From assembly GCA_900315705.1 (NCBI GenBank), contig ONAB01000008.1, forward strand, positions 34,223 to 98,222: a stretch of DNA of 64,000 nt. The letters run 5' to 3'. The DNA comes from an uncultured Bacteroidales bacterium. GTDB lineage: Bacteria > Bacteroidota > Bacteroidia > Bacteroidales > WCHB1-69. A program made the translations under genes and the position numbers. The notes under the pieces were generated by a model that ran no database searches, was not told the DNA's origin, and saw nothing but the letters and a program-made list of their open reading frames with translations. This document shows positions 1 to 64,000 of the stretch, in pieces (position 1 is the stretch's first letter; every line of letters begins with the position of its first letter).

Positions 1-542
1 CCAACTACGACTACACGCGCCCGCTCGGCCTGCGTCGGGCCCTGTATCCCAACTTCTTCAGCTACTCGATGTTCAAACACTATCACTACATCGACAACTC
101 CACGCTCCTGCAGCGCTTTGAACTGTGGCAAGCCTCCTGGGCCGTCATCAAGGACAACTGGTTCCTGGGAGTGGGCATCGGCGACTTCAAGACTGCGATG
201 GACGAGCAGCTGGCAGCGCAAAATTCTCCCATCGCTTACAAACTCAACCGCGGCAGCCACAACCAATGGCTTACCTACTGGCTGATGGGCGGCATCCTGC
301 TGGCCTTGTATTTCCTGTTCACGCTGGTGTATCCCTTCTTCAAGATGAGAGACCGCATCACGATGATTTACATCGCCCTGATTATCATTCTCTTCATCTC
401 TGCCTTGACGGAAGACACCTTAGAGACGCAAACCGGACGGTTGTTGTTCTGTGTCTTCGTGCCGCTGTTGCTGCACGCGAATATTACGCCAGAAAAGAAA
501 TCTGAAGAACAGGGGAGCGCTTCCCCTGAAAAATCCTGTTAA
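1..542 (+). CDS. O-antigen ligase-like membrane protein (3' part only)
   Basis: The frame is open from base 3 and has no start in the window, so only the C-terminal part (about 180 residues) is visible. It shows the usual end of a Wzy/WaaL-type O-antigen ligase: an RFELW stretch, a GVGIGDF loop, an SHNQWL motif and then membrane segments (about LMGGILLALYFLFTLVYPF and MIYIALIIILFISAL). Family members join or polymerise lipid-linked glycans at the periplasmic face of the inner membrane. Its stop overlaps the stop of the convergent yciO-like gene by a few bases. The family is clear, but the exact substrate cannot be read. Confidence 0.75.
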   Translation, partial: NYDYTRPLGLRRALYPNFFSYSMFKHYHYIDNSTLLQRFELWQASWAVIKDNWFLGVGIGDFKTAMDEQLAAQNSPIAYKLNRGSHNQWLTYWLMGGILLALYFLFTLVYPFFKMRDRITMIYIALIIILFISALTEDTLETQTGRLLFCVFVPLLLHANITPEKKSEEQGSASPEKSC

Positions 543-1159
543 AACAAGTCGTTGACATCACCCTTGCCCTCGCGGACAACTTCCGCCTCGTCGCCGGTGC
601 AGTCCACTACCGTGGAGGGCACGTTGTCGCCGTAGCCGCCGTCAATCACAATGTCCACGTCATCGCCATAACGCTCGTAGATGAGTTCGGGGTCAGTGGT
701 GTACTCCACCACCTCGTCATCGTCCTTCACGGAAGTGGAGAGGATGGGATGGCCCAGTTGTCGCACAATCTCACGCACGATATTGTTGTCGGGCACACGG
801 ATGCCCACGGTCTTCTTGTTGCTCTGAAGCAGTTTGGGCACATTGTTGTTGGCGTTCAGGATAAAGGTGAAGGGGCCGGGCAGCACCTTCTTCATTATCT
901 TGAAGATATGGTTGGGAATGGGGCGGGTGTAGTCGGAAAGATTGCTCAAGTCGTGGCTGATGAAAGTCATCGAACTCTTCTTCTTCCGGTCGCCGAGCAG
1001 GGTAGTGATGCGCTCGATGGACTTGGGCTTGAAGATGTCGCACCCGATGCCATAGATGGTGTCGGTCGGATAGATGATGATGCCTCCGTCCTGAAGGCAC
1101 TTCACGACCTGATCAATGGCGCGCTGGTTTGGATTCTCGGGATAGATTTTCAGTAACAC
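539..1159 (-). CDS. YciO-type Sua5/YrdC/TsaC-fold protein
   Basis: A 206-residue single-domain protein of the YrdC/TsaC fold (double-stranded RNA/nucleotide-binding family), with PTDTIYGIGC near residue 31. The remaining motifs follow E. coli YciO rather than TsaC: PGPFTFIL, KTVGIRVPDN, HPILSTS and VVREGKGDV. TsaC makes threonylcarbamoyl-AMP for t6A in tRNA and needs a Ser-x-Asn pair. Here the equivalent site reads Ser-Thr-Ser, so t6A activity is doubtful. The start appears to be GTG, since alignment with YciO leaves no room for a later Met. YciO membership is confident; the reaction is not known. Confidence 0.82.
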   Translation of the reverse strand: MLLKIYPENPNQRAIDQVVKCLQDGGIIIYPTDTIYGIGCDIFKPKSIERITTLLGDRKKKSSMTFISHDLSNLSDYTRPIPNHIFKIMKKVLPGPFTFILNANNNVPKLLQSNKKTVGIRVPDNNIVREIVRQLGHPILSTSVKDDDEVVEYTTDPELIYERYGDDVDIVIDGGYGDNVPSTVVDCTGDEAEVVREGKGDVNDLF

Positions 1160-1216
1160 CCTGCGTTGGATTTGAATATGGATAATAGGTTTCCCAAAGT
1201 GATGGTCACAAAAAAA

Positions 1217-1314
1217 GGGTAAGCTACTTATATCGCATCGCTACAACCGACGTACCCTTGCTGTATTCCTACCCTGGGGGAGTTAGAAGGGAGCAGATCG
1301 TACAAGACTTACCC
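1217..1314 (-). ncRNA. ffs: Signal recognition particle RNA (small bacterial type)
   Basis: Read on the minus strand, a 98-nt segment starts with GGGTAAG and ends with CTTACCC, so its ends pair. It is followed directly by a run of T (1209-1216 as A on the plus strand), an intrinsic terminator. The centre holds the SRP helix 8 signature: CCCCCAGGG, a GGAA tetraloop closed by UA/UA pairs, then CAGCAAGGGTA. SRP RNA binds Ffh and targets membrane proteins. A TACTTTTGC promoter box lies just upstream, so the 5' end is well fixed. Recognised from motif and fold by eye; a covariance-model search (RF00169) would settle it. Confidence 0.8.
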
Positions 1315-1318
1315 GCGG

Positions 1319-1326
1319 CAAAAGTA
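1319..1326 (-). promoter_or_regulatory. -7 promoter box of the SRP RNA
   Basis: TACTTTTG followed by C on the minus strand, matching the Bacteroidota consensus TAnnTTTG. It ends 4 bases before the predicted RNA 5' end region. No clear -33 element is seen. Confidence 0.6.
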
Positions 1327-1347
1327 GAAAAAAAAACGATTCGTTTC

Positions 1348-2769
1348 CTAATATCCTAAAATTTTCAGCATCGACTTGTAACTCTGCTCTTTAGCAAACA
1401 ATTTGGTACATAATTCACCCTCTTCGTCGCGATAGATGATGATGTGTTTCGGCGCCGGAGTCATACAATGCTGTATTCCGCCGTAGCCGCCGAGGGCATC
1501 CTGATAGGCCCCGGTGTTGAACAAACCGATGTACTGGATGTCTTCCGGACTGTCGCCTTCCGGGTAGTTGGCCGAGTCGATGTTCGGCAGGAAAACGGCG
1601 TTCAGGTGCGACTCCGAGTTGTAGTAGTCGTGGCTGTCGCAGGTCAGGCCGCCAAGGAAGACGCGCTCGTAGGCCTTATCCCAATTGTTGATGGCCAGGA
1701 TGATGAACTGTTGGTTGATGGCCCAAGTGTCGGGCAGCGTGGTCATAAAGGAACTGTCGATCATATTCCACAACTCTCTGTCGTTCTGTCTTTTCTGCTG
1801 AAGCACGGAGAATAGCACGGCGCTGGCCTCGCCAACCGTGAACGAACCGAACTCCGTGAAGATGTCCGGCTCCTGCACGCCTTCGCGTTCGCAGATGATC
1901 TTGATTTGTGCCACAATCTCCTCGGCCATATACTCGTAATCGTAATCGAAGGAGAGCGAATTCTTGATGGGGAAGCCGCCGCCAATATTGAGGGAGTCGA
2001 GTTCCGGACAGAGCTTCTTCAAATCGCAGTACAGGTTCACACACTTGGTGAGCTCATTCCAATAGTAAGCCGTGTCCTGGATACCCGTGTTGATGAAGAA
2101 ATGCAGCATCTTCAACTCGAAGTTCGGGTTGTTCTTGATTTTTTCCCGATAGAAGGGAATCACATCATTGTAGCGAATGCCCAGGCGCGAGGTGTAGAAC
2201 TCAAATCGCGGTTCCTCCTCAGAAGCGATGCGGATGCCGACCTTGCATTTCGACGGGATCTCCTTCTTCAACAACATATCGAACTCCTTTTTGCTGTCGA
2301 GCACCGGAATGGTGTTCACATAGCCTTGTCCCAGAAGTTCAACGATGTTGTCAATGTAAATCTGACGCTTGAATCCGTTACATATAATATAGTTCTCCTT
2401 GTCGAAAAGGCCGGACTCGTGAAGGGTCTGAATCAAGTTGATGTCAAACGCGGAAGAGGTTTCAATATGCACATCGTTCTTCAGCACCTCCGACATCACA
2501 AACTCGAAATGATTGCTCTTTGTGCAATAACAATAGTGATAACTGCCCTTGTAATCGGACTTTGCGATAGCCACATTGAACCATCTTTTGGCCTTCTGGA
2601 TATTCTGGGATATCTTGGGCAGATAGGTGATTTTCAAAGGCGTTCCATACTGTTTGATGATATCCATCAATGGTACGTCATTGAATAACAGGTTGTTGTC
2701 TTCCACCTTAAACTCCTCTTGCGGAAATTCATAGGTTTGCGAAATCAGGTCGATGTACTTGGTTTTCAT
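1348..2769 (-). CDS. speA: Arginine decarboxylase, fold-III PLP enzyme
   Basis: A 473-residue alanine-racemase-fold (type III PLP) decarboxylase. CYCTKSNHF near residue 80 carries the likely PLP lysine, LNIGGGFP near 260 is the glycine-rich phosphate loop, and GGLTCDSHDYY near 365 is the conserved Cys-Asp catalytic region. The length and sequence match the short proteins of Bacteroidota annotated as arginine decarboxylase, which make agmatine from arginine for polyamine synthesis. A diaminopimelate-decarboxylase-like specificity cannot be fully excluded. ATG start, with a TATTTTTGC promoter box 30 bases upstream. It stands alone between the SRP RNA and the LRR gene. Confidence 0.8.
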   Translation of the reverse strand: MKTKYIDLISQTYEFPQEEFKVEDNNLLFNDVPLMDIIKQYGTPLKITYLPKISQNIQKAKRWFNVAIAKSDYKGSYHYCYCTKSNHFEFVMSEVLKNDVHIETSSAFDINLIQTLHESGLFDKENYIICNGFKRQIYIDNIVELLGQGYVNTIPVLDSKKEFDMLLKKEIPSKCKVGIRIASEEEPRFEFYTSRLGIRYNDVIPFYREKIKNNPNFELKMLHFFINTGIQDTAYYWNELTKCVNLYCDLKKLCPELDSLNIGGGFPIKNSLSFDYDYEYMAEEIVAQIKIICEREGVQEPDIFTEFGSFTVGEASAVLFSVLQQKRQNDRELWNMIDSSFMTTLPDTWAINQQFIILAINNWDKAYERVFLGGLTCDSHDYYNSESHLNAVFLPNIDSANYPEGDSPEDIQYIGLFNTGAYQDALGGYGGIQHCMTPAPKHIIIYRDEEGELCTKLFAKEQSYKSMLKILGY

Positions 2770-2774
2770 AACAA

Positions 2775-2883
2775 AATCCGATTAAGTTAACAATGCCGCA
2801 AAAATATAAAAAAAGTAATACGGATTGATAAAAAAATACCAATCCGACTAATTTGGATTAAATAAAGATTCTTGATTTGGATT
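2775..2883. repeat. Cluster of five GGATT/AATCC boxes upstream of speA
   Basis: The short gap upstream of the arginine decarboxylase holds five GGATT pentamers: 2775-2779 (reverse), 2822-2826, 2841-2845 (reverse), 2855-2859 and 2879-2883. The flanks are similar (TTGGATTA, TCGGATT). They surround the promoter box at 2799-2806 and could be binding sites for a regulator. They could also be chance in AT-rich DNA. Confidence 0.3.
2799..2806 (-). promoter_or_regulatory. -7 promoter box of speA
   Basis: TATTTTTG followed by C on the minus strand, preceded by a T-run. The start codon lies 30 bases downstream, giving a leader of about 22 bases. Confidence 0.6.
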
Positions 2884-3544
2884 AGTTGTGGTCGCGACGA
2901 TTCTCGCATTCACAAATGTCCGTGAAGAGTATTTTAGTTTCAGGAAGAAGGTATTCCATCTCTTCATACTCCCATTTTGTCAAGGGAATTTGACGCAAAT
3001 CGAGGGTTTTCAGCGTACTCTTCAGCGCTTTGATGCTTGCAGGCAGCACATACAAGGGGTTATCCCAAGCGTCAATGGCGGTGAGTTGTTTCAGTTTGGC
3101 GATGGAGTCGGGCAGCGTCTCTATCATATTGCGGCTGATGACCAGCGTGCGTAATTCGGTCAGTCTTCCGATGGCATTGGGCAGGCGCAAAAGTTTGTTA
3201 TGGTCGAGATTCAGGTATTGCAGATGGCGCAACTCGCCGATGCGTTGGTTGACAATGCACAAGCGGCAACCTTTGACGGTCAGCTCGCGCAGTTGGGTCA
3301 ACCGGAACAGATCCTCGGGCAACGAATCGCGTTTGGGCAGCTTGGTAAGTTTAAGGCGGTACACGGGACTTGAAGCGCTCAAGGCCTCCTCCAGAGAGGT
3401 GTAGGTGCGCCCGTCATCATCGGGAGCATACCGCACAATGGTGTCTTCTATGGCCGTTTGCCGGGGAACAAATGCTTCGCTGGCCATCCCTGCAAAAGGA
3501 ATGGCCAGTGCAAAGCAGATGATAAGTAACAATGTTTTGCCCAT
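2882..3544 (-). CDS. Secreted leucine-rich-repeat protein
   Basis: 220 residues. Residues 1-22 form a signal peptide (MGKTLLLIICFALAIPFAGM). Residues 75-185 hold about five leucine-rich repeats of roughly 23 residues with the LxxLxLxxNxLxxLP pattern, for example LQYLNLDHNKLLRLP and LRTLVISRNMIETLP. LRRs bind proteins; no catalytic domain is present. The short Cys-containing C-terminus (ICECENRRDHN) is not a type IX sorting tail. The gene starts 3 bases after the stop of the barrel gene in the strand-reversed sense and probably shares a transcript with it and the BatD-like gene. The partner is unknown. Confidence 0.7.
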   Translation of the reverse strand: MGKTLLLIICFALAIPFAGMASEAFVPRQTAIEDTIVRYAPDDDGRTYTSLEEALSASSPVYRLKLTKLPKRDSLPEDLFRLTQLRELTVKGCRLCIVNQRIGELRHLQYLNLDHNKLLRLPNAIGRLTELRTLVISRNMIETLPDSIAKLKQLTAIDAWDNPLYVLPASIKALKSTLKTLDLRQIPLTKWEYEEMEYLLPETKILFTDICECENRRDHN

Positions 3545-3547
3545 TCA

Positions 3548-4099
3548 CTAAAAGGTATAACGGACTCCGAGATTCACGCTCCAGTCGAAATAGTGGAAGT
3601 CGTAATTTTCGGCAAAGAGGCAGCCGTAGCCGGGTCTGAAGTCGAACTGCAACGCCACCGGGGCATTGAACTTGTACTCCAACCCGAAGATACCGTTGGC
3701 ACCGCATTTGCCAAAGTCGGAACGCGAGTGCCAGACTCCGAAGAACCCTTGGTAGCTAAGGGTATTCCAGCTATAGCCGATACTGCCGCCAATACCTACC
3801 AGGCCATACAGACCTTTCGCGAAGTGTCCTTCAAAGATGAAATTCGGGTTCAGTTCCAGGGCCCAAACATCAACACCTGAGAGGTTCAGATTCCTGAAAC
3901 GCCCGTTTGTAGTGATGAACTTGGTGCCCAAATCCAACTGGAAGGCAAAATGGTTGCCAGCGAAGGTCTTGAAAGTCAACGCCTGCATATTGCCGACCGA
4001 TGCGCCGATACCGTTTTTGTACGGAGCCTGAGCATTAGAGGTGAACACGACACCCATTACGAGTGTCAAAGCAATGAGTAATTTCCGAATGTTTTTCAT
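3548..4099 (-). CDS. Small outer-membrane beta-barrel protein
   Basis: 183 residues from the Met at 4099, chosen because MKNIRKLLIALTLVMGVVFTSNAQA is a complete signal peptide ending in an NAQA site; an upstream in-frame extension has no such feature. The mature part alternates aromatic and polar residues in strands rich in Gly and Tyr and ends in VNLGVRYTF, a typical C-terminal aromatic residue for Omp insertion by BamA. It resembles the OmpW/outer-membrane-beta-barrel family in size. Function beyond an envelope location is not readable. Confidence 0.65.
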   Translation of the reverse strand: MKNIRKLLIALTLVMGVVFTSNAQAPYKNGIGASVGNMQALTFKTFAGNHFAFQLDLGTKFITTNGRFRNLNLSGVDVWALELNPNFIFEGHFAKGLYGLVGIGGSIGYSWNTLSYQGFFGVWHSRSDFGKCGANGIFGLEYKFNAPVALQFDFRPGYGCLFAENYDFHYFDWSVNLGVRYTF

Positions 4100-4148
4100 A
4101 CGATTTATATTTTTTATATAACAATAATTCAGTGATATAGCAGCCGCA

Positions 4149-5588
4149 TCAGATTTTATAGGTCTTGGCGGGCTTTGACTTCTTCTCTGAATTATCGGAA
4201 GGAGAAGTCGGCTCGCGCGCGGGCCCCACTTCAATCTGGTAGTCCTGTGAGGTAATCGTCTTGTAACTCCCTGAATCGTAGTCATAATATTGGTATGACG
4301 CGCCAGGAATCCGGAATGTGCCCTCCGAACGCGGTATTATCGTGTACTTGAAGGTCTTGGACCCTGACACAATATCACCCTTGGCAGAGATGTTGCCCGT
4401 GACCTTCGGGTAGGTGACATCGCAGTCGGCCGGGAAATCAATGTTCAAGTCATCGGCGCCGATGCGATGCAGATTGCCCGTGCCGGAAAGTGTAACCGTC
4501 AACACAACCGCCTCATTGACACGGATTTCACTCTTGTTCAGCGAGGATGTGACGGTGAAATTACCCACCACGTCGGTCTCCGCAGAACGACTGTTCGGCA
4601 TCGGTTTGGCCTTGATGGCTATGTCATTGGACACCAACGAGACATCCTGGCTCTTGTAGGTGGAGTAGGTGCCCCAGAACGGGTCTCTGACTGTGGCCGG
4701 CACGCGCACCCGCAATGTGAGATTCAACTTCGGAATAGTGACCTTGCCGGTCTTGGTAGGATAGAAAGCCGTCTTTTTAATGGTATAGACCGTATAAGTC
4801 TTGCCGTTGACGGTCTCCGTGGACTCGTCGCGCTGATTCAAATCCAGAGCTCCGGTCCAGAAGGCATCCGTCGGGTCAAAAACGGCCCTTTCAATGCTAT
4901 AACCCCTGTTTTGAGTCTTGATATACAGTTTGTGCGTCACCACAACGGCCTCGCCCTGATAGGCCTCCAATTTGGAGGAGAGGGCCTTGATGAAGATGTC
5001 ATCCTTGCTGATATGATCGTCAATCTGCGCTTTGTCGGACTTGGATTTGGACTTGGCATTATCCTGCTGGGGCTCCGCGCCGGAACGAGGCTGGAAGAAA
5101 TCCGACCATTGCGGAAAGTCTTCCATTTGCGGGAAATCAAAGTCAAAGTGGAACCAGTCAGCCTGCTCTTGCGGCTCTTCCTGCGCTTTGGGGGCCTTGA
5201 CCACGCTGACTACCACGGGGTTGCTCTTGACCACGCGCCCGTCGATGGAGATGCTGATGCCGGGGATGGTGAAGGTTCCCTCTTTATGGGCCACCAAATA
5301 ATAGTTGTAGGTGTAGGTGGTGGACTGGTCCATTGTGCCATTCACGAAGGAGATGGAGGTACTGGTGCCGATGCTGGGACCGCTCACCATCTCAAACTTT
5401 CCGAAGTCAGAGGAGAGCACCTCGCCTTGTTCAGAGGTGGTGACGGTGTATTTGAACTGCCGGTCAACAGCTACCTCCGAAGGGGCCTTGGCCATACAAT
5501 CGCTTTCCTGCGCCATCAGGTTGGCAGAAAACAACAACACGCTAAAAAACAGAATGATAACAGATAATGAGTTCTTTTTCACATTCAT
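4149..5588 (-). CDS. BatD-like oxygen-tolerance family protein
   Basis: About 479 residues from the ATG at 5588, which has a good ribosome-binding sequence (GAAAGGAG) 8 bases upstream; an in-frame TTG at 5609 is rejected. A signal peptide covers the first 27 residues. The body holds repeated beta-sandwich modules typical of BatD: an N-terminal ATTxVxxxEQF-like strand set, a central FWTG...YTIKKTAFYPTKTGKVTIP stretch split by a low-complexity Lys/Ser/Asp linker (about residues 160-195), and a second module ending SEGTFRIPGASYQYYD. BatD accompanies MoxR/Bat complexes in Bacteroidota. No other bat genes are nearby and there is no clear C-terminal TM, so this is a secreted, stand-alone version. 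Confidence 0.72.
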   Translation of the reverse strand: MNVKKNSLSVIILFFSVLLFSANLMAQESDCMAKAPSEVAVDRQFKYTVTTSEQGEVLSSDFGKFEMVSGPSIGTSTSISFVNGTMDQSTTYTYNYYLVAHKEGTFTIPGISISIDGRVVKSNPVVVSVVKAPKAQEEPQEQADWFHFDFDFPQMEDFPQWSDFFQPRSGAEPQQDNAKSKSKSDKAQIDDHISKDDIFIKALSSKLEAYQGEAVVVTHKLYIKTQNRGYSIERAVFDPTDAFWTGALDLNQRDESTETVNGKTYTVYTIKKTAFYPTKTGKVTIPKLNLTLRVRVPATVRDPFWGTYSTYKSQDVSLVSNDIAIKAKPMPNSRSAETDVVGNFTVTSSLNKSEIRVNEAVVLTVTLSGTGNLHRIGADDLNIDFPADCDVTYPKVTGNISAKGDIVSGSKTFKYTIIPRSEGTFRIPGASYQYYDYDSGSYKTITSQDYQIEVGPAREPTSPSDNSEKKSKPAKTYKI

Positions 5589-5647
5589 AATCAATTTCTC
5601 CTTTCTCAAAAGCGGTTAAGTAACGATTATCACGTCAATTTATTGTA

Positions 5648-5673
5648 TAAAAAAAGCGGACAAAACTGTCCGC
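5648..5673 (-). terminator. Intrinsic terminator of argS
   Basis: Minus-strand stem GCGGACA / TGTCCGC (5656-5673) with an AAAC-size loop, followed by a run of eight T. It lies 15 bases after the argS stop. Confidence 0.8.
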
Positions 5674-5687
5674 GTGATTTTCGGTCA

Positions 5688-7478
5688 TTACATCCTTTCC
5701 GGGACATCTATGCCCAGCAGTTTCATACCGTTGCGCAATGTGTTGGCCACCCATTGGGAAATCTGCAGTCGGAGCAGCCGTTTGGCGGCGTCGGTCTCGC
5801 GCATAATGGGCGTTTCTTGGTAAAAATGGTTGAACTGTTTGGCGAGGTCGTACACATAGTTGGCAATCAAGGCCGGACTGAGGTTCTCACCGGCTGCCAG
5901 AACCACTTGGGGATATTGGTACAACTTCTTGACAATCAACTTCTCTTCACCTTCCGGCGACAATCCGTCGGGCAGCGCGTCAGCCACGTTCACCGACTGT
6001 TCAGCAGCCTTGCGCAACAGCGAGCGGATACGGGCGTGCGTATATTGGATGAACGGGGCCGTGTTGCCGTTGAAGTCGATAGACTCAGCGGGGTTGAAGA
6101 GCATATTCTTAGCCGGGTCCACCTTGAGGATGAAGTACTTGAGTGCGCCGAGGCCGACCATCTCATAGAGGGCGGCCGCCTCGTCAGGCTGGAAGTCGAA
6201 CTTGCCCAGCGACTCTGTACTCTGCTTGGCCTCCTCGAACATATCGTCCATCAGATCGTCGGCATCCACCACCGTGCCTTCACGGGATTTCATCTTGCCG
6301 GAGGGCAACTCCACCATACCGTAGGAGAGATGATAGATGCTGTCGCCAAAGGGCTTGCCGAGTTTCTTGCCCAAGACCAGCTTGAGCACGTCGAAATGGT
6401 AGTTCTGCTCGTTGCCCACCACATAGATCATCTTGCCGGGATGGAACTCCTCGTAGCGCAACTGCGCAGTGCCAAGATCCTGCGTCATATAGACCGAAGT
6501 GCCATCCTTGCGCAGGAGCACCTTCTCGTCCAATCCCTCATCGGTGAGGTTGACGCGGACAGAGCCGTCCTCGTGGCGCTGAAACACCCCTTTGTCGAGC
6601 CCCTCCTGCACCAATGATTTGCCCAGGAGGTAGGTGTTGGACTCGTAATAGGTCTTGTCGAAGTGGATGCCGAGACGGGCATACGTTGCATCAAAGCCCG
6701 CGTACACCCACTGGTTCATTTTTTCCCAGAGGGCACGCACCTCGGGGTCGCCGGCCTCCCAGCGACGGAGCATCTCTCTGGCTTCCAGCATAATGGGCGC
6801 TTGCTGTGCCGCTTCCTCTTCACTGAGTCCTTTGGCTATCAGTTCAGCCTGCTCCTCTTTATAGTGCTTGTCGAAGACTACATAGTAGTTGCCCACCAGG
6901 TGGTCGCCTTTGATATTGGCGCTCTCGGGGGTCTCGCCGTTGCCGTAGCGCAGCCAGGCCACCATCGACTTGCAGATGTGAATGCCGCGGTCGTTGACGA
7001 GGTTGACCTGTACCACGGGATGTCCGCACGCCATCAGGATCTGCGAGACAGAATGGCCCAGCAGGTTGTTGCGCACGTGCCCGAGGTGGAGCGGCTTGTT
7101 GGTGTTGGGGGAGGAGTACTCGATGAGCACCGGGGCCTCTTCACGCTGAGCGAAAAGCCCGTAACGCTCGTCGGCAAAGCCCTCACGCAAGCGTTCAAGC
7201 CAATAGCCATCAGCCACCGACAGGTTCAGGTAGCCCTTTACGACGTTATAGCCGGTGAGCGCATCCATCCGTTCGCAAAGGCGGTCGCCAATCTCTTTGG
7301 CCACCATATCCGGGGCCTTGCGGGCCAGCTTCACGTAGGGGAACACCACAATCGTCAAATCCCCTTCAAACTCTTTCCGTGTGGGCTGCACCAACGAAGC
7401 ATCCGCTTGGATGTCAATCTGATACAACTCGTGGAGTACATTTTTCAGTTCTTCTGCAAGAGCAAGTTCTATATTCAT
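5688..7478 (-). CDS. argS: Arginyl-tRNA synthetase
   Basis: 596 residues, normal for a class Ia ArgRS. It charges tRNA-Arg with arginine in the cytoplasm. Visible features: the N-terminal additional domain (1-115), the HIGH motif as HLGH at residues 131-134 within SSPNTNKPLHLGHVRNN, the GMVELPSGKMKSREGT segment that replaces the KMSKS loop in this family, and the C-terminal DALR anticodon-binding domain (about 475-596) with QYTHARIRSLLRK. ATG start. It has its own terminator and no obvious promoter box in the short upstream gap. Confidence 0.97.
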   Translation of the reverse strand: MNIELALAEELKNVLHELYQIDIQADASLVQPTRKEFEGDLTIVVFPYVKLARKAPDMVAKEIGDRLCERMDALTGYNVVKGYLNLSVADGYWLERLREGFADERYGLFAQREEAPVLIEYSSPNTNKPLHLGHVRNNLLGHSVSQILMACGHPVVQVNLVNDRGIHICKSMVAWLRYGNGETPESANIKGDHLVGNYYVVFDKHYKEEQAELIAKGLSEEEAAQQAPIMLEAREMLRRWEAGDPEVRALWEKMNQWVYAGFDATYARLGIHFDKTYYESNTYLLGKSLVQEGLDKGVFQRHEDGSVRVNLTDEGLDEKVLLRKDGTSVYMTQDLGTAQLRYEEFHPGKMIYVVGNEQNYHFDVLKLVLGKKLGKPFGDSIYHLSYGMVELPSGKMKSREGTVVDADDLMDDMFEEAKQSTESLGKFDFQPDEAAALYEMVGLGALKYFILKVDPAKNMLFNPAESIDFNGNTAPFIQYTHARIRSLLRKAAEQSVNVADALPDGLSPEGEEKLIVKKLYQYPQVVLAAGENLSPALIANYVYDLAKQFNHFYQETPIMRETDAAKRLLRLQISQWVANTLRNGMKLLGIDVPERM

Positions 7479-7510
7479 CTAAAAAACAGTTTGTACAATT
7501 ATATAATATA

Positions 7511-8257
7511 TCAAGCCTTTCCTTGGTTTTTCTTTCCCTTGAAGAGGGTTTTCCAATAGTTCATATGCCAGAAAATATGAAGTATCGCAATGATGGTCAT
7601 CGCGATGCCGAACTCCACGTGCAGCACCTTCAGGGTCCAGAACCACTCCATCTTTATATTATAGTTGACTTGGAAAACCAGGAATAGGCCAATCAGGCAC
7701 GACATCAGGGCGGTGATGAGCAAGACCACATTCCAGATTTTGCGATGGGTGGCGAGTTTGATCACATTGGTGGCCACGAGAATTCTGGTCAGCACGAAAA
7801 GCCCGATGGTGAGCAGAGAGACAAGGATGAGATGGTAGGGCGAACCTCCGCTGGCGGGCGCTGTTTCCTCTTCCTGCACGGGTTCAACAGGTTGTGGTTG
7901 TGGCTGCGGCTCCTCCAACTGGGTGGCACCGGTATGGGCATCCTCTGTGGCAATATCATTATGCGAGGGTGCCTCCTCATTATGAACCCGCTTGGCCGGC
8001 GTTGCCGTCGCCGGTTGCTTTTGGGCTTGCGTCTCCGGCTCGCTTTTTTCTGCTTTCTGAGGCTCTGCCGTTGTTACGGTCGCGGCGGGCTTGGCGGCCT
8101 CCGACAGGCGTCCACGGTCGCAGAAGCCGTCGCCGTTCTCGTCGATGAAGCGTCCGCAACGGCCCGGACAGTCGATGGCACCGCAGTCCTGCTGCACTTG
8201 GGCGAACATCGGAAGAGCGATGAAGGCAAGAAGCAAAGTGATTAACAGTCTTTTCAT
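7511..8257 (-). CDS. Membrane protein with EF-hand-like loop and cytochrome-b-like TM region
   Basis: 248 residues. A signal peptide (1-20) is followed by a Cys-containing segment with DENGDGFCD (about 40-48), which has the spacing of an EF-hand calcium loop. A Pro/Gln/Glu/Thr-rich linker (about 50-140) leads to three membrane segments: LILVSLLTIGLFVLTRIL, VVLLITALMSCLIGLFLVF and FGIAMTIIAILHIFWHM. The last carries His residues (HVEFG...HIFWHMNYWK) placed as in DUF4405 or cytochrome-b-type haem proteins, so haem binding is possible. I do not recognise a named family. It lies between argS and the FKBP gene, which ends in a terminator just upstream. Confidence 0.6.
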   Translation of the reverse strand: MKRLLITLLLAFIALPMFAQVQQDCGAIDCPGRCGRFIDENGDGFCDRGRLSEAAKPAATVTTAEPQKAEKSEPETQAQKQPATATPAKRVHNEEAPSHNDIATEDAHTGATQLEEPQPQPQPVEPVQEEETAPASGGSPYHLILVSLLTIGLFVLTRILVATNVIKLATHRKIWNVVLLITALMSCLIGLFLVFQVNYNIKMEWFWTLKVLHVEFGIAMTIIAILHIFWHMNYWKTLFKGKKNQGKA

Positions 8258-8277
8258 AGCATCGAAAGGAGTTTATC

Positions 8278-8306
8278 AAAAGGGGCGAGTGTTGAACCCG
8301 CCCCTT
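8278..8306 (-). terminator. Probable terminator of the FKBP gene
   Basis: Minus-strand stem GGGGCG / CGCCCC (8282-8304, loop about 11 bases) followed by TTTT, 10 bases after the FKBP stop. Confidence 0.65.
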
Positions 8307-8313
8307 CTACATA

Positions 8314-8988
8314 TTATTCAAAAGAGAGCAATTCGATTTCAAAAATCAGCGTGGCACCGCCAGGGATGACACCGCCTGCACCTTGGTCGCCGTATGCGAG
8401 TTCAGAGGGGATGTAGAAGATGAACTTGGAGCCGGTGGGCATCAGCTGCAGACCCTCGGTCCAGCCGCGAATCACCTGGTTCAGGCCGAAGGAGATGGGC
8501 TCGCCGCCCTGCTTCTCGGTAGAGTCGAAGACCGTGCCGTCAAGAAGGGTACCTTTGTATTTCACCGTCACTTTGCTGGTGGCCGTCGGTTTTGGACCAG
8601 TGCCCAAAGTCACGACTTTGTACTGGAGACCGGACTCGGTGACCTTCACGTCAGGGTTCTTCTTGTTCTCCTCAAGGAACTTTTTGCCTTTGATCTTCTC
8701 TTCATTGGCCACATTGTCGCGCTTGGCCTGCATCTCCTGTTGGAGTTGCATAAAAGCTTCCTGCATCTGTTCGTCGGAGAATTGGTTCTGACCGGCCATA
8801 GCGTCACGCACACCTTGCGTCAGGGCGTCCAGGTCAAGTTCTATGCCATCGTGAGACACCTGAGTGCCCAGATTGGCGCCAATAGCGTAGCTGATTTTCT
8901 GTTTAAATGTCATTTCTTCTTGGGATTTTACGGACATCGTCACGCTTGCAAAAAGAAGCACGAGTCCAAAGGTGAGTAATTTTTTCAT
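8314..8988 (-). CDS. FKBP-type peptidyl-prolyl isomerase, Mip/FkpA-like
   Basis: 224 residues from the ATG at 8988, chosen because MKKLLTFGLVLLFASVTMSV is a signal peptide starting there. The N-terminal half (about 30-105) is the helical FKBP_N dimerisation domain (QKISYAIGANLGTQ, charged helices). The C-terminal FKBP domain shows VTVKYKGTLLDGTVFDST, VIRGWTEGLQLMPTGSK, IPSELAYGDQGAG and IPGGATLIFEIEL. It folds proline-containing proteins in the periplasm. Single-gene unit with its own promoter box and terminator. Confidence 0.93.
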   Translation of the reverse strand: MKKLLTFGLVLLFASVTMSVKSQEEMTFKQKISYAIGANLGTQVSHDGIELDLDALTQGVRDAMAGQNQFSDEQMQEAFMQLQQEMQAKRDNVANEEKIKGKKFLEENKKNPDVKVTESGLQYKVVTLGTGPKPTATSKVTVKYKGTLLDGTVFDSTEKQGGEPISFGLNQVIRGWTEGLQLMPTGSKFIFYIPSELAYGDQGAGGVIPGGATLIFEIELLSFE

Positions 8989-9035
8989 TGCGATATGTTT
9001 TTTAGTTATTAATGACATTGTGTATTTTTAGGCGG

Positions 9036-9043
9036 CAAAAATA
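9036..9043 (-). promoter_or_regulatory. -7 promoter box of the FKBP gene
   Basis: TATTTTTG followed by CCGCC on the minus strand, preceded by a run of T and a G. Confidence 0.65.
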
Positions 9044-9084
9044 CAAAAAAAACGCGGCAATGGACTTAAGAGAAACTAAAAGGT

Positions 9085-10182
9085 TTAACTTCTCACATCC
9101 ATCGCGTTTCGCAGGGCGTTGCCGATGAGCATAAAGGAGAGCACCAGCAGCATAATGGCAATGCCGGGCACAATGGCCAAATAGGCCTTGTCGAGCACGA
9201 TGTAAGCGTAGTTTTCCTTCATCATCATACCCCAAGAGGGCATCGGGGGCTGCACGCCCAGACCGAGGAAACTGAGTCCCGCTTCCATCAGGATGGCCGA
9301 TGAGAAGTTGGAGGCGGCAATGACGATGATGGTGCCGGTGATATTCGGGAGTATATGCTTGAAGATGATTCTTCCATTGCTGTATCCCAACGCACGCCCC
9401 GACTCCACGAAGTCTTGCTCCCTCAGGCTGATGAACTGCCCGCGCACCACACGCGCAATATCGACCCACATTGTAAGGCCGATGGCGATGAATATCTGCC
9501 AGAAACCTTTGCCCAGGGCAAAACTGATGGCGATGACCAGCAGCAGGGTAGGGATGGACCACACCACATTAATGATAAAGGTCAGCACATCATCCACCTT
9601 GCCTCGGTAGTAGCCGGCAATGGCGCCCACGGCGATGCCGATGACCAGGGCGATGAAGATGGAGAGGAATCCCACCGCCAAGCTGACCCGCGTGCCCATC
9701 ATCAGCTGGCTGAGCACGTCACGGCCGTAGCGGTCGGTGCCCAGCAGGAACTTGCGGCTTACCACGGGCTGGTCGGCCAGATCGCTAAGTGGATAGGCCA
9801 CCCAGTCGGACTGTTCGAAGAGGCAGGCGTGCAGTGTGTCGCCCCGCACCTCATATTCGCGGATAGGGATGGTCTGATACGGCTCTGGCTGGCCGAAGAG
9901 CATCTTGCGCAGCGGCCCGACCTTGGGCACATCGTGCCCGGGATTCACCTGCAGCAGCTGGACGGAGAAGCCCGGCGACCGCAGGGCGATTTCCAGTTGC
10001 TGGTGATTGCAATAGGGGGAATGGTCGGGTGTGATGAGATAGCCCAATATGGCGACCACGATAACAAACAGAATGAAGCCGAGGGAAATCATCCCCTCCT
10101 TTTCCTTCTTGAAACGCTGCCAGGTCAACTCCGACAGCGAGGTGGCACGATATTCCTTGGGCTTTCTCTTGAAGAACTTCAT
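9085..10182 (-). CDS. OppC/DppC-like ABC transporter permease
   Basis: 365 residues. TM1 (about 31-50) is followed by a periplasmic insert of about 100 residues, then the BPD_transp_1 core with five TM segments. LLGTDRYGRDVLSQLMMGTRVSL is the hallmark of OppC-type permeases (shown here only in part: LLGTDRYGRDVLSQL), and the EAA loop reads ESGRALGYSNGRIIFKHILP. Such permeases import peptides or similar solutes with an OppB partner, two ATPases and a binding protein, none of which is in the window. It ends 18 bases before cysS in genome order and is transcribed after cysS. Confidence 0.88.
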   Translation of the reverse strand: MKFFKRKPKEYRATSLSELTWQRFKKEKEGMISLGFILFVIVVAILGYLITPDHSPYCNHQQLEIALRSPGFSVQLLQVNPGHDVPKVGPLRKMLFGQPEPYQTIPIREYEVRGDTLHACLFEQSDWVAYPLSDLADQPVVSRKFLLGTDRYGRDVLSQLMMGTRVSLAVGFLSIFIALVIGIAVGAIAGYYRGKVDDVLTFIINVVWSIPTLLLVIAISFALGKGFWQIFIAIGLTMWVDIARVVRGQFISLREQDFVESGRALGYSNGRIIFKHILPNITGTIIVIAASNFSSAILMEAGLSFLGLGVQPPMPSWGMMMKENYAYIVLDKAYLAIVPGIAIMLLVLSFMLIGNALRNAMDVRS

Positions 10183-10200
10183 CCTATTGGTTCAATCCGG

Positions 10201-11688
10201 TTATAGGGACCACTCGGCGCCGTCCTTGGTATCCTTGACGGTGATGCCGGCGGCGTTGAGTTCGTCACGAATCTTGTCAGAGATGGCCCAGTTCTTGTTG
10301 GCCTTGGCGTCTTGGCGGATGGAGAGCACAAGGTCCATCACCTTGTTCATCGCCTCGCTGTACTTGTCGGCTACATTGGCTGTCTCGGGCTTCATACCGA
10401 GGATGTCAAAGAAAAACACACGGTAATAGTGTTTCAGCGTCTCTACATCTTCAGCGGTCAGGGTGGCGTGGCCGTCCTTCACGGCGTTGATGATGCGGGA
10501 TGCCTCGAAGAGCTCGGCGATGACCTTGGGACTGTTGAAGTCATCGTTCATCGCCTCGTAGCAGCGTTCCACCCAAGCGTTGATGTCCTCGGTGGACTGC
10601 GCACCGGCCTTGAGTTTGTCAAGATGGCGTTCTGCGGCGTAAAGTTTCTCCATACCTTTCTCGGCGGAGATCAGAGCCTCGTTACTGAAATCAACGGTGC
10701 CACGGTAGTGGGCCTGCAGCACGAAGAAGCGGATGGTCATCGGGGAGTAGGCCTGCGTGAGCATCTTATGCGAGCCCGTGAAGAACTCATTGAGGGTGAT
10801 GAAGTTGCCCAGCGACTTGCCCATCTTCTGTCCGTTAATGGTAATCATATTGTTGTGCATCCAGTAGCGCACGGAGCTTTTGCCGTTGGCCACGGTGCTC
10901 TGGCAAACCTCCGACTCGTGGTGCGGGAAGAGCAGGTCCATACCGCCGCCGTGGATGTCGAACTGTTCACCCAGATACTTGGTGCTCATAGCGGTGCATT
11001 CGATGTGCCAGCCCGGGAAACCCACGCTCCAGGGCGAGTTCCAGCGCATAATGTGTTCGGGAGCGGCTTTCTTCCAAAGGGCGAAATCGGCGGGATTGCG
11101 TTTCTCGCTCTGGCCGTCGAGCTCGCGGGTGTTGGCGATGAGTTCGGAGAGCACGCGGCCCGACAGCTTGCCGTAGCCGAACGTCTTGTCGAACTTCTCC
11201 ACGTCGAAATAGACGGAGCCGTCGGAGACGTAGGCAAAGCCCTTGTCGAGGATTTTCTGCACCATCTCGATCTGTTCGATGATATGGCCGGAGGCGCGGG
11301 GCTCGATGGAGGGGTTCTTCACGTTGAGGGCGTCCATTGCCTTGTGGTAGCTGTCCATATAGTACTGGGCGACCTCCATCGGCTCGAGTTGCTCGAGGCG
11401 GGCCTTCTTGGCAATCTTGTCCTCGCCCTCGTCGGCGTCGTGTTCCAGATGGCCCACGTCGGTGATGTTACGCACGTAGCGCACCTTGTAGCCGATATGG
11501 GTGAGGTAGCGGAACACCAGGTCGAAGGTCACGGCCGGACGGGCGTGTCCGAGATGGGGTTCACCATAGACGGTCGGGCCGCAGACATAGAGGCCCACGT
11601 GGTCGGGCACGATAGGGGAGAGGAGCTCTTTTCTCTTCGATAAAGTATTGAATAATAAAACTTTGCCTTTGTTGTCGGTAGGATTCAT
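10201..11688 (-). CDS. cysS: Cysteinyl-tRNA synthetase
   Basis: About 495 residues from the ATG at 11688; an upstream in-frame ATG at 11724 overlaps the promoter box and is rejected. Class Ia synthetase: [19 protein letters not shown] holds the first zinc cysteine and the HIGH motif (HLGH). [10 protein letters not shown] and [10 protein letters not shown] supply the other zinc ligands (Cys, His, Glu). KMGKSLGNF is the KMSKS loop. The C-terminal helical domain binds the tRNA-Cys anticodon. The permease gene follows 18 bases downstream and may be co-transcribed. Confidence 0.97.
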
Positions 11689-11721
11689 ATTCGTGTCGGT
11701 TAGGTTTCTGAAAATCGGGTG

Positions 11722-11729
11722 CAAAGGTA
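11722..11729 (-). promoter_or_regulatory. -7 promoter box of cysS
   Basis: TACCTTTG followed by CACCC on the minus strand, 33 bases before the chosen cysS start. Confidence 0.55.
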
Positions 11730-11741
11730 CGGAAAAAAATG

Positions 11742-11773
11742 GAGAATTGAGAATGGAGAATTAAGAATGTAGA
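11742..11773 (+). repeat. GAGAAT-type dispersed repeat, copy 1
   Basis: A-rich heptamer-like units (ggagaattga, gaatggagaa, ttaagaatgtag). The same string type recurs at 41704-41739 and also ends in gagaatgtag/agaatgtag. Located between cysS and the acyl-CoA ligase. Confidence 0.55.
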
Positions 11774-11802
11774 GACGCGGCGCGCCACGTCTCTACATTC
11801 TT
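11763..11802. repeat. Perfect 15-bp inverted repeat, intergenic palindrome
   Basis: Left arm AAGAATGTAGAGACG (11763-11777) and right arm CGTCTCTACATTCTT (11788-11802) pair perfectly around a GC-rich 10-base loop (CGGCGCGCCA). No T-run follows on either strand, so it is not a standard terminator. It looks like a REP/MITE-type palindrome. Confidence 0.7.
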
Positions 11803-11834
11803 CGCAAGTCGCAAATCGCAAATCGCAAGTCGCG
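11803..11834. repeat. CGCAAATCG dispersed repeat, copy 1
   Basis: cgcaagtcgcaaatcgcaaa and a further cgcaagtcgcg: four units of about 7-8 bases. Related arrays occur at 24754-24784, 27934-27973 and 52632-52662. It reaches to within two bases of the stop of the acyl-CoA ligase. Confidence 0.6.
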
Positions 11835-11835
11835 C

Positions 11836-13599
11836 CTAACTGAACAGCTTCTCTATCTGCGCCTCGTACTTCTTCATCAGCATATTGCGCTTCAGTTTGA
11901 GGGTGGGGGTAAGCTCGCCAGTGGCCACAGACCACTCATAACCTATGAGGTCGAAGCGTTTCACCTTCTCGGTGTCACCCAAGAACTGGTTGAAATGGTC
12001 CACAATCTTCTTGTATTTCTTCACCACTTCGGGATGCTTGATCATCTCCTCGTTGGTGGTGTAGTCGATGCCTTTGTTCACGCACCAGGAGCGCAGGTCG
12101 GGGAAATTGGGCACGATGAGGGCGGCGGCGAACTGCTTGTTCTCGCCCACCACCATTATGTTGTCAATCAGCGACTCCTCCGCAAACATATTCTCAATGA
12201 TGGTCGGCACCACATACTTGCCAAAGGCGGTCTTGAACATCTCCTTCTTGCGGCCCGTGATGCTGAGCCGGCCTTCCGGGGAGAGCTTGCCCAGGTCGCC
12301 GGTGTGAAGCCAGCCGTCCTTGTCGATGGCCTCTGCGGTGAGGTCGTCGGCCTTGTAGTAACCCTTCATCACGTGGTTGCCCTTGGCGAGGATCTCGCCG
12401 TCGTCGGCAATCTTCACGAGCGTGCCGGGCAGCACGGGACCCGCCGTGCCGAACTCCAAGCCGTTCTTGAAGAAGTTGCTCACCGATATCACCGGGGAGG
12501 TCTCGGAAGTGCCGTAGCCCTCCAGCACCTTGACACCGATGGCCCAGAACACCCGTGAGATACGGGGCTGGATGGCCGCACCGCCCGTCACGATGACGCG
12601 CAGATTGTTGCCCGTGACGGCCTTCCACTTGTTGAGCACCAGCTTGCGGTAACGGTTGAGCTTGCGGAAATAGGAGGGCTTCTGGTTGAAGTCAAACTCC
12701 AGCGCCAATTCATTGGCCCGGAAGAACAACTTTTGCTTGATGCCGGAGAGTTTGCGCCCCTGGGCAAGTATCTTATCGTAAATCTTCTCCAAAAGCCGCG
12801 GCACCGTGGTGAATATGGTGGGGTTGATTTCCTGCATATTGTCGGCAATCTTGGCCAGGCTCTCCGCATAATAAACGGGGATGCCGAGATATTGCCACGA
12901 GTAGTTCATCATACGCTCATAGACGTGACAGAGCGGCAGATAGCTGAGCACGCGGTTGTAGTCGTCGGGCGTCGGGATGATGGGCAGGATGCCCACGATG
13001 TTGGTCAGGAAATTGCGGTGGGTGAGCATCACCCCCTTGGGATTGCCCGTGGTACCGGAGGTATAGACGATGGAGACCACATCGTCAGGCGAGATGCTCT
13101 CCTTGATTTCCTTCAGGTACTGGGGGGCAGGATTGACACGGCCCATCTCCACCACCTCGTTCAAGTGCCTGTATCCTCGCAGGTTGCGGAAGGTATAGAC
13201 CTTCTCCTCCAACCCCGGAATGTTCTTGATGATGTCGGTGATCTTGCGCAACATCTCCCAACCGGAGACGAAGATAAGCTTCACATCCGCGTGGTGCAGG
13301 ATGTAATCGTAGTCGCTTTCGCTGATGGTGGGGTAGATGGCCACGTGGATGGCGCCGACCTGCATAATGGCCATATCCAGGAAATTCCATTCCGGACGGT
13401 TCGGGGTGATGGTCGCGATGCAGTCGCCCTTCTTGATGCCCAGCTGCAAGAAGCCGTATGAGATGTTGTTGACGATGTTCTGATAGTCTTTGGAACTATA
13501 TTTGACCCAAATGCCGTTTTCTTTGCCACAAAGCGCGTCTTCGTGAGGGAATTCCACGACATTACGCTCAAGCATATCAAAAAGTCTGGTTACTTCCAT
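11836..13599 (-). CDS. Long-chain fatty-acid--CoA ligase (first of two)
   Basis: 587-residue AMP-forming adenylate synthetase. It activates a fatty acid with ATP and joins it to CoA at the inner side of the membrane. The P-loop is YTSGTTGNPKGVMLTHRN (about 178-195), the A5 motif is GYGTSETSP, the A8 hinge is GWLHTGDLG...GRKKEM, and the C-terminal segment ends LKLKRNMLMKKY. The domain order and length match the FadD15/ACSBG-like group. A paralogue lies at 21979-23778. Single gene with its own promoter box; the palindrome and repeats follow it. Confidence 0.92.
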   Translation of the reverse strand: MEVTRLFDMLERNVVEFPHEDALCGKENGIWVKYSSKDYQNIVNNISYGFLQLGIKKGDCIATITPNRPEWNFLDMAIMQVGAIHVAIYPTISESDYDYILHHADVKLIFVSGWEMLRKITDIIKNIPGLEEKVYTFRNLRGYRHLNEVVEMGRVNPAPQYLKEIKESISPDDVVSIVYTSGTTGNPKGVMLTHRNFLTNIVGILPIIPTPDDYNRVLSYLPLCHVYERMMNYSWQYLGIPVYYAESLAKIADNMQEINPTIFTTVPRLLEKIYDKILAQGRKLSGIKQKLFFRANELALEFDFNQKPSYFRKLNRYRKLVLNKWKAVTGNNLRVIVTGGAAIQPRISRVFWAIGVKVLEGYGTSETSPVISVSNFFKNGLEFGTAGPVLPGTLVKIADDGEILAKGNHVMKGYYKADDLTAEAIDKDGWLHTGDLGKLSPEGRLSITGRKKEMFKTAFGKYVVPTIIENMFAEESLIDNIMVVGENKQFAAALIVPNFPDLRSWCVNKGIDYTTNEEMIKHPEVVKKYKKIVDHFNQFLGDTEKVKRFDLIGYEWSVATGELTPTLKLKRNMLMKKYEAQIEKLFS

Positions 13600-13619
13600 T
13601 TTCTGTAATATTAAAAGCG

Positions 13620-13627
13620 CAAAAATA
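13620..13627 (-). promoter_or_regulatory. -7 promoter box of the first acyl-CoA ligase
   Basis: TATTTTTG followed by CGC on the minus strand, 20 bases before the ATG. Confidence 0.6.
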
Positions 13628-13732
13628 CATTTTTTTCAATAGTAACAAACAAGACTTGCCGCCAGTCGCATAGACAGCTGCAAGTCAATAAATTATGATT
13701 CACAAAAGAGAATTATAGGGTAGGGGAGCGGG

Positions 13733-14335
13733 TTAAATGGCATTGCGTACATTAACCATAATCTCGGAGAGCATATTCTTCGCCCGCATCAATTGAATCT
13801 TGACGTTGGACAGGGAGAGTCCGAGTTCCTGAGCGATTTCGTCATAGGAAAGCTCCTGATAGTAGCGCAGTTCAACCACTTTGCGGTACTTTTCGGGCAA
13901 CTGTTCCACCGCCAGCTGGAGCATCCTCACACGCTGCTTGTCCATAACCTCCTGTTCCGGTGTCGGTGTGGTAGTGGAGGGCGAGCGGTCGATGAGCATC
14001 GGAGTGCTGGAAAGGTCCTCCTCAATGCATTGCGGGGAGTTGTTCTTGTGGCGGATATAGTCGATGCTGTTGTTCACGGCAATACGGAAGAGCCAGGTGG
14101 AGAAGGCGTATTGCGGCGTGTATTTGTCCAGATAGCGGAATGCCTTGCCGAACGTCTCGAGGGTGAGGTCTTCCGCATCGTCGCTGTTCTTCACGATTTT
14201 CATCAGCATAATGTAGATGCTGTCGCGATACAGGCTCATCAGTTCGGCGTATGCCTTCTGGTCATTCTGGTCGAGGGCTTTGCGCAACAAGACGTAATCA
14301 CGTCTGGCTTTTTCGGTGGTGCAGGGGTTTTCCAT
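13733..14335 (-). CDS. ECF-type RNA polymerase sigma factor
   Basis: 200 residues. Sigma-70 region 2 (about 30-95) has the -10-binding helix region DAEDLTLETFGKAFRYLDKY and FSTWLFRIAVNNSIDYIRHK. A Pro/Ser/Thr-rich linker (about 105-130) joins it to region 4 (about 135-195) with LPEKYRKVVELRYYQELSYD and the HTH IAQELGLSLSNVKIQLMRAK. Its start overlaps the stop of the upstream glycosyltransferase by one base (TAATG), so the two are translationally coupled. No anti-sigma factor lies next to it in this window, so it may be one of the free-standing ECF factors. Confidence 0.92.
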   Translation of the reverse strand: MENPCTTEKARRDYVLLRKALDQNDQKAYAELMSLYRDSIYIMLMKIVKNSDDAEDLTLETFGKAFRYLDKYTPQYAFSTWLFRIAVNNSIDYIRHKNNSPQCIEEDLSSTPMLIDRSPSTTTPTPEQEVMDKQRVRMLQLAVEQLPEKYRKVVELRYYQELSYDEIAQELGLSLSNVKIQLMRAKNMLSEIMVNVRNAI

Positions 14336-15465
14336 TATAAAAATCTATCGTGACGAATTAATGCATCAAAGTAATAGAGCGGATTGAGTACCGCGAAGAG
14401 CAGGTCATAGAGGAGCAGAGCGGGGATGACCTGTTTCTCGTTCAGTTTCTTGGCCGCGAAGCCGAAGACGAGGTACTGGCTGAGAATTCTTAGAGCGGCG
14501 ATGCCAGCCGTGACAGAGAGCAGCAGCACATTTCCGATGCTGAACAGGATGGCAAATACCAATCCCACGTAGAAGAGCAGGTTGACCAGCGCGTAAATTC
14601 CCAGCAGAAGTCTGTTCTTGAGGGAGTTGAAACGTCTTGTGTAGTAGAGGCCCTGCTTGTGGTCGAGCCATTGGGAGAAGCGGGCGTCGCGTTGCAGCAC
14701 GGTGACGGCATCCTGGGAGAACTCGATGGCCGTGTTCTTGCCGTTGGCGGCCTTGGAGATGAAGATGTCCTCCTCGCCGTAGCGGATGTGGTTGTGGGAG
14801 GCGAAACCGCGTTGCTGTGCGAAAATCTGCTGGGTGATGCCCAGATTCTTGACATCGCCGCGATAAGTGGAGCGGACTTGCGCCAAGGAGAAATACTGCA
14901 CGGCGTTCAGCAGGTTGTCGAAATGGAGCATCCGGTTGAACGGGGATTTCTTCTTCTCAAAGGTGCTGTATCCCAAAACAATCTGGCGGTCGTTCTCGAA
15001 ATTGCCGGCCATTTTCTCCAGCCAATGGGTGGAAGTGGGGGCATATTCGGGATTGGTGAGGACAAGATAAGGGTGCGAGGCGCAGCGGATGCCCATCGAG
15101 AGAGCGAATTTCTCGCCACGGATGGTAGTGACGGCCGTGTCAAGCTCCACCAACTTGAGGTTGCTATATTGCTGCTGGTACTCTTTCACCAGCAACTCGG
15201 TGTCGTCCTGCGAGTTGTCGTTCACCACCACCACTTCAAAATCGCCGTATTGCTGGTTGAGGAACCTGGGAAGGGTCTTCAGCAGCACGCCGGCGGCGTC
15301 TTTGGCCACCATCACGATGGATACCGGCGGTTGGTACAAATACTTCTGCGCTTTTTTCTTGGTGAAGGAGAATCGGGCATACATCAAATAATAGTACAGG
15401 AGTTCTATGAACGTGATAGCTCCAAATACAATTACGATGAGGCTCGGAAGAGACACTTCGAACAT
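14335..15465 (-). CDS. Membrane glycosyltransferase, family 2
   Basis: 376 residues. An N-terminal TM (about 6-28) anchors a GT-A domain with PVSIVMVAKDAAGVLLKTLP, the VVVNDNSQDDT nucleotide-binding stretch and a GEEDIF acid motif. Two or three TM segments follow (LLGIYALVNLLFYVGLVFAI, LLLSVTAGIAALRILSQYLV, VIPALLLYDLLFAVLNPLYYF). It probably transfers a sugar from a nucleotide or lipid donor at the inner membrane; the acceptor is unknown. It is the first gene of a two-gene unit with the ECF sigma factor. Confidence 0.85.
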   Translation of the reverse strand: MFEVSLPSLIVIVFGAITFIELLYYYLMYARFSFTKKKAQKYLYQPPVSIVMVAKDAAGVLLKTLPRFLNQQYGDFEVVVVNDNSQDDTELLVKEYQQQYSNLKLVELDTAVTTIRGEKFALSMGIRCASHPYLVLTNPEYAPTSTHWLEKMAGNFENDRQIVLGYSTFEKKKSPFNRMLHFDNLLNAVQYFSLAQVRSTYRGDVKNLGITQQIFAQQRGFASHNHIRYGEEDIFISKAANGKNTAIEFSQDAVTVLQRDARFSQWLDHKQGLYYTRRFNSLKNRLLLGIYALVNLLFYVGLVFAILFSIGNVLLLSVTAGIAALRILSQYLVFGFAAKKLNEKQVIPALLLYDLLFAVLNPLYYFDALIRHDRFL

Positions 15466-15491
15466 AGGTTAATAGGTTGGTTTTGGTTTTG

Positions 15492-15499
15492 CAAAAATA
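15492..15499 (-). promoter_or_regulatory. -7 promoter box of the glycosyltransferase/ECF sigma unit
   Basis: TATTTTTG followed by C on the minus strand, 27 bases before the ATG. It is divergent from the tgt promoter 24 bases away. Confidence 0.6.
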
Positions 15500-15522
15500 G
15501 TTTTTTGCTTTAAATAAATTAG

Positions 15523-15530
15523 TATTTTTG
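15523..15530 (+). promoter_or_regulatory. -7 promoter box of tgt
   Basis: TATTTTTG followed by CGC, 20 bases before the tgt ATG. A TTTTTTG lies 16 bases upstream, shorter than the usual 19-21 spacing. Confidence 0.6.
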
Positions 15531-15549
15531 CGCGCAATTTACTAACAAG

Positions 15550-16683
15550 ATGAAGTTTATAATAAACAGCAAAGATCCCAAGAGCAATGCCCGTGCCGGT
15601 GTCATCACCACCGCCCACGGCGAGATTGAAACCCCCATCTTTATGCCCGTAGGCACCTTGGGGGCTGTCAAAGCGTTGCACATCAGAGACTTGAAAGACG
15701 ATGTAAAGGCCCAAATCATACTCGGCAACACCTATCACCTCTACCTGAGGCCCGGCACCGACGTGCTGGAAGAGGCCGGCGGACTGCACAAGTTCAACGG
15801 CTGGTCGCGGCCCATTCTCACCGACAGCGGCGGCTTCCAGGTGTTCTCGCTCAGCCACCGGCGCAAGATCAACCCCGAGGAGGGCGTCTGGTTCCAGTCG
15901 CACATCGACGGCTCGCGCCACCTTTTCAGCCCTGAGAAGGTAATGGACATCGAGCGCTCCATCGGCGCCGACATCATTATGCAGTTCGACGAGTGCATCC
16001 CTTATCCCTGCGAGTACGATTATGCCAAGAAATCGACGGAGACCACCTACAAGTGGCTGAAACGCTGCATCAAGCGCCTTGACGAGAAGCCGCCGCTGTA
16101 CGGCTATGAGCAGAGCCTTTTCCCAATCGTGCAGGGCGGCGTGTTCCGCGACCTGCGCGCCAAATCCGCCGAATATGTCGCCTCGGCCGGCTGCGACGGC
16201 AACGCCATCGGGGGAGTGTCGGTAGGGGAGCCCACCGAGAAAATCTACGAGATTACCGACTACTGCTGCCAGATACTGCCCGAAGACAAGCCCCGCTACC
16301 TAATGGGCGTTGGCACACCAGCTAACATATTGGAAAACATTGCATTAGGTATTGATATGTTCGATTGCGTGATGCCCACGCGCAACGGCCGCAACGGGAT
16401 GATTTTCACCTGGGACGGCATTCTTAATATGCGCAACGAGAAATGGAAATACGACTTCACGCCGATAGACGCACAGAGCGACTTGTTCGCCGACCGTGAG
16501 TACACACGCGCATATCTGCGCCATCTGTACGTCGCCGACGAGATTCTCGGCCCGATGATCGGCAGCATCCATAATCTGCATTTTTACCTGGATCTCGTAA
16601 CAACCGCCAGAAAGAAAATTCTCGAAGGAACGTTCGCGTCCTGGAAAAACGAGATTGTCCCGAAGATATCGCAACGGTTATAA
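15550..16683 (+). CDS. tgt: tRNA-guanine transglycosylase (queuosine synthesis)
   Basis: 377 residues, normal for bacterial Tgt. It exchanges guanine 34 of tRNA (Asn, Asp, His, Tyr) for preQ1. Motifs: ILTDSGGFQVFSLS with the substrate-binding Asp and Gly, FDECIPYP, GGVSVGEP, YLMGVGTP, and the catalytic Asp in DMFDCVMPTRNGRNG. The zinc site is C-x-C-x2-C like in other members; here the canonical cysteines near the C-terminus (FADREYTRAYLRHLY) are not evident, so the zinc site seems altered. A weak hairpin (16712-16727) follows the stop. Confidence 0.93.
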   Translation: MKFIINSKDPKSNARAGVITTAHGEIETPIFMPVGTLGAVKALHIRDLKDDVKAQIILGNTYHLYLRPGTDVLEEAGGLHKFNGWSRPILTDSGGFQVFSLSHRRKINPEEGVWFQSHIDGSRHLFSPEKVMDIERSIGADIIMQFDECIPYPCEYDYAKKSTETTYKWLKRCIKRLDEKPPLYGYEQSLFPIVQGGVFRDLRAKSAEYVASAGCDGNAIGGVSVGEPTEKIYEITDYCCQILPEDKPRYLMGVGTPANILENIALGIDMFDCVMPTRNGRNGMIFTWDGILNMRNEKWKYDFTPIDAQSDLFADREYTRAYLRHLYVADEILGPMIGSIHNLHFYLDLVTTARKKILEGTFASWKNEIVPKISQRL

Positions 16684-16776
16684 TTCACATATTGGTGCGA
16701 ATTAAAAAATACGGTGGGGTGCCACCGAAATATTTCTATTTAACATAATATAAATTATAGGACAAATAATCCGCGC

Positions 16777-16804
16777 AAAAAAGGGGGCGTTTTGCCCGCC
16801 CCCC
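16777..16804 (-). terminator. Terminator of the mannosyltransferase gene
   Basis: Minus-strand stem GGGGGCG / CGCCCCC (16783-16803) with a seven-base loop, followed by TTTTTT. It lies just after the stop of the 16813-17553 gene. Confidence 0.8.
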
Positions 16805-16812
16805 AAGACATA

Positions 16813-17553
16813 TTATTTGCGTATGTTCTTTTTCCAACGGCTGGTCATACTTCTGAATTTCAGACCGATGACGCCGAAGATGGCTTCCTTGAAAATGCCG
16901 CCGCTCATCTTGGACGTTCCCATCGTGCGGTCCCTGAAAATAATCGGAACCTCCACAATCTTGAATCCCAGCTTGTACGTGGTATATTTCATCTCAATCT
17001 GGAAACCATAACCCACGTGCTTGATCTCGTCGAAATTGATGGATTTCAGCACGTTCGACCGGTAGCACTTGAATCCGGCCGTGGTATCGTTCACAGGAAT
17101 GCCCAAAATGGTGCGCACGTACATCGATCCGAAATAGGACATCAGCAGACGGCCGAGCGGCCAGTTGACGACGCTGATACCCTGGCAATAACGGGAACCA
17201 ATGGCCAAATCGGCATTCTGCTCGACACAGGCCTCATACAGGCGCTGCAGGTCGTGCGGATCGTGCGAAAAGTCGGCATCCATCTCGAAAAAGAAGTCGT
17301 AATCCCGCTCCAAACCCCATCTGAAGCCGTGGATGTAAGCGGTGCCCAAGCCCAGCTTGCCCGCACGCTGCTCCAGGAAGAGCCGTCCCTCGAATTCACT
17401 CATCAGGCCCTTGACAATGTCAGCAGTGCCGTCGGGCGAATTGTCGTCAATAATGAGAATGTGGACATCAATAAGGCCGAAGATGGCGCGGATGATGTTC
17501 TCGATGTTTTCCTTTTCCTTGTAGGTCGGAATGATAACCAGTCTTTTATCCAT
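16813..17553 (-). CDS. Polyprenol-phosphate mannosyltransferase, DPM1-like GT2
   Basis: 246 residues, a soluble GT-A domain without TM segments. VIIPTYKEKENIENII starts the nucleotide-binding fold, LIIDDNSPDGT and EMDADFSHDP are the donor and metal sites (DAD), and IGSRYCQG and DTTAGFKCYRS are conserved in DPM1-like enzymes. It likely transfers mannose (or another sugar) from GDP-sugar to a polyprenyl phosphate carrier for glycoconjugates. It starts 11 bases after the stop of the upstream EEP-family gene, so the two form a transcription unit that ends at the terminator 16777-16804. Confidence 0.88.
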   Translation of the reverse strand: MDKRLVIIPTYKEKENIENIIRAIFGLIDVHILIIDDNSPDGTADIVKGLMSEFEGRLFLEQRAGKLGLGTAYIHGFRWGLERDYDFFFEMDADFSHDPHDLQRLYEACVEQNADLAIGSRYCQGISVVNWPLGRLLMSYFGSMYVRTILGIPVNDTTAGFKCYRSNVLKSINFDEIKHVGYGFQIEMKYTTYKLGFKIVEVPIIFRDRTMGTSKMSGGIFKEAIFGVIGLKFRSMTSRWKKNIRK

Positions 17554-17564
17554 ATTTCTTGTTT

Positions 17565-18587
17565 TTATTTCGAAAGAATGATATAAACGGGCAGATGGTC
17601 GCTATAGCCACCCTGATAGTTGCCGCCGGCGAAGGTGCGGAACGGATATCCTCTGTAGGATCCGGTCTTGGTGAACATAAAGTCCTTGCGGAACACGTGG
17701 GCGGAAACGAATCTGTAGGTGTTTGCGCGTGGAAATACAAGGCCTCCGGATACGACCATATTGTCGAGCATCTCCCAAGAGTCGCGGTATGCGTAAGAGC
17801 CGATGCCGTCGTGGAACATTTTCCACATAGGATTGTATAAATCGTAGATTGTCAGATTCTTAGTATTGGTTTTGGTACCCAGGCACTCCATAATAGCCTT
17901 GGAATTGGGGTTATCGTTCAGGTCGCCCATCAGGATGAACTTGGCGCCGGGATGGTTCTTCAGTATGTTGTCTGCAATCGTGTGCGAAAGCGTGCCGGCC
18001 GCGAGACGTCCGGGCAAACTTCTGCGCTCGCCGCCGGATTTCGACGGCCAGTGATTGACCAGAATATACAGCGTGTCAGTATTGTCCAGAATGCCGGTCA
18101 TCAGCCATTGGTCACGGGAGATGAATTCCGGTTCGTTGGGCACCACCAACGGGAAAGACGCCGTGTCGATGATGCGGAAACGGGCGGGGTCGTAGAAAAA
18201 GGAGACGTCCACTCCCCTTCTGTCCGGCGATTCGTGATGACACACCTTCAATCCGTAGGGTTTCAACTTCTCGGTGGCGGCCAAGTCAAGCAGCACCTTC
18301 TCGTTCTCCACTTCGGAGACGCCCAGCACCACCAAACCGCCCTCTATCTTGGCCATCTCTGAGATGACAGTTGACAGAGCCTCCAATTTGGCCTTGTAAC
18401 GATCAGAATTCCACCGATAGTCGCCATCCGGAAGAAACTGCTCGTCATTCTTATTGGGGTCATTGATGGTATCAAAAAGATTTTCAAGATTATAGAAGGC
18501 AACAACCGCTTTCTTGCCGGGTTGCGCCCAACTTGTGACACTGCAAAGCAGAGAGACCAGTATAAAGAGTATGGCTGCTTTTTTCAT
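17565..18587 (-). CDS. Secreted endonuclease/exonuclease/phosphatase-family protein
   Basis: 340 residues from the ATG at 18587; a longer frame to 18635 starts upstream of the promoter box and is rejected. A signal peptide (MKKAAILFILVSLLCSVTSW) leads into the EEP fold: FYNLENLFDTIND (metal-binding), GVSEVENEKVL (catalytic Glu), VNHWPSKSGG, GDLNDNPNSKA (Asp/Asn) and SDHLPVYI (Asp-His). The fold covers nucleases and phosphodiesterases; signal peptide and Bacteroidota context suggest a periplasmic or surface nuclease or phosphatase. The substrate is unknown. Confidence 0.87.
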   Translation of the reverse strand: MKKAAILFILVSLLCSVTSWAQPGKKAVVAFYNLENLFDTINDPNKNDEQFLPDGDYRWNSDRYKAKLEALSTVISEMAKIEGGLVVLGVSEVENEKVLLDLAATEKLKPYGLKVCHHESPDRRGVDVSFFYDPARFRIIDTASFPLVVPNEPEFISRDQWLMTGILDNTDTLYILVNHWPSKSGGERRSLPGRLAAGTLSHTIADNILKNHPGAKFILMGDLNDNPNSKAIMECLGTKTNTKNLTIYDLYNPMWKMFHDGIGSYAYRDSWEMLDNMVVSGGLVFPRANTYRFVSAHVFRKDFMFTKTGSYRGYPFRTFAGGNYQGGYSDHLPVYIILSK

Positions 18588-18605
18588 TGATGTGAATTTT
18601 AGGTG

Positions 18606-18613
18606 CAAAAATA
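18606..18613 (-). promoter_or_regulatory. -7 promoter box of the EEP-family/mannosyltransferase unit
   Basis: TATTTTTG followed by CACC on the minus strand, 19 bases before the chosen start, preceded by TTTTTTTG. Confidence 0.6.
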
Positions 18614-18649
18614 CAAAAAAAGCAATAGTCACCAAAAAAAATACAGCAT

Positions 18650-18680
18650 AAAAAAAACCGTCGCAAAAGACGGTTTTTCT
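18650..18680 (-). terminator. Terminator after the HMA repeat protein, possibly bidirectional
   Basis: Stem ACCGTC / GACGGT (18657-18674) with a six-base loop. T-runs follow on both strands (8 T on minus, 5 T then CTTTT on plus). Confidence 0.75.
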
Positions 18681-18701
18681 TTTATTCGTGCAAATAATCG
18701 A

Positions 18702-19433
18702 TTATTTGTGGCCTTGGCACTTGTGCTCGCCGTTAGCTTGACCCTGGCATTTGTGCTCGCCATTGGCTTGGCCCTGACATTTGTGCTCACCATTGGCGTG
18801 GCCCTGGCACTTGTGCTCGCCGTTAGCTTGGCCTTGGCACTTGTGCTCGCCGTTAGCTTGGCCTTGGCACTTGTGCTCGCCATTAGCCTGGCCTTGGCAC
18901 TTGTGCTCACCATTAGCGTGGCCCTGGCACTTGTGCTCGCCGTTAGCTTGGCCTTGGCACTTGTGCTCAGCATTGGCTTGGCCTTGGCACTTATGCGCAG
19001 CAGGCGTTTGGCTCTGGCCTTTCAGTTCACTGCTGGCCTGGCCCTGACACTTATGCTCTCCTTCAGCGTGACCTTGGCAAGTCTTGCTGGCGGAACTGCA
19101 GGATGATTTGCCTTTGCAGCAGGCGGGAAGCGCCTCACGGGCAGCCTTGTCGGCAGGAACATTGTCGGCGTTGTAACCCAGTTTGCTGATTTGTTTGCGC
19201 AACTGGTCGGGATCAGTCTTGCTGGCATCGTAGTTGATGGTCAGCTTGGCCGTTTTCATATCGTAGGAATAGGTCTTCACGCCCTTGAAGAACGGGACGT
19301 TTTCACTGAACTTGTCGGCACATTTCTGACAGACGCCGTTGGTTTGGATCACCACCGTCTGGATGTTGGACTTTTGAGCGAAGGCGCTCAAGCTGAATAC
19401 AGCCATAATGGCTAAAATAAGAGCTCTTTTCAT
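18702..19433 (-). CDS. Secreted heavy-metal-associated domain protein with His/Cys decapeptide repeats
   Basis: 243 residues. Signal peptide 1-19 (MKRALILAIMAVFSLSAFA). An HMA (ferredoxin-like metal chaperone) domain follows (about 22-92) with its metal motif as GVCQKC (Cys35, Cys38) in place of the usual MxCxxC, and the typical end KQISKLGYNAD. A short Cys-rich link (LPACCKGKSSCSS) leads to a tail from about residue 117 to 243 made of about twelve units of ten residues, consensus HKCQGQANGE, with Gln/His and Asn variation. Each unit offers one His and one Cys. This suggests binding of many soft metal ions (copper or zinc) in the periplasm or at the surface. It lies 100 bases downstream of the TonB-dependent receptor on the same strand and is probably co-transcribed. 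The metal and the repeat's role are inference. Confidence 0.85.
   Translation of the reverse strand: MKRALILAIMAVFSLSAFAQKSNIQTVVIQTNGVCQKCADKFSENVPFFKGVKTYSYDMKTAKLTINYDASKTDPDQLRKQISKLGYNADNVPADKAAREALPACCKGKSSCSSASKTCQGHAEGEHKCQGQASSELKGQSQTPAAHKCQGQANAEHKCQGQANGEHKCQGHANGEHKCQGQANGEHKCQGQANGEHKCQGQANGEHKCQGHANGEHKCQGQANGEHKCQGQANGEHKCQGHK
18705..19085 (-). repeat. 30-bp coding minisatellite (decapeptide repeat)
   Basis: About 12-13 tandem units of 30 bp in phase with the reading frame of the HMA protein. The distal units (towards 18705) are nearly identical; the promoter-proximal ones (around 18990-19085) are diverged, including one unit (LKGQSQTPAA) that has lost both His and Cys. Unit number probably varies between strains by slippage or recombination. 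Confidence 0.92.
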
Positions 19434-19533
19434 TTTGATAATTGTTTTATTTATTGATTAATCTATTTCTTCTTTGATTGAAAAAACAAGTCGCTGACTG
19501 CAAAGAGAGACTTAGGTTTAAAATTGTGAAAAA

Positions 19534-21849
19534 TTATTTTAAGGTAAAACGAACGCCCAGATAGCCCATTATGCCCGAAATGGGGGCGTATATGACGGTG
19601 GCGTCGAAGTTTTCGCCGAAGGGGTCGTCGGAGGCAATGATGGGATTCTTCTGCTTGTAGTTGGTCAGGTTCTCGCCGCCGGCATAGATTTCCCATCTGC
19701 GGAACTTCTTCGTGATCTGGGCATTCAGCAGGCAGTAAGCCGGGGATTTCTCCGGAAGGTGCGCCTCGGGATTCAGGCTCATATCCGGCAGACGCTGCGG
19801 ACCGCACACCTGCAGGTTGACGTTAAATTTCCAACGGTCATAGCGGGTGCTGTAGTTCACGTTGACAATGCCCTTGTGCGGACTCATCAAGGCCTTCTCG
19901 CGCATCACGCCTCCTGTCATATAGCGCACGTCGTTGTAACGGTAGGCCAGCAGCAACTCAAAGCGCGTGAAGGGGCGCAGGGTCAGCTCGGCCTGCAAAG
20001 AATGCGAACGCGAGCGGTTGCCCGTGCCGTTGAACGAACCGTTCAAGTTATATACATATATATAATGTATGTCCTGGTCCAGATCGATGATGGTCTGGTT
20101 GACGAAGGTGGTGTAGAAATAGTCGAGGGAGAACGACGACTTGCCACCCGGCAAGTTGAACTGCTGCACCATACTGACTCCGAAATTGTATGCCTCCTCC
20201 GGCCGCTGCATCTCCGTCCCCTGATACAGGAACTGGCGGTTGGAGGTCAGCAGCGACATATTCTCGGCGGTCCAGTGGGCGGTACGGTAACCCTTGCCGG
20301 CAGAGGCTCGGAAAGACAAATTATCGGTGGCCTGCCACTTGAGGTGCACGCGGGGTGTCCAGTAAAGCTGATTATAGTAAAAATTGTAGTCCAATCGCAT
20401 ACCTGCCATCAGTACCAACTTGGGGTCGATGATATAGCAATACTCGGCGAAGACGCCGGGCACCAGTTCGTCGGTCCGACTGAGCATCGGTTGCTGGGGA
20501 TTCTGATACACCTGACGCCAGTCGAAGAAGTCGTACTGAAGGCTACCGCCAGCAGTGAGCTTGTGTTGGCTTTTCTTTCCGAACTTGTTGCTATACAAGA
20601 TATTCACGTATGCACTTTGCTGATTGGCCTCAAAGTTGCGAGCTCCGAACAGGGCCTTGGTCCAGTTGCCGGTATAGGCCACAATGGTACCGATGCTCTC
20701 GTTTGCGCCCTTCAGCAGAAACCCGTTCTTCGTGATGAAGTCGAATTTCTTGTTATCTATGTGCACGCCGTAATGTTCCAACGAGGGATTGAACCCGTCG
20801 GGCGAATAACCGGTCTGTCCCCCTACCCTATTGTCCCATACAAAATCCAGCATCGTGCGGCCTCTCCACACGCTATTGGACTTGTAATCCCAGCGGTTCA
20901 TCACGTTGATCTGCTGGCTGCGGGGCATATCCATAAAGCCGTCCTTGTTCATATCCATCTTGACAAACTGGTCGCCGGCAAAGAGCATCAGCATCGTCTG
21001 CACCTTGTCGTTCTTGTCCACCTTGAAACGGCTGGTGAGGTTCAGTTCGCCCTTGCCCATCGAGTTGCCATAGAGGTTGATGAAGAGACGTTCGTAATTG
21101 GTCTCGGGTTTCTTGTAGTCCACATTAATCTGGCCAGTGATGGCCTCATAGCCGTTAGAGACGGAGGCCACGCCTTTGGAGACGCTGATAGACTCCATCC
21201 ACGAGCCGGGCATAAAGCCGAGTCCGAACTGGTGGGAAAGCAGGCGGATAAAGGGCACGTTCTCGAGGAGAATCTGGCTGTAGATGCCGGCCAGACCAAG
21301 CATCGAAATCTGACGTGCGCCGGTGATGGCATCGGCATACTCCATATCCACGGCCACTGTGCTCTCAAAGCTCTCGGCGAGGTTGCAGCAGGCGGCACGG
21401 CGCAGTCCCTCCTGCGAAATCACCGTGGTGAGGATGGGCTGAGTGGAGATGTAAGAGCCGTCGCGGGCCACGATGCTCACCTCCGCCAGGGCGTGCGCGT
21501 GGGAGAGCAGCACCGTGATATCGTTCTGGGAACGATTCACGACCAGCGTGTCGGGCTGGTAAGTGGGGAATGTGACCACCAGCGTGTCGGTCTTGGCCCG
21601 TTGCAGGGAAAAGCTGCCGTCGGCACCGGAAAAGGTACCCGTGGAGGTATGGAGCCACTGCAGAGCAGCTGCCCGCACGGCCACGGTATCACCGTTCTCA
21701 TTCAACTCAAGCACACGGCCTTTGAGGTTTTGGGCTGTAAGGGACTCCCCTACCCCAAACATCAGCATACACAAAAACAACCGTGACAAAATACGGACCA
21801 CAAACGGGTGATGGGATTTTGTTTCAATCCTGTTTATAGAAATTCTCAT
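19534..21849 (-). CDS. TonB-dependent outer-membrane receptor, probable metal (copper-type) group
   Basis: 771 residues from the ATG at 21849; the longer frame to 21924 begins upstream of the promoter box. Signal peptide to about residue 40 (ending SLTAQ), then a carboxypeptidase-regulatory-like domain (about 42-120, LKGRVLELNENGDTV), then the plug with RRAACCNLAESFESTVAVD, GARQISMLGLAGIYSQILLE and NGYEAITGQINVDYKKPE, then a 22-strand barrel ending in GYLGVRFTLK. The CC in the plug and this wording are what I recall from receptors beside HMA proteins in Bacteroidota, and here too an HMA gene follows. Substrate (metal or metallophore) is inferred. Confidence 0.9.
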   Translation of the reverse strand: MRISINRIETKSHHPFVVRILSRLFLCMLMFGVGESLTAQNLKGRVLELNENGDTVAVRAAALQWLHTSTGTFSGADGSFSLQRAKTDTLVVTFPTYQPDTLVVNRSQNDITVLLSHAHALAEVSIVARDGSYISTQPILTTVISQEGLRRAACCNLAESFESTVAVDMEYADAITGARQISMLGLAGIYSQILLENVPFIRLLSHQFGLGFMPGSWMESISVSKGVASVSNGYEAITGQINVDYKKPETNYERLFINLYGNSMGKGELNLTSRFKVDKNDKVQTMLMLFAGDQFVKMDMNKDGFMDMPRSQQINVMNRWDYKSNSVWRGRTMLDFVWDNRVGGQTGYSPDGFNPSLEHYGVHIDNKKFDFITKNGFLLKGANESIGTIVAYTGNWTKALFGARNFEANQQSAYVNILYSNKFGKKSQHKLTAGGSLQYDFFDWRQVYQNPQQPMLSRTDELVPGVFAEYCYIIDPKLVLMAGMRLDYNFYYNQLYWTPRVHLKWQATDNLSFRASAGKGYRTAHWTAENMSLLTSNRQFLYQGTEMQRPEEAYNFGVSMVQQFNLPGGKSSFSLDYFYTTFVNQTIIDLDQDIHYIYVYNLNGSFNGTGNRSRSHSLQAELTLRPFTRFELLLAYRYNDVRYMTGGVMREKALMSPHKGIVNVNYSTRYDRWKFNVNLQVCGPQRLPDMSLNPEAHLPEKSPAYCLLNAQITKKFRRWEIYAGGENLTNYKQKNPIIASDDPFGENFDATVIYAPISGIMGYLGVRFTLK

Positions 21850-21876
21850 AAATAATTTTCCAAAAATTAACGGCGG

Positions 21877-21884
21877 CAAAAGTA
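21877..21884 (-). promoter_or_regulatory. -7 promoter box of the TonB receptor/HMA unit
   Basis: TACTTTTG followed by CCGCC on the minus strand, 28 bases before the chosen start codon. Confidence 0.6.
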
Positions 21885-21936
21885 GGGAAACTTCTTTGCA
21901 ACCCAGTTGCAAACCGGACCGCACAACTTATATCAC

Positions 21937-21975
21937 AATAACCGCCCCTCCTTTTTGCAAGACGGGGCGGTTATT
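21937..21975. terminator. Strong GC hairpin between the acyl-CoA ligase and TonB receptor genes
   Basis: Perfect 12-bp arms AATAACCGCCCC (21937-21948) and GGGGCGGTTATT (21964-21975). It starts a few bases after the stop of the acyl-CoA ligase (minus strand). No T-run follows, so it may be an atypical terminator or a transcript-stabilising hairpin. Confidence 0.55.
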
Positions 21976-21978
21976 GCA

Positions 21979-23778
21979 TCAGTTCTTGTCGTAATTGTAG
22001 ATTTCCCGGCAGATGGAGTCGTATTTCTGGTAGATGACCTTGCGTTTCAGCTTGAGCGTCTGCGAAAGCTCGCCGCTTTCGGTGCTCCAGACGTCACCAA
22101 TAAGACGGAAACGCTTGATCTGCTCGTGGTCGGCCAAGGTCTTGTTCACCAAATCCACCTCCCGACTGATGAGTTGCATAAAGTACGGGTGGTTCATATA
22201 TTCGGTGCGGTCCTTGGGGATTTCGATACGACGTTTCTTGAAAGCCTCGTCCATCTTATCAAAGAGTGGCACAATCAGGGCGGAGGCAAACTTCTCGTTC
22301 TCACCGATCACCATAGCATTATCGACGAAGGGTGACTCGCGGAGTTTGGTCTCCACCACCTGCGGGGCGATGTACTTGCCCAAGGAGAGCTTGAAGATCT
22401 CCTTCTTGCGGTCGGTGACCTTGAGGAACTTGCCATCGACAATGGTGCCGATATCGCCGGTGTGGAACCAACCCTCCTCGTCGATGACCTCGCGGGTGTA
22501 AGCCTCGTCCTTGTAGTAGCCCTTCATCAGGCAAGGGCCTTTGGTGAGAATTTCGCCGTCGGGGGCAATCTTGCACTCCACGGTGGGCAGTATCTCACCC
22601 ACGCAGCCCACGCGAATCATATGCTTGCGGGGCACGTTGACGGCAATGACGGGAGATGTTTCCGTAAGTCCGTAGCCTTCATAGATGCGCACCTTGGCGG
22701 CGGTGAAGAGGCGGATTACCTTCTCGGGGATCGAGGAACCGCCGGAAACGACCGTCATCTCCTTGCCGGAAAGGTTCTCTCTCCATTTGCTGTACACCAG
22801 CTTGTCGGCAATCTCATACTTATATTGGTAGAGTTTGTTGGGATTCTCGTAATCGTAACGAGTGGCAATGCGGAAAGCCCAATCGAAAATCCATTTTTTC
22901 GGGCCTTTGAGGTTCTTGCCTGCGGCCTCGATCTTGTCATACATCATCTCGAACACGCGGGGCACAGCGCAGAACCCGTCAGCCTTCATATCCTTCATAT
23001 CCTTGGCGATGGTGGCCAGACTGCCGGCATAATAGTGACTCACCCCCATAAACTGGTAGTGATAGTTCACGGTGCGCTCATAGACGTGACAGAGCGGTAG
23101 GAAACTGAGCATCTTGGCACGATAGTCCAAAAGCTGATATTCCAAGGCAATGGGTAAGAAATTGGAGCAGATGTTCTTATGCGTAAGCATCACGCCCTTC
23201 GAACGGCCCGTGGTGCCCGAAGTGTAGATGATGGTGGCCACATCGTCGGGAGAGATGGTGCGCTTGTTTTCCTCAATGACCGGCATCCACTTCTCCAGAT
23301 TCTGGCGGCCCTTCTCCAGCAACTCGGCTGAAGGGGTGAGCCCTTCGATGTTGTCGAGGGCATACACCATCGGATGCTGTTCGATGTCGGGCAGCACCTT
23401 CTCCACACGGCGGTAGATGGACTCCATACCAAAGACGATGCACTTGCAGTCGCAGTGGTTGAGGATGTAGCGGTAGTCCTCGGGATTCAGGGTCGGATAG
23501 ACGGGCACGTGAATCATTCCGGCCAGCATAATGCCCATATCCAGGAAGTTCCACGCGGGACGGTTTCTCATAATGGTGACAATCTTGTCGCCTTTTTGCA
23601 GTCCCAGTTCCAGAAAAGCGGCTGCAATCGTGTGTGAGTACTGGACGTAGTCCTGGATACTATAGGTCTTCCACCCGTTGCCGTCGCGTTTTGCGAAGAA
23701 ATCGGGTTTATCATACTTGGCAGAGATGACATCCAGGATGTCAAATATGCGAGTAGGGAGTTTTGGTTCTTGTTCCAT
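21979..23778 (-). CDS. Long-chain fatty-acid--CoA ligase (second of two)
   Basis: 599-residue AMP-forming ligase of the same group as 11836-13599. P-loop YTSGTTGRSKGVMLTHKN, A5 motif GYGLTETSPVIAVN, hinge GWFHTGDIG with DRKKEIFKLS, C-terminus LKLKRKVIYQKY. It makes acyl-CoA from fatty acid, ATP and CoA. It starts 11 bases after the stop of the GT2 gene, so it is transcribed with it; the hairpin 21937-21975 follows the stop. Differences in the central acyl-binding region from its paralogue suggest another chain-length preference, which cannot be read directly. Confidence 0.92.
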   Translation of the reverse strand: MEQEPKLPTRIFDILDVISAKYDKPDFFAKRDGNGWKTYSIQDYVQYSHTIAAAFLELGLQKGDKIVTIMRNRPAWNFLDMGIMLAGMIHVPVYPTLNPEDYRYILNHCDCKCIVFGMESIYRRVEKVLPDIEQHPMVYALDNIEGLTPSAELLEKGRQNLEKWMPVIEENKRTISPDDVATIIYTSGTTGRSKGVMLTHKNICSNFLPIALEYQLLDYRAKMLSFLPLCHVYERTVNYHYQFMGVSHYYAGSLATIAKDMKDMKADGFCAVPRVFEMMYDKIEAAGKNLKGPKKWIFDWAFRIATRYDYENPNKLYQYKYEIADKLVYSKWRENLSGKEMTVVSGGSSIPEKVIRLFTAAKVRIYEGYGLTETSPVIAVNVPRKHMIRVGCVGEILPTVECKIAPDGEILTKGPCLMKGYYKDEAYTREVIDEEGWFHTGDIGTIVDGKFLKVTDRKKEIFKLSLGKYIAPQVVETKLRESPFVDNAMVIGENEKFASALIVPLFDKMDEAFKKRRIEIPKDRTEYMNHPYFMQLISREVDLVNKTLADHEQIKRFRLIGDVWSTESGELSQTLKLKRKVIYQKYDSICREIYNYDKN

Positions 23779-23789
23779 TGATTATCTAG

Positions 23790-24740
23790 TTATATTTTTT
23801 TCGCGATTTGATACTTGTTCCTGTCCGGATCGTTGCGGGCAATCATCTCACCGAGGAAGCCGGCCAGGAAGAGCATAAAGCCGAGCACCATTGCCAACAG
23901 GGCAAGGAAGAAAAGCGGCTGGTCGGTCACCTGACGGAAGGGTACACCGTGAGACTGGTGCACCAGCTTGGCCACGATGAGCCATACTGCACATACCAAG
24001 CCCACCAGGAATGCGATGCTTCCCCAGACGCCAAAGGCGTGCATAGGCTTTTTGCCGAAACGCGTGGTGAACGTGATGGTGAGCAGGTCGAGATAGCCGT
24101 TCACAAAACGGTTCAAGCCGAACTTGGTGACACCGTATTTGCGTTTCTGGTGAACGACCACCTTCTCCCCTATCTTGTTGAAACCAGCCCATTTGGCGAT
24201 CAGCGGGATATAGCGGTGCATCTCGCTGTACACCTCAATGGACTTGACCACATCCTTGCGGTAGGCCTTCAGTCCGCAGTTGAAGTCGTGCAGCTGGATG
24301 CCCGACATCTTGCGAGTGGTCCAGTTGAAAAACTTGGAGGGGATGTTCTTGGCCAGTTTGGAATCATAACGCACCTTTTTCCATCCGGAAACAAGGTCAT
24401 AGCCATCCTCCTTGATCATACGATAGAGTTCGGGAATCTCGTCGGGACTGTCCTGCAGGTCGGCGTCCATCGTGATGACCACGTTGCCCTCACAGGCCTC
24501 GAAGCCGGTGTTGAGGGCCGCGGACTTGCCGTAGTTGCGACGGAAGCGGATGCCGCGGATGCAGGGATTGTCATTGTGGAGGGACTCGACGATGGACCAC
24601 GACTTGTCGGTCGAACCATCGTCTACCATCAGCACCTCATAGGAGAACTGATGCTCGTCCATCACCTTTTTGATCCACGCCGCCAACTCGGGCAGCGACT
24701 CTTCTTCATTGTACAGGGGAACAATTACTGATATATCCAT
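23790..24740 (-). CDS. GtrB/ArnC-like glycosyltransferase 2 with two C-terminal TM segments
   Basis: 316 residues. GT-A domain (1-230): ISVIVPLYNEEESLPEL, MVDDGSTDKSW, GKSAALNTG, the metal site TMDADLQDSP, and HDFNCGLKAYR. Two TM segments follow (about 235-262 and 272-300). This layout is that of enzymes charging undecaprenyl phosphate with a sugar (GtrB, ArnC types), supplying donors for envelope modification. It lies between DUF4199 upstream and the acyl-CoA ligase 11 bases downstream. Confidence 0.88.
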   Translation of the reverse strand: MDISVIVPLYNEEESLPELAAWIKKVMDEHQFSYEVLMVDDGSTDKSWSIVESLHNDNPCIRGIRFRRNYGKSAALNTGFEACEGNVVITMDADLQDSPDEIPELYRMIKEDGYDLVSGWKKVRYDSKLAKNIPSKFFNWTTRKMSGIQLHDFNCGLKAYRKDVVKSIEVYSEMHRYIPLIAKWAGFNKIGEKVVVHQKRKYGVTKFGLNRFVNGYLDLLTITFTTRFGKKPMHAFGVWGSIAFLVGLVCAVWLIVAKLVHQSHGVPFRQVTDQPLFFLALLAMVLGFMLFLAGFLGEMIARNDPDRNKYQIAKKI

Positions 24741-24753
24741 ACTTTGGGGTTTT

Positions 24754-24784
24754 CGATTTGCGATTTACGATTTTCGATTTGCGG
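24754..24784 (+). repeat. CGATTTGCGATTTACGATT dispersed repeat, copy 2
   Basis: Units of 7-9 bases of the type cgattt(g/a)cga. It shares 20 identical bases with the copy at 52632-52662. It begins directly upstream of the GT2 start codon. Confidence 0.6.
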
Positions 24785-24791
24785 TTTGTCT

Positions 24792-24986
24792 CCTCCTCAC
24801 GGCTCTACAGGTTCCTCCTCAAGGCACCACGGTATCCTCCTCACGGCTCCACAAGCTCCTCCTCAAGGCACCACACTGCGGCTTCGCCTTGTGTGGGGTT
24901 ACTGGGATTTTGTCCCTTCGGGACTGCTCAAGGTTTATCACCTCCTCACGGCACCACACTGCGGCTTCGCCTTGTGTGGGGTTACT
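24792..24986. repeat. Tandem and direct repeats with TTC-loop hairpins in the GT2/DUF4199 gap
   Basis: The 313-base gap holds no gene. A 22-bp tandem unit (CCTCCTCA[C/A]GGC[T/A]C...) starts at 24792, 24814, 24836 and 24858, with a fifth start at 24941. A 37-bp direct repeat lies at 24867-24903 and 24950-24986. Short hairpins with a TTC loop follow one another: GGC-TTC-GCC (twice), GTCCC-TTC-GGGAC, GCGC-TTC-GCGC and GCCCC-TTC-GGGGC. The gap ends in a triple CTTAAGTC/CTAAGTC run (about 25031-25055). Confidence 0.75.
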
Positions 24987-25053
24987 TGCGCTTCGCGCGT
25001 CTTGCCCCTTCGGGGCTGCTTAAGGAAAGTCTTAAGTCCTAAGTCCTAAGTCT

Positions 25054-25962
25054 CTAAGCCTCCTCTTCCACTTCCTCCTCTGCCAATTCCTCGGAAGCAG
25101 GGCGTTTGGAAGTGTAGTGGTACATTGCGATGAAGAGTCCGAAGAACATTCCATAGAGCAGGTCCATTAAGGCGGCGACAGCAGCATAGCGTCCCGGCAT
25201 ATCATAGTGCGGCACGCGGTTCTTGTTTTGGGCGAAACGCACCTCCACAGGGTTGAGGGCGCCCATTTTCGAGCAAGTGCTCTGCACCATCTGCTGCACA
25301 TAGAATGTCGAGGGCTGGTTCTCGTTCTGTTCCACATAGAGGGCCAATGTCTCCACCATAGTTCTGCGCGCGTAGGTGTCGAAATTACCCATCTTGTAGT
25401 TGTCGGCAGTATCCACGGCTTTCTTGTCGGTGATTTTCAGCAAGAAGAAATCGTAAATCATACCGACACCCTTCCGGGCATCTTGCTTGAGCGCGCTGCT
25501 GGCGGTATCGGGCCAGGAAAAGGACTCCTGCTCAACCTTCAAGAGAGAATCCACCCTATTAAGATAGGTTTTCATCTCAACTTGCGTGATGGTGTCTTTT
25601 TCAATGACCTTATGGTAATTGTCAAGGGCCACCTCGTATTTCTTCTGCAGTCCGTCGGGTTCGATCACGGCATAGTGCAGCATATTGTAGCCAAACAGGA
25701 TGGCGGATCCCACCAAAGAGATGAGCACGCAGCCGAGGAAGGCCTTCGCGAAGGAGAGCCGCTCGGTGTAGAGTTCCTTGAACTCCTTGATGCCAGCATA
25801 CAATACAAGCACAAAGCCGATGATGAGGGCCAGGTCAAGCACCTTGGCACCGGCATAGTCCACACGGCGGGCGTACATCTTGACCAGCTCGAAAACAGCC
25901 AGCATCACGCCGAGAATGGCCCCCCACTTGAGGGTGGAGAGATAGGCTTTTTTCTGTTTCAT
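25054..25962 (-). CDS. DUF4199 membrane protein
   Basis: 302 residues. TM segments lie near 13-30, 45-62, 76-98 and 262-282; the central part (about 100-250) is a soluble charged helical region. The C-terminus is Glu-rich (EELAEEEVEEEA). This matches DUF4199, a Bacteroidota family of unknown function often found beside a GT2 gene as here. ATG start, 24 bases after the epimerase gene on the same strand. Confidence 0.75.
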   Translation of the reverse strand: MKQKKAYLSTLKWGAILGVMLAVFELVKMYARRVDYAGAKVLDLALIIGFVLVLYAGIKEFKELYTERLSFAKAFLGCVLISLVGSAILFGYNMLHYAVIEPDGLQKKYEVALDNYHKVIEKDTITQVEMKTYLNRVDSLLKVEQESFSWPDTASSALKQDARKGVGMIYDFFLLKITDKKAVDTADNYKMGNFDTYARRTMVETLALYVEQNENQPSTFYVQQMVQSTCSKMGALNPVEVRFAQNKNRVPHYDMPGRYAAVAALMDLLYGMFFGLFIAMYHYTSKRPASEELAEEEVEEEA

Positions 25963-25986
25963 ATCCTCAGGGACAAGAGGTTAGGA

Positions 25987-26397
25987 TTACTCCTTTCCGG
26001 GGCAGCAGAACTCAGTCAGCACGCCATCGGTGGCCTTGGGGTGAGCGAAACCGATCTGGAGGCCTTCGGCGCCGCCGCGGGGTTCCTTGTCAATCAGACG
26101 GACTTCCTTGTCGGCCAGCTCGTGCAGCGTGGTGGCAGTGTCGTCCACGGCATAGGCGATGTGATGGATGCCCTGACCGCGGTTCTCGAGGAACTTGGCG
26201 ATGGTGCTCTCGGGGGAAGTGGGCTCCAGCAGCTCGATCTTGGTCTGCCCCACCTTGAAAAAGGCGGTCTTCACCTTCTGGTCGGCGACCTCTTCAATGT
26301 TGTAGCATTTAAGGCCCAGGATGTTTTCATAATAAGGGATAGATTCTTCCAGGCTTTTCACGGCAATGCCGATGTGTTCGATGTGAGAAATGTTCAT
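25987..26397 (-). CDS. mce: Methylmalonyl-CoA epimerase
   Basis: 136 residues, one VOC/glyoxalase-fold protein. It interconverts (R)- and (S)-methylmalonyl-CoA in the succinate-propionate route common in this phylum. Metal-binding residues are seen in ISHIEHIGIAV, KIELLEP, GIHHIAYAVDD and LTEFCCPGKE. ATG start. The neighbours (DUF4199 and a membrane methyltransferase) are not pathway partners, and the mutase genes are not in this window. Confidence 0.93.
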   Translation of the reverse strand: MNISHIEHIGIAVKSLEESIPYYENILGLKCYNIEEVADQKVKTAFFKVGQTKIELLEPTSPESTIAKFLENRGQGIHHIAYAVDDTATTLHELADKEVRLIDKEPRGGAEGLQIGFAHPKATDGVLTEFCCPGKE

Positions 26398-26428
26398 TAT
26401 TATAAAGCTTTAAGGGTTAATAATCAGG

Positions 26429-27220
26429 TTAATCGCGGGTGACGTCGGCTTCCAACCAGCGGGTGTGGTGCTTAATGAGGTGGATGGCCACCATCAGCAG
26501 GGTGCAGGCGGCCAGCACATAGAGGGAGGGGCGCAGCCACGCGGCGGCGGGCACTGTCCAGCCGTGGAAACGCACGTCCGTGAGTAGGAAAAACAGGTAG
26601 TCCACCACCACATACGAGAAGATGGCGGAATAGATGGTGGCATATTCCCGTCGGATAAAGGTCTTGAAAGAGAAGGACATCTCCCCTTTCTGGAAAAGAG
26701 ACCAGTTGGGGATGAACGGGGGCACTGTATCGGCCCACGCCTCGAAGACGTCGCCGAACTGCTGGCGCAGGTAGGCCTCCTCGGCGAACATAATGCGTTC
26801 GTAGTAGAGCCAGTAGAGCAGGGAAACTATGATAAAGGCCCAGATGTTCATCGCAAAGATGAGGATGCCGGCCCAGATGAGATAGTTGGCCAGATAGAGG
26901 GGATGGCGCACCACGGAATAGATGCCAGTGGTGTTGAGCTGCTTGGCCACCTGCTTGTCGGTATTACGGCCGGAGGTGCCCTTGGGTGTGGTGCACACAG
27001 TGTATGCGCGCAAGACGAGGCCCGACAGGGTGGTCAGGATCGCCACAACGGTCAGGATGACGCGCAGGGTATGGCGCTGGCCCACAAAGAGGCGGAGATA
27101 CAGGTCAGGGTTGCTATATATCAGGATAGGGATAGCCAACAGGAAGATGAGGACGGGAATCTGCCCGCGATGCTTGAACAGGAAGTTGCCGGATTGTTCG
27201 AAAGATTGCTGTAGTGCCAC
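26429..27220 (-). CDS. Membrane methyltransferase of the PEMT/ICMT-like family
   Basis: 263 residues with about five TM segments. TGIYSVVRHPLYLANYLIWA is the SAM-binding hallmark of isoprenylcysteine methyltransferase/phospholipid methyltransferase-like proteins, followed by EEAYLRQQFGDVFEAWADTV and PPFIPN. The C-terminal third (about 190-263) adds two TM helices not in the short family members. It probably methylates a lipid or other membrane substrate. The start is GTG (27218-27220), supported by a promoter box 21 bases upstream. Confidence 0.72.
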   Translation of the reverse strand: MALQQSFEQSGNFLFKHRGQIPVLIFLLAIPILIYSNPDLYLRLFVGQRHTLRVILTVVAILTTLSGLVLRAYTVCTTPKGTSGRNTDKQVAKQLNTTGIYSVVRHPLYLANYLIWAGILIFAMNIWAFIIVSLLYWLYYERIMFAEEAYLRQQFGDVFEAWADTVPPFIPNWSLFQKGEMSFSFKTFIRREYATIYSAIFSYVVVDYLFFLLTDVRFHGWTVPAAAWLRPSLYVLAACTLLMVAIHLIKHHTRWLEADVTRD

Positions 27221-27240
27221 GTCGTAATAATTTAAGGCTG

Positions 27241-27248
27241 CGAAAATA
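27241..27248 (-). promoter_or_regulatory. -7 promoter box of the methyltransferase-mce-DUF4199 unit
   Basis: TATTTTCG followed by CAGCC on the minus strand, one mismatch to TAnnTTTG. It lies one base after the T-tract of the rplS terminator. Confidence 0.45.
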
Positions 27249-27249
27249 C

Positions 27250-27286
27250 AAAAAAAAGCAGTTACTTTCAGAACAAAAATAACTGC
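27250..27286 (-). terminator. Intrinsic terminator of rplS
   Basis: Minus-strand arms GCAGTTA (27280-27286) and TAACTGC (27258-27264), loop of 15 bases, then eight T (27250-27257). The T-tract runs into the next promoter box. Confidence 0.8.
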
Positions 27287-27315
27287 CTATGATGAAGATG
27301 TTAGAATTCAAGATA

Positions 27316-27669
27316 TTAGCCTCTGCGCTCTTTGATACGGGCTTTCTTGCCGGTGAGGTTGCGGAGGTAGAAAATGCGGGCGCGACGCACAACACCGCGT
27401 TTGTTGACCTTGACGTCAGCAATCATCGGGGTGGCGAATGGGAAGATTCTCTCCACACCGATGCCACCGGAGATCTTTCTCACGGTGAAAGTCTTGGTGG
27501 CGCCGGAGCCGTTGATTTGCAGGACCACGCCCTGGAACTGCTGGATACGCTCCTTGGAGCCTTCCACGATTCTATAGGAAACGGTGATGGTGTCACCGGC
27601 TTTGAATTTGGGGAATTCTTGTTTCGTAATGAAATTGTCCTCTACGTACTGAATCAATTCTTGTTTCAT
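27316..27669 (-). CDS. rplS: 50S ribosomal protein L19
   Basis: 117 residues from the ATG at 27669; a longer frame to 27723 crosses the promoter box. L19 sits at the 30S-50S interface. Typical segments are FKAGDTITVSYRIVEGSKER, QFQGVVLQINGSG, FTVRKISGGIGVERIFPF, and the basic end RRARIFYLRNLTGKKARIKE. Stand-alone gene with promoter box and terminator. Confidence 0.97.
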   Translation of the reverse strand: MKQELIQYVEDNFITKQEFPKFKAGDTITVSYRIVEGSKERIQQFQGVVLQINGSGATKTFTVRKISGGIGVERIFPFATPMIADVKVNKRGVVRRARIFYLRNLTGKKARIKERRG

Positions 27670-27712
27670 CTCTTTATCTTTTTTATTTTTTATCGCTTTT
27701 ATTTCAAGGCTG

Positions 27713-27720
27713 CAAAAATA
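27713..27720 (-). promoter_or_regulatory. -7 promoter box of rplS
   Basis: TATTTTTG followed by CAGCC on the minus strand, leaving a leader of about 35 bases before the ATG. Confidence 0.6.
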
Positions 27721-27933
27721 CATTTTTTTTGTTAATTCAGCCCCTACCCCGCCCCGATTTCTCGAAATTTGTCTTCTTCACTTTTTTCTATTATTATAAT
27801 TTATTGACAAACAATAATATAGTTCACTTTTTCAACAATTCAAAAGGAATATTTTTATCATTCAACCATTCCAAAAAAGTATCATAAAGCACATTGGATT
27901 CTCAAAAATTCGGCAGATAACGGGGTATTTTTC

Positions 27934-27973
27934 CGCAAATCGCACATCGCAAATCGTACATCGCGAATTGCAT
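27934..27973. repeat. CGCAAATCG dispersed repeat, copy 3, in the rplS/dnaE gap
   Basis: Three units: cgcaaatcgcacat (27934-27947), cgcaaatcgtacat (27948-27961) and cgcgaattgcat (27962-27973). The rest of the 360-base divergent gap (27724-28084) is AT-rich with no gene that I can see; it carries the rplS promoter at one end and the dnaE promoter at the other. Confidence 0.6.
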
Positions 27974-28038
27974 ACCGAAAATCCCGGCTGTTAATATTTT
28001 TTTCCTCCCATCCGGCCGCAACGAACACCATTATTTAC

Positions 28039-28046
28039 TATTTTTG
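28039..28046 (+). promoter_or_regulatory. -7 promoter box of dnaE
   Basis: TATTTTTG followed by CCC, 38 bases before the dnaE ATG. It may serve dnaE, nfeD, umuD and umuC. Confidence 0.6.
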
Positions 28047-28084
28047 CCCACTTTACTTTTTACCAAACCTGTTAACCTATCACT

Positions 28085-31000
28085 ATGACACAATTCACTC
28101 ATCTTCACGTCCATACACAATATTCCGTTCAAGACGGAATGACCACAATTCCGGGGCTGGTGGACAAATGTCTGGCCAACGGGATGAACGCCGTAGCCGT
28201 CACCGACCACGGCAATATGTTCGGCATCAAGGAGTTTTTCGATTATGCGGACAAGAAGAACGGCAAGACGCGGGATGAGATCGCCAAGTTGGAGAAAGAG
28301 CTGGCGGCGTTGGAGGACGAGACCGCGCGCGCCGAGCTGGAGGGAAAACTGGCGGAGGCCCGTGCCCACATCTTCAAGCCCATCTTCGGCTGCGAGGCAT
28401 ACGTGGCGCGGAAGACCCCCTCTAACCCGGATGGCAGCCGTCTGATAAAGGAACAAAAGGAGAACCGGTCGGGCCACCACTTGGTGCTGCTGGCCAAGAA
28501 CGAGACCGGATACCACAACCTCTGCAAGATGATCTCCTTGGCCTGGGTCGAGGGCTTCTACTATACCTCGCGCATCGACCACGCCCTGCTGGAGCAATAC
28601 CACGAGGGCATCATCGCCTCCTCGGCCTGCCTGGCCGGCGAGGTGCCGCGCGCCCTGCTCGCCAGCGACTACGAGAAGGCCAAGCGCGCCGTCCTCTGGT
28701 TCAAGAGCGTCTTCGGCGACGACTTCTACCTTGAACTGCAACGCCACCAGACCGACAAGCCCGGCGGCGACCGCACTGTTTACGAGCAGCAGCAGATTGT
28801 CAACCAAGGCGTCCTGCGACTGGCAGCGGAGACGGGCACCAAAGTCATCGCCACCAATGACGTGCACTTCCTCGACGAGGGCGACGCCGAGGCCCACGAC
28901 CACCTGATTTGCCTCTGGAACGGCAAGAAAATATACGAGCAGGACCGCATCCACTACACCAAACAGGAGTGGCTCAAGACCCCCGACGAGATGGCCGCCA
29001 TCTTCGCCGACTTGCCCGAGGCGCTTGCCAACACCCAGGAGATTGTGGACAAGGTGGAGCATTTCAAGCTCAAGCACGCCCCCATAATGCCCGTGTTCGA
29101 GATTCCAGAGTCGTTCGGCACCGTGGAAAGCTACAAGCAGCAGTTCACGCACGAGGACCTGGAACGGGAGTTCGAGGCCGACGAGGAGGGCAAGGGGCGC
29201 ATCCAGCGACTCGGCGGCTACGACCGTGTGTACCGCATCAAGCTGGAGTCGGACTACCTGCGCAAGCTGACGATGGACGGGGCGCACAGGCGCTACGGGG
29301 ACCCCGTGCCCGACGACATCCAGGAGCGCATCGACTTCGAGCTCGGCGTGATGCGCAATATGGGCTTCCCGGGCTACTTCCTCATCGTGCAGGACTTCAT
29401 CGCCGCCGCCCGCGAGATGGGCATCTCCGTGGGCCCGGGCCGTGGCTCCGCCGCCGGCTCCGTGGTCGCCTACTGCCTCAAAATCACCGACGTGGACCCG
29501 CTCAAGTATGACTTGCTGTTCGAGCGTTTCCTCAACCCCGACCGTATCTCCCTCCCCGATATCGACGTGGACTTCGATGACGACGGACGCTACAAGATTC
29601 TCGAATGGATCACCAACAAATACGGCAAAGAACGCGTCGCCCACATCATCACCTATGGCTCTATGGCCGCCAAGTCGAGCATCAAGGACGTGGCCCGCGT
29701 GGAGGACCTTGACCTCCAGGAGTCGAACCGCCTCGCCAATATGGTCCCCCAGAAATTCAAAGAGGATCCCAAGACGGGCAAGGCCCCGAAGGTGACCGTC
29801 AAGAACTGCCTCAAGCTGGTGCCCGAGATGGTTGACGCCTACCAGAACGGCTCCCAGAAAATCAAGGACGTGCTCAAATACGCCTCGCAGCTGGACGGCA
29901 CCGTGCGGCAGATCGGCATCCACGCCTGCGGTGTCATCATCGGCGCCGACGACCTCTCCAACTTCGCCCCTCTCGCCACCGTGCCGGACAAGACCACCAA
30001 GCAGGACATCATCGTCACCCAATACGAGGGTTCCGTTGTGGAGGATGTGGGGCTCATCAAGATGGACTTCCTCGGCCTGAAGACCCTCACCATCATCAAG
30101 GAGACCCTCTCCAACATCAAGAAGTCGCGCGGCATCGATGTGGACATTGACAACATCCCCCTGGACGACCCCGAGACCTACCAGCTTTTCTGCGACGGCG
30201 ACACCGTGGCCACGTTCCAGTTCGAATCGGCCGGTATGCAGAAATACCTGCGCAAGCTGCAGCCCTCCACCTTCGAGGACCTGATCGCTATGAACGCTCT
30301 TTACCGTCCCGGCCCGATGGACTACATTCCGCAGTTCATCGACCGCAAGCACGGGCGCGAGAAAATAGAGTACGACATCCCCGTGATGGAGAAGTACTTG
30401 AAAGACACCTACGGCATCACCGTCTATCAGGAGCAGGTGATGCTGCTGTCGCGACTCCTGGCCAGCTTCACCCGCGGCGAGTCCGACACCCTACGTAAAG
30501 CAATGGGCAAGAAGCAGCGCGACAAGCTGGACCACCTCAAGCCCAAGTTCATCAAACAGGGCACTGAGAACGGGCACGACCCCAAGGTCCTGGAGAAAAT
30601 CTGGAGCGACTGGGAGAAGTTCGCCTCCTACGCTTTCAACAAGTCGCACGCCACCTGCTACTCGTGGGTGGCCTACCAAACCGCCTACCTCAAGGCCCAC
30701 TACCGCGCCGAGTTTATGGCCGCCAACTTGACCAACAACATCAACGACATCGAGACCATCAGCATCTACATTGATGATGCTTCGGACAAGGACATCCGGG
30801 TGCTGGGGCCCGATATCAACGAGTCGGACCAGACCTTTACGGTCAACAGTCAGGGCAACATCCGCTTCGGGCTGGCCGCGCTCAAGGGCGTGGGCGGCAG
30901 TGCCGCCAACAACATCGTGGAGGAGCGCAACGCCCACGGACCCTACAAGGACATCTTCGACTTCCTCAGCCGCATCGACCTGCGCAGCTGCAACAAACGC

Positions 31001-31900
31001 TGCATCGAGTCGCTCGCCAAAGGCGGGGCCTTCGACAGTTTCAAGGGAATGCACCGCGCCCAATTCTTCTATTCCGACAAAGAGGGACAGAACTTCATCG
31101 ACAAGCTCATCCACTACACGAACAATTCACAAAGCAATGCCGCCCAGTTCTCCATTTTCGATATGAGCGACAGCGTGCAGGAAAACGACCATCTTGAATT
31201 CCCCGAATGCGAACCCTGGGGACCTTACCTGCAGGTCCAGTACGAGAAAGAGGTGGCCGGCTTCTTCATTTCCGGACACCCCCTTGACGAATACAAGACC
31301 ATCATCCGCAACTATACCAACGCCACCCTGACGCAGGTCAATGACGAGGAGTTTTTGAAAAAGCAAGTTGCCAGCGGCAAATCCTTCGCCTTCGCCGCCA
31401 TCGTCACCGAGGCAACCACCCGAATGACCAAGCGAGGCACTGAATTCGGCATCATCAACTTTGAGGACCAGAACACCACCTGGAAGTGGTCGATTTTCGG
31501 CGAAGAATACGCCCAATTCAAGCATTTCTTCGAACCCAACAAACGGCTTTTCATCCGCGCCAGAGTGGAAGTCAGGCAGTGGTGGGACAAGGAGAAGAAG
31601 GAACAGATTGTGCATTACGAGGTCAAGCCGATGGAAATCCATTTCCTGGAGGACGCATACGAAAAGCTCTGCAAGGAGGTGCGGCTTGTGGTCGGCATCA
31701 AGGACGTTTCCCGCGACCTTGCCCAGCAGTTGCTGGCCCAGATTCAGGAGCACAAAGGGAATGTGCCCTTCCACGTGCGCATCGTGGAGGAGGGCGGCGT
31801 GTTCTATTCCGACTTCTTCAACTTCTCCACGAAAGTGAACCCTGAGGATTTCTGCAAGAACCTGAAATTGTCCGTACCTTATACCATAGAATTATTATAA
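28085..31900 (+). CDS. dnaE: DNA polymerase III alpha subunit
   Basis: 1271 residues, the replicative polymerase. PHP domain at the N-terminus (HLHVHTQYSVQDG, residues 6-18; GCEAYVA; DVHFLDEGD). The polymerase core has GPGRGSAAGSVVAYCL near residue 449 and the catalytic PDIDVDFDDDGR near 491, then AMNALYRPGPMDYIPQF and GVTVYQEQVM-type segments (here GITVYQEQVMLLSRL). The C-terminus holds the helix-hairpin-helix and an OB domain (about 1080-1170). About 100 residues longer than E. coli DnaE because of an insert in the N-terminal third. nfeD follows after 30 bases. Confidence 0.97.
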   Translation: MTQFTHLHVHTQYSVQDGMTTIPGLVDKCLANGMNAVAVTDHGNMFGIKEFFDYADKKNGKTRDEIAKLEKELAALEDETARAELEGKLAEARAHIFKPIFGCEAYVARKTPSNPDGSRLIKEQKENRSGHHLVLLAKNETGYHNLCKMISLAWVEGFYYTSRIDHALLEQYHEGIIASSACLAGEVPRALLASDYEKAKRAVLWFKSVFGDDFYLELQRHQTDKPGGDRTVYEQQQIVNQGVLRLAAETGTKVIATNDVHFLDEGDAEAHDHLICLWNGKKIYEQDRIHYTKQEWLKTPDEMAAIFADLPEALANTQEIVDKVEHFKLKHAPIMPVFEIPESFGTVESYKQQFTHEDLEREFEADEEGKGRIQRLGGYDRVYRIKLESDYLRKLTMDGAHRRYGDPVPDDIQERIDFELGVMRNMGFPGYFLIVQDFIAAAREMGISVGPGRGSAAGSVVAYCLKITDVDPLKYDLLFERFLNPDRISLPDIDVDFDDDGRYKILEWITNKYGKERVAHIITYGSMAAKSSIKDVARVEDLDLQESNRLANMVPQKFKEDPKTGKAPKVTVKNCLKLVPEMVDAYQNGSQKIKDVLKYASQLDGTVRQIGIHACGVIIGADDLSNFAPLATVPDKTTKQDIIVTQYEGSVVEDVGLIKMDFLGLKTLTIIKETLSNIKKSRGIDVDIDNIPLDDPETYQLFCDGDTVATFQFESAGMQKYLRKLQPSTFEDLIAMNALYRPGPMDYIPQFIDRKHGREKIEYDIPVMEKYLKDTYGITVYQEQVMLLSRLLASFTRGESDTLRKAMGKKQRDKLDHLKPKFIKQGTENGHDPKVLEKIWSDWEKFASYAFNKSHATCYSWVAYQTAYLKAHYRAEFMAANLTNNINDIETISIYIDDASDKDIRVLGPDINESDQTFTVNSQGNIRFGLAALKGVGGSAANNIVEERNAHGPYKDIFDFLSRIDLRSCNKRCIESLAKGGAFDSFKGMHRAQFFYSDKEGQNFIDKLIHYTNNSQSNAAQFSIFDMSDSVQENDHLEFPECEPWGPYLQVQYEKEVAGFFISGHPLDEYKTIIRNYTNATLTQVNDEEFLKKQVASGKSFAFAAIVTEATTRMTKRGTEFGIINFEDQNTTWKWSIFGEEYAQFKHFFEPNKRLFIRARVEVRQWWDKEKKEQIVHYEVKPMEIHFLEDAYEKLCKEVRLVVGIKDVSRDLAQQLLAQIQEHKGNVPFHVRIVEEGGVFYSDFFNFSTKVNPEDFCKNLKLSVPYTIELL

Positions 31901-31930
31901 CCTATAATCATAATAACATTCTTCACCAAG

Positions 31931-33301
31931 ATGAGATTGCCAAGACTATTTTTTATCAATTTGTTTATAATATTGATTTGCACAACAATACAGGCGCAAA
32001 CTCCAGCAAAGGTTTATTATTATACCATTGACGACAACATCGCGAAGCCGATGCAACGCAAGACGGAGAAGGCGGTCAAGGATGCGGAAGCAATGAAGGC
32101 CGACTATCTGTTCCTGGAGATTAACACCTTCGGCGGCGAGCTGGATGCGGCCGACAAGATCAGGACACTGCTGCTGAACGCGCCAATGCCCACATTGGTG
32201 TTCGTGAACAACAACGCCGCCTCTGCGGGAGCGCTGATCTCCATCGCTTGCGACAGCATCTATATGTCGCCGGGGGCCTCCATCGGTGCCGCCTCAGTGG
32301 TAAACCAGAACGGGGAGATTATGCCCGACAAGTACCAGTCGTATATGCGCTCGCTGATGCGTTCCACGGCGGAGACCAACGGCCGCGATCCGGACATCGC
32401 GCAGGCGATGGTGGACCCTGACGTGGAGGTGAAAGGCGTGAGCGAAAAGGGCAAGGTGCTGACTTTCACATCGGAAGAGGCCATCAAGCACGGCTACTGC
32501 CAGGGCGAGGCCTCTACCCGTGAGGAGGTGCTGGATAACGCTGGCATCAACTCCTACGAAATTGTGGAGCAGGAACTTACCTGGATTGACATGTTCATCA
32601 ACTTCCTGGTCAACCCGGCAGTGAGCGGGCTGCTTATTATGTGCATCATCGGCGGCATCTACTTCGAACTGCAGTCGCCGGGCATCGGGTTCCCCTTGGC
32701 CATCGCCATCTTAGGCGCCCTGCTCTACTTCGCGCCGCACTATCTGGAGGGACTTGCCGCCCATTGGGAGATTCTCCTGTTCATTGGCGGTCTCATCCTG
32801 ATTATGTTGGAGATATTCGTCATTCCGGGGTTCGGGGTCGCGGGCATCTCCGGCATCGTGCTCGTGCTGGCGGCCTTCATCCTCACGATGGTGTTCAACA
32901 TCGGATTCAAGTTCGAGTTCAACCCCAGTTTGGACGCTGCGACGCAGATTGGCAAAAGCACCGCCATTGTCGTGCTGTCCACCGCCGCGGGCTTCTTCCT
33001 TTCCATCTGGCTGGGCAAGAAGCTGATTATGGCGGAGACCCCGTTCGGCACGATGGCCCTCAACACGCGGATGGACACCGACAAGGGCTTTGTGGCCCAG
33101 GATATGTCGATGCAACACTATGTGGGCAAGACGGGCACGGCCGCCACCTTTATGCGGCCCGCCGGCAAGATCAACATCGACGGCGAAATCATCGAGGCGG
33201 AGTCCGACCACGGCCTCATCGACAAAGGCGAGCCCATCATCGTCACCAAATTCGAAAATGCCCAACTCGTTGTCAAGAAACTGAGCCAAGAAACCGAGTA
33301 A
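31931..33301 (+). CDS. NfeD-family membrane serine protease (long form)
   Basis: 456 residues. Signal peptide (1-23) and a ClpP/crotonase-type protease domain (about 25-210) with INTFGGELDAADKI and the nucleophile Ser in NNNAASAGALIS; MSPGASIGAA follows. Then four or five TM segments (about 222-340) and a C-terminal NfeD OB-fold domain (about 385-456, GKTGTAATFMRPAGKINIDG). Long NfeD proteins (1510-N type) cleave membrane-protein tails and act with SPFH/stomatin-like proteins, none of which is next to it. It lies 30 bases after dnaE and 16 bases before umuD. Confidence 0.85.
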   Translation: MRLPRLFFINLFIILICTTIQAQTPAKVYYYTIDDNIAKPMQRKTEKAVKDAEAMKADYLFLEINTFGGELDAADKIRTLLLNAPMPTLVFVNNNAASAGALISIACDSIYMSPGASIGAASVVNQNGEIMPDKYQSYMRSLMRSTAETNGRDPDIAQAMVDPDVEVKGVSEKGKVLTFTSEEAIKHGYCQGEASTREEVLDNAGINSYEIVEQELTWIDMFINFLVNPAVSGLLIMCIIGGIYFELQSPGIGFPLAIAILGALLYFAPHYLEGLAAHWEILLFIGGLILIMLEIFVIPGFGVAGISGIVLVLAAFILTMVFNIGFKFEFNPSLDAATQIGKSTAIVVLSTAAGFFLSIWLGKKLIMAETPFGTMALNTRMDTDKGFVAQDMSMQHYVGKTGTAATFMRPAGKINIDGEIIEAESDHGLIDKGEPIIVTKFENAQLVVKKLSQETE

Positions 33302-33317
33302 GCTGCTCAAGACCGTT

Positions 33318-33731
33318 ATGGATATATTCACCCCTTCTTCGCATAAGAGCGCCATCCCGCTGGTGGAAGGCATTCACGCCGGGTTTCCCAGTCCGGCGGA
33401 GGACTTTGCCGAGCCCACGCTTGACCTGAACCACTATGTCATCAAAAATCCCGCCTCCACCTTCTACGCCCGCATCAAGGGCGACAGTATGGTGGGCGCG
33501 AACATCCAGGATGGCGATATCGTCGTCATTGACAAGTCGTTGGAGCCCGCCGACGGCAGCATTGCCGTGTGTTTCATCGATGGTGAGTTCACGCTGAAGC
33601 GCATCCGCATTGAGAAGGGAAAAGTGTGGCTACAGCCCGCCAACCCCGACTTCCCCGCCATCGAGGTGACCGAAGAGAACCATTTCGTGGTGTGGGGCAT
33701 CGTCACGTATGTCATCAAAAAAATGGGGTGA
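33318..33731 (+). CDS. umuD: UmuD-like S24 protease, translesion-synthesis regulator
   Basis: 137 residues, the usual UmuD size. The self-cleavage site AGFPSPAED lies near residue 22-30, the nucleophile Ser is in KGDSMVGA and the general-base Lys in FTLKRIRI. In E. coli, RecA-stimulated cleavage to UmuD' activates UmuC. Five bases separate its TGA from the umuC ATG. No SOS box is seen directly upstream, which is inside the nfeD end. Confidence 0.92.
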   Translation: MDIFTPSSHKSAIPLVEGIHAGFPSPAEDFAEPTLDLNHYVIKNPASTFYARIKGDSMVGANIQDGDIVVIDKSLEPADGSIAVCFIDGEFTLKRIRIEKGKVWLQPANPDFPAIEVTEENHFVVWGIVTYVIKKMG

Positions 33732-33735
33732 CACT

Positions 33736-35001
33736 ATGTATGGGCTGGCCGATTGCAACAACTTTTTCGTCTCGTGCGAACGGGTCTTCAACCCAGGGTT
33801 GAACGGCCGCCCAGTGGTCATCCTGTCCAACAATGACGGCTGCGTCATCTCCCGTTCCAACGAGGCCAAGCAGCTGGGTATCAAGATGGGACAGCCCTTT
33901 TATCAGCTGGGCGAGATGATCCGGCGACACAATGTGGCGGTCTTCTCCAGCAATTTTGTGCTTTACGGCGATATGTCGAAGCGGGTGCAGCAGACCCTGC
34001 GTTCGATGGTGCCCAGCACGGAAGTATATTCCATCGACGAGTCGTTCCTCGACCTGCGGGGGGTGGATGAAAGACAGTTGGACGCGTTGGGCCATCACAT
34101 CTCGTACGTGGTGCAGCGCAACACGGGCATTCCCATCAGCGTGGGCATCTCCCCTACTAAAACATTGGCCAAGATTGCCTCCAAGCTCTGCAAACAGTAT
34201 CCCAAGTTGCGCGGCAGCTGTCTGATGCGCCGGCCCGAGGACATCGAGAAGGTGCTACGCAAGTTCCCCATCGAGGACGTGTGGGGCATCGGGCGACGAT
34301 TCTCCGCAATGCTCAAAACACAGGGCATCCAGACCGCCTACCAGTTCACGCAGCTGCCCGTGGAACGCGTGCAGCGGCTGATGCACGTGGGCGGGGTCAA
34401 GACCTGGCGCGAGCTGCGGGGCGAGCCCTGCGTGGATTTTGAAGAACACAGCCGCGAAAAGCAGCAGATCACCGTCTCCCGCAGTTTCAGCAAGGAAATC
34501 ACCGACGTGGCCGACCTGCAGCAGCAAATCGCCCTTTTCACCTCTATGGCCGCCGAGAAACTGCGCAAGCAGCAGAGCGTCTGCGACACCCTGATCGTGT
34601 TCCTGCTCACCAACCGTCACCGGGAGGACAAGCCCCAGCAGTTCGCCAACCGGCTGGTGCCGCTTCACAGTTCCACCGACAGCACGCTGGAGTTGGTGGA
34701 CATCGCCACCCGCACCGTCGTAGAGATCGCCCGCCCCGGTTTCGAGTACAAGAAGGCCGGCGTCATACTCTCCGACCTGCACCCCGGCAATGCCGTGCAA
34801 GCCGCGCTCTTCGACGAGACCGACCACGAGAAGCACCGCCGCCTGATGGCCGCCCTCGACGATATCAACCGCAAGCAGGGCGCCCACTCCGTGGTGGTCG
34901 CCACCGCCGGCTTCGACGGCATCAAGATGAATCGCCAGCACCTCTCCCGCAACTTCACCACCCAATGGGACGACATTATCGAAATCAACTGCCCAACATA
35001 A
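33736..35001 (+). CDS. umuC: Y-family DNA polymerase V catalytic subunit
   Basis: 421 residues from the ATG at 33736; an upstream ATG at 33709 lies inside umuD and is rejected. Y-family motifs: YGLADCNNFFVSCERVF with the first catalytic Asp, YSIDESFLDL with the catalytic Asp-Glu pair, GISPTKTLAKIAS, and the helix-hairpin-helix VWGIGRRFSAML. The little-finger domain and a C-terminal UmuC extension (about 330-421) follow. It copies past damaged bases at low fidelity. Confidence 0.95.
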   Translation: MYGLADCNNFFVSCERVFNPGLNGRPVVILSNNDGCVISRSNEAKQLGIKMGQPFYQLGEMIRRHNVAVFSSNFVLYGDMSKRVQQTLRSMVPSTEVYSIDESFLDLRGVDERQLDALGHHISYVVQRNTGIPISVGISPTKTLAKIASKLCKQYPKLRGSCLMRRPEDIEKVLRKFPIEDVWGIGRRFSAMLKTQGIQTAYQFTQLPVERVQRLMHVGGVKTWRELRGEPCVDFEEHSREKQQITVSRSFSKEITDVADLQQQIALFTSMAAEKLRKQQSVCDTLIVFLLTNRHREDKPQQFANRLVPLHSSTDSTLELVDIATRTVVEIARPGFEYKKAGVILSDLHPGNAVQAALFDETDHEKHRRLMAALDDINRKQGAHSVVVATAGFDGIKMNRQHLSRNFTTQWDDIIEINCPT

Positions 35002-35070
35002 CCTTTACTCTTCAAATTTTATTAAAAATAATTTTTGAATAATTTTTTCATAACATTAAATTTATTTTAG

Positions 35071-35078
35071 TATTTTTG
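35071..35078 (+). promoter_or_regulatory. -7 promoter box of recG
   Basis: TATTTTTG followed by CGCC, 22 bases before the recG ATG, in an AT-rich gap. Confidence 0.6.
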
Positions 35079-35100
35079 CGCCATAGAAAAATAAACCTTG

Positions 35101-37215
35101 ATGACAGACTACCACGACATACTGGACACCCCCATTGAATACCTGAAAGGCGTAGGTCCGAAGCGGGCTGAAGTCTTTCGCAAGGAGTTCAACATATTTA
35201 CGTTCAGAGACTTGCTTCACTATTATCCATACCGGCACGTGGACAAGTCGCACATCCATCACGTGAGCGACATTGTGGAGGACGGCAGTTACATCCAGTT
35301 GCGCGGCCGCATCACGGGGGCGCAGGTAATGGGGCAGCAACGGTCCAAGCGGCTGGTGGCGCAGTTCTCCGACGAGACGGGCCATATCGAGCTGGTCTGG
35401 TTCAACGGCATCAAGTGGGTGCAGGATTTGCTGGCGCAGAAACAGGAGTTCATCATCTTCGGGAAGCCCACCCTTTTCAACGGCCGGTGGAATATGACGC
35501 ATCCTGAGATGCTGGACCCGCAGGCGAAAAGCGACTCTCCCGTGCCGATGGGCTTTCTGCCCCTCTACAACACTTCCGAACTGGCCAAAAAGAAGACGCT
35601 TGACTCGAAGGCGGTGGCCAAACTGACAGCCAACCTGATTCCTGTCGTAAAGGATGTCATCCCCGAGCTGTTGCCCGACGAGATGCTGCGGAATCTCAAC
35701 TTGATGCCATTGAAGGAGGCGTTGTGCAACATCCATTATCCTGAAAACAACCAGCAACTGTCGCGCGCCGTGTTGCGACTCAAGTTCGACGAGTTGTTCT
35801 TTTTGCAACTGAAGATGCTGATGTTGAAGCAAATCAACACCAAGCGCATCCCGGGGCACCGTTTTGAGAAGGTGGGGCATTATTTCAACACCTTCTACAA
35901 GGAGCATTTGCCTTTTGAACTCACCAACGCCCAGAAACGCGTCATCCGGGAAATACGGGCAGACGTGGGCAGCGGGCGGCAGATGAACCGTCTGCTGCAA
36001 GGCGACGTGGGCAGCGGCAAGACCATCATCGCGCTGTTCACGATGCTCATTGCCAAGGACAACGGTTTCCAGGCCTGTCTGATGGCGCCCACGGAGATAC
36101 TGGCCACACAGCATTTCGACAAGATCAGCAAGCAGCTGGCCCCGTTGGGGTTGCGGGTGGAGTTCCTGTCGGGCTCCACCAAGACCGCCAAGCGCCGCCA
36201 GATACTGGAGGGGTTGCAGAGCGGCGATGTCGATATCCTCATCGGCACGCACGCCCTGATAGAGGATCCCGTCGTGTTCCAAAACCTCGGGTTGGTGGTC
36301 ATCGACGAGCAGCACCGTTTCGGCGTGGAGCAGCGGGCCAGGCTGTGGCGCAAAAACGCCGTGCCCCCGCACGTTTTGGTGATGACGGCCACGCCCATCC
36401 CGCGCACTTTGGCGATGACGCTATACGGCGACCTTGATGTCTCCGTCATCGACGAGTTGCCACAGGGACGCAAGCCCATCATTACCCGCCATCTTTACGA
36501 AAAGGACCGTCTCAAACTGTTCGGTTTTATGCGGAAGCAGATTGCGGAAGGACGGCAAGTATTCGTGGTCTATCCCCTCATACGGGAATCGGAAAAAAGC
36601 GACCTGCTGGACCTTATGGCCGGTTACGAGGCGATAGAGCGCGACTTTCCCCCACCCCAGTACGGCATCGGCGTGGTGCACGGCAAGATGAAGCCCGAGG
36701 ACAAAGACCTGGAGATGCAGCGGTTTGCCAAGAACCAGTCGCAGATACTGCTGTCCACCACCGTCATCGAGGTGGGCATCGACATACCCAACGCCACCGT
36801 GATGGTCATCGAGAATGCGGAGCGTTTCGGGCTGTCGCAGTTGCACCAGCTGCGCGGGCGCGTGGGTCGGGGCGGCAACCAGTCCTATTGCATCCTGATG
36901 TCCAAGTACGAACTGACCAGCGATGGGCGCAAGCGGCTCAACGCGATGGTCAGCACCAACGACGGCTTCGAGATTGCCAACATCGACCTGCAACTGCGCG
37001 GGCCGGGCGACATCCAGGGCACGCAGCAGAGCGGGATGCTCGACTTCAAGATCGCCGACCTTGCCAAAGACGAGAAGCTGGTGAGCTACACCCGCAACCT
37101 GGCCATCCAGATTCTCGACGACGACCCCGATCTGCAGAAGCCGGAACACTACCGGCTGAAAGCCAAGGTGGACGAGCTAATAAGAAGCGAGGTCAACTGG
37201 AGTGTAATCAGCTGA
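35101..37215 (+). CDS. recG: ATP-dependent DNA helicase RecG
   Basis: 704 residues from the ATG at 35101 (a TTG directly before it is in frame but not preferred). It remodels stalled forks and Holliday junctions. N-terminal wedge/OB domain (about 60-170: LRGRITGAQVM, WFNGIKWV), helicase domain 1 with Walker A GDVGSGKT, DEQHRFGVEQ (DExH box) and MTATPIPRTLAM, and helicase domain 2 with QLRGRVGRGG (motif VI). The C-terminal FKIADLAKDEKLV region is typical. It stands after the dnaE-nfeD-umuDC series with its own promoter. Confidence 0.96.
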   Translation: MTDYHDILDTPIEYLKGVGPKRAEVFRKEFNIFTFRDLLHYYPYRHVDKSHIHHVSDIVEDGSYIQLRGRITGAQVMGQQRSKRLVAQFSDETGHIELVWFNGIKWVQDLLAQKQEFIIFGKPTLFNGRWNMTHPEMLDPQAKSDSPVPMGFLPLYNTSELAKKKTLDSKAVAKLTANLIPVVKDVIPELLPDEMLRNLNLMPLKEALCNIHYPENNQQLSRAVLRLKFDELFFLQLKMLMLKQINTKRIPGHRFEKVGHYFNTFYKEHLPFELTNAQKRVIREIRADVGSGRQMNRLLQGDVGSGKTIIALFTMLIAKDNGFQACLMAPTEILATQHFDKISKQLAPLGLRVEFLSGSTKTAKRRQILEGLQSGDVDILIGTHALIEDPVVFQNLGLVVIDEQHRFGVEQRARLWRKNAVPPHVLVMTATPIPRTLAMTLYGDLDVSVIDELPQGRKPIITRHLYEKDRLKLFGFMRKQIAEGRQVFVVYPLIRESEKSDLLDLMAGYEAIERDFPPPQYGIGVVHGKMKPEDKDLEMQRFAKNQSQILLSTTVIEVGIDIPNATVMVIENAERFGLSQLHQLRGRVGRGGNQSYCILMSKYELTSDGRKRLNAMVSTNDGFEIANIDLQLRGPGDIQGTQQSGMLDFKIADLAKDEKLVSYTRNLAIQILDDDPDLQKPEHYRLKAKVDELIRSEVNWSVIS

Positions 37216-37251
37216 CCTCGCCTCTAATCATTAACAAAAAAAACTTTCGTT

Positions 37252-39363
37252 TTAGTAGACAACCGTCACCTTGCCGGACTTCTCATACACTGTGCCGTCG
37301 AAATCCTGATAGGTGGTGAAATAGACGAATGTGGAGCCGGTGGGCACTTTCTTGCCATTGACGGTAGCATCCCATCCCTCATTCAAATCCGAAGTCTGGA
37401 ACACCAGGTTTCCGTAGCGGTCGAAGAGTCTCAGCGTATAGCTGCCCTCCTTCACCTCCATCTGCACAGGCATAAACACATCGTTAATGCCGTCGCCGTT
37501 GGGCGTGAAGCTGTTGGGCAGATAGAAGCGCGTCTGCTCGTGCACCTCGATGGTTTTGGAATAGGTGTCGGAGCAGCCCTCGTCATTGGTCACCTCAAGG
37601 GTGATGGTGTAGGTACCAATATCATTATAAGTATAGGTCAGCCCCAGCTCCTCGCTGGTGTTGAGGTCGCCGAGATCCCAGTGGTTATGAGTCTGGTACT
37701 GGGAACAGTTGCTGAAGACAATCATCTCACCCACCAGATAGGAAGGCGCTTCAGGAATGAGGTTGAAGCAAGCCACAGGATTGGGCAGGCCATCCACGGT
37801 AAAGGTGCTGGTGGCAGAACAGCCCAGGCTGTCGGTCACGGTAAGGGTATAGTCCCCACCGTGGATATCCACCAAGCTGTCGGTGGCGCCATTCATATTC
37901 GGAGTCCAGACATAATGGAGGGTGCCGGTGCCTTCCGTCACGGTCACGGCGAGGTAGCCGTCCTGCAGTCCACAGTGTTCTGGCGTGTTCTCACGCAACT
38001 CGATATGCGGGTTAGAGGTGATATGCAAGAGCACTTGTGAAACGCTGTCGCAGCCGCTGCCGTTGGAGAAGTGGGCCTCCAGAAGGGTGTCGCGCGCCAC
38101 ATTCTGAACCGGCAGCGTAAAGTTATAGTTGTTGTAGGCCTGGCCCACGCAAATCTGGTCCTCAATCAGTCCGGAACTGCCCCGGGCGCAATAGAAAGTG
38201 ATGGTGTCCATCGCGTAGCATCCGTCGCCATAGAATGGGCTGTTGGAGGCATAGATATAGAACGTGGTGTCGTTATGGATGACAAAGGGAGGCACGTCGT
38301 ATTGGGTCTGGCTAGTTGTTGGCAGAGGCTCGTCGTTCAGGGCATAATAGGCTCTGGGATAATTGTTCACCGAGATGGTAAGACTGACGGTCTCGCCCTC
38401 GCAGAAGCGCGTCCCCGGCGCGATGTTGTAGGTAAACGCAGGAGTGGGGGTCACAACAATATCGGCGGAGAAGATAGTGTCGCCCACATTGCTACCCACT
38501 CGGCGAACCAGTTTATAACGTCCGCTCATCGCTGCCGTGACGTTCTGGCGGTCAAAGCTGGGTGTGGTCGTGGTGGTGGAGTAGCCATCGGGACACACCC
38601 AAGTATAGGTCAGGCCAGGCAGAGGATTGGTTTCCGGATAATTGAGCATCAGCATCTGGCCCTCGCACAGCGGGCTGTTGTCCTCGATTTGCTCCAAGAC
38701 TGTACAGTCTGTGGTGGCTTGGGCGTATGGGACATTCACGCGGTTGAAGTTGATGGTGCCGGCACTACCGTTATAATTGGTAATGAGCAACAGATAGATT
38801 TGGCCGACTTGGGCATTGGGAATATAGCACCATTCGGTATAATCAGCATAGTAGCTGCAATCTGTCATCTGAATAGTGTTGCCAGAAGCGGTGGCGGGAT
38901 GGGGCCAGCCGCCAGTCTGATTGTTGCTATGGTCGCCGTTGGTGGGACGGTGCGAGCCAGGACCGCCCGAAGTGGTCAGGGTGTAAGTCCCGTTACACAG
39001 ATTCGTCAGGAACGTCGGCACATCCGTCGTGGGGAATGGTCCCCAACAAGCAAAGTCCACGTCAATACCTGTATGAGACGTGTTGAATTGCTCAATATAG
39101 ATAAGAAGGCTGCCCGGCTGGTATATCTTCATATAATACCAGGCCGGTCTCGGAGTAGAGCCAAGACAACACGCGGAACTTGAGCCCAGGAAAGAGGATG
39201 CATTGCCGTTGCCCGTACCCGAGGGATAGGTAATACCCATCGGGTTGTTGTCGGTACAGAAGGGGTGGATACCGTCAAAATCGCAAGGTGACTGCCCGTG
39301 CGAAGGAACAACCGATGCCACCAAGGAGAAAAAAAGCAGTAACAAAGAGAGTCTGTTTCTCAT
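37252..39363 (-). CDS. Type IX-secreted adhesin-like protein with gliding-motility C-terminal domain
   Basis: 703 residues. Signal peptide (about 1-23). The N-terminal part (about 25-220) has paired cysteines and resembles a lectin-like or pro-protein convertase-P-like beta domain. Several Ig/PKD-like modules follow with the DxxxCxG pattern (DNSPLCEGQMLML, GTRFCEGETVSL, EDQICVGQAYNN, HCGLQDGYLAVTV) and a PKD unit (CSQYQTHNHWDLGDLN). The end is the type B sorting domain: RFYLPNSFTPNGDGINDVF. It should be exported by type IX secretion and attached to the surface; ligand unknown. No TAnnTTTG box was seen close to the start. Confidence 0.85.
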   Translation of the reverse strand: MRNRLSLLLLFFSLVASVVPSHGQSPCDFDGIHPFCTDNNPMGITYPSGTGNGNASSFLGSSSACCLGSTPRPAWYYMKIYQPGSLLIYIEQFNTSHTGIDVDFACWGPFPTTDVPTFLTNLCNGTYTLTTSGGPGSHRPTNGDHSNNQTGGWPHPATASGNTIQMTDCSYYADYTEWCYIPNAQVGQIYLLLITNYNGSAGTINFNRVNVPYAQATTDCTVLEQIEDNSPLCEGQMLMLNYPETNPLPGLTYTWVCPDGYSTTTTTPSFDRQNVTAAMSGRYKLVRRVGSNVGDTIFSADIVVTPTPAFTYNIAPGTRFCEGETVSLTISVNNYPRAYYALNDEPLPTTSQTQYDVPPFVIHNDTTFYIYASNSPFYGDGCYAMDTITFYCARGSSGLIEDQICVGQAYNNYNFTLPVQNVARDTLLEAHFSNGSGCDSVSQVLLHITSNPHIELRENTPEHCGLQDGYLAVTVTEGTGTLHYVWTPNMNGATDSLVDIHGGDYTLTVTDSLGCSATSTFTVDGLPNPVACFNLIPEAPSYLVGEMIVFSNCSQYQTHNHWDLGDLNTSEELGLTYTYNDIGTYTITLEVTNDEGCSDTYSKTIEVHEQTRFYLPNSFTPNGDGINDVFMPVQMEVKEGSYTLRLFDRYGNLVFQTSDLNEGWDATVNGKKVPTGSTFVYFTTYQDFDGTVYEKSGKVTVVY

Positions 39364-39644
39364 AGAGCAAATGCTATATATTTGGTTTTGAGTTAATTAT
39401 CAAAAAAATATTTACAAATTCCAAACTTCACGATTTCAACACAACAGATAAAACGTATTTGAAAAAAAAATGTTTCAATCCATTGTCATTTTTTTATTCT
39501 GTTTATCTGTTTCAAATTTATCCGTTTTAAATTAATGATGCAACTTTTCAATTTTTGTTACAAAAGAAAAAAAGCGAAAGGGATGCGTTATCGTCTGTTC
39601 GTCAAAAAAGGGTTCTCCATTATCGCTTATTTTCAAAGAGGCGG

Positions 39645-39652
39645 CAAATATA
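39645..39652 (-). promoter_or_regulatory. Minus-strand -7-like box in the 405-base gap before the secreted protein
   Basis: TATATTTG followed by CCGCC, preceded by a T-run. It is the best promoter candidate for the 37252-39363 gene, which would then have a leader of about 270 bases. I see no gene or clear structure in 39364-39768 apart from this and the plus-strand promoter. Confidence 0.45.
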
Positions 39653-39695
39653 CAAAAAAATAACAATTGCTCTTGACAAGCAACGGAAAAAAGAT

Positions 39696-39703
39696 TATTT
39701 TTG
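39696..39703 (+). promoter_or_regulatory. -7 promoter box of the glycogen cluster
   Basis: TATTTTTG followed by CGACC. A TTG (39673-39675, inside TCTTGACA) lies 20 bases upstream, the expected place for a -33 element. Confidence 0.65.
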
Positions 39704-39768
39704 CGACCTGTTTGTATTACTGCCATTTTGGGTGTAGTGCATCATTTAATTTATGAAACATCAACAAT

Positions 39769-41724
39769 ATGAGTTATATAGAATTTGACAAGAACACTTT
39801 AGTAAATCTCAATTTCACGAAGACAAGGGAGATTCTCCGGTGTAGCCGCACCGGGACATTCTCCACAACAACCTTGGCAGGACTGAACACCCGCAAGTAC
39901 CACGGGCTCTTCATCGTGCCGCAGGACAAGTTCAACCACGAGCGCCACGTGCTGGTGTCCAACCTGAACGAGACCATCGTGGTCAACGATATGGATTTCC
40001 ACATCAGCGTGCACCAATACAAAGGTGGCGCCATCAATCCCAAGGGGAACAAATACCTCCAGCACTTCACTGCCGACAACATCCCTCTTTATCAGTATCG
40101 GGTGGGCAAGTTCAACTTCACCAAGGAGTTCCTGCTGCTCAACGATGCCGACCGCGTGATCATCAAATACACCATCCTCGACGACTACGAGTCTGCGGCC
40201 ATCCAGTTCGAGCCGATGCTGGCCTTCCGCAACATCCACGCCCTGACGCACTGCAACGACGCCGCCAACACCGGCTACCAGCCTGTGGAAAAAGGCGTGG
40301 GCTTTTGTATGTACCGTGACTACACGCCGGTGTACATCCAGTGTTCGGAGGAGATCACCTACCAGCACAACCCGGTGTGGCACAAGGACATCGAATATGA
40401 GGAGGAGTTGAACCGCGGTTACGAAGGCCACGAAGACCTTTTCGTGCCGGGGCACATCACAGCCCAGGTCGCCAACAAGGAGCTCTACATCACCATCGGC
40501 ACCGAGCCGATAGATCCCAAGGAGATTGCCAAGTTGTACAAAGCCGAGAGCAAGCGTCACACGGCGCGCTCGTCGTTCTTCAACTGCCTGCAGAACGCTG
40601 CCGAGCAGTTCATCGTGCAGCGTGGCGGCAAGACGGAGATCATCGCCGGCTACCCGTGGTTCGGCCGCTGGGGCCGCGACACCTTCATCGCCCTGCCGGG
40701 CCTGACGCTCGCGTTGGGTCGACACCAGCTCTGCAAGCAGATTATGGACGATATGATCGCCGATATGCGCGATGGTCTGTTCCCCAACATCGGCGAGGGC
40801 AACGAAGCCGCCTACAACTCCGTGGACGCCCCGCTGTGGTTCTTCCGGACGCTCCAGCTGTATGCTGAAAAGACCCGTTCCAAGCGCAAGGTGTGGGAGG
40901 AGTACGGCCCGGTGATGCGCCGCATCCTCGACGCCTACCGCCACGGCACCCTCAATGGCATACGCCGCCTTGACAACGGCCTCATCTACGCCGGCGGTCC
41001 GGGACTGGCCCTCACGTGGATGGATGCCATCGTGAACGGACAGCCCGTCACCCCGCGCACCGGCTGCCAGGTGGAGATCAACGCTCTCTGGTACAATGCC
41101 GTCAAGTTCTGCCTTGACCTGGCCCGTGTCGCCAAAGACACAGAATTCACCGCCGAGTGGGAGCCACTGATCCAGGATTTCCCTGCCGTCTTCAAGGAGA
41201 CCTTCTGGTCGAAGGATTTGGGCTATCTGGCCGACTATGTGGACGGTGACTACAAGAATTTCCAGGTGCGGCCCAATATGATGATTGCCGCATCCCTGCC
41301 TTACACGCCCGTCAGCGAGAAGATTCGCCAGCTGATCCTGAAGCGTACCTGTGAGGAGCTGCTCACCGAGAAGGGCATCCGCACGCTCTCTCCCGACGAT
41401 CCCGCCTACAAGGGGCACTATCACGGCAACCAGGCCGAGCGCGATGCCGCCTACCATCAGGGCACCTGCTGGCCGTGGCTGCTCTACCCCTTCACCGACG
41501 GTATGCTGGCCGTTTACCAGGAGCAGGCCATTCCGGTCCTGAAGAAAATACTATACCATTTCGACAGTTGTATGACGCAATATGGCATCTCCACTGTGGC
41601 CGAGATCACCGACGGAGATCCTCCATACAAGCCCAACGGCTGCATCTCGCAGGCGTGGAGCGTGGCCGCGCTGCTGTATCTGAAATGGCGGGTGGAGCAG
41701 AATGAATTGAGAATTAAGAATTGA
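39769..41724 (+). CDS. Glycogen debranching enzyme (amylo-alpha-1,6-glucosidase, GH133)
   Basis: 651 residues. It removes alpha-1,6 branches of glycogen. The N-terminal beta domain (about 1-240) has TLAGLNTRKYHGLFIVPQ. The (alpha/alpha)6 catalytic domain (about 275-645) shows AGYPWFGRWGRDTFIALPG, NIGEGNEAAYNSVDAPLWFF, and CWPWLLYPFTDG with YHQG. First gene of the cluster with a glycosyltransferase and GH57 amylase. The last codons (residues about 645-651, NELRIKN) and stop lie inside a dispersed GAGAATT repeat. Confidence 0.9.
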   Translation: MSYIEFDKNTLVNLNFTKTREILRCSRTGTFSTTTLAGLNTRKYHGLFIVPQDKFNHERHVLVSNLNETIVVNDMDFHISVHQYKGGAINPKGNKYLQHFTADNIPLYQYRVGKFNFTKEFLLLNDADRVIIKYTILDDYESAAIQFEPMLAFRNIHALTHCNDAANTGYQPVEKGVGFCMYRDYTPVYIQCSEEITYQHNPVWHKDIEYEEELNRGYEGHEDLFVPGHITAQVANKELYITIGTEPIDPKEIAKLYKAESKRHTARSSFFNCLQNAAEQFIVQRGGKTEIIAGYPWFGRWGRDTFIALPGLTLALGRHQLCKQIMDDMIADMRDGLFPNIGEGNEAAYNSVDAPLWFFRTLQLYAEKTRSKRKVWEEYGPVMRRILDAYRHGTLNGIRRLDNGLIYAGGPGLALTWMDAIVNGQPVTPRTGCQVEINALWYNAVKFCLDLARVAKDTEFTAEWEPLIQDFPAVFKETFWSKDLGYLADYVDGDYKNFQVRPNMMIAASLPYTPVSEKIRQLILKRTCEELLTEKGIRTLSPDDPAYKGHYHGNQAERDAAYHQGTCWPWLLYPFTDGMLAVYQEQAIPVLKKILYHFDSCMTQYGISTVAEITDGDPPYKPNGCISQAWSVAALLYLKWRVEQNELRIKN

Positions 41725-41739
41725 GAATTGAGAATGTAG
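41704..41739 (+). repeat. GAGAATT dispersed repeat, copy 2, overlapping the end of the debranching gene
   Basis: Units gaattga, gaattaa, gaattga, gaattga, gaatgtag. It matches the sequence type of 11742-11773. The debranching-enzyme stop codon (41722-41724) falls inside it. Confidence 0.6.
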
Positions 41740-41801
41740 GGGGGCAAGGCTCCACAAACATATAATAAATATTTGTATCGCGTATTGATTAAAAACATAT
41801 T

Positions 41802-43088
41802 ATGAAAGTCTTGATGTTCGGGTGGGAATTCCCACCACATATCTCTGGAGGATTGGGCACGGCCTGTTACGGGCTGACCAAGGGGCTTGCGCTCAACGGA
41901 GTGCAGGTCACCTTCGTGATGCCGCACGCCTTCGGCGACGAAGACGAGAACTACGTCAGGATCCGGAACGCCTCCGACGTGGAAATCGACACCAGCAGCG
42001 CCATATATCGGGAACTTTTCCCCAACGCCACCTTCATCCAGGTCAACTCGCGTCTTATTCCATACGTGGGTCTTGACGGCTACTACAATGTCATCAACCA
42101 GATGGGGAGCGGGATTCTGGAGCAGGAGTTCGAGGGCTCGCGGCGCAAGCACACCTTCGCGTCCGGCTACGGCCCCAACCTGATGCAGGATGTTAACCTT
42201 TATGCCCAGGTGGCCGCCGAAATCGCCAAGCAGGAGGACTTTGACCTGATTCACGCCCACGACTGGCTCACCTACCGGGCCGGCATCGCGGCCAAAAAGG
42301 TCAGCGGCAAGCCCCTGGTGGTGCACATCCACGCCACTGAGTTCGACCGTTCCGGCGAGCACAATCTCAACGACATCGTCTATGGGATGGAGCGTGAGGG
42401 TATGAGCGCCGCCGACGCCGTGTGCGCCGTCAGCGACCTGACCCGCAACATCGTCATCGAGAAATACGGCATCCCCGCCGAGAAGGTCTTCACCCTCCAC
42501 AACGCTGTGGTGCCCTCCGACAAGAAGATTGTCAGGAAGAAGAACGTCAACGAGAAGATTGTCACCTTCCTCGGGCGCGTGACCTTCCAGAAGGGTCCCG
42601 ACTACTTCGTGGAGACCGCCCTGCGGGTGCTGGAGAAGGACCCCGACGTGCGTTTTGTGCTGGCCGGCGACGGCGATATGATGCAGCACATCATCGAGCG
42701 CGTGGCCGAGCTGGGCATCTCCGACCGTTTCCACTTCACCGGCTTCCTGCGTGGCGCTGACATCGACAAGATGTTCGGGATGAGCGACGTGTATGTGATG
42801 CCCTCCATCTCCGAGCCTTTCGGCATCTCGCCGCTGGAGGCAATGCGCGCCAAGGTACCCGTGGTCATCTCCAAGCAGTCGGGTGTGGCCGAAGTGCTGC
42901 AGCACGCCATCAAGGTGGATTTCTGGGATATCGACGCCACCGCCGATGCCATATACGGTTTGCTCCACTACCCTGCCCTCTCCAAGCTGTTCGCCGACAA
43001 GGGCGAAGAGGAGGTCAACAACCTCAAATGGGAAAACGTGGCCAAAAAACTCAAAGTCATTTACGAAAAAACACTCCGCTATGAATAG
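41802..43088 (+). CDS. Glycogen synthase-type glycosyltransferase (GT4/GT5-like)
   Basis: 428 residues, GT-B fold. N-terminal domain begins KVLMFGWEFPPHISGGLGTA (the loop that binds the nucleotide sugar in glycogen/starch synthases) and includes DLIHAHDWLTYRAGI. C-terminal domain has VTFLGRVTFQKGPDYFVE, FTGFLRGADIDKMF and the E-x7-E motif SEPFGISPLEAM. In Bacteroidota this is the usual partner of the debranching enzyme and GH57 amylase; elongation of glycogen is the likely role. It overlaps the GH57 start by 8 bases. Confidence 0.87.
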   Translation: MKVLMFGWEFPPHISGGLGTACYGLTKGLALNGVQVTFVMPHAFGDEDENYVRIRNASDVEIDTSSAIYRELFPNATFIQVNSRLIPYVGLDGYYNVINQMGSGILEQEFEGSRRKHTFASGYGPNLMQDVNLYAQVAAEIAKQEDFDLIHAHDWLTYRAGIAAKKVSGKPLVVHIHATEFDRSGEHNLNDIVYGMEREGMSAADAVCAVSDLTRNIVIEKYGIPAEKVFTLHNAVVPSDKKIVRKKNVNEKIVTFLGRVTFQKGPDYFVETALRVLEKDPDVRFVLAGDGDMMQHIIERVAELGISDRFHFTGFLRGADIDKMFGMSDVYVMPSISEPFGISPLEAMRAKVPVVISKQSGVAEVLQHAIKVDFWDIDATADAIYGLLHYPALSKLFADKGEEEVNNLKWENVAKKLKVIYEKTLRYE

Positions 43089-44274
43089 AATATGTTTCCA
43101 TTTTCAAATCAGCCAGCCCTTCCGGTTGCGCACCTATCGTTTCTTTGACATCAATCAAGAACACGATTATTTCGACGAATACCAGAACCATTATCTGGCC
43201 CAGCGTCTGGCGGAGAGGTGCTACCTGCCCGCCAACAAGATGATGCTGGAACTCATCAAGCGCTATCCTGACAACTTCAAGCTCAGCTTCAGCATCTCGG
43301 GCAGTTCGATAATGCTGTTCAAGAACTACTGTCCCGAGGTGATTGACAGTTTCAAGAAACTCCTCGCTACAGGATGCGTGGAAATCACCGGCAGCACCTA
43401 CACCCACAGCATCGCCTCCCTGCACGGCAAGGACGCCTTCCTTGAGCAGGTGCGCCTTCAGGAAAAGCTGTTGAAGGAGACCTTCGATGTGAAACCTGTC
43501 TCGTTCTGCAACACAGAAGTCATCTACTCCGACGAAATCGGCGAGTGGCTGGGCGAGGCCGGCTACCAGGTGGTCCTCACCGAGGGCGCGCGCCACATCC
43601 TGGGCTGGAAGAGTCCGCAATACCTCTATTGCAACCCTTACCAGACCGATGTGAAACTGCTGCTCCGCTCCTACCGGCTCTGCGACGACATCACGTTGCG
43701 CTTCAACGACCGCAGCTGGGACCAGTACCCGCTGACCGCTGAGAAGTACCTCCGTTTCCTCGACAACACCAAGTCGAGCAGCGACGCCCCCTTCATCAAC
43801 CTGTTCTGGGATTATGAGACGATTGGCGAGCACTATACCGAGGACACCGGCATTTTCGACTTCTTCCGCAGTCTGGTGGCCCGTCTGGCAGCGCATCCCA
43901 ACTACAGTTTCATCACCCCGAAGGAGGTGTTGGATATGGACATCAGCCCTGCCACGATGCACGCCCCGTGGCCCATCTCCTGCTCCGGCGAGGAGAAGGA
44001 CACCAACGAATGGATCGGCAACGTGCTGCAGCAGGAGGCCTTCAACCAGCTCTTCAAGCTGGAAGACCTTTACAAGAGTTCTAAAAACGAGGCGGCCAAA
44101 CTCAGCTGGTTGCGCCTGCAGGGTGCCGACCACTTCAACTTTATGAGTTCCAAATGGTTCGGACACCGTTTTGTCAAACGTAACTTTGAGGTGTACTCCT
44201 CTCCGTACCAGGCATTCATCAATTATATGAATGTGCTGAATGACATCAAAATACAATTAGAGAAGAAGAAATAA
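43081..44274 (+). CDS. Glycoside hydrolase family 57 alpha-amylase
   Basis: 397 residues from the ATG at 43081, which overlaps the end of the upstream gene by 8 bases; longer frames are out of register with known family starts. N-terminal RICFHFQISQPFRLRTYRF is typical. The nucleophile Glu is in SFCNTEVIYSDEIG and the acid Asp in NLFWDYETIGEH. It cleaves alpha-1,4 (or 1,6-branch) linkages in glycogen. The cluster ends here with a terminator. Confidence 0.9.
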   Translation: MNRICFHFQISQPFRLRTYRFFDINQEHDYFDEYQNHYLAQRLAERCYLPANKMMLELIKRYPDNFKLSFSISGSSIMLFKNYCPEVIDSFKKLLATGCVEITGSTYTHSIASLHGKDAFLEQVRLQEKLLKETFDVKPVSFCNTEVIYSDEIGEWLGEAGYQVVLTEGARHILGWKSPQYLYCNPYQTDVKLLLRSYRLCDDITLRFNDRSWDQYPLTAEKYLRFLDNTKSSSDAPFINLFWDYETIGEHYTEDTGIFDFFRSLVARLAAHPNYSFITPKEVLDMDISPATMHAPWPISCSGEEKDTNEWIGNVLQQEAFNQLFKLEDLYKSSKNEAAKLSWLRLQGADHFNFMSSKWFGHRFVKRNFEVYSSPYQAFINYMNVLNDIKIQLEKKK

Positions 44275-44282
44275 ACGCACAA

Positions 44283-44307
44283 AGCCTCGGTTTCGGGGCT
44301 TTTTTTT
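44283..44307 (+). terminator. Terminator of the glycogen cluster
   Basis: Stem AGCCTCG / CGGGGCT (44283-44300, loop GTTT) followed by seven or eight T. Confidence 0.8.
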
Positions 44308-44332
44308 CGTGAAAACATCAAAAAAATCAGCA

Positions 44333-45124
44333 ATGGCAAAGAAGGCTACCAAGTCAAAGAAACGCGGCTTTTGGCGCGTGTTAGGACAAGTCGTATTGAT
44401 TTGTTTCCTGTTAAGCATATTCGTCACCATCCTGTTCCGGTGGGTGAATCCGCCGGTCACGCCACTGATGGTCATCCGGAAGGTGCAGCACGGCTACAGT
44501 ATCGAGAAGAAATGGAAGCCTATTGAGGAAATTTCACCGAATATGTACAAGGCGGCCATTGCTTCGGAGGACAACTATTTCCTCGGGCACCGTGGTTTTG
44601 ACGTGATTGCCATCGACCAGGCGGTCAAGGAGCGGGAACACGGGCGCCGGCGCGGGGCGAGCACCATATCGCAGCAAACGGCCAAGAATGTGTTCCTGTG
44701 GCCGAGGAGTTCGTGGATACGCAAGGGATTTGAGGTCTATTACACCTTTTTGATAGAGACTTTCTGGAGCAAGGAGCGCATAATGGAGGTCTATCTGAAC
44801 GTCATCGAGATGGGACCGGGCATTTACGGGGCCGAGGCCGCCGCGCAGCACTATTTCCATTGCAGTGCCAAGCATTTGAGCGCCCGGCAGGCCGCCCTCA
44901 TCACCGCCTGCTACCCTGCCCCGCTGAAGCGAAACCCTGGCCATCCCTCAGGATATGTGTCGCACCAAGCGGGAGTCATCCAAGGCCGGATGGCCCGCTA
45001 CGGCAACCCCAAGTTCACGAAGGAATACATCAGTGGCTGCCAGAAACGATACAAGGCGGCCGTGAAGAAATGGGAGACCAAAAAGAAACGGCAGGTGAGC
45101 AAAAAACGCAACACCCGCCGTTAG
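44333..45124 (+). CDS. mtgA: Monofunctional biosynthetic peptidoglycan transglycosylase
   Basis: 263 residues from the ATG at 44333; an in-frame GTG at 44309 lies in the T-run of the upstream terminator and is rejected. One TM segment (about 20-38) anchors a GT51 domain: ASEDNYFLGHRGFD (catalytic Glu), RRRGASTISQQTAKN, VYLNVIEMGPGIYGAE and YFHCSAKHLSARQAALI. It polymerises lipid II into glycan strands in the periplasm. The C-terminus is Lys/Arg-rich. Convergent with the rubrerythrin gene. Confidence 0.93.
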   Translation: MAKKATKSKKRGFWRVLGQVVLICFLLSIFVTILFRWVNPPVTPLMVIRKVQHGYSIEKKWKPIEEISPNMYKAAIASEDNYFLGHRGFDVIAIDQAVKEREHGRRRGASTISQQTAKNVFLWPRSSWIRKGFEVYYTFLIETFWSKERIMEVYLNVIEMGPGIYGAEAAAQHYFHCSAKHLSARQAALITACYPAPLKRNPGHPSGYVSHQAGVIQGRMARYGNPKFTKEYISGCQKRYKAAVKKWETKKKRQVSKKRNTRR

Positions 45125-45148
45125 CATTCAAACTATTGCAGCGCAATA

Positions 45149-45697
45149 CTATTTCTTGAAATAGCGGTTGAAGAGACCTTCGAAACCTTTCCCGTGACGG
45201 GCCTCGTCCTTTGCCATCTCGTGGACCGTGTCGTGAATGGCGTCGAGGTTGAGTTCCTTGGCGCGACGGGCGATACGCATCTTGTCCTCGCAGGCGCCAC
45301 ATTCGGCCACCATACGTTTCTCGAGATTGGTCTTGGTGTCCCAAACCACTTCTCCCAGCAATTCGGCGAAACGGGCGCAGTGGTCGGCTTCCTCAAAAGC
45401 GTAGCGGCGGAACGCCTCGGCGATTTCGGGATAGCCCTCGCGGTCGGCCTGACGGCTCATTGCCAGATACATACCCACTTCGGTGGCCTCACCCATAAAG
45501 TGTGCGTTCAAGTCCTTCTTCATCTCGTCGTCAGTGTCCTTGGCGATGCCAATCACGTGCTCGGTCACGAAATTCAGTCCGGCACTCTCATCGAGCACTT
45601 TCCATTCGACAAGTTGTTTGCATTGAGGGCATCTTTCTGGGGCTTCAGTGCCTTCGTGGACATAACCGCAAATCGGGCATACAAATTTTTTCTTCAT
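45149..45697 (-). CDS. Reverse rubrerythrin (rubredoxin domain first), peroxide defence
   Basis: 182 residues. A rubredoxin-like domain at the N-terminus ([10 protein letters not shown] ... CPQCKQL, residues 7-26) is followed by a ferritin-like diiron domain. Iron ligands are in [29 protein letters not shown] and [11 protein letters not shown]. This domain order is the reverse of classical rubrerythrin; such proteins act as NAD(P)H peroxidases in anaerobes. Fits a strictly anaerobic host. Single gene with promoter box. Confidence 0.92.
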
Positions 45698-45774
45698 AAG
45701 AACAATCTTTTTTAAGTTTATGATTATAATAATTAAAGGATGTTGTGTCGTTATGCGATGTTAAGTTGCAGCTG

Positions 45775-45782
45775 CAAAAATA
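45775..45782 (-). promoter_or_regulatory. -7 promoter box of the rubrerythrin gene
   Basis: TATTTTTG followed by CAGC on the minus strand, giving a leader of about 70 bases. Confidence 0.55.
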
Positions 45783-45884
45783 CTAAAAAGGTTGACAAAT
45801 GCAACCGATGCGAAAAAATATTGTTATTCACAGGCGCGCCCCATTCTGATGCAGATTATGCGAACAATCAATGATATTTTTTTG

Positions 45885-45892
45885 TACTTTTG
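45885..45892 (+). promoter_or_regulatory. -7 promoter box of kbl
   Basis: TACTTTTG followed by CGACC, preceded by TTTTTTTG. The leader to the kbl ATG would be about 100 bases. Confidence 0.55.
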
Positions 45893-45996
45893 CGACCTCA
45901 TAAAAGCGGCGACGGAGAACAGCATCCGTCACGTGCCAACGTGCTATAGACAACATATTTATAATTAAACAAATAACAGTTAAACAAATAATTGAT

Positions 45997-47187
45997 ATGT
46001 ACACCAATTTCCAAAATCATCTTCAGAAAGAATTGGCCGACATCAAAGAGGCCGGCTTGTACAAAAACGAACGCATCATCGTCTCCCCGCAAAGTGGTGA
46101 GATTACATTGAAGGATGGCAGCAAGGTGCTGAACTTCTGCGCCAACAACTATCTGGGGTTGGCCAACAACCCGAAGTTGATCGCCGCCGCCAAGGAGGCT
46201 CTCGACACCCACGGCTATGGTATGGCCTCCGTGCGTTTCATCTGCGGCTGTTCCGACCTGCACAAGGCCCTGGAACAGAAGATCGCCGAGTTCTTCGGCA
46301 CTGAGGACACCATCCTCTACGCTGCTTGTTTCGACGCCAACGGCGGTGTGTTCGAGCCCCTGTTGACCGACCAGGACGCTATCATCTCCGACGCGCTGAA
46401 CCACGCCTCCATCATCGACGGCGTGCGTCTTTGCAAGGCCGTGCGCTATCGTTACAAAAACGCCGATATGGCCGACCTCGAGGAGCAACTGAAGGCTGCA
46501 CAAGCCCAGCGTTTCCGTATCATCGTCACCGACGGTGTCTTCTCTATGGACGGCAACGTCTGCCCGCTGGACAAGATTTACGAATTGGCCCAGAAATACG
46601 ACGCTATGGTTATGGTGGACGAGAGCCACTCCGCCGGCGTGGTCGGACAGACCGGTCGCGGCGTGACGGAGCGCTACAACCTGCGCGGCAAGATCGAGAT
46701 CCTCACCGGCACACTCGGCAAAGCCTTCGGCGGCGCCATCGGCGGTTTCACCACCGGCAAGAAGGAAATCATCGATATGCTGCGTCAACGCTCCCGTCCG
46801 TACCTCTTCTCCAACTCCATTCCTCCTATGGTGGCCGCTGCCGGCTGCAAGATGGTCGATATTATGTCGGAGACCAACGAGCTGCAGGACAAGCTGCACA
46901 GCAACACCGAATACTTCGTGGGCAAGATGAAAGCCGCCGGTTTCGACATCAAGCCGACCGAATCCGCCATCTGCGCCGTGATGCTGTATGACGCCAAGTT
47001 GTCACAAGTGATGGCCGCCAAACTGCAAGAGGAAGGCATCTATGTGACCGGCTTCTACTATCCTGTGGTGCCGAAAGACCAGGCCCGTATCCGCGTGCAG
47101 ATTTCCGCCGCTCACGAGCCCGAACACCTCGACAAGTGCATCGCCGCCTTCACCAAGATCGGCAAGGAACTCGGCGTGATTAAATAA
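45997..47187 (+). CDS. kbl: Glycine C-acetyltransferase (2-amino-3-ketobutyrate CoA ligase)
   Basis: 396 residues, alpha-oxoamine synthase family (fold type I PLP). It splits 2-amino-3-ketobutyrate with CoA into glycine and acetyl-CoA (threonine breakdown) or runs in reverse. The PLP lysine is in GTLGKAFGGAIGGF. MASVRFICGCSDLHKALE, DALNHASIIDGVRL, VDESHSAGVVG and SNSIPPMV are typical of Kbl rather than BioF. The threonine dehydrogenase partner is not adjacent. Confidence 0.92.
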   Translation: MYTNFQNHLQKELADIKEAGLYKNERIIVSPQSGEITLKDGSKVLNFCANNYLGLANNPKLIAAAKEALDTHGYGMASVRFICGCSDLHKALEQKIAEFFGTEDTILYAACFDANGGVFEPLLTDQDAIISDALNHASIIDGVRLCKAVRYRYKNADMADLEEQLKAAQAQRFRIIVTDGVFSMDGNVCPLDKIYELAQKYDAMVMVDESHSAGVVGQTGRGVTERYNLRGKIEILTGTLGKAFGGAIGGFTTGKKEIIDMLRQRSRPYLFSNSIPPMVAAAGCKMVDIMSETNELQDKLHSNTEYFVGKMKAAGFDIKPTESAICAVMLYDAKLSQVMAAKLQEEGIYVTGFYYPVVPKDQARIRVQISAAHEPEHLDKCIAAFTKIGKELGVIK

Positions 47188-47272
47188 CGGTTGTCACACA
47201 ATATTTCAACCCTTATTACGTTAACCCAGCATTATTATTCACATTATTAATAACCTAAAAGGATTTAGAAGA

Positions 47273-47689
47273 ATGAAAAAAATCGCTTTATTTGCAATCG
47301 TTTGCTGCGCTGTGATATTCTCCAGCTGCAACAGAGATCAGCACTCCTACTACACCACCACCGTTTTCAACTTCGCGCATCACGATGACGAAGTCAGCGC
47401 CAAAGCCGTGTTAGGCACTATCAACCTCTACTGGGATGGTGAATACACCTTCACCGGCAACGACGAGGCCTACACTGATGTCAGAGCTGAAGGCAAATAC
47501 CTCCAAGCCAAGGTTGCCATCCTCGCTCACGGCAATGAGCTCAAAGCGCATATGGGTGCCAATGACTACTTCTACTACAATCTCTACAGAAAAGACAACA
47601 CTCTGTTGGAGAAGACCAAGTTCTACATTGACGCGGACGGTGATTTCGACTGCATTGTCGAAGTGGACAACGTGGAAGGCGAAGAGTAA
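47273..47689 (+). CDS. Small lipoprotein of unknown function
   Basis: 138 residues. Signal peptide with lipobox FSSC (Cys19), so the mature protein should be lipid-anchored. The rest is short beta-strand-like sequence with Asp and Tyr (YYTTTVFNFAHHDDEVSAK, DADGDFDCIVEVDNVEG). I do not recognise a family. It lies 85 bases after kbl without its own promoter box and ends at a strong terminator. Confidence 0.7.
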   Translation: MKKIALFAIVCCAVIFSSCNRDQHSYYTTTVFNFAHHDDEVSAKAVLGTINLYWDGEYTFTGNDEAYTDVRAEGKYLQAKVAILAHGNELKAHMGANDYFYYNLYRKDNTLLEKTKFYIDADGDFDCIVEVDNVEGEE

Positions 47690-47720
47690 TCCCGGACACA
47701 ATCATTCAGAAATAAAAGCA

Positions 47721-47752
47721 AAAGGCAGCGTCAAACCGCTGCCTTTTTTTTT
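47721..47752 (+). terminator. Intrinsic terminator after the lipoprotein gene
   Basis: Stem AAAGGCAGCG / CGCTGCCTTT (47721-47746, loop TCAAAC), running into nine T. The T-tract leads directly into the mnmE promoter box. Confidence 0.88.
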
Positions 47753-47753
47753 G

Positions 47754-47761
47754 TATGTTTG
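47754..47761 (+). promoter_or_regulatory. -7 promoter box of mnmE
   Basis: TATGTTTG followed by CCG, one base after the T-tract of the terminator. The ATG lies 19 bases downstream. Confidence 0.65.
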
Positions 47762-47780
47762 CCGTCTAAAATTTCCAGTT

Positions 47781-49151
47781 ATGAAAGAGACCATCTGCGC
47801 CATATCCACGCCACCGGGCATCGGGGCCATCGCCATTGTTCGCACATCCGGGGAGGAGTCGTTTCGCATCGCATCGTCCCTGTTCCATCACCTCGACGTG
47901 ACCGCAATGCCAGCCCAAGCAGCCCGTTTCGCCGAGTTGTTCGACGGTGACGCTCTACTCGACCAGGTGGTGGTCACCAAGTACGCCGCCCCCCGTTCCT
48001 ACACGGGCGAGGATATGGTGGAGATATCCTGTCACGGCTCGCTCTACATCCAGAAGCGCATTGTGGAACTGCTGGTGGAGAGAGGCTGCCGGCTTGCCGA
48101 ACCCGGCGAGTTCACGCAGCGCGCCTTCCTCCACGGCAAACTCGACCTGCCGCAAGCCGAGGCCGTGGCCGACCTCATTGAGTCGCAGTCGGAGACCACC
48201 CACAAGTTGGCCATCGGCCAGCTGCGCGGCGATTTCTCCAAGCGGCTGAGCGCCTTGCGCGAACGCTTCGTCCAGATGGCCTCGCTCCTGGAGTTGGAAC
48301 TCGATTTCAGCGAAGAGGAGGTGGAGTTCGCCGACCGCAGTGAGTTGCTCGCCCTCCTGGACGAGCTTGACGGCGAGGTGGGGCGGCTGATACGCTCCTT
48401 CAAGGCCGGCAACGTGCTCAAGCGGGGCGTGCCCGTGGCCATCGTCGGCCAGCCCAACGTGGGCAAGTCCACCCTGCTGAACGCCATCCTGCAGCACGAC
48501 CGCGCCATCGTGTCGCCCATCCCCGGCACCACCCGCGACACAGTGGAGGACACCTTCGTCATCGACGGCACCCTGTTCCGCTTCATTGACACCGCCGGCC
48601 TCCGCCAATCCGACGACACGCTCGAGAGCATCGGCATTGAGCGCACCTACCAGGCGCTCTCGCAGGCCTCCGTGGTACTTTATCTCGTGGATGTCACCCG
48701 CACCACCCTCGCCGACCTCAAGGCAGAGATGGAGGAGTTCCAACAGCGGGTCAGCCTGGACGAGAAAGAGATCATCCCCGTGGCCAACAAGATTGACGAG
48801 CTGGAGACGATGCCCAATGATTACAAGGAGTGGCACGATATGGGGGTGTTGTTCGTATCCGCCAAACGGCGGGTCAACCTCGGTGACATTGAAGAACGGT
48901 TGAGTCTATATGTGCAACAGCATAAAATCCAAGACCTTACCCTCATCACTAACGAACGGCATTACGCCCTGCTCTGTGACGTGGAGAGCGCCATCGGGCG
49001 TATCCGCCAAGGGCTGGAGAGCGGCCTGCCCACGGACCTGGTGGCGGAGGAGGTGCGCGCCGCCCTGCACGGCATAGGACTGCTTACTGGGAGCGTGTCC
49101 ACGGATGAGTTGCTGGACAACATCTTCGGGAAGTTCTGTATCGGCAAATAA
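47781..49151 (+). CDS. mnmE: tRNA modification GTPase MnmE
   Basis: 456 residues from the ATG at 47781, just after the promoter box. With MnmG it makes cmnm5U34 in the wobble position of tRNAs. N-terminal tetrahydrofolate-binding domain (ICAISTPPGIGAIAIVRTSG, APRSYTGEDMVEI), G domain with GQPNVGKSTLLNAIL, GTTRDTVED, DTAGLR and NKID, and the C-terminal FCIGK end (CxGK motif). Repeats begin directly after its stop. Confidence 0.97.
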   Translation: MKETICAISTPPGIGAIAIVRTSGEESFRIASSLFHHLDVTAMPAQAARFAELFDGDALLDQVVVTKYAAPRSYTGEDMVEISCHGSLYIQKRIVELLVERGCRLAEPGEFTQRAFLHGKLDLPQAEAVADLIESQSETTHKLAIGQLRGDFSKRLSALRERFVQMASLLELELDFSEEEVEFADRSELLALLDELDGEVGRLIRSFKAGNVLKRGVPVAIVGQPNVGKSTLLNAILQHDRAIVSPIPGTTRDTVEDTFVIDGTLFRFIDTAGLRQSDDTLESIGIERTYQALSQASVVLYLVDVTRTTLADLKAEMEEFQQRVSLDEKEIIPVANKIDELETMPNDYKEWHDMGVLFVSAKRRVNLGDIEERLSLYVQQHKIQDLTLITNERHYALLCDVESAIGRIRQGLESGLPTDLVAEEVRAALHGIGLLTGSVSTDELLDNIFGKFCIGK

Positions 49152-49246
49152 TCCACGAAATATCCACGAATTACACGAATTTCACGAATAAATCCACGAA
49201 TTACACGAATTTCACGAATTATACGAATTAGCGAATATCACGAATA
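49152..49246 (+). repeat. CCACGAATT short-period repeat between mnmE and pdxJ
   Basis: About ten units of 8-11 bases with the core ACGAAT. A 28-bp stretch (atccacgaattacacgaatt and 8 more bases) occurs at 49162-49189 and again at 49192-49219. It begins at the base after the mnmE stop and ends before the pdxJ promoter. Confidence 0.8.
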
Positions 49247-49253
49247 AATTTTG

Positions 49254-49261
49254 TAATTTTG
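49254..49261 (+). promoter_or_regulatory. -7 promoter box of pdxJ
   Basis: TAATTTTG followed by CGGACC, 21 bases before the ATG. Confidence 0.6.
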
Positions 49262-49282
49262 CGGACCCTAAAAAACGAGACA

Positions 49283-49999
49283 ATGAATACAAGACTCAGT
49301 GTTAACATCAACAAGGTAGCCACCATCCGCAACGCGCGTGGGGGCAATATGCCTGACCTCATACAAGTGGCCAAAGACTGCGAACGTTTTGGTGCCCAGG
49401 GCATTACGGTACACCCGCGTCCCGACGAGCGCCATATCCGCTATCAGGATGTCTATGACCTCAAGAAAATCGTCACCACAGAATTCAACATCGAGGGTTA
49501 TCCTTCCGACCGGTTTATGCAGCTGGTGTTGGAGGTAGTGCCCACGCAAGTCACGCTGGTGCCTGACCCGCCCGAGGCGCTGACCTCCAACGCGGGCTGG
49601 GACACGATCCAGAACAAGGCATTTCTCACAGACATCATCGGGCAACTGAAGGCCAAGGGCATCCGCACCAGCATCTTTGTGGACGCCAACCCGCAGATGA
49701 TTGTCCACGCCAAGGAGACCGGCACCGACCGTGTGGAGCTCTACACCGAGTCGTACGCCGCCCATTACCTGCAGAACCGCGAGGAGGCCATCCGCGACTT
49801 TGTGGTGGCCGCCCAGGAGGCCCAACGGCAACAAATCGGGCTCAATGCCGGCCACGACCTATCTTTGGTCAACCTTCGCTACTTCCAGGAGCAGATTCCC
49901 GGGCTCTTGGAGGTCTCCATCGGCCACGCCCTGATTTGCGACGCTCTTTATTTGGGCTTGCAGGAGACCATACGGCAGTATCTGCAGCAACTTCAATAG
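49283..49999 (+). CDS. pdxJ: Pyridoxine 5'-phosphate synthase
   Basis: 238 residues from the ATG at 49283; an in-frame TTG at 49259 is part of the promoter box. TIM-barrel enzyme that joins 1-deoxyxylulose 5-phosphate and 3-amino-2-oxopropyl phosphate into PNP. Segments: [52 protein letters not shown]-type loop, ELYTESYA, and LNAGHDLS with the catalytic region. The radical SAM gene follows after 4 bases. Confidence 0.96.
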
Positions 50000-50003
50000 T
50001 GTT

Positions 50004-50966
50004 ATGGCGCGCAAGCACCGTGTCATCCCCATCTTTATACCCGAGAAGGCGTGTCCGCACCGATGCGTCTATTGTAATCAGTATGCCATCGCAGGCAAGC
50101 CACACGTGCCCACACCCGAGGAGGCCCATCACATCATAGAACAACATCTCGCCACCATTCCGGAAGAGGCCGAGAAGCGCATCGCCTTTTTCGGGGGCAG
50201 TTTCACAGGTATGCCCATCGCCGAGCAGAACGCCTACTTGGAGGTGGTTCGGCCCTATTGGGAGAGCGGAGCCGTCAGCGGCATCCAACTCTCCACACGT
50301 CCCGACTACATCACGCCCGAAATCCTCGACAACCTGAAGTCGCAAGGGGTGGTGCTCATCGAACTGGGCGCCCAGTCGCTGGACGACGAGGTGTTGCGAA
50401 AAGCGGGGCGCGGGCATACGGCACAACAGGTGGAAGAGGCCTCCGCACTCATCAGAGCCCGCGGATTCCAACTGGGATTGCAGATGATGATCGGGCTGCC
50501 GGGCGACACATTGGAGAAATCCCTGTTCACAGCCCGACGCATCCGGGAGTTAGGCGCCGGATGCACCCGCATCTACCCCACCCTGGTGGTGGAAAACACC
50601 GTGCTGGCCCGTCAATACCGTGATGGCCGCTACCAACCGCTCTCCATTGAGGAGGCGGTGGCCTGGACCAAAGAGCTGTATCGCTTTTTTACGGAGAACG
50701 GCATCCAGATACTGCGCATCGGGCTGCATCCCTCAGAGGGATTGTTGTCGGGCCGCGACTACATTGCGGGCCCTTTCCACGTCTCTTTCAAGGAATTGGT
50801 GTTGACGGCCCTCTGGCACGACAGGATTGAGGAATTGGCCCTAAAACATCAAGGGGAGCCCTTCACTTTGGAAGTCTCCCCCGAAGAGATCAACTACGCG
50901 ATTGGTTACGAATCAGCCAACCGCAAGGCATTTCCCGATGTGCTCATCACCCTTCGAAAAGGGTAA
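50004..50966 (+). CDS. Radical SAM protein, Elp3/HemN-like
   Basis: 320 residues. The 4Fe-4S site is CPHRCVYCNQ (C-x3-C-x2-C, near residue 17) after an IPIFIPEKA start, then FFGGSFTGM, LSTRPDYI and ELGAQSLDDEVL, as in the ELP3/MiaB/NifB group. This resembles COG1243-like small proteins of uncharacterised role. It lacks the acetyltransferase domain of Elp3. It is co-transcribed with pdxJ. The substrate is unknown. Confidence 0.85.
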   Translation: MARKHRVIPIFIPEKACPHRCVYCNQYAIAGKPHVPTPEEAHHIIEQHLATIPEEAEKRIAFFGGSFTGMPIAEQNAYLEVVRPYWESGAVSGIQLSTRPDYITPEILDNLKSQGVVLIELGAQSLDDEVLRKAGRGHTAQQVEEASALIRARGFQLGLQMMIGLPGDTLEKSLFTARRIRELGAGCTRIYPTLVVENTVLARQYRDGRYQPLSIEEAVAWTKELYRFFTENGIQILRIGLHPSEGLLSGRDYIAGPFHVSFKELVLTALWHDRIEELALKHQGEPFTLEVSPEEINYAIGYESANRKAFPDVLITLRKG

Positions 50967-50977
50967 TTCCCACACGT

Positions 50978-52612
50978 TTACATCTTGATTTTCTTGAACA
51001 TCCTGTTCCAACGGATTTTGCCCTTGTCGCCCCACGTCTTGAACTTATCGACGGAGAGCCAAACCACGGAGGCCTTGCCCACGATATGGTCCTCGGGCAC
51101 AAAGCCCCAGAAGCGGGAGTCGGCGGAGTTGTGACGGTTGTCGCCCATCATAAAGTAGTAGTTCATCTTGAAGGTGTAGGAATGCGCCTCCTGGCCGTTG
51201 ATATACACCTTGCCATCACGCACTTGCAGCGTATTGTTCTCGTATTGGCGGATAATCTGCTCATACAGGACAATATTTTTGGCATCTATAGCCACCGTCA
51301 TACCTTTGGCAGGGACAACAAGAGGGCCGAAATGGTCTTTGTTCCAGGCATAATCGGGTGAATGCGGGAAAATGGATGGGTCGTACTCGCCAGCCTTGTC
51401 TTCCAACACCTGAACCGTATAGCCCATCTTGGTGATTTTGGCCACTTGGTCGGCATTCAAGCGATAAACGGCCGTGTATTGGTCCACGCGCTGCACATCT
51501 TCCTCATTGATATTCAACTCTTTGCGTTTCTTTAAAGAGAGTTGCATACCCGTAGGATGATAAACCATATAGGAATATTGTATGCGTTTGGGGTTGGTGA
51601 CGGGCTGGCCGTTGATATGCACCTGTTTGTTGACAATGGAGAGTTTGTCACCCGGCAGGGCGATGCAGCGTTTCACATAGTTCTCGCGCTTGTCCACGGG
51701 ACGGGCCACAATATGGTACTCTTTCCACACGGCGTCGCGGCCTTTGCCAGGATAATAGTCGCCGGCATATTTCTGTTGCAACTGCATAATCGTTTCCGGG
51801 GCGTAGCGATAATAGACATTCTGCTTGTCCACTTGCGGGGCATTGGGGTTGAGCATTGCCTCAAACTCGCGCACGATGGCGTAGTAGCTCTCTGCCTGGC
51901 GCTCCAGCGCGACCGTGTCGCCATCAGGATAGTTGAAGACAACCACATCGTTATGCCGGATAGGGCGAAGCTGTTTGGAGCGAAGATAGGGCAGCTTGAT
52001 GATTTCGGTATAGGACTTGGCGTGGTCGGTCAAGGGCAGTTTGTTGTGCACAAAAGGCATCGCTATCGGCGTCTGCGGGGCGCGCACCCCGTAGGCCAAC
52101 TTGCTGACCGACAGGAAGTCACCCACCATCAAGGAACTTTCCATTGAGGAGGTGGGGATAGTGTAGAGCTCAAACCAACAGGCACGGATGATGTAGGCGG
52201 CGGCCACCGCGAAGATCAGGGCGTCAATCCAGGAACGGGCGCTGCTCTTCGGTATCTCCGGGAGTTCCGCGATATACTGCTCTTTCTTGGAGAAGCCCAG
52301 ATACGGCATAAAGAAGGGAAAGAACAGCGTGCCCAGAATCAGGGGCAGGTAACCGTGTTTGTTGAAATGATGGATGGTTTCCCACACCATATACAGGAAC
52401 ATAAAGATGCCGAGATAGGGAATCAGGAAAAGGACGAACCACCACCACTTTTTGCGGATGACCTCGCGTGTCCACAGCCAGATGTTGTAAAACGGCACCA
52501 CCGACTTCCACGGCGCGATACCGGCTTTCTTGAATATGCCCCACAGGCCAATCTGCCATCCGAGGAACGCAACAATGAGGATTACTATCAAAACAGGAAC
52601 GGAAAGAAACAT
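50978..52612 (-). CDS. lepB: Signal peptidase I, enlarged Bacteroidota form
   Basis: 544 residues, against about 200-320 in most bacteria. An N-terminal extension (about 1-125) carries three or four TM segments and resembles DUF5684-like membrane domains ([14 protein letters not shown]). The S26 domain follows: catalytic Ser in [12 protein letters not shown], catalytic Lys in [11 protein letters not shown], then [12 protein letters not shown] and [12 protein letters not shown]. Between box B and box D there are about 150 extra residues. It removes signal peptides from exported proteins. Last gene of the par/dapB operon. Confidence 0.93.
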
Positions 52613-52631
52613 TTTTGTCTATTAATTTTTT

Positions 52632-52662
52632 GCGATTTGCGATTTACGATTTAGGATTTACG
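52632..52662 (+). repeat. CGATTTGCGATTTACGATT dispersed repeat, copy 4
   Basis: gcgatttgcgatttacgatt with further degenerate units. It sits inside the operon, in the 62-base gap between dapB and lepB. Confidence 0.6.
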
Positions 52663-52674
52663 GTCTATGACGTC

Positions 52675-53400
52675 TCACAGTGAGAGCACAATATCCGGAA
52701 AATCGTAGATTCCCGGGTGGCTAGTGAGCCAGCGGGCGGCACGGATGGCGCCACGCGCGAAGCCCTTGCGGTTGTGCGCGTTGTGGGTGATTTGGATGTC
52801 GTCGTCATCGGAATGCCAGGTTATGGTATGGATGCCCGGCACCTCGCCCTCACGGCGCGCAGTGACAGGCAGCGCCATCTTGTCATCCAAGGGCGTGTCG
52901 GTGAGTTCCCAGTGGTCGATGCGGTCCACCTCGCCAATCAAGTCTTTTGCCAGGGTGATAGCCGTACCGCTTGGGGCATCCTTCTTGTGGATATGATGCA
53001 CCTCCTCCAGGGAAGGGGCATACTGGGGCTGACGGTCCATCAGGGCGGCCAGCATCTTGTTGATGCGCATAAAGAGATTGGCCCCGATGCTGAAGTTGGA
53101 GCCAAACACCAACGAGCCGTTGAGTTGGCTGCAGCAGTCGCGCACATAACCCAACTGCTCCTGCCAGCCGGTGGTGCCCACCACAACGGGGACGCCTGCC
53201 TTGAAAGCCTTGAGCATATTGGCCACGGCCACATCAGGCATCGAGAAGTCAATCGCCACATCGGCCGTCTGAAAGCGGTCCCACTGCTGTTGCCAGTCCT
53301 GGTCATTGTCGATGATGGCCACAATCTCTTCGTGGTCCTCTTTCAGCAGTTGCTCGACCATTTTGCCCATTTTTCCATATCCAAGGATTGCGAATTTCAT
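52675..53400 (-). CDS. dapB: 4-hydroxy-tetrahydrodipicolinate reductase
   Basis: 241 residues, typical for Bacteroidota DapB. It reduces the lysine/diaminopimelate precursor with NAD(P)H. GYGKMGKMVEQLL is the nucleotide-binding start, GTTGWQEQ the conserved loop, and HHIHKKDAPSGTA the catalytic His pair and Lys. The middle gene of the operon, 24 bases after DUF5683 and 62 before lepB. Confidence 0.96.
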   Translation of the reverse strand: MKFAILGYGKMGKMVEQLLKEDHEEIVAIIDNDQDWQQQWDRFQTADVAIDFSMPDVAVANMLKAFKAGVPVVVGTTGWQEQLGYVRDCCSQLNGSLVFGSNFSIGANLFMRINKMLAALMDRQPQYAPSLEEVHHIHKKDAPSGTAITLAKDLIGEVDRIDHWELTDTPLDDKMALPVTARREGEVPGIHTITWHSDDDDIQITHNAHNRKGFARGAIRAARWLTSHPGIYDFPDIVLSL

Positions 53401-53424
53401 AGTATCAGTATTTGGGGTTAAAGG

Positions 53425-54003
53425 TCACCATCTCAGCTGAAGGGTCAAGCCGAAAGCGGGGTGATTGCTGGCGTACGAGGGCATCATAGCGGGACTCCAT
53501 TGCAGGGAGAGGTCGTCAGACACGTCAAAATAATAGAGGTGTGCATCGACCATCGCGTCAATGATGTTCAAGGTGTACAAAATGAGCGTCGCGCCGATGG
53601 CGAGTTCCATATTGCGCAGGTTCTTGTTCTTCAAGGCAAGAAGATTGTCATTGTCGGTATTCTTGAATTGCTCCAACAGCAGTTCATAATGACCGTCACG
53701 GCGGTTGATATACTCGTTTCTGGCCAGCGACATCTGGTGACCGAAATAATAAATCAGATAACTAGATCCGCCCATCAAGCCATAGATGATAGGCAGTTTC
53801 CACGCCTTATGGTTATAAATCTGCCCCCCACCAGGGATGATGGAGAGCAGCATAGCAGTAGTCGGGTTGTGTTTCGAGACCTTGACGGAATCGGATTTTG
53901 AGACACGGGGCGCCACCAACGACGAGTCGGCCTGCGCGTGCAAGCCTATGCTCGGGGCTATCGTGATGAAAAATAGCAGTAAAAGTGTCGCAACGTGTTT
54001 CAT
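53425..54003 (-). CDS. DUF5683 envelope protein
   Basis: 192 residues. Signal peptide (1-24), then AMLLSIIPGGGQIYNHKAWK and two TM segments (about 62-82 and 133-155). This is the DUF5683 family found between parB and dapB in many Bacteroidota. Function unknown; position suggests a link between cell wall synthesis and division. Confidence 0.82.
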   Translation of the reverse strand: MKHVATLLLLFFITIAPSIGLHAQADSSLVAPRVSKSDSVKVSKHNPTTAMLLSIIPGGGQIYNHKAWKLPIIYGLMGGSSYLIYYFGHQMSLARNEYINRRDGHYELLLEQFKNTDNDNLLALKNKNLRNMELAIGATLILYTLNIIDAMVDAHLYYFDVSDDLSLQWSPAMMPSYASNHPAFGLTLQLRW

Positions 54004-54045
54004 TCCTTACAAAAAAGCAATCTATACAACGTAATATATATACTT

Positions 54046-54921
54046 TTATTGTAAGAGTCCCATAATTCTTTTCAGATCGTCATCAGATTCAAAGGGAATG
54101 GTCAAAGTGCCTTTGCCGGTGATATCTTTCTTGATGTTGACCTTGGCTTTCAGTTTTTTGGAAAAGTCAGACTGGAAGGTGCGCACCTCGTCGGAGAGGG
54201 TGATCTTCACCTTGGTCTTGGGATTCTTGGCATCGGCGGTGTATTTCTTCACCAGGGTTTCCGTCTGGCGGACAGAGAGGCCTTCACTGATGATCTGGCG
54301 CACAATCTTATTCTGCAAATCCTGGTCCTCGACCACGACGAGGGCGCGGGCGTGGCCCATCGAGATTTTCTTGTCGCGGACGGCAATCTGTGTCTCGGAG
54401 GCGAGTTTGAGCAGGCGCAGGTAGTTGGAAACGGTGCTGCGGTCCTTGCCCAGCTTGTCGCTCAACTCTTCCACGTTGAGGTGGCATTCGTCGATGAGCA
54501 GTTGGTAGCAAAGGGCGACCTCAATGGCGTTGAGGTCGGAGCGCTGGATGTTCTCCACGAGGGCCATCTGCACGGACTGCACGTCATCAACAGTGCGCAC
54601 GAATGCGGGAATTTCGGTGAGGCCGGCGAGCTTGGCGGCCCGGAAGCGGCGTTCGCCGGAGATCAGCTGGTAGCGACCGTTCTCAATGGGACGCACAGTG
54701 ACGGGCTGGATGAGACCGTAAGTCTTGATAGACTGGGCCAGATCCTGCAATTCTGCCTCGTCGAACTGGGTACGGGGCTGGTAGGGGTTGACGTCGATGG
54801 ACTCGAGTTTGATGAAGCTGTTGTTGCCCACGGCGTAGTGCGCACCCGCGCTGGTGGGGATATCCCCACCGCCAAGGAGGGCGCCAAGACCGCGGCCCAG
54901 CGGTTTGTCATTTTTTGCCAT
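54046..54921 (-). CDS. parB: Chromosome-partitioning protein ParB
   Basis: 291 residues. N-terminal LGRGLGALLGG is the ParA-contact tail. The CTP-binding ParB/Srx domain shows NPYQPRTQFDEAEL and GERRFRAAKLAGL. The HTH is LGKDRSTVSNYLRLLKLA, and a short C-terminal dimerisation domain follows. It spreads from parS sites on the chromosome. I did not see a parS-like palindrome in this window. Confidence 0.96.
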   Translation of the reverse strand: MAKNDKPLGRGLGALLGGGDIPTSAGAHYAVGNNSFIKLESIDVNPYQPRTQFDEAELQDLAQSIKTYGLIQPVTVRPIENGRYQLISGERRFRAAKLAGLTEIPAFVRTVDDVQSVQMALVENIQRSDLNAIEVALCYQLLIDECHLNVEELSDKLGKDRSTVSNYLRLLKLASETQIAVRDKKISMGHARALVVVEDQDLQNKIVRQIISEGLSVRQTETLVKKYTADAKNPKTKVKITLSDEVRTFQSDFSKKLKAKVNIKKDITGKGTLTIPFESDDDLKRIMGLLQ

Positions 54922-54932
54922 AATATCAAGAT

Positions 54933-55706
54933 TTAGATGGTATAACCATTTTTCAGCAGGAACTCCTTGGCGAGGTTGAGGTAGTTGGTGTTGCCTCTCG
55001 ACTGCACGTCATACAGCACGATGGGCTTGCCAAAGCTGGGGGCCTCGCTCAGGCGCACGTTGCGCGAGACGATGGTGTCGAAGACTATGTCCTTGCAATG
55101 GAGCTTGACGTCGTCCACCACGGCGTTGGAAGACTTGTAGCGCGAGGTGTACATCGTCAGGAGGATGCCTTCGATGGCCAGATCGGGGTTCATATTGGAC
55201 TGCACGAGGCGCACGGTGTTGAGCAGTTTGCCCAATCCCTCGAGAGCGAAATACTCGCACTGCACGGGGATGATGACCGAGTCGGCGGCCACGAGGGCGT
55301 TGAGGGTGATCAGTCCCAGGGAGGGTGCGCAATCGATGAAGATGAAATCGTAGTCGTTCTTGAGGGTGTAGATGGCGTCCTTCATACGATACTCGCGGCG
55401 GTCGAAGGAGATCATCTCGATTTCGGCGCCCACGAGGTCGATGGTGGCGGGCAGCAAGTCCAAGTGGGCAATCTGCGTCTTGGTAATGGCTTCCGCCGCC
55501 ATACGGTTCCCTATCATACAGTCATAGATGCTGATTGACTCGTCGGTCTGTTCGAAGCCCACGCCGGAGGAGGCGTTGGCCTGCGGGTCGGCATCTATCA
55601 GCAGCACGTGAAAGTCCAGCACCGCCAGCGAGGCGGCGAGGTTGACGGCGGTGGTGGTCTTCCCCACCCCGCCCTTCTGATTCACGATGGCGACGATCTT
55701 ACCCAT
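54933..55706 (-). CDS. parA: Chromosome-partitioning ATPase ParA/Soj
   Basis: 257 residues. Deviant Walker A KGGVGKTTTAVNLAASLA, Walker A' LLIDADPQANASSG, Walker B FIFIDCAPSLGLI. ATP-dependent dimer that binds DNA and moves ParB-bound origins. It starts at one base of overlap with the stop of the PUR gene (TAATG) and ends 11 bases before parB. Confidence 0.96.
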   Translation of the reverse strand: MGKIVAIVNQKGGVGKTTTAVNLAASLAVLDFHVLLIDADPQANASSGVGFEQTDESISIYDCMIGNRMAAEAITKTQIAHLDLLPATIDLVGAEIEMISFDRREYRMKDAIYTLKNDYDFIFIDCAPSLGLITLNALVAADSVIIPVQCEYFALEGLGKLLNTVRLVQSNMNPDLAIEGILLTMYTSRYKSSNAVVDDVKLHCKDIVFDTIVSRNVRLSEAPSFGKPIVLYDVQSRGNTNYLNLAKEFLLKNGYTI

Positions 55707-56044
55707 TACAGCGTCATATCTAAGTTGTCGAAATCAACGTCCACACGACCTTCGTCCTCGCGCGTGTTGGGCTCGAACATTGTCTCCTCAGGGACTTTGC
55801 CCGTCTGGATGAAGTCGATCACGCCGGACAAGGCGTTCTGGAATTTCTCAAAATCCTCCTTGTACAAGAATATTTTGTGCTTCTCATAGAAGAAAGTTCC
55901 CGTTTCTTCGTTGAATTTCCGCTTACTCTCTGTAATCGTTAAATACAATTCTTCCGATCTCGTGCTTTTCACATCGAAAAAGTAAGTTCTCTTTCCGGCC
56001 TTGACGGCTCTTGACAATACCTCGTTCTTTTCTTGATTTTCCAT
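55706..56044 (-). CDS. PUR-family DNA/RNA-binding protein (DUF3276)
   Basis: 112 residues. One PUR domain: RTYFFDVKSTRSEELYLTIT followed by ESKRKF, KHKIFLYKEDFEKF and an acidic C-terminal tail (EDEGRVDVDFDNLDM). PUR domains bind single-stranded nucleic acids; the bacterial members are found in Bacteroidota and spirochaetes. It is the first gene of the par operon with a one-base overlap to parA. Confidence 0.85.
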   Translation of the reverse strand: MENQEKNEVLSRAVKAGKRTYFFDVKSTRSEELYLTITESKRKFNEETGTFFYEKHKIFLYKEDFEKFQNALSGVIDFIQTGKVPEETMFEPNTREDEGRVDVDFDNLDMTL

Positions 56045-56096
56045 TTTTGATTGTATTTAAAAGTTTGTATTTGCCCCAAGGGGCCTTCTTTATTAT

Positions 56097-58031
56097 CTAT
56101 TTTCTTTTTTGTGCTTGTTGTTTTTGAAGCTGGGCCTGTTGTTTGGCCAGTTCTTCCATCTTGAGTTGCCATTTCGACTTCTTGACGGGCTTCTTCATAT
56201 TCTCCTGCAGTTGGGCACGCAGCTTATCCTCATTGATCGCCACCCGGAAGATGAACATCTGAGCGAAGGTCAGCAGGTTGAACAACAGGTAGTAATAGGT
56301 CAGGGCGGAGGAGAAGTTGTTGAACATAAAGAGGAACATAATGGGCATCATATACATCATTATGTTCATCATACGCTGCTGGTCCTTGTTGCCCTGGGTG
56401 GGGTTCATCAACTTGTTGTTCAGCCAAGTATAGACCAATGTAGCGATGGTCATCAGGATGGTGAACAAGCTCATATGGTCGCCATACAACGGCACGACAC
56501 GACCGAAATCCCAGATGGAGTCATAGGTGGAGAGGTCCTCGGCCCAGAGGAACGACTGTTGACGCAGCTCGTAGGCAGCCGGGAAGAAGCGGTACATCGC
56601 GATGAGGATAGGCATCTGCAACAGCATCGGGAGGCAGCCGCCGGCGGGGCTCACGCCTGCGCTCTTGTAGAGCGACATCGTAGCCTGCTGCTTCTTCATC
56701 ATATCCTCCTCCTTCGGGTAACGGGCGCTGATAGCCTCAATCTCGGGCTTCAGGGCACGCATCTTGGCCGATGACATATAGGTCTTGTAGCTGACAGGCA
56801 AGAGGATGATCTTCAATATCAGGGTCAGGATGAGGATAATCAGACCGTAGCTGAGGCCATAGTTGCTCAGCCAGTTGAAGACAGGGATGATGGCAAACCG
56901 GTTGATCCAGTGCAGGAGGAAGAAGCCCCACCCGAGCGGCACCTGATGTTCCAGTTTCATCCCATAGCCTTTCAAGAGTTTGTACTGGTTGGGACCCACG
57001 AACATCGACATCCCGAAGGAGCCCTTGTCCACATCGGGAATCTCGAAATCGAGGCTGGCAACACATTTTTTCAATCTGGAGGTCTCCGACTTGTCGAAGC
57101 CCTGCACAGAAAGGGAACCGGAAGAGAAAGGCTTGTCATCGACGATAAGGCTGGCGGTGAAGAACTGTTGCTTCACGGAGACCCACTTCAACGGGGAGGT
57201 GAACTCCTTCTGGTCGTCCTTGCGTTCGTCAAGATTGCCCACGTCGTCCACATTGTCCATATAATAAATGGAGGTCAGCATCTTCTCCGTTTCGTAGCGT
57301 TTCTCCACGCAGTGGGGAACGGCCTTCCAATTGAGGGTGTAGTCGTGCTTGTTCTGGTAAAGATACTTGCCCATATTGACGAACCGCACCTTGAATCCGA
57401 AGCGGTAGTCGTCGTTATTGAAGGTGTAGAGATATTCGATGTAGGATTTGGCGTCCTGGGTCTGGCACTGCACGCTGTCGCCTTTCACGTTGGGATAGAG
57501 GCGCAGGGAGAGTGTTTTGTGCTTCTCGTCCACCACCAGCGTGTCTTCGGCATCGGCGATGAAGAAGCAGTCGCGGGTGGAGATTTCGGACTGGTCCTTG
57601 AGGAGGAGGTCAATGCCCATCTCATTGGAGCCGCCCTCGAAGAGTTCGAGCATCACCTTGGGTTCACCCTTCGGCGTGTAACGATACACATCCTTGAGAT
57701 AGAGGTGTTTGAGGTAGCCGCCCTTCTTGCTGAAGCAGTAATAGGCCTTGTCCGTCTCCACAACATAGTCGTTGGTGTCGGCCAACTGGGGGTTGGAGAA
57801 CTGTTGCGCTGCCGAGAGCGACTTGTCGGCTGAAATGTTGGTATTCGTGACAGCGGCGGAGTCTTGTTCCAAAGACAACGTTGCGGCTTCCTCCGCCTTT
57901 TGCGCGGCCTGCTCGGCCATCTGCTGTTCCTGTGCTTCCCTGAACTGTTTTGCCTTATTGGTTTGATAAAAGCTAAAACCCAAGAACAATCCAAAAATCA
58001 AAAGTAATCCAATAACTGTGTTCTTATCCAT
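56097..58031 (-). CDS. yidC: Membrane protein insertase YidC
   Basis: 644 residues from the ATG at 58031; a longer frame to 58064 crosses the promoter box. N-terminal TM (about 5-22), a large periplasmic beta-domain (about 55-370), then the Oxa1/YidC core with five TM segments (PVFNWLSNYGLSYGLIILIL, YKSAGVSPAGGCLPMLLQMP, MMYMMPIMFLFMFNNFSSAL). The C-terminus is Lys/Gln-rich and probably contacts the ribosome. It inserts membrane proteins alone or with Sec. Single gene, separate from the par operon. Confidence 0.95.
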   Translation of the reverse strand: MDKNTVIGLLLIFGLFLGFSFYQTNKAKQFREAQEQQMAEQAAQKAEEAATLSLEQDSAAVTNTNISADKSLSAAQQFSNPQLADTNDYVVETDKAYYCFSKKGGYLKHLYLKDVYRYTPKGEPKVMLELFEGGSNEMGIDLLLKDQSEISTRDCFFIADAEDTLVVDEKHKTLSLRLYPNVKGDSVQCQTQDAKSYIEYLYTFNNDDYRFGFKVRFVNMGKYLYQNKHDYTLNWKAVPHCVEKRYETEKMLTSIYYMDNVDDVGNLDERKDDQKEFTSPLKWVSVKQQFFTASLIVDDKPFSSGSLSVQGFDKSETSRLKKCVASLDFEIPDVDKGSFGMSMFVGPNQYKLLKGYGMKLEHQVPLGWGFFLLHWINRFAIIPVFNWLSNYGLSYGLIILILTLILKIILLPVSYKTYMSSAKMRALKPEIEAISARYPKEEDMMKKQQATMSLYKSAGVSPAGGCLPMLLQMPILIAMYRFFPAAYELRQQSFLWAEDLSTYDSIWDFGRVVPLYGDHMSLFTILMTIATLVYTWLNNKLMNPTQGNKDQQRMMNIMMYMMPIMFLFMFNNFSSALTYYYLLFNLLTFAQMFIFRVAINEDKLRAQLQENMKKPVKKSKWQLKMEELAKQQAQLQKQQAQKRK

Positions 58032-58053
58032 CTCACGTATTTTATTAAGGCGG

Positions 58054-58061
58054 CAAAAATA
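58054..58061 (-). promoter_or_regulatory. -7 promoter box of yidC
   Basis: TATTTTTG followed by CCGCC on the minus strand, one base after the T-tract of the terminator 58063-58090. Confidence 0.65.
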
Positions 58062-58062
58062 C

Positions 58063-58090
58063 AAAAAAAATCAACGGGTGCAGCCCGTTG
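58063..58090 (-). terminator. Terminator of the dut-TPR unit
   Basis: Minus-strand stem CAACGGG / CCCGTTG (58072-58090, loop of five) followed by A and eight T (58063-58070). The T-tract runs straight into the yidC promoter box. Confidence 0.85.
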
Positions 58091-58112
58091 TTAATAAAGA
58101 GTTCTCAAGGGT

Positions 58113-59474
58113 CTATTTCCCTGCTTTTTCGCGCCATTGGCGGGCAGCGTCAGCATCGCCCTTGAGCTTGTAGGCCTCCGAAAGGGCCTCGTAAATCAGG
58201 TTGAGTTGCTCCTTCTCGTAAGCGAAGGTCTTGGCCTGCATCAGGTACTCGATGGCTTTGTCGGCATTCTTTTTGAAGAGGTAACCCAAGCCGAGGTTGC
58301 AGAGCATCCTGGCATTTTGCGGGAAGAGTTCGTTGAGATCCTTCTCGTACTTGACAAGCCGTTCCCAGGCGCCGAGCTGGTTGAGCACATAGCAGTAGTC
58401 GTCCCACACGGCAAAGGAGGTGTTGTCGTAAGAGAGGGCCTTCTCGAAGTAGCTGGCGGCGGTGGCATACTCCTTGCGCATCGAGCAGATGGAAGCCTTG
58501 GTCAGGTAGCCGATGCTCTCGGTGGGGTGCAGGGCCACCACGGTGTCGGCGAGCTGCTCGACGGCCTGCATCTTCTTGGCGTCCTTGGTCTTCAACACGT
58601 CGGCGAGCATCTTGCGCAGGTAGCTGGACTTCTCGGGCACGCCGACGGAGGGGTTGGCGAACACGCGCAGCATACATTGCTGCACCTGCTCGTCGTTGCC
58701 CTGCTGTTCCCAATAGCGGGCCATCATAAAGTTGAGTTCGGGATCGTTGGAGTGATTCTCCACCGCCTTCTGGAAATAGGGCATCGCCTGCGCGGACATC
58801 CCGTTGCTCTGGTAAATCTTGCCAGCCTGGACGTAATAGTCAGCGTTATGGGGATAGAGTTTGATAAGCTTGTCGTATTCGCCAACGGCCTCTTTCACCT
58901 TGTTCATATAGAGCCAGATGGAGACCTTGGCACGAGTGATCTCATCGTTATGGCCGATAATATCCTCCATTCTGTCGTAGGTGCTGATGACCTTGTCGAG
59001 TTTCTTCATCTGGAGATAGGCCTCGGAAAGGCTGTATAGATAGTACTCGTTGTTGGTCTTCTCCTTGCAGATTTGTTCCAGCAGCTTGGCGGCGGCGGGA
59101 TACTCCTCCATCTGCAGATAGAGGTCGGCGAGATCGACCTTGTACCAGATGTTGTTCTTGTCGAGTTTGATGGCCTGCTGGAGGGAGGCCACAGCGTCGT
59201 TCAGCTCCTGGCGATCGGTGTGGATACGGGCCAGCATAAAGTGGGAGGCGTCGTGCTTGGGGTTGTCGAGCAGGATGCCGTTGAAGACTTTCAGGGCCTC
59301 GGCGGTGTTGCCGTTATAGTACGCCTTCAGTCCCTCCGTGTATTGCACGGAGATCTTGCGGTGGTTGACCGACGCGGCATCGGTCTTGGCCACGTTGCGG
59401 GTCTTCTTGGGCGCCTGTCCGAATGCCAGCGCGCTTATCAATATCAGGATGACAAAACTACAATATCTTCGCAT
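58113..59474 (-). CDS. Secreted TPR-repeat protein
   Basis: 453 residues from the ATG at 59474, where a signal peptide (MRRYCSFVILILISALAFG) starts; a frame reaching into dut is rejected. About ten tetratricopeptide repeats fill residues 40-445, e.g. ALKVFNGILLDNPKHDASHF, DAVASLQQAIKLDKNNIWYK and AIEYLMQAKTFAYEKEQLNL. TPRs form protein-binding solenoids; a role in envelope assembly is a guess. It starts 10 bases after the dut stop and is co-transcribed with it. Confidence 0.83.
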   Translation of the reverse strand: MRRYCSFVILILISALAFGQAPKKTRNVAKTDAASVNHRKISVQYTEGLKAYYNGNTAEALKVFNGILLDNPKHDASHFMLARIHTDRQELNDAVASLQQAIKLDKNNIWYKVDLADLYLQMEEYPAAAKLLEQICKEKTNNEYYLYSLSEAYLQMKKLDKVISTYDRMEDIIGHNDEITRAKVSIWLYMNKVKEAVGEYDKLIKLYPHNADYYVQAGKIYQSNGMSAQAMPYFQKAVENHSNDPELNFMMARYWEQQGNDEQVQQCMLRVFANPSVGVPEKSSYLRKMLADVLKTKDAKKMQAVEQLADTVVALHPTESIGYLTKASICSMRKEYATAASYFEKALSYDNTSFAVWDDYCYVLNQLGAWERLVKYEKDLNELFPQNARMLCNLGLGYLFKKNADKAIEYLMQAKTFAYEKEQLNLIYEALSEAYKLKGDADAARQWREKAGK

Positions 59475-59484
59475 TTCTCTCTTA

Positions 59485-59931
59485 TTAATTTTTTCCGCTG
59501 TGTCCGAATCCGCCGGCGCCGCGTTCGGTGCTGGAGAGTTCCTCCATAGAGCCAACCTCCTGGAGGGCTACCTGCTGGAATCGGGCGATGACCATCTGGG
59601 CGATGCGTTCCCCGTGTTTGATCTCGAAGGGCTCGTTGGAAAGGTTGATGAGCAGCACCTTCACTTCGCCACGGTAGTCGGGGTCGATGGTGCCGGGGCT
59701 GTTGAGCACGGTGATGCCGTGTTTGAAGGCCAGGCCGCTGCGGGGGCGGATTTGCGCCTCGCAGTCTTCCGGCAGCTCGATGAAGAGGCCCGTGGGCACC
59801 AGTTGGCGCTCGCCGGGGTTCAGGGTCAGCGGCTCGGAAAGATTGGCCCGCAGGTCGAGGCCTGCAGCCATCGCCGACTCGTATGCCGGCAACGGATTAT
59901 CGGATGTGTTGAATATCTTGCAAATGGACAT
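59485..59931 (-). CDS. dut: dUTP diphosphatase
   Basis: 148 residues from the ATG at 59931. Trimeric dUTPase with all five motifs: AGLDLRANL (1), RPRSGLAFK (2), [13 protein letters not shown] (3), GERIAQMVI (4) and [12 protein letters not shown] (5, the arginine/phenylalanine lid). It hydrolyses dUTP to dUMP and keeps uracil out of DNA. Its promoter box lies 35 bases upstream; the TPR gene follows. Confidence 0.96.
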
Positions 59932-59965
59932 AGTCGTAGGATATAAGGTCTCGTTTTTGAGGCGG

Positions 59966-59973
59966 CAAAAATA
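59966..59973 (-). promoter_or_regulatory. -7 promoter box of the dut-TPR unit
   Basis: TATTTTTG followed by CCGCC on the minus strand, preceded by TTTTTTTG. Confidence 0.65.
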
Positions 59974-60044
59974 CAAAAAAACGAGATTGTTCCGCAAAAG
60001 ACATTTTGCCTGATGGAAACTATTGATTATTTGGAATTTTTGTT

Positions 60045-60052
60045 TATATTTG
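60045..60052 (+). promoter_or_regulatory. -7 promoter box of the secreted-protein pair
   Basis: TATATTTG followed by CCGAC, 28 bases before the ATG. A TTG (60023-60025) lies 19 bases upstream, the expected -33 position. Confidence 0.65.
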
Positions 60053-60079
60053 CCGACGAAAATTTATGACTTAACCATT

Positions 60080-61738
60080 ATGAAAAGAGACATCGTACTC
60101 TTAACGCTTTTTATTGCATTTGCCACTGCTATTACAGGGCAGAACGCACATTGGGAATACCAATTTTCCTCGTCCGGAAATCCCGTAGCACCGACAAGTG
60201 CCGTGATTGTCAATTCATTTGGAAAAATCTATCTATTCCAGACTGATCCTGTGGGAATCTATGTCTCCATAATTGATCACTCTACTATGCAACCTGTGGC
60301 AATTGATTATGAATTGCCGTCGCAAGGTTATGATTTTCTTCTGGAGGGCGGATATGGGGATTTCAACGGCAACATTGTAGTTTACGGTAGTGTTGATTTA
60401 GGCGGCGTTCCCGTTCCTATTTCTGGGACATACGATGTGTCGTCCCACGCATTCACGTCTTATTTTTTGGACAATGCACACCCAAACGATCACTTTATCA
60501 ATGGTTGTTGTGGCTATGACATCAATGGAAACGGGGTGAATATGCTTGTGCTGGAGAACGCGGGACAGCTTGTGTGCGTAGACTGGGACCACAACTCCAT
60601 AGACTCGTTGAAGATCACTACCCTTAACGGCAAAATTTCGGATGTTGTGTGGGATACAAGTCACCAGCGTTTCGCCGCTGCAGGTTATCAAGAATCAGGC
60701 CTCCAACAGATTTTCCTGTTGGAAGTCCGATATGATGTGAACAGTGGTTTTATTGTTCAAAACACGCTTGCCTGGAATCTGGCAGGCCCTTCATATAGTC
60801 AAGGAGAGTATCGCACGTGTCTGGAAGTCATTAGCGACAGCGAAATCATAGTAGGTCACTGCGCACGTACCCAGCAAACCGATGGCGTCTGGCTTTCCGT
60901 CGTAAACAGTTACACTACTGTTACGAATTCGGTGTTTTTTGATATGCCATCCCAAAAGCTGCTCCTATTGGATATGAAATTCGATGACACCCGCAACCAA
61001 TTGGCACTGCTTTTTGAGATGCTCCACTCTTGCGGACGGGTGAATATCATTGCTCAGGTGGACCCATACTCTTTGTCAGGTATGTCCGCAGCTGAAGTGA
61101 GGAATAATATTTCACCCACCCCCCCTTGCGCCTACAACCCTGATCCCTTGTATGACAACGAAATCTATCTGAAAAAATTGGAACTTAACTATATGCCTTG
61201 GTCTTGTGCGAGAATATTGGCAAGCGGTGTCAATAAAACCGGCTACTTTGGTCAGGATGATGCCTTTGTGACGGAAACGTATAAAATAGCCTATAGCCAG
61301 TGCGATTATGTCTTCTCTCCTATGGAGACTGGTGCCTCATACACATATAGTACTGCCTCGTGTTTGAATTCATATCACAATTACGTATATCCACCTGTTT
61401 TTTCTCCCATCCCTAACCCAGGTTCTCTTAATGGATACTGGTCTTGTCCAGATCTTATGCCTTGCTCAAAAGGTGTAGTGGAAAGTCCCAAACGACTGAT
61501 TAATGAAGGCAATAACGTGGCCAAATTGGAATCTGGAATTGATGGGACACTCGTGTTTCAAAATTTTTCAAGTGTAATATTGTATGGTGTGTACAATGCT
61601 TTAGGGCAACTCGTCTTGTCTGGTCACACTTATAATGGTAATTTGCGGTTGGATTTGCCCGATGCTGGTTTTTACATCGTGAAAGCCGAAGACAACAGCG
61701 GCAATTTTGTAATAAAGAAGATTATTGTGACACGATAA
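60080..61738 (+). CDS. Type IX-secreted protein with type A sorting tail
   Basis: 552 residues from the ATG at 60080. Signal peptide (MKRDIVLLTLFIAFATAITG). The body (about 25-470) looks like a beta-propeller or repeated beta-sheet protein rich in aromatic and Asn residues, without catalytic motifs that I recognise. The C-terminal 70 residues are a Por secretion tail: LVFQNFSSVILYGVYNALGQ ... LPDAGFYIVKAED ... KKIIVTR. It should leave the cell through type IX secretion. The base composition here is visibly more AT-rich than in the housekeeping genes. The next gene starts 12 bases downstream. Confidence 0.8.
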   Translation: MKRDIVLLTLFIAFATAITGQNAHWEYQFSSSGNPVAPTSAVIVNSFGKIYLFQTDPVGIYVSIIDHSTMQPVAIDYELPSQGYDFLLEGGYGDFNGNIVVYGSVDLGGVPVPISGTYDVSSHAFTSYFLDNAHPNDHFINGCCGYDINGNGVNMLVLENAGQLVCVDWDHNSIDSLKITTLNGKISDVVWDTSHQRFAAAGYQESGLQQIFLLEVRYDVNSGFIVQNTLAWNLAGPSYSQGEYRTCLEVISDSEIIVGHCARTQQTDGVWLSVVNSYTTVTNSVFFDMPSQKLLLLDMKFDDTRNQLALLFEMLHSCGRVNIIAQVDPYSLSGMSAAEVRNNISPTPPCAYNPDPLYDNEIYLKKLELNYMPWSCARILASGVNKTGYFGQDDAFVTETYKIAYSQCDYVFSPMETGASYTYSTASCLNSYHNYVYPPVFSPIPNPGSLNGYWSCPDLMPCSKGVVESPKRLINEGNNVAKLESGIDGTLVFQNFSSVILYGVYNALGQLVLSGHTYNGNLRLDLPDAGFYIVKAEDNSGNFVIKKIIVTR

Positions 61739-61750
61739 CAAAAGTCAATT

Positions 61751-64000
61751 ATGAAAAATATTGTTGTTTCAATAGGTCTGCTTGCCTCTGCAATGTTTTC
61801 TTTCTGCCAAGAGGAATATCTGAAAGGAACCGACTTTTGGACGACAGACGTCATCAATTCGACGCAATCAGGGGTGAGTTGGCTCCCTATTCCTGATTCG
61901 TGCGTCCTTTACATTTATGGCGATTCGGTCTGCACGGGATACGTGGAAAATCCGTGTTCTGGTTTTTACCGTACTTTTTCTGTATCACCGGGTATGGTGA
62001 CAAGGGTGACTGTTCCCGGGTCTGAAATGATGTTCCCTGTTGACTATACTTTATTGGGATCAATGCTCGACTCTGTTATGTGTTTTGGCATTCATATTGT
62101 CACCACACGAGAAGTCTCGGTTCGTCAACTTGTCCGATATTTGGAAGACCTGGTGGAAGACTACGTTTTGCCCACACGATTGTATGGAACGGCTGCAAAC
62201 TATTCCGCTTACTACAATAACAGCATATCGTCCAGAAAAGTTTTCGTGGCAATTGCCACAGAAAACAATACGGAATTGTTCATTCGCCTGAGCAATGGTG
62301 CATTGCTGACTCATAGGGTTTTGCAAAAAGGGGAGGTGCTCCTATATGCCACCGATCCGTATGTCAGCAGTGATGCTGGGTATAACCACTATACTTATAT
62401 TGTGGAAAGCAACTGCAAGACCTTTAAAATTTCTGAATTAATGCAACTATACGGCAAAAACGGTATTTATTTGTACACGGTCTTACATTCACGCTGGTCT
62501 AACGCGGCGTGTCTCTTGAACAAGCGATATCAAAACATATTGTTATACAAACATCAACCAATAATAGGTGGATCCAACTACCAGTCTTATACTTTGTGGG
62601 AAATGTACGATGGAATGAATGCCATCTGGACATCACTAAGCGACCACCCTTCTATTTGTTTGGGGGTGAATGTGTATAACAGCCACAATATGTACGGCAG
62701 CATAGAGGATGCTGATTATGGTTTTTCCAGAGTCTTCCCACCAATTGATAGATCGCACTTTTATTGGTTCTATGTGTTGTGCAACCCGACATACTCTCAT
62801 TTCGCTTCTTATGTGACGGGATGGCATACCGACCAGAGTATAATACCCTATTGGCGTTCACCAACAAACCACTTTGTGCAGTCGAGTATTATTCCGACAT
62901 CCAGTGCCGAAATGCCAGACGACACCAATTATGCCGACCTGTTGATCTACGTTCATCAGGACGGTTTGCACAGTACCACACTCAATGGACAGGTTGTGCC
63001 CGCTTCCGCCTTCGACTCTTTTCCCCATACCAACCGCGAGTATTGGGTGGCCCAGTTTTCCTACTATAACCAGGATATTCCCCCTTTCTTCAAAATAGAA
63101 AACCCCCGTGGATTTCACGCTGACCTTGACCAGATTGCCTATCACGCCGACACAGCCAACCCTACAAGGATTGTGGTTTCCTGTGGTTTGGTCACATCTT
63201 CTGAATCCTCATACGAATATGTGGACTTTGCCCACTCCAACCTTTCCTCTCACGACTCGGCAACTATATATCGCTGTTTGGGTGACACCCTTGTGTTGGA
63301 CGCACACATTGAATACGACTCAGTACCCTATTTGTGGAGCATAGACGGCGTTCCTTTCCCCGGACTTTCCGCATTTAAATATCCCTTGTTGCAAACCGGC
63401 ATCCTGGAAGTCCAGCTGATATTGTTTCGAAACTCTCTTTGTCCCGACACCACCACAACCTTCGTGCGTGTGGTGCTCCCGCCCGTCATCCCCTTCTCTT
63501 CCGACACCACACTCTGCGCAGGCGCCACCCTCTCCGCAGAAACCCCCGACGCCCTGCTCTACACCTGGTCCACGGGAGAGACAACCCCCGCCATCACCAT
63601 TGACAGCGCGGGCATCTACTCCGTAACTGTGGCCAACCGAGGCTGCACCGCCAGCCTCGACAGCTTCCGCGTCGAGCTCTACGAGCCCTCGCACGTGGAT
63701 TTTGGCCAAGATACCACCCTCTGCAACCTGGCCACCCTCCTGCTCGACGCCACGCAGACCCACCCCGCCACCTACGAGTGGCAGGACCACAGCACCAACA
63801 CCACCTATCTTGTTGTCAATGACGGCCACTACTGGGTAATCGTCACCGACCACTGCCTCGGCGCCTCCGACACCATCGACGTGGAGTACCTCCACGACTT
63901 CGAGGTCAACCTCGGCACCGACACCACCCTCTGCGAGGGCGACGAGCTGGTGCTCTCCGCCAACCTGCCCTTCTGCACCTACCGCTGGCAGGACGGCAGC
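61751..64000 (+). CDS. Large secreted protein with IgGFc-binding-like N-terminus and Ig-like repeats (3' end beyond window)
   Basis: An ATG at 61751 opens a frame without stop to the window end (at least 750 residues). A signal peptide (MKNIVVSIGLLASAMFSFC) is followed by GTDFWTTDVIN, VREVSVRQL-type strands (TTREVSVRQL), DYVLPTRLYGTAANYSAYYN and VAIATENNTELFI, which match the pattern of the IgGFc-binding N-terminal domain. From about residue 570 the sequence becomes tandem Ig/PKD-like modules of about 85 residues with the signature DTTLC(x)G(x)LxLxA ... YxWxDGS. Such proteins usually end in a gliding-motility type IX sorting domain, which would lie outside. Probably a surface adhesin. The last 550 bases are much GC-richer than the first 1.7 kb. 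Confidence 0.8.
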   Translation, partial: MKNIVVSIGLLASAMFSFCQEEYLKGTDFWTTDVINSTQSGVSWLPIPDSCVLYIYGDSVCTGYVENPCSGFYRTFSVSPGMVTRVTVPGSEMMFPVDYTLLGSMLDSVMCFGIHIVTTREVSVRQLVRYLEDLVEDYVLPTRLYGTAANYSAYYNNSISSRKVFVAIATENNTELFIRLSNGALLTHRVLQKGEVLLYATDPYVSSDAGYNHYTYIVESNCKTFKISELMQLYGKNGIYLYTVLHSRWSNAACLLNKRYQNILLYKHQPIIGGSNYQSYTLWEMYDGMNAIWTSLSDHPSICLGVNVYNSHNMYGSIEDADYGFSRVFPPIDRSHFYWFYVLCNPTYSHFASYVTGWHTDQSIIPYWRSPTNHFVQSSIIPTSSAEMPDDTNYADLLIYVHQDGLHSTTLNGQVVPASAFDSFPHTNREYWVAQFSYYNQDIPPFFKIENPRGFHADLDQIAYHADTANPTRIVVSCGLVTSSESSYEYVDFAHSNLSSHDSATIYRCLGDTLVLDAHIEYDSVPYLWSIDGVPFPGLSAFKYPLLQTGILEVQLILFRNSLCPDTTTTFVRVVLPPVIPFSSDTTLCAGATLSAETPDALLYTWSTGETTPAITIDSAGIYSVTVANRGCTASLDSFRVELYEPSHVDFGQDTTLCNLATLLLDATQTHPATYEWQDHSTNTTYLVVNDGHYWVIVTDHCLGASDTIDVEYLHDFEVNLGTDTTLCEGDELVLSANLPFCTYRWQDGS

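Follow-up and report, generated by a model that had tools for sequence, protein, structure and literature searches.

What does a TonB-dependent receptor share with an exported HMA-domain protein encoded directly behind it, and why does that protein end in a long series of repeats rich in His and Cys? The question is posed by a 64,000-nucleotide stretch of DNA from an uncultured Bacteroidales bacterium (contig ONAB01000008.1, positions 34,223 to 98,222), the whole of which is termed the window in the following. The receptor gene occupies the minus strand and is followed, after a gap of 103 bp, by the HMA gene and a hairpin terminator. The features of the locus are, in order of transcription:

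21877-21884, minus strand: promoter box TACTTTTG of the type TAnnTTTG (comparison with the consensus by eye)
19534-21849, minus strand: TonB-dependent receptor, 771 aa, with N-terminal extension, plug and beta-barrel (Pfam, NCBIfam)
21385-21390, minus strand: codons for Cys154 and Cys155, an invariant pair at the plug start, 'AACCNLAESF' (receptor alignment)
20980-20982, minus strand: codon of Phe290, which is His in most other receptors (receptor alignment)
18702-19433, minus strand: HMA protein of 243 aa, exported and repeat-tailed (open reading frame and Pfam)
19374-19433, minus strand: signal peptide, residues 1-20, MKRALILAIMAVFSLSAFAQ (inspection)
19173-19331, minus strand: HMA domain, residues 35-87 (PF00403)
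19320-19331, minus strand: metal site C35-Q-K-C38 of the HMA domain (CxxC motif)
19116-19130, minus strand: LPACC motif, residues 102-106, which closes the HMA core (alignment)
18708-19067, minus strand: His/Cys repeat tail, residues 123-242, 12 decapeptide registers (TRF and inspection of units)
18653-18678, no strand assigned: terminator hairpin after the HMA gene (pattern scan and fold energy)

The box upstream of the receptor fits TAnnTTTG, the promoter consensus of Bacteroidota, and a sigma-70 scan yielded three sites versus 2.6 in shuffled sequences, hence no excess. As minus-strand RNA the terminator folds with -15.4 kcal/mol (z -4.5), a value equalled by none of 200 shuffles. The pattern scan detects fewer terminator-like sites in the 3.7-kb region (one) than in shuffles (4.5), and therefore, the case for a terminator rests on fold energy rather than on the pattern count. 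Coordinates, box and hairpin confirm the arrangement given in a first-pass annotation, i.e., receptor and HMA gene in line on one strand between a promoter box and a terminator. By eye, no regulatory box kept upstream of the receptor was evident in 22 stretches, the start codons of which were set by a script and are in part doubtful.

The larger gene product scores above the Pfam cut-offs for both TonB_dep_Rec_b-barrel (79.5 bits, cut-off 27) and Plug (27.9 bits, cut-off 23.9) and thus is a TonB-dependent receptor, while its CarboxypepD_reg-like N-terminal extension stays under the cut-off (27.0 versus 32.2 bits). A SusC/RagA-type receptor was considered and rejected (TIGR04056, 27.4 of 368.25 bits). 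Receptors of this kind are matched at E<=1e-60 in 77 of 101 searched genomes. All 126 receptors with an alignment of 600 residues or more, that of the window included, possess the Cys154-Cys155 pair, and it is likewise invariant in a 37-row alignment. The N-terminal side of a TonB receptor faces the periplasm, and this topology, together with the way the receptor aligns with the beginning of the 9gbc plug, would place the cysteine pair on the periplasmic side. Position 290 divides the family: His290 is found in 97 of 103 receptors outside the window genus, but in none of 23 genus receptors.

The smaller gene product belongs to the HMA family (PF00403, 44.7 bits, cut-off 24.8, with the CxxC site). 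The signal peptide and metal site attributed to it earlier were both recovered, the former by inspection and the latter as C35-x-x-C38. LPAC is present in all 20 rows of the HMA-core alignment, which was cut at residue 105, and the core is matched at E<=1e-5 in 77 of the 101 genomes. The solved chains that score best against the domain are HMA domains of copper ATPases, followed by those of zinc ATPases. MerP was rejected as an identity for the protein (TIGR02052, 18.9 of 92.55 bits).

Behind this core the protein carries its repeat tail, which TRF reports at 18709-18996 with a period of 30 and a score of 415. The count of about twelve decapeptide units, each with His and Cys, holds for the number of registers and not for every unit, as HKC is found in 11 of the 12 and the register at residues 133-142 is degenerate. 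From residue 106 onwards the tail consists of 10.1% Cys and 10.9% His, compared to 1.36% and 2.55%, respectively, in the 45 ORFs of 150 aa or more that mechanical calling yields for the window. The window tail is under selection and not noise: its units yield a pN/pS of 0.11, indicative of purifying selection, and positions 5-9 of the unit (the His, Lys, Cys, Gln and Gly codons) vary synonymously only. Pooled over 31 tails, pN/pS amounts to 0.26, where the units were chosen by an HxC or CxxH motif and conservation of the motif itself is thus not independent. Two repeat types occur, since 34 tails with at least five Cys, from the window and named loci, divide into 19 of the HxC and 15 of the CxxH type. 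The 11 HKC units suggest binding of several metal ions, and the tail is probably a metal buffer.

Comparison across Bacteroidota reveals that the two genes belong to a larger assembly. In 60 of 69 loci of the phylum sample, and in 15 of 17 scorable loci of the order, the receptor gene is preceded by a small HYC_CC_PP-type gene whose product is rich in Cys and His; two of the upstream proteins match NCBIfam NF047658 with 141.7 and 47.6 bits (cut-off 28). For 39 of the 69 phylum loci the fetched stretch holds HMA as well as the receptor, and in 11 loci (nine of the 69, plus two of 19 from the order) they are fused, with HMA on the N-terminal side. These numbers substantiate the statement in the first-pass annotation that such receptors occur next to HMA genes in Bacteroidota; moreover, conservation of the pair in related genomes, one of two tests set beforehand on which the proposal could fail, did not refute it. 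At 21 of the 69 phylum loci no HMA match reached 30 bits, which counts against the explanation preferred below. The tail had also been proposed to work with the receptor. A shared role of receptor and HMA protein is well founded, because the two families go together across Bacteroidota, yet the two genes do not make up the entire unit elsewhere, as in most loci outside the window clade an HYC gene lies upstream. The window locus is a reduced variant of an HYC_CC_PP/receptor/HMA module, with the Cys-Cys receptor and the adjacent downstream HMA gene, but no HYC gene upstream. The N-terminal position of HMA in the fusions, the absence of a lipobox by eye and the absence of a type IX C-terminal domain in Pfam and NCBIfam scans (the sole related match being a type IX sortase N-terminal model below its cut-off, 20.1 of 40 bits) make a periplasmic HMA protein likelier than the secreted one assumed previously.

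The reduction is seen throughout the window clade. An HYC-like gene precedes the receptor in 14 of 16 loci from the other genera of the family versus none of 23 genus loci, and genome-wide the HYC profile matches none of 41 genus genomes versus 34 of 60 other relatives; in the window genome there is no match at E<=0.001, upstream of the receptor or elsewhere. Most genus HMA genes bear long His/Cys tails, whereas in 57 of 58 HYC loci the tail of the free HMA protein contains no more than five Cys (0-5). Locus L098, which lacks HYC and also His290, groups with the genus on the tree (support 100). HYC-less loci outside the genus retain His290 in nine of 11 cases, and thus, the two losses coincide in the window clade only. 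On the tree the loss of HYC in this clade is one event, and replacement of HYC by the tail therefore rests on n = 1. In other loci devoid of HYC (L098, L166, L168 and L183) the HMA tail next to the receptor is short, and L177 combines HYC with a Cys tail; both observations count against replacement. The L177 tail itself, an unrelated Cys repeat with 11 Cys in 70 aa borne by a free-standing HMA protein, speaks for the explanation preferred below. Within the genus, receptor and HMA gene are adjacent in only 18 of 35 receptor-bearing genomes, and in the remainder the HMA gene lies on another contig, lies kilobases away or was not found. Five genus loci encode a 6-aa tail beside the receptor, and in four of these five genomes a tailed second HMA gene is located elsewhere, with none found in G039.

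Taken together, the locus may represent a clade-specific form of a Bacteroidota-wide outer-membrane module for a soft metal, with Cu(I) the likeliest candidate and Zn(II) the next, a reading to which we assign about an even chance of being correct. The TonB-driven receptor would carry the metal, free or chelated, over the outer membrane, the cysteine pair at the plug start would hand it to the CxxC site of the periplasmic HMA protein, and this protein, with its multivalent His/Cys tail, would store and buffer it there. In the rest of the phylum, the separate HYC_CC_PP-type protein, probably membrane-anchored, would share the metal load; in the window genus, where the HYC gene is gone, the HMA tail may have expanded into tandem repeats and taken over that load. 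A bolder version remains tentative and is the less probable of the two, namely that HYC_CC_PP, the Cys-Cys-plug receptor and HMA constitute an undescribed phylum-wide relay for soft-metal import at the outer membrane, in which the plug cysteines pass the metal directly to a dedicated chaperone and from which one gut lineage lost HYC and the receptor ligand His290 and rebuilt its metal holding as a repeat tail on the chaperone.

Which metal is handled, and in which direction it flows, are matters on which the genomic context speaks with several voices. In the window genome (97.6% complete) no P1B Cu-ATPase, COX2, multicopper oxidase or CsoR was found and no CusA/CzcA above cut-off, so that nothing points to a copper requirement, which counts against the preferred explanation. 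In favour of it, the sole other HMA gene found in this genome encodes a Cu/Zn efflux permease of the SO_0444 family (408 bits against a cut-off of 300). The missing P1B ATPase would suit a primary role in detoxification, in which the tailed HMA protein, as a sponge in the periplasm, shields a gut anaerobe from too much soft metal while the receptor takes up another substrate, such as a metal-chelator complex or iron. Likewise, genus tails are richer in Cys where no P1B ATPase was found (median 11, n = 16, versus 6, n = 19; Mann-Whitney p 0.001), a comparison that is confounded by clade, omits the six genomes, out of 41 in the genus, that lack an HMA match and places G016, whose only match is a fragment (6.9e-4), in the group with none. 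Soft-metal genes adjoin the module in three further, distant loci, as a Cu-type P1B ATPase directly after HMA (L212) or as CusA/CzcA pumps (L215, L217), upstream FeoAB-like (L069, by eye) and ferritin genes (L098), in one locus each, render iron possible, and copper is reported to be more toxic without oxygen (PMC9040851). Yet SO_0444 provides a Cu/Zn exporter of another kind, and a detoxification sponge would hardly be expected to work with an importer driven by TonB, which leaves detoxification somewhat unlikely as the main function. Acquisition of zinc or another divalent ion appears unlikely as well, even though sites of His plus Cys suit Zn and neither COX2 nor multicopper oxidase was found; in plant HMA4, Zn is bound with nanomolar affinity by di-Cys motifs of the Cys/His extensions at the C-terminus, although the His stretch proved dispensable there (PMC6255694). 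The preference of the CxxC domain for copper ATPase structures and the Cu-type ATPase in L212 both argue against zinc.

Two further accounts concern the tail itself. An exported protein encoded beside a receptor, with a hydrophilic, low-complexity and multivalent tail, could be an extracellular metallophore that the receptor recognises, but the periplasm-facing side of the receptor is the one that bears HMA in the 11 fusions, and neither lipobox nor type IX domain is apparent; we deem this quite improbable. Tandem repeats of 30 bp readily expand and contract at the DNA level, the tail length within the genus ranges from 6 to 164 aa, and in L240 the last part of the tail is frame-shifted, all of which would be expected of a neutral expansion devoid of metal function. 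The low pN/pS values and the retention of His and Cys in both repeat types speak against neutrality and render it very improbable indeed. Against the preferred soft-metal module, HYC and Cu-ATPase show no association across 60 genomes (Fisher p 0.79), and the missing OprC motifs and the neighbour scan described below count against it too. In its favour, an HMA-MauE membrane protein is found near the module in L213 and L214, besides the ATPase and pumps of L212, L215 and L217.

PcoE and SilE are periplasmic metal sponges with a proposed buffer role like that of the window tail; no such family is among the Pfam and NCBIfam matches of the HMA protein, family scans being the basis of this comparison. 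MerP, which is exported as is the window protein, and CopZ likewise consist of a single HMA domain, but the window protein falls far below the MerP cut-off given above and the CopZ cut-offs (29.2 of 95 and 26.6 of 91 bits) and differs by its repeat tail and receptor partner. Plant HMA4 resembles it in having a Cys/His-rich C-terminal tail that binds several Zn ions (PMC6255694), yet HMA4 is a P-type ATPase with di-Cys motifs and not tandem HKC decapeptides. OprC of Pseudomonas and TccA of Caulobacter are likewise outer-membrane TonB-type receptors proposed for soft metal (PMC9470648 and PMC12617631). The copper site of OprC comprises CxxxM and HxM motifs (PMC9470648, PMC11213822), neither of which occurs in the window receptor; it was therefore rejected as an OprC homologue and features the invariant plug cysteines and a dedicated HMA partner instead. 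A further close counterpart is the HYC_CC_PP/receptor/HMA gene neighbourhood of Bacteroidota, whose first gene belongs to the family NF047658, with which the window locus shares receptor family, HMA partner and gene order, and from which it differs in the lack of a detectable HYC-like gene and in the long His/Cys repeat tail. The receptor-HMA-HYC module is common across Bacteroidota; among the literature matches listed, none described the module or matched the family name HYC_CC_PP.

Metal transfer from OprC to a periplasmic chaperone is putative and unexplored according to a review (PMC9470648). A widespread receptor family with an invariant Cys-Cys, a dedicated HMA partner and natural fusions offers a system for testing such receptor-to-chaperone passage, and the window genus constitutes a natural experiment, in which the HYC partner is absent, a receptor residue is changed and a repeat tail has grown. 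An acyl-CoA-synthetase-like gene upstream, named by eye, was dismissed as a functional partner, since it recurs in only four of 40 compared loci and other genes take its place elsewhere, and unlinked HMA genes have housekeeping or unrelated neighbours (seven scanned). A Pfam scan of 80 neighbouring ORFs (80 of 84 listed references, from 96 ORFs) points to no dominant partner, metal-related or other, and returned beta-CASP eight times, AraC four times, VTT three times and MauE and YHS twice each.

The receptor and the HMA gene lie in line on one strand, with a box ahead of them and a terminator behind:

21877-21884: TAnnTTTG box
19534-21849, minus strand: TonB-dependent receptor, 771 aa
18702-19433, minus strand: exported HMA protein, 243 aa, 103 bp after the receptor gene
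18653-18678: hairpin terminator after the HMA gene (-15.4 kcal/mol, z -4.5)

The terminator is accepted because its fold energy supports it; a pattern scan of the region gives fewer sites than shuffled sequence (1 versus 4.5). The box matches TAnnTTTG, the Bacteroidota promoter consensus, and a sigma-70 scan returned sites at chance level only. The HMA protein carries a signal peptide (by inspection), an LPACC motif and an HMA domain above the Pfam cut-off with C35-x-x-C38. A GC-rich hairpin, AACCGCCCC...GGGGCGGTT (21940-21973), noticed by eye in the gap that separates the receptor from the gene upstream, is missing from the output of the pattern scan.

The pair, which the first-pass annotation had proposed as a metal-capture system, recurs widely. 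HMA core and receptor were each found in 77 of 101 searched genomes and in 35 of the 41 genomes of the window's genus (own genome counted). By match coordinates, the HMA gene adjoins the receptor in 18 of the 35 receptor-bearing genus genomes; in the rest it lies on a different contig, lies kilobases off or was not found. In a phylum sample of 296 genomes, each at least 90% complete, 92 contain a receptor match at E<=1e-50. Matches no stronger than about 1e-62 probably represent other receptors; 77 genomes, including the window's, match at about 1e-87 or better. Of these, 69 phylum loci were analysed (29 + 40, each flank about 1.5 to 3 kb long, leaving out G246, G274, G345, G125, G121, G322 and G306). 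An HMA of at least 30 bits lies within the locus in 39 of them and is joined to the N-terminal side of the receptor in 9; 21 show none at this threshold within these flanks. Two of 19 order-level loci also encode such fusions. The fusions, each a single open frame with the HMA N-terminal, are those of L063 and L064 (order level), L152, L174, L177, L180, L182, L184, L186, L189 and L194. Among the best 80 of 199 contig matches, nearly every one is an uncultured MAG with the label Bacteroidales, Bacteroidetes or Bacteroidota, and one is labelled Flavobacteriales; in many of these 80 titles the source is the gut of yak, sheep, goat, buffalo, deer, reindeer or horse, and others give no host.

In relatives, a third gene upstream of the receptor encodes a small protein of about 110-200 aa. 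By eye, it starts with a membrane stretch at the N-terminus and contains an H-x-C motif, CC pairs and, in many cases, Pro-Pro close to the end. Scanned with NCBIfam NF047658 (HYC_CC_PP, cut-off 28), two of 11 upstream proteins pass (L197, 141.7 bits; L216, 47.6 bits), three match under the cut-off (L074, 27.6; L068, 19.3; L076, 18.3 bits) and six give no match. The Bacteroidales members are therefore linked to HYC_CC_PP by their position, by motifs in common and by a local profile. This profile detects the gene at 60 of 69 phylum loci, at 15 of the 17 order loci that could be scored (two more have upstream DNA too short to score), at 14 of 16 loci from the family's other genera and at none of 23 loci of the window's genus. 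In a genome-wide search with a 13-row profile, 14 of 20 genomes from the family, 20 of 40 from the order and 0 of 41 from the genus are positive.

On a receptor tree (FastTree, 125 rows), the genus groups with L098, a locus from another genus of the family that likewise lacks HYC, in a single clade (local support 100). HYC presence changes nine times on the tree versus a shuffled mean of 30, with two rows set by hand; HYC loss in this clade is thus one event. Free HMA tails contain 0-5 Cys in 57 of 58 HYC loci (exception L177, 11 Cys); for the 23 HYC-less loci the median is 8 (p 1.6e-5, uncorrected for kinship). Tails are short despite HYC absence in L098, L166, L168 and L183. In this comparison five genus loci have a 6-aa HMA tail beside the receptor; four of these genomes, plus G011, encode a second, tailed HMA gene elsewhere (L121-L125), and none was found in the fifth, G039. 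Outside the genus, 97 of 103 receptors have His290; inside it, 0 of 23 do, and L098 has Asn. The residue is present in 87 of 91 HYC loci, and 9 of 11 HYC-less loci outside the genus also keep it (not L098 and L183), so losses of HYC and His290 are not generally coupled.

The window's HMA tail comprises 12 decapeptide registers, of which 11 contain His-Lys-Cys and the other is degenerate. From residue 106 the protein contains 10.1% Cys and 10.9% His; the corresponding values for 45 window ORFs, called mechanically, are 1.36% and 2.55%. The tail is under selection: pN/pS is 0.11 among 11 units, which were picked by HKC yet all fall in one ten-residue register, HKC missing from one of the 12. Codons at unit positions 5-9 (His, Lys, Cys, Gln, Gly) show synonymous changes only, and Gln at position 10 is His in three units. 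Pooled pN/pS over 31 tails is 0.26, with units anchored on the motif, whose own constancy is thus not independent evidence. Tails with five or more Cys number 34 (the window's and those of the named loci, a few from outside the genus) and divide into 19 of HxC type, with a period of mostly 10, and 15 of CxxH type, mostly 9; the L244 tail mixes both. In L240 (G009) the last stretch of the tail seems to be the same DNA repeat in another frame, Cys and His being lost.

The pair Cys154-Cys155, conserved without exception (126 of 126 receptors), aligns to the plug start of 9gbc, the nearest solved relative by sequence (E 8.5e-16). This end of the receptor presumably faces the periplasm, and the natural fusions place the HMA domain on the same side as the CC. 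Metal may thus be handed from the receptor CC to the HMA CxxC and would then be stored in the HMA tail or, in other lineages, in HYC. Each of the component types (HMA domain, TonB receptor, Cys/His metal tail) is known already, and the HYC_CC_PP name already exists in NCBIfam; the literature searched yielded no paper on the HYC_CC_PP/receptor/HMA module or its function. That the module is a phylum-wide relay from receptor to chaperone, one partner of which was rebuilt here as a repeat tail, is put forward only tentatively.

The metal would be a soft one by its chemistry. In favour of copper are the HMA type, the gene for a Cu-type P1B ATPase immediately 3' of HMA in L212 (TIGR01511, 583 bits; TIGR01512, 388.5) and the CusA/CzcA pumps of L215 and L217, whose family does not discriminate Cu from Zn. 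Against copper counts the window's genome, where P1B Cu-ATPase, COX2, multicopper oxidase and CsoR were not found and no CusA/CzcA scores above cut-off, as does the genus, with a Cu-type ATPase above cut-off in 0 of 41 genomes versus 28 of all 101. Across the 60 genomes outside the genus, HYC shows no association with Cu-ATPase (p 0.79). The only second HMA gene found in the window's genome (L307:292-1692, G000:C45) encodes an SO_0444 Cu/Zn efflux permease, which has its HMA domain at the C-terminus and a loop rich in His and Cys. Within the genus, the median tail Cys count is 11 (n=16) where no P1B ATPase was found versus 6 (n=19) with one (p 0.001), a contrast that fits a buffering role, though it follows clade lines.

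Other neighbourhoods and window features were observed in passing. L177/L217 (G392) encodes a free HMA protein whose Cys repeat tail is unrelated; after it come a TlpA-like gene, a fused HMA::receptor, another receptor and a CusA/CzcA pump. In L213 and L214 an HMA-MauE membrane protein, a candidate inner-membrane partner, lies between HYC and receptor. An intergenic repeat at 24791-25030 of the window (core CACTGCGGCTTCGCCTTGTG, two copies) recurs in L010, L088 and L231, one contig of the congener G017, near its HMA gene. CACGAATT-like units form an array at 49154-49249, after an ORF, and a Bacteroidales small SRP RNA is encoded at 1213-1321 on the minus strand (92.7 bits).
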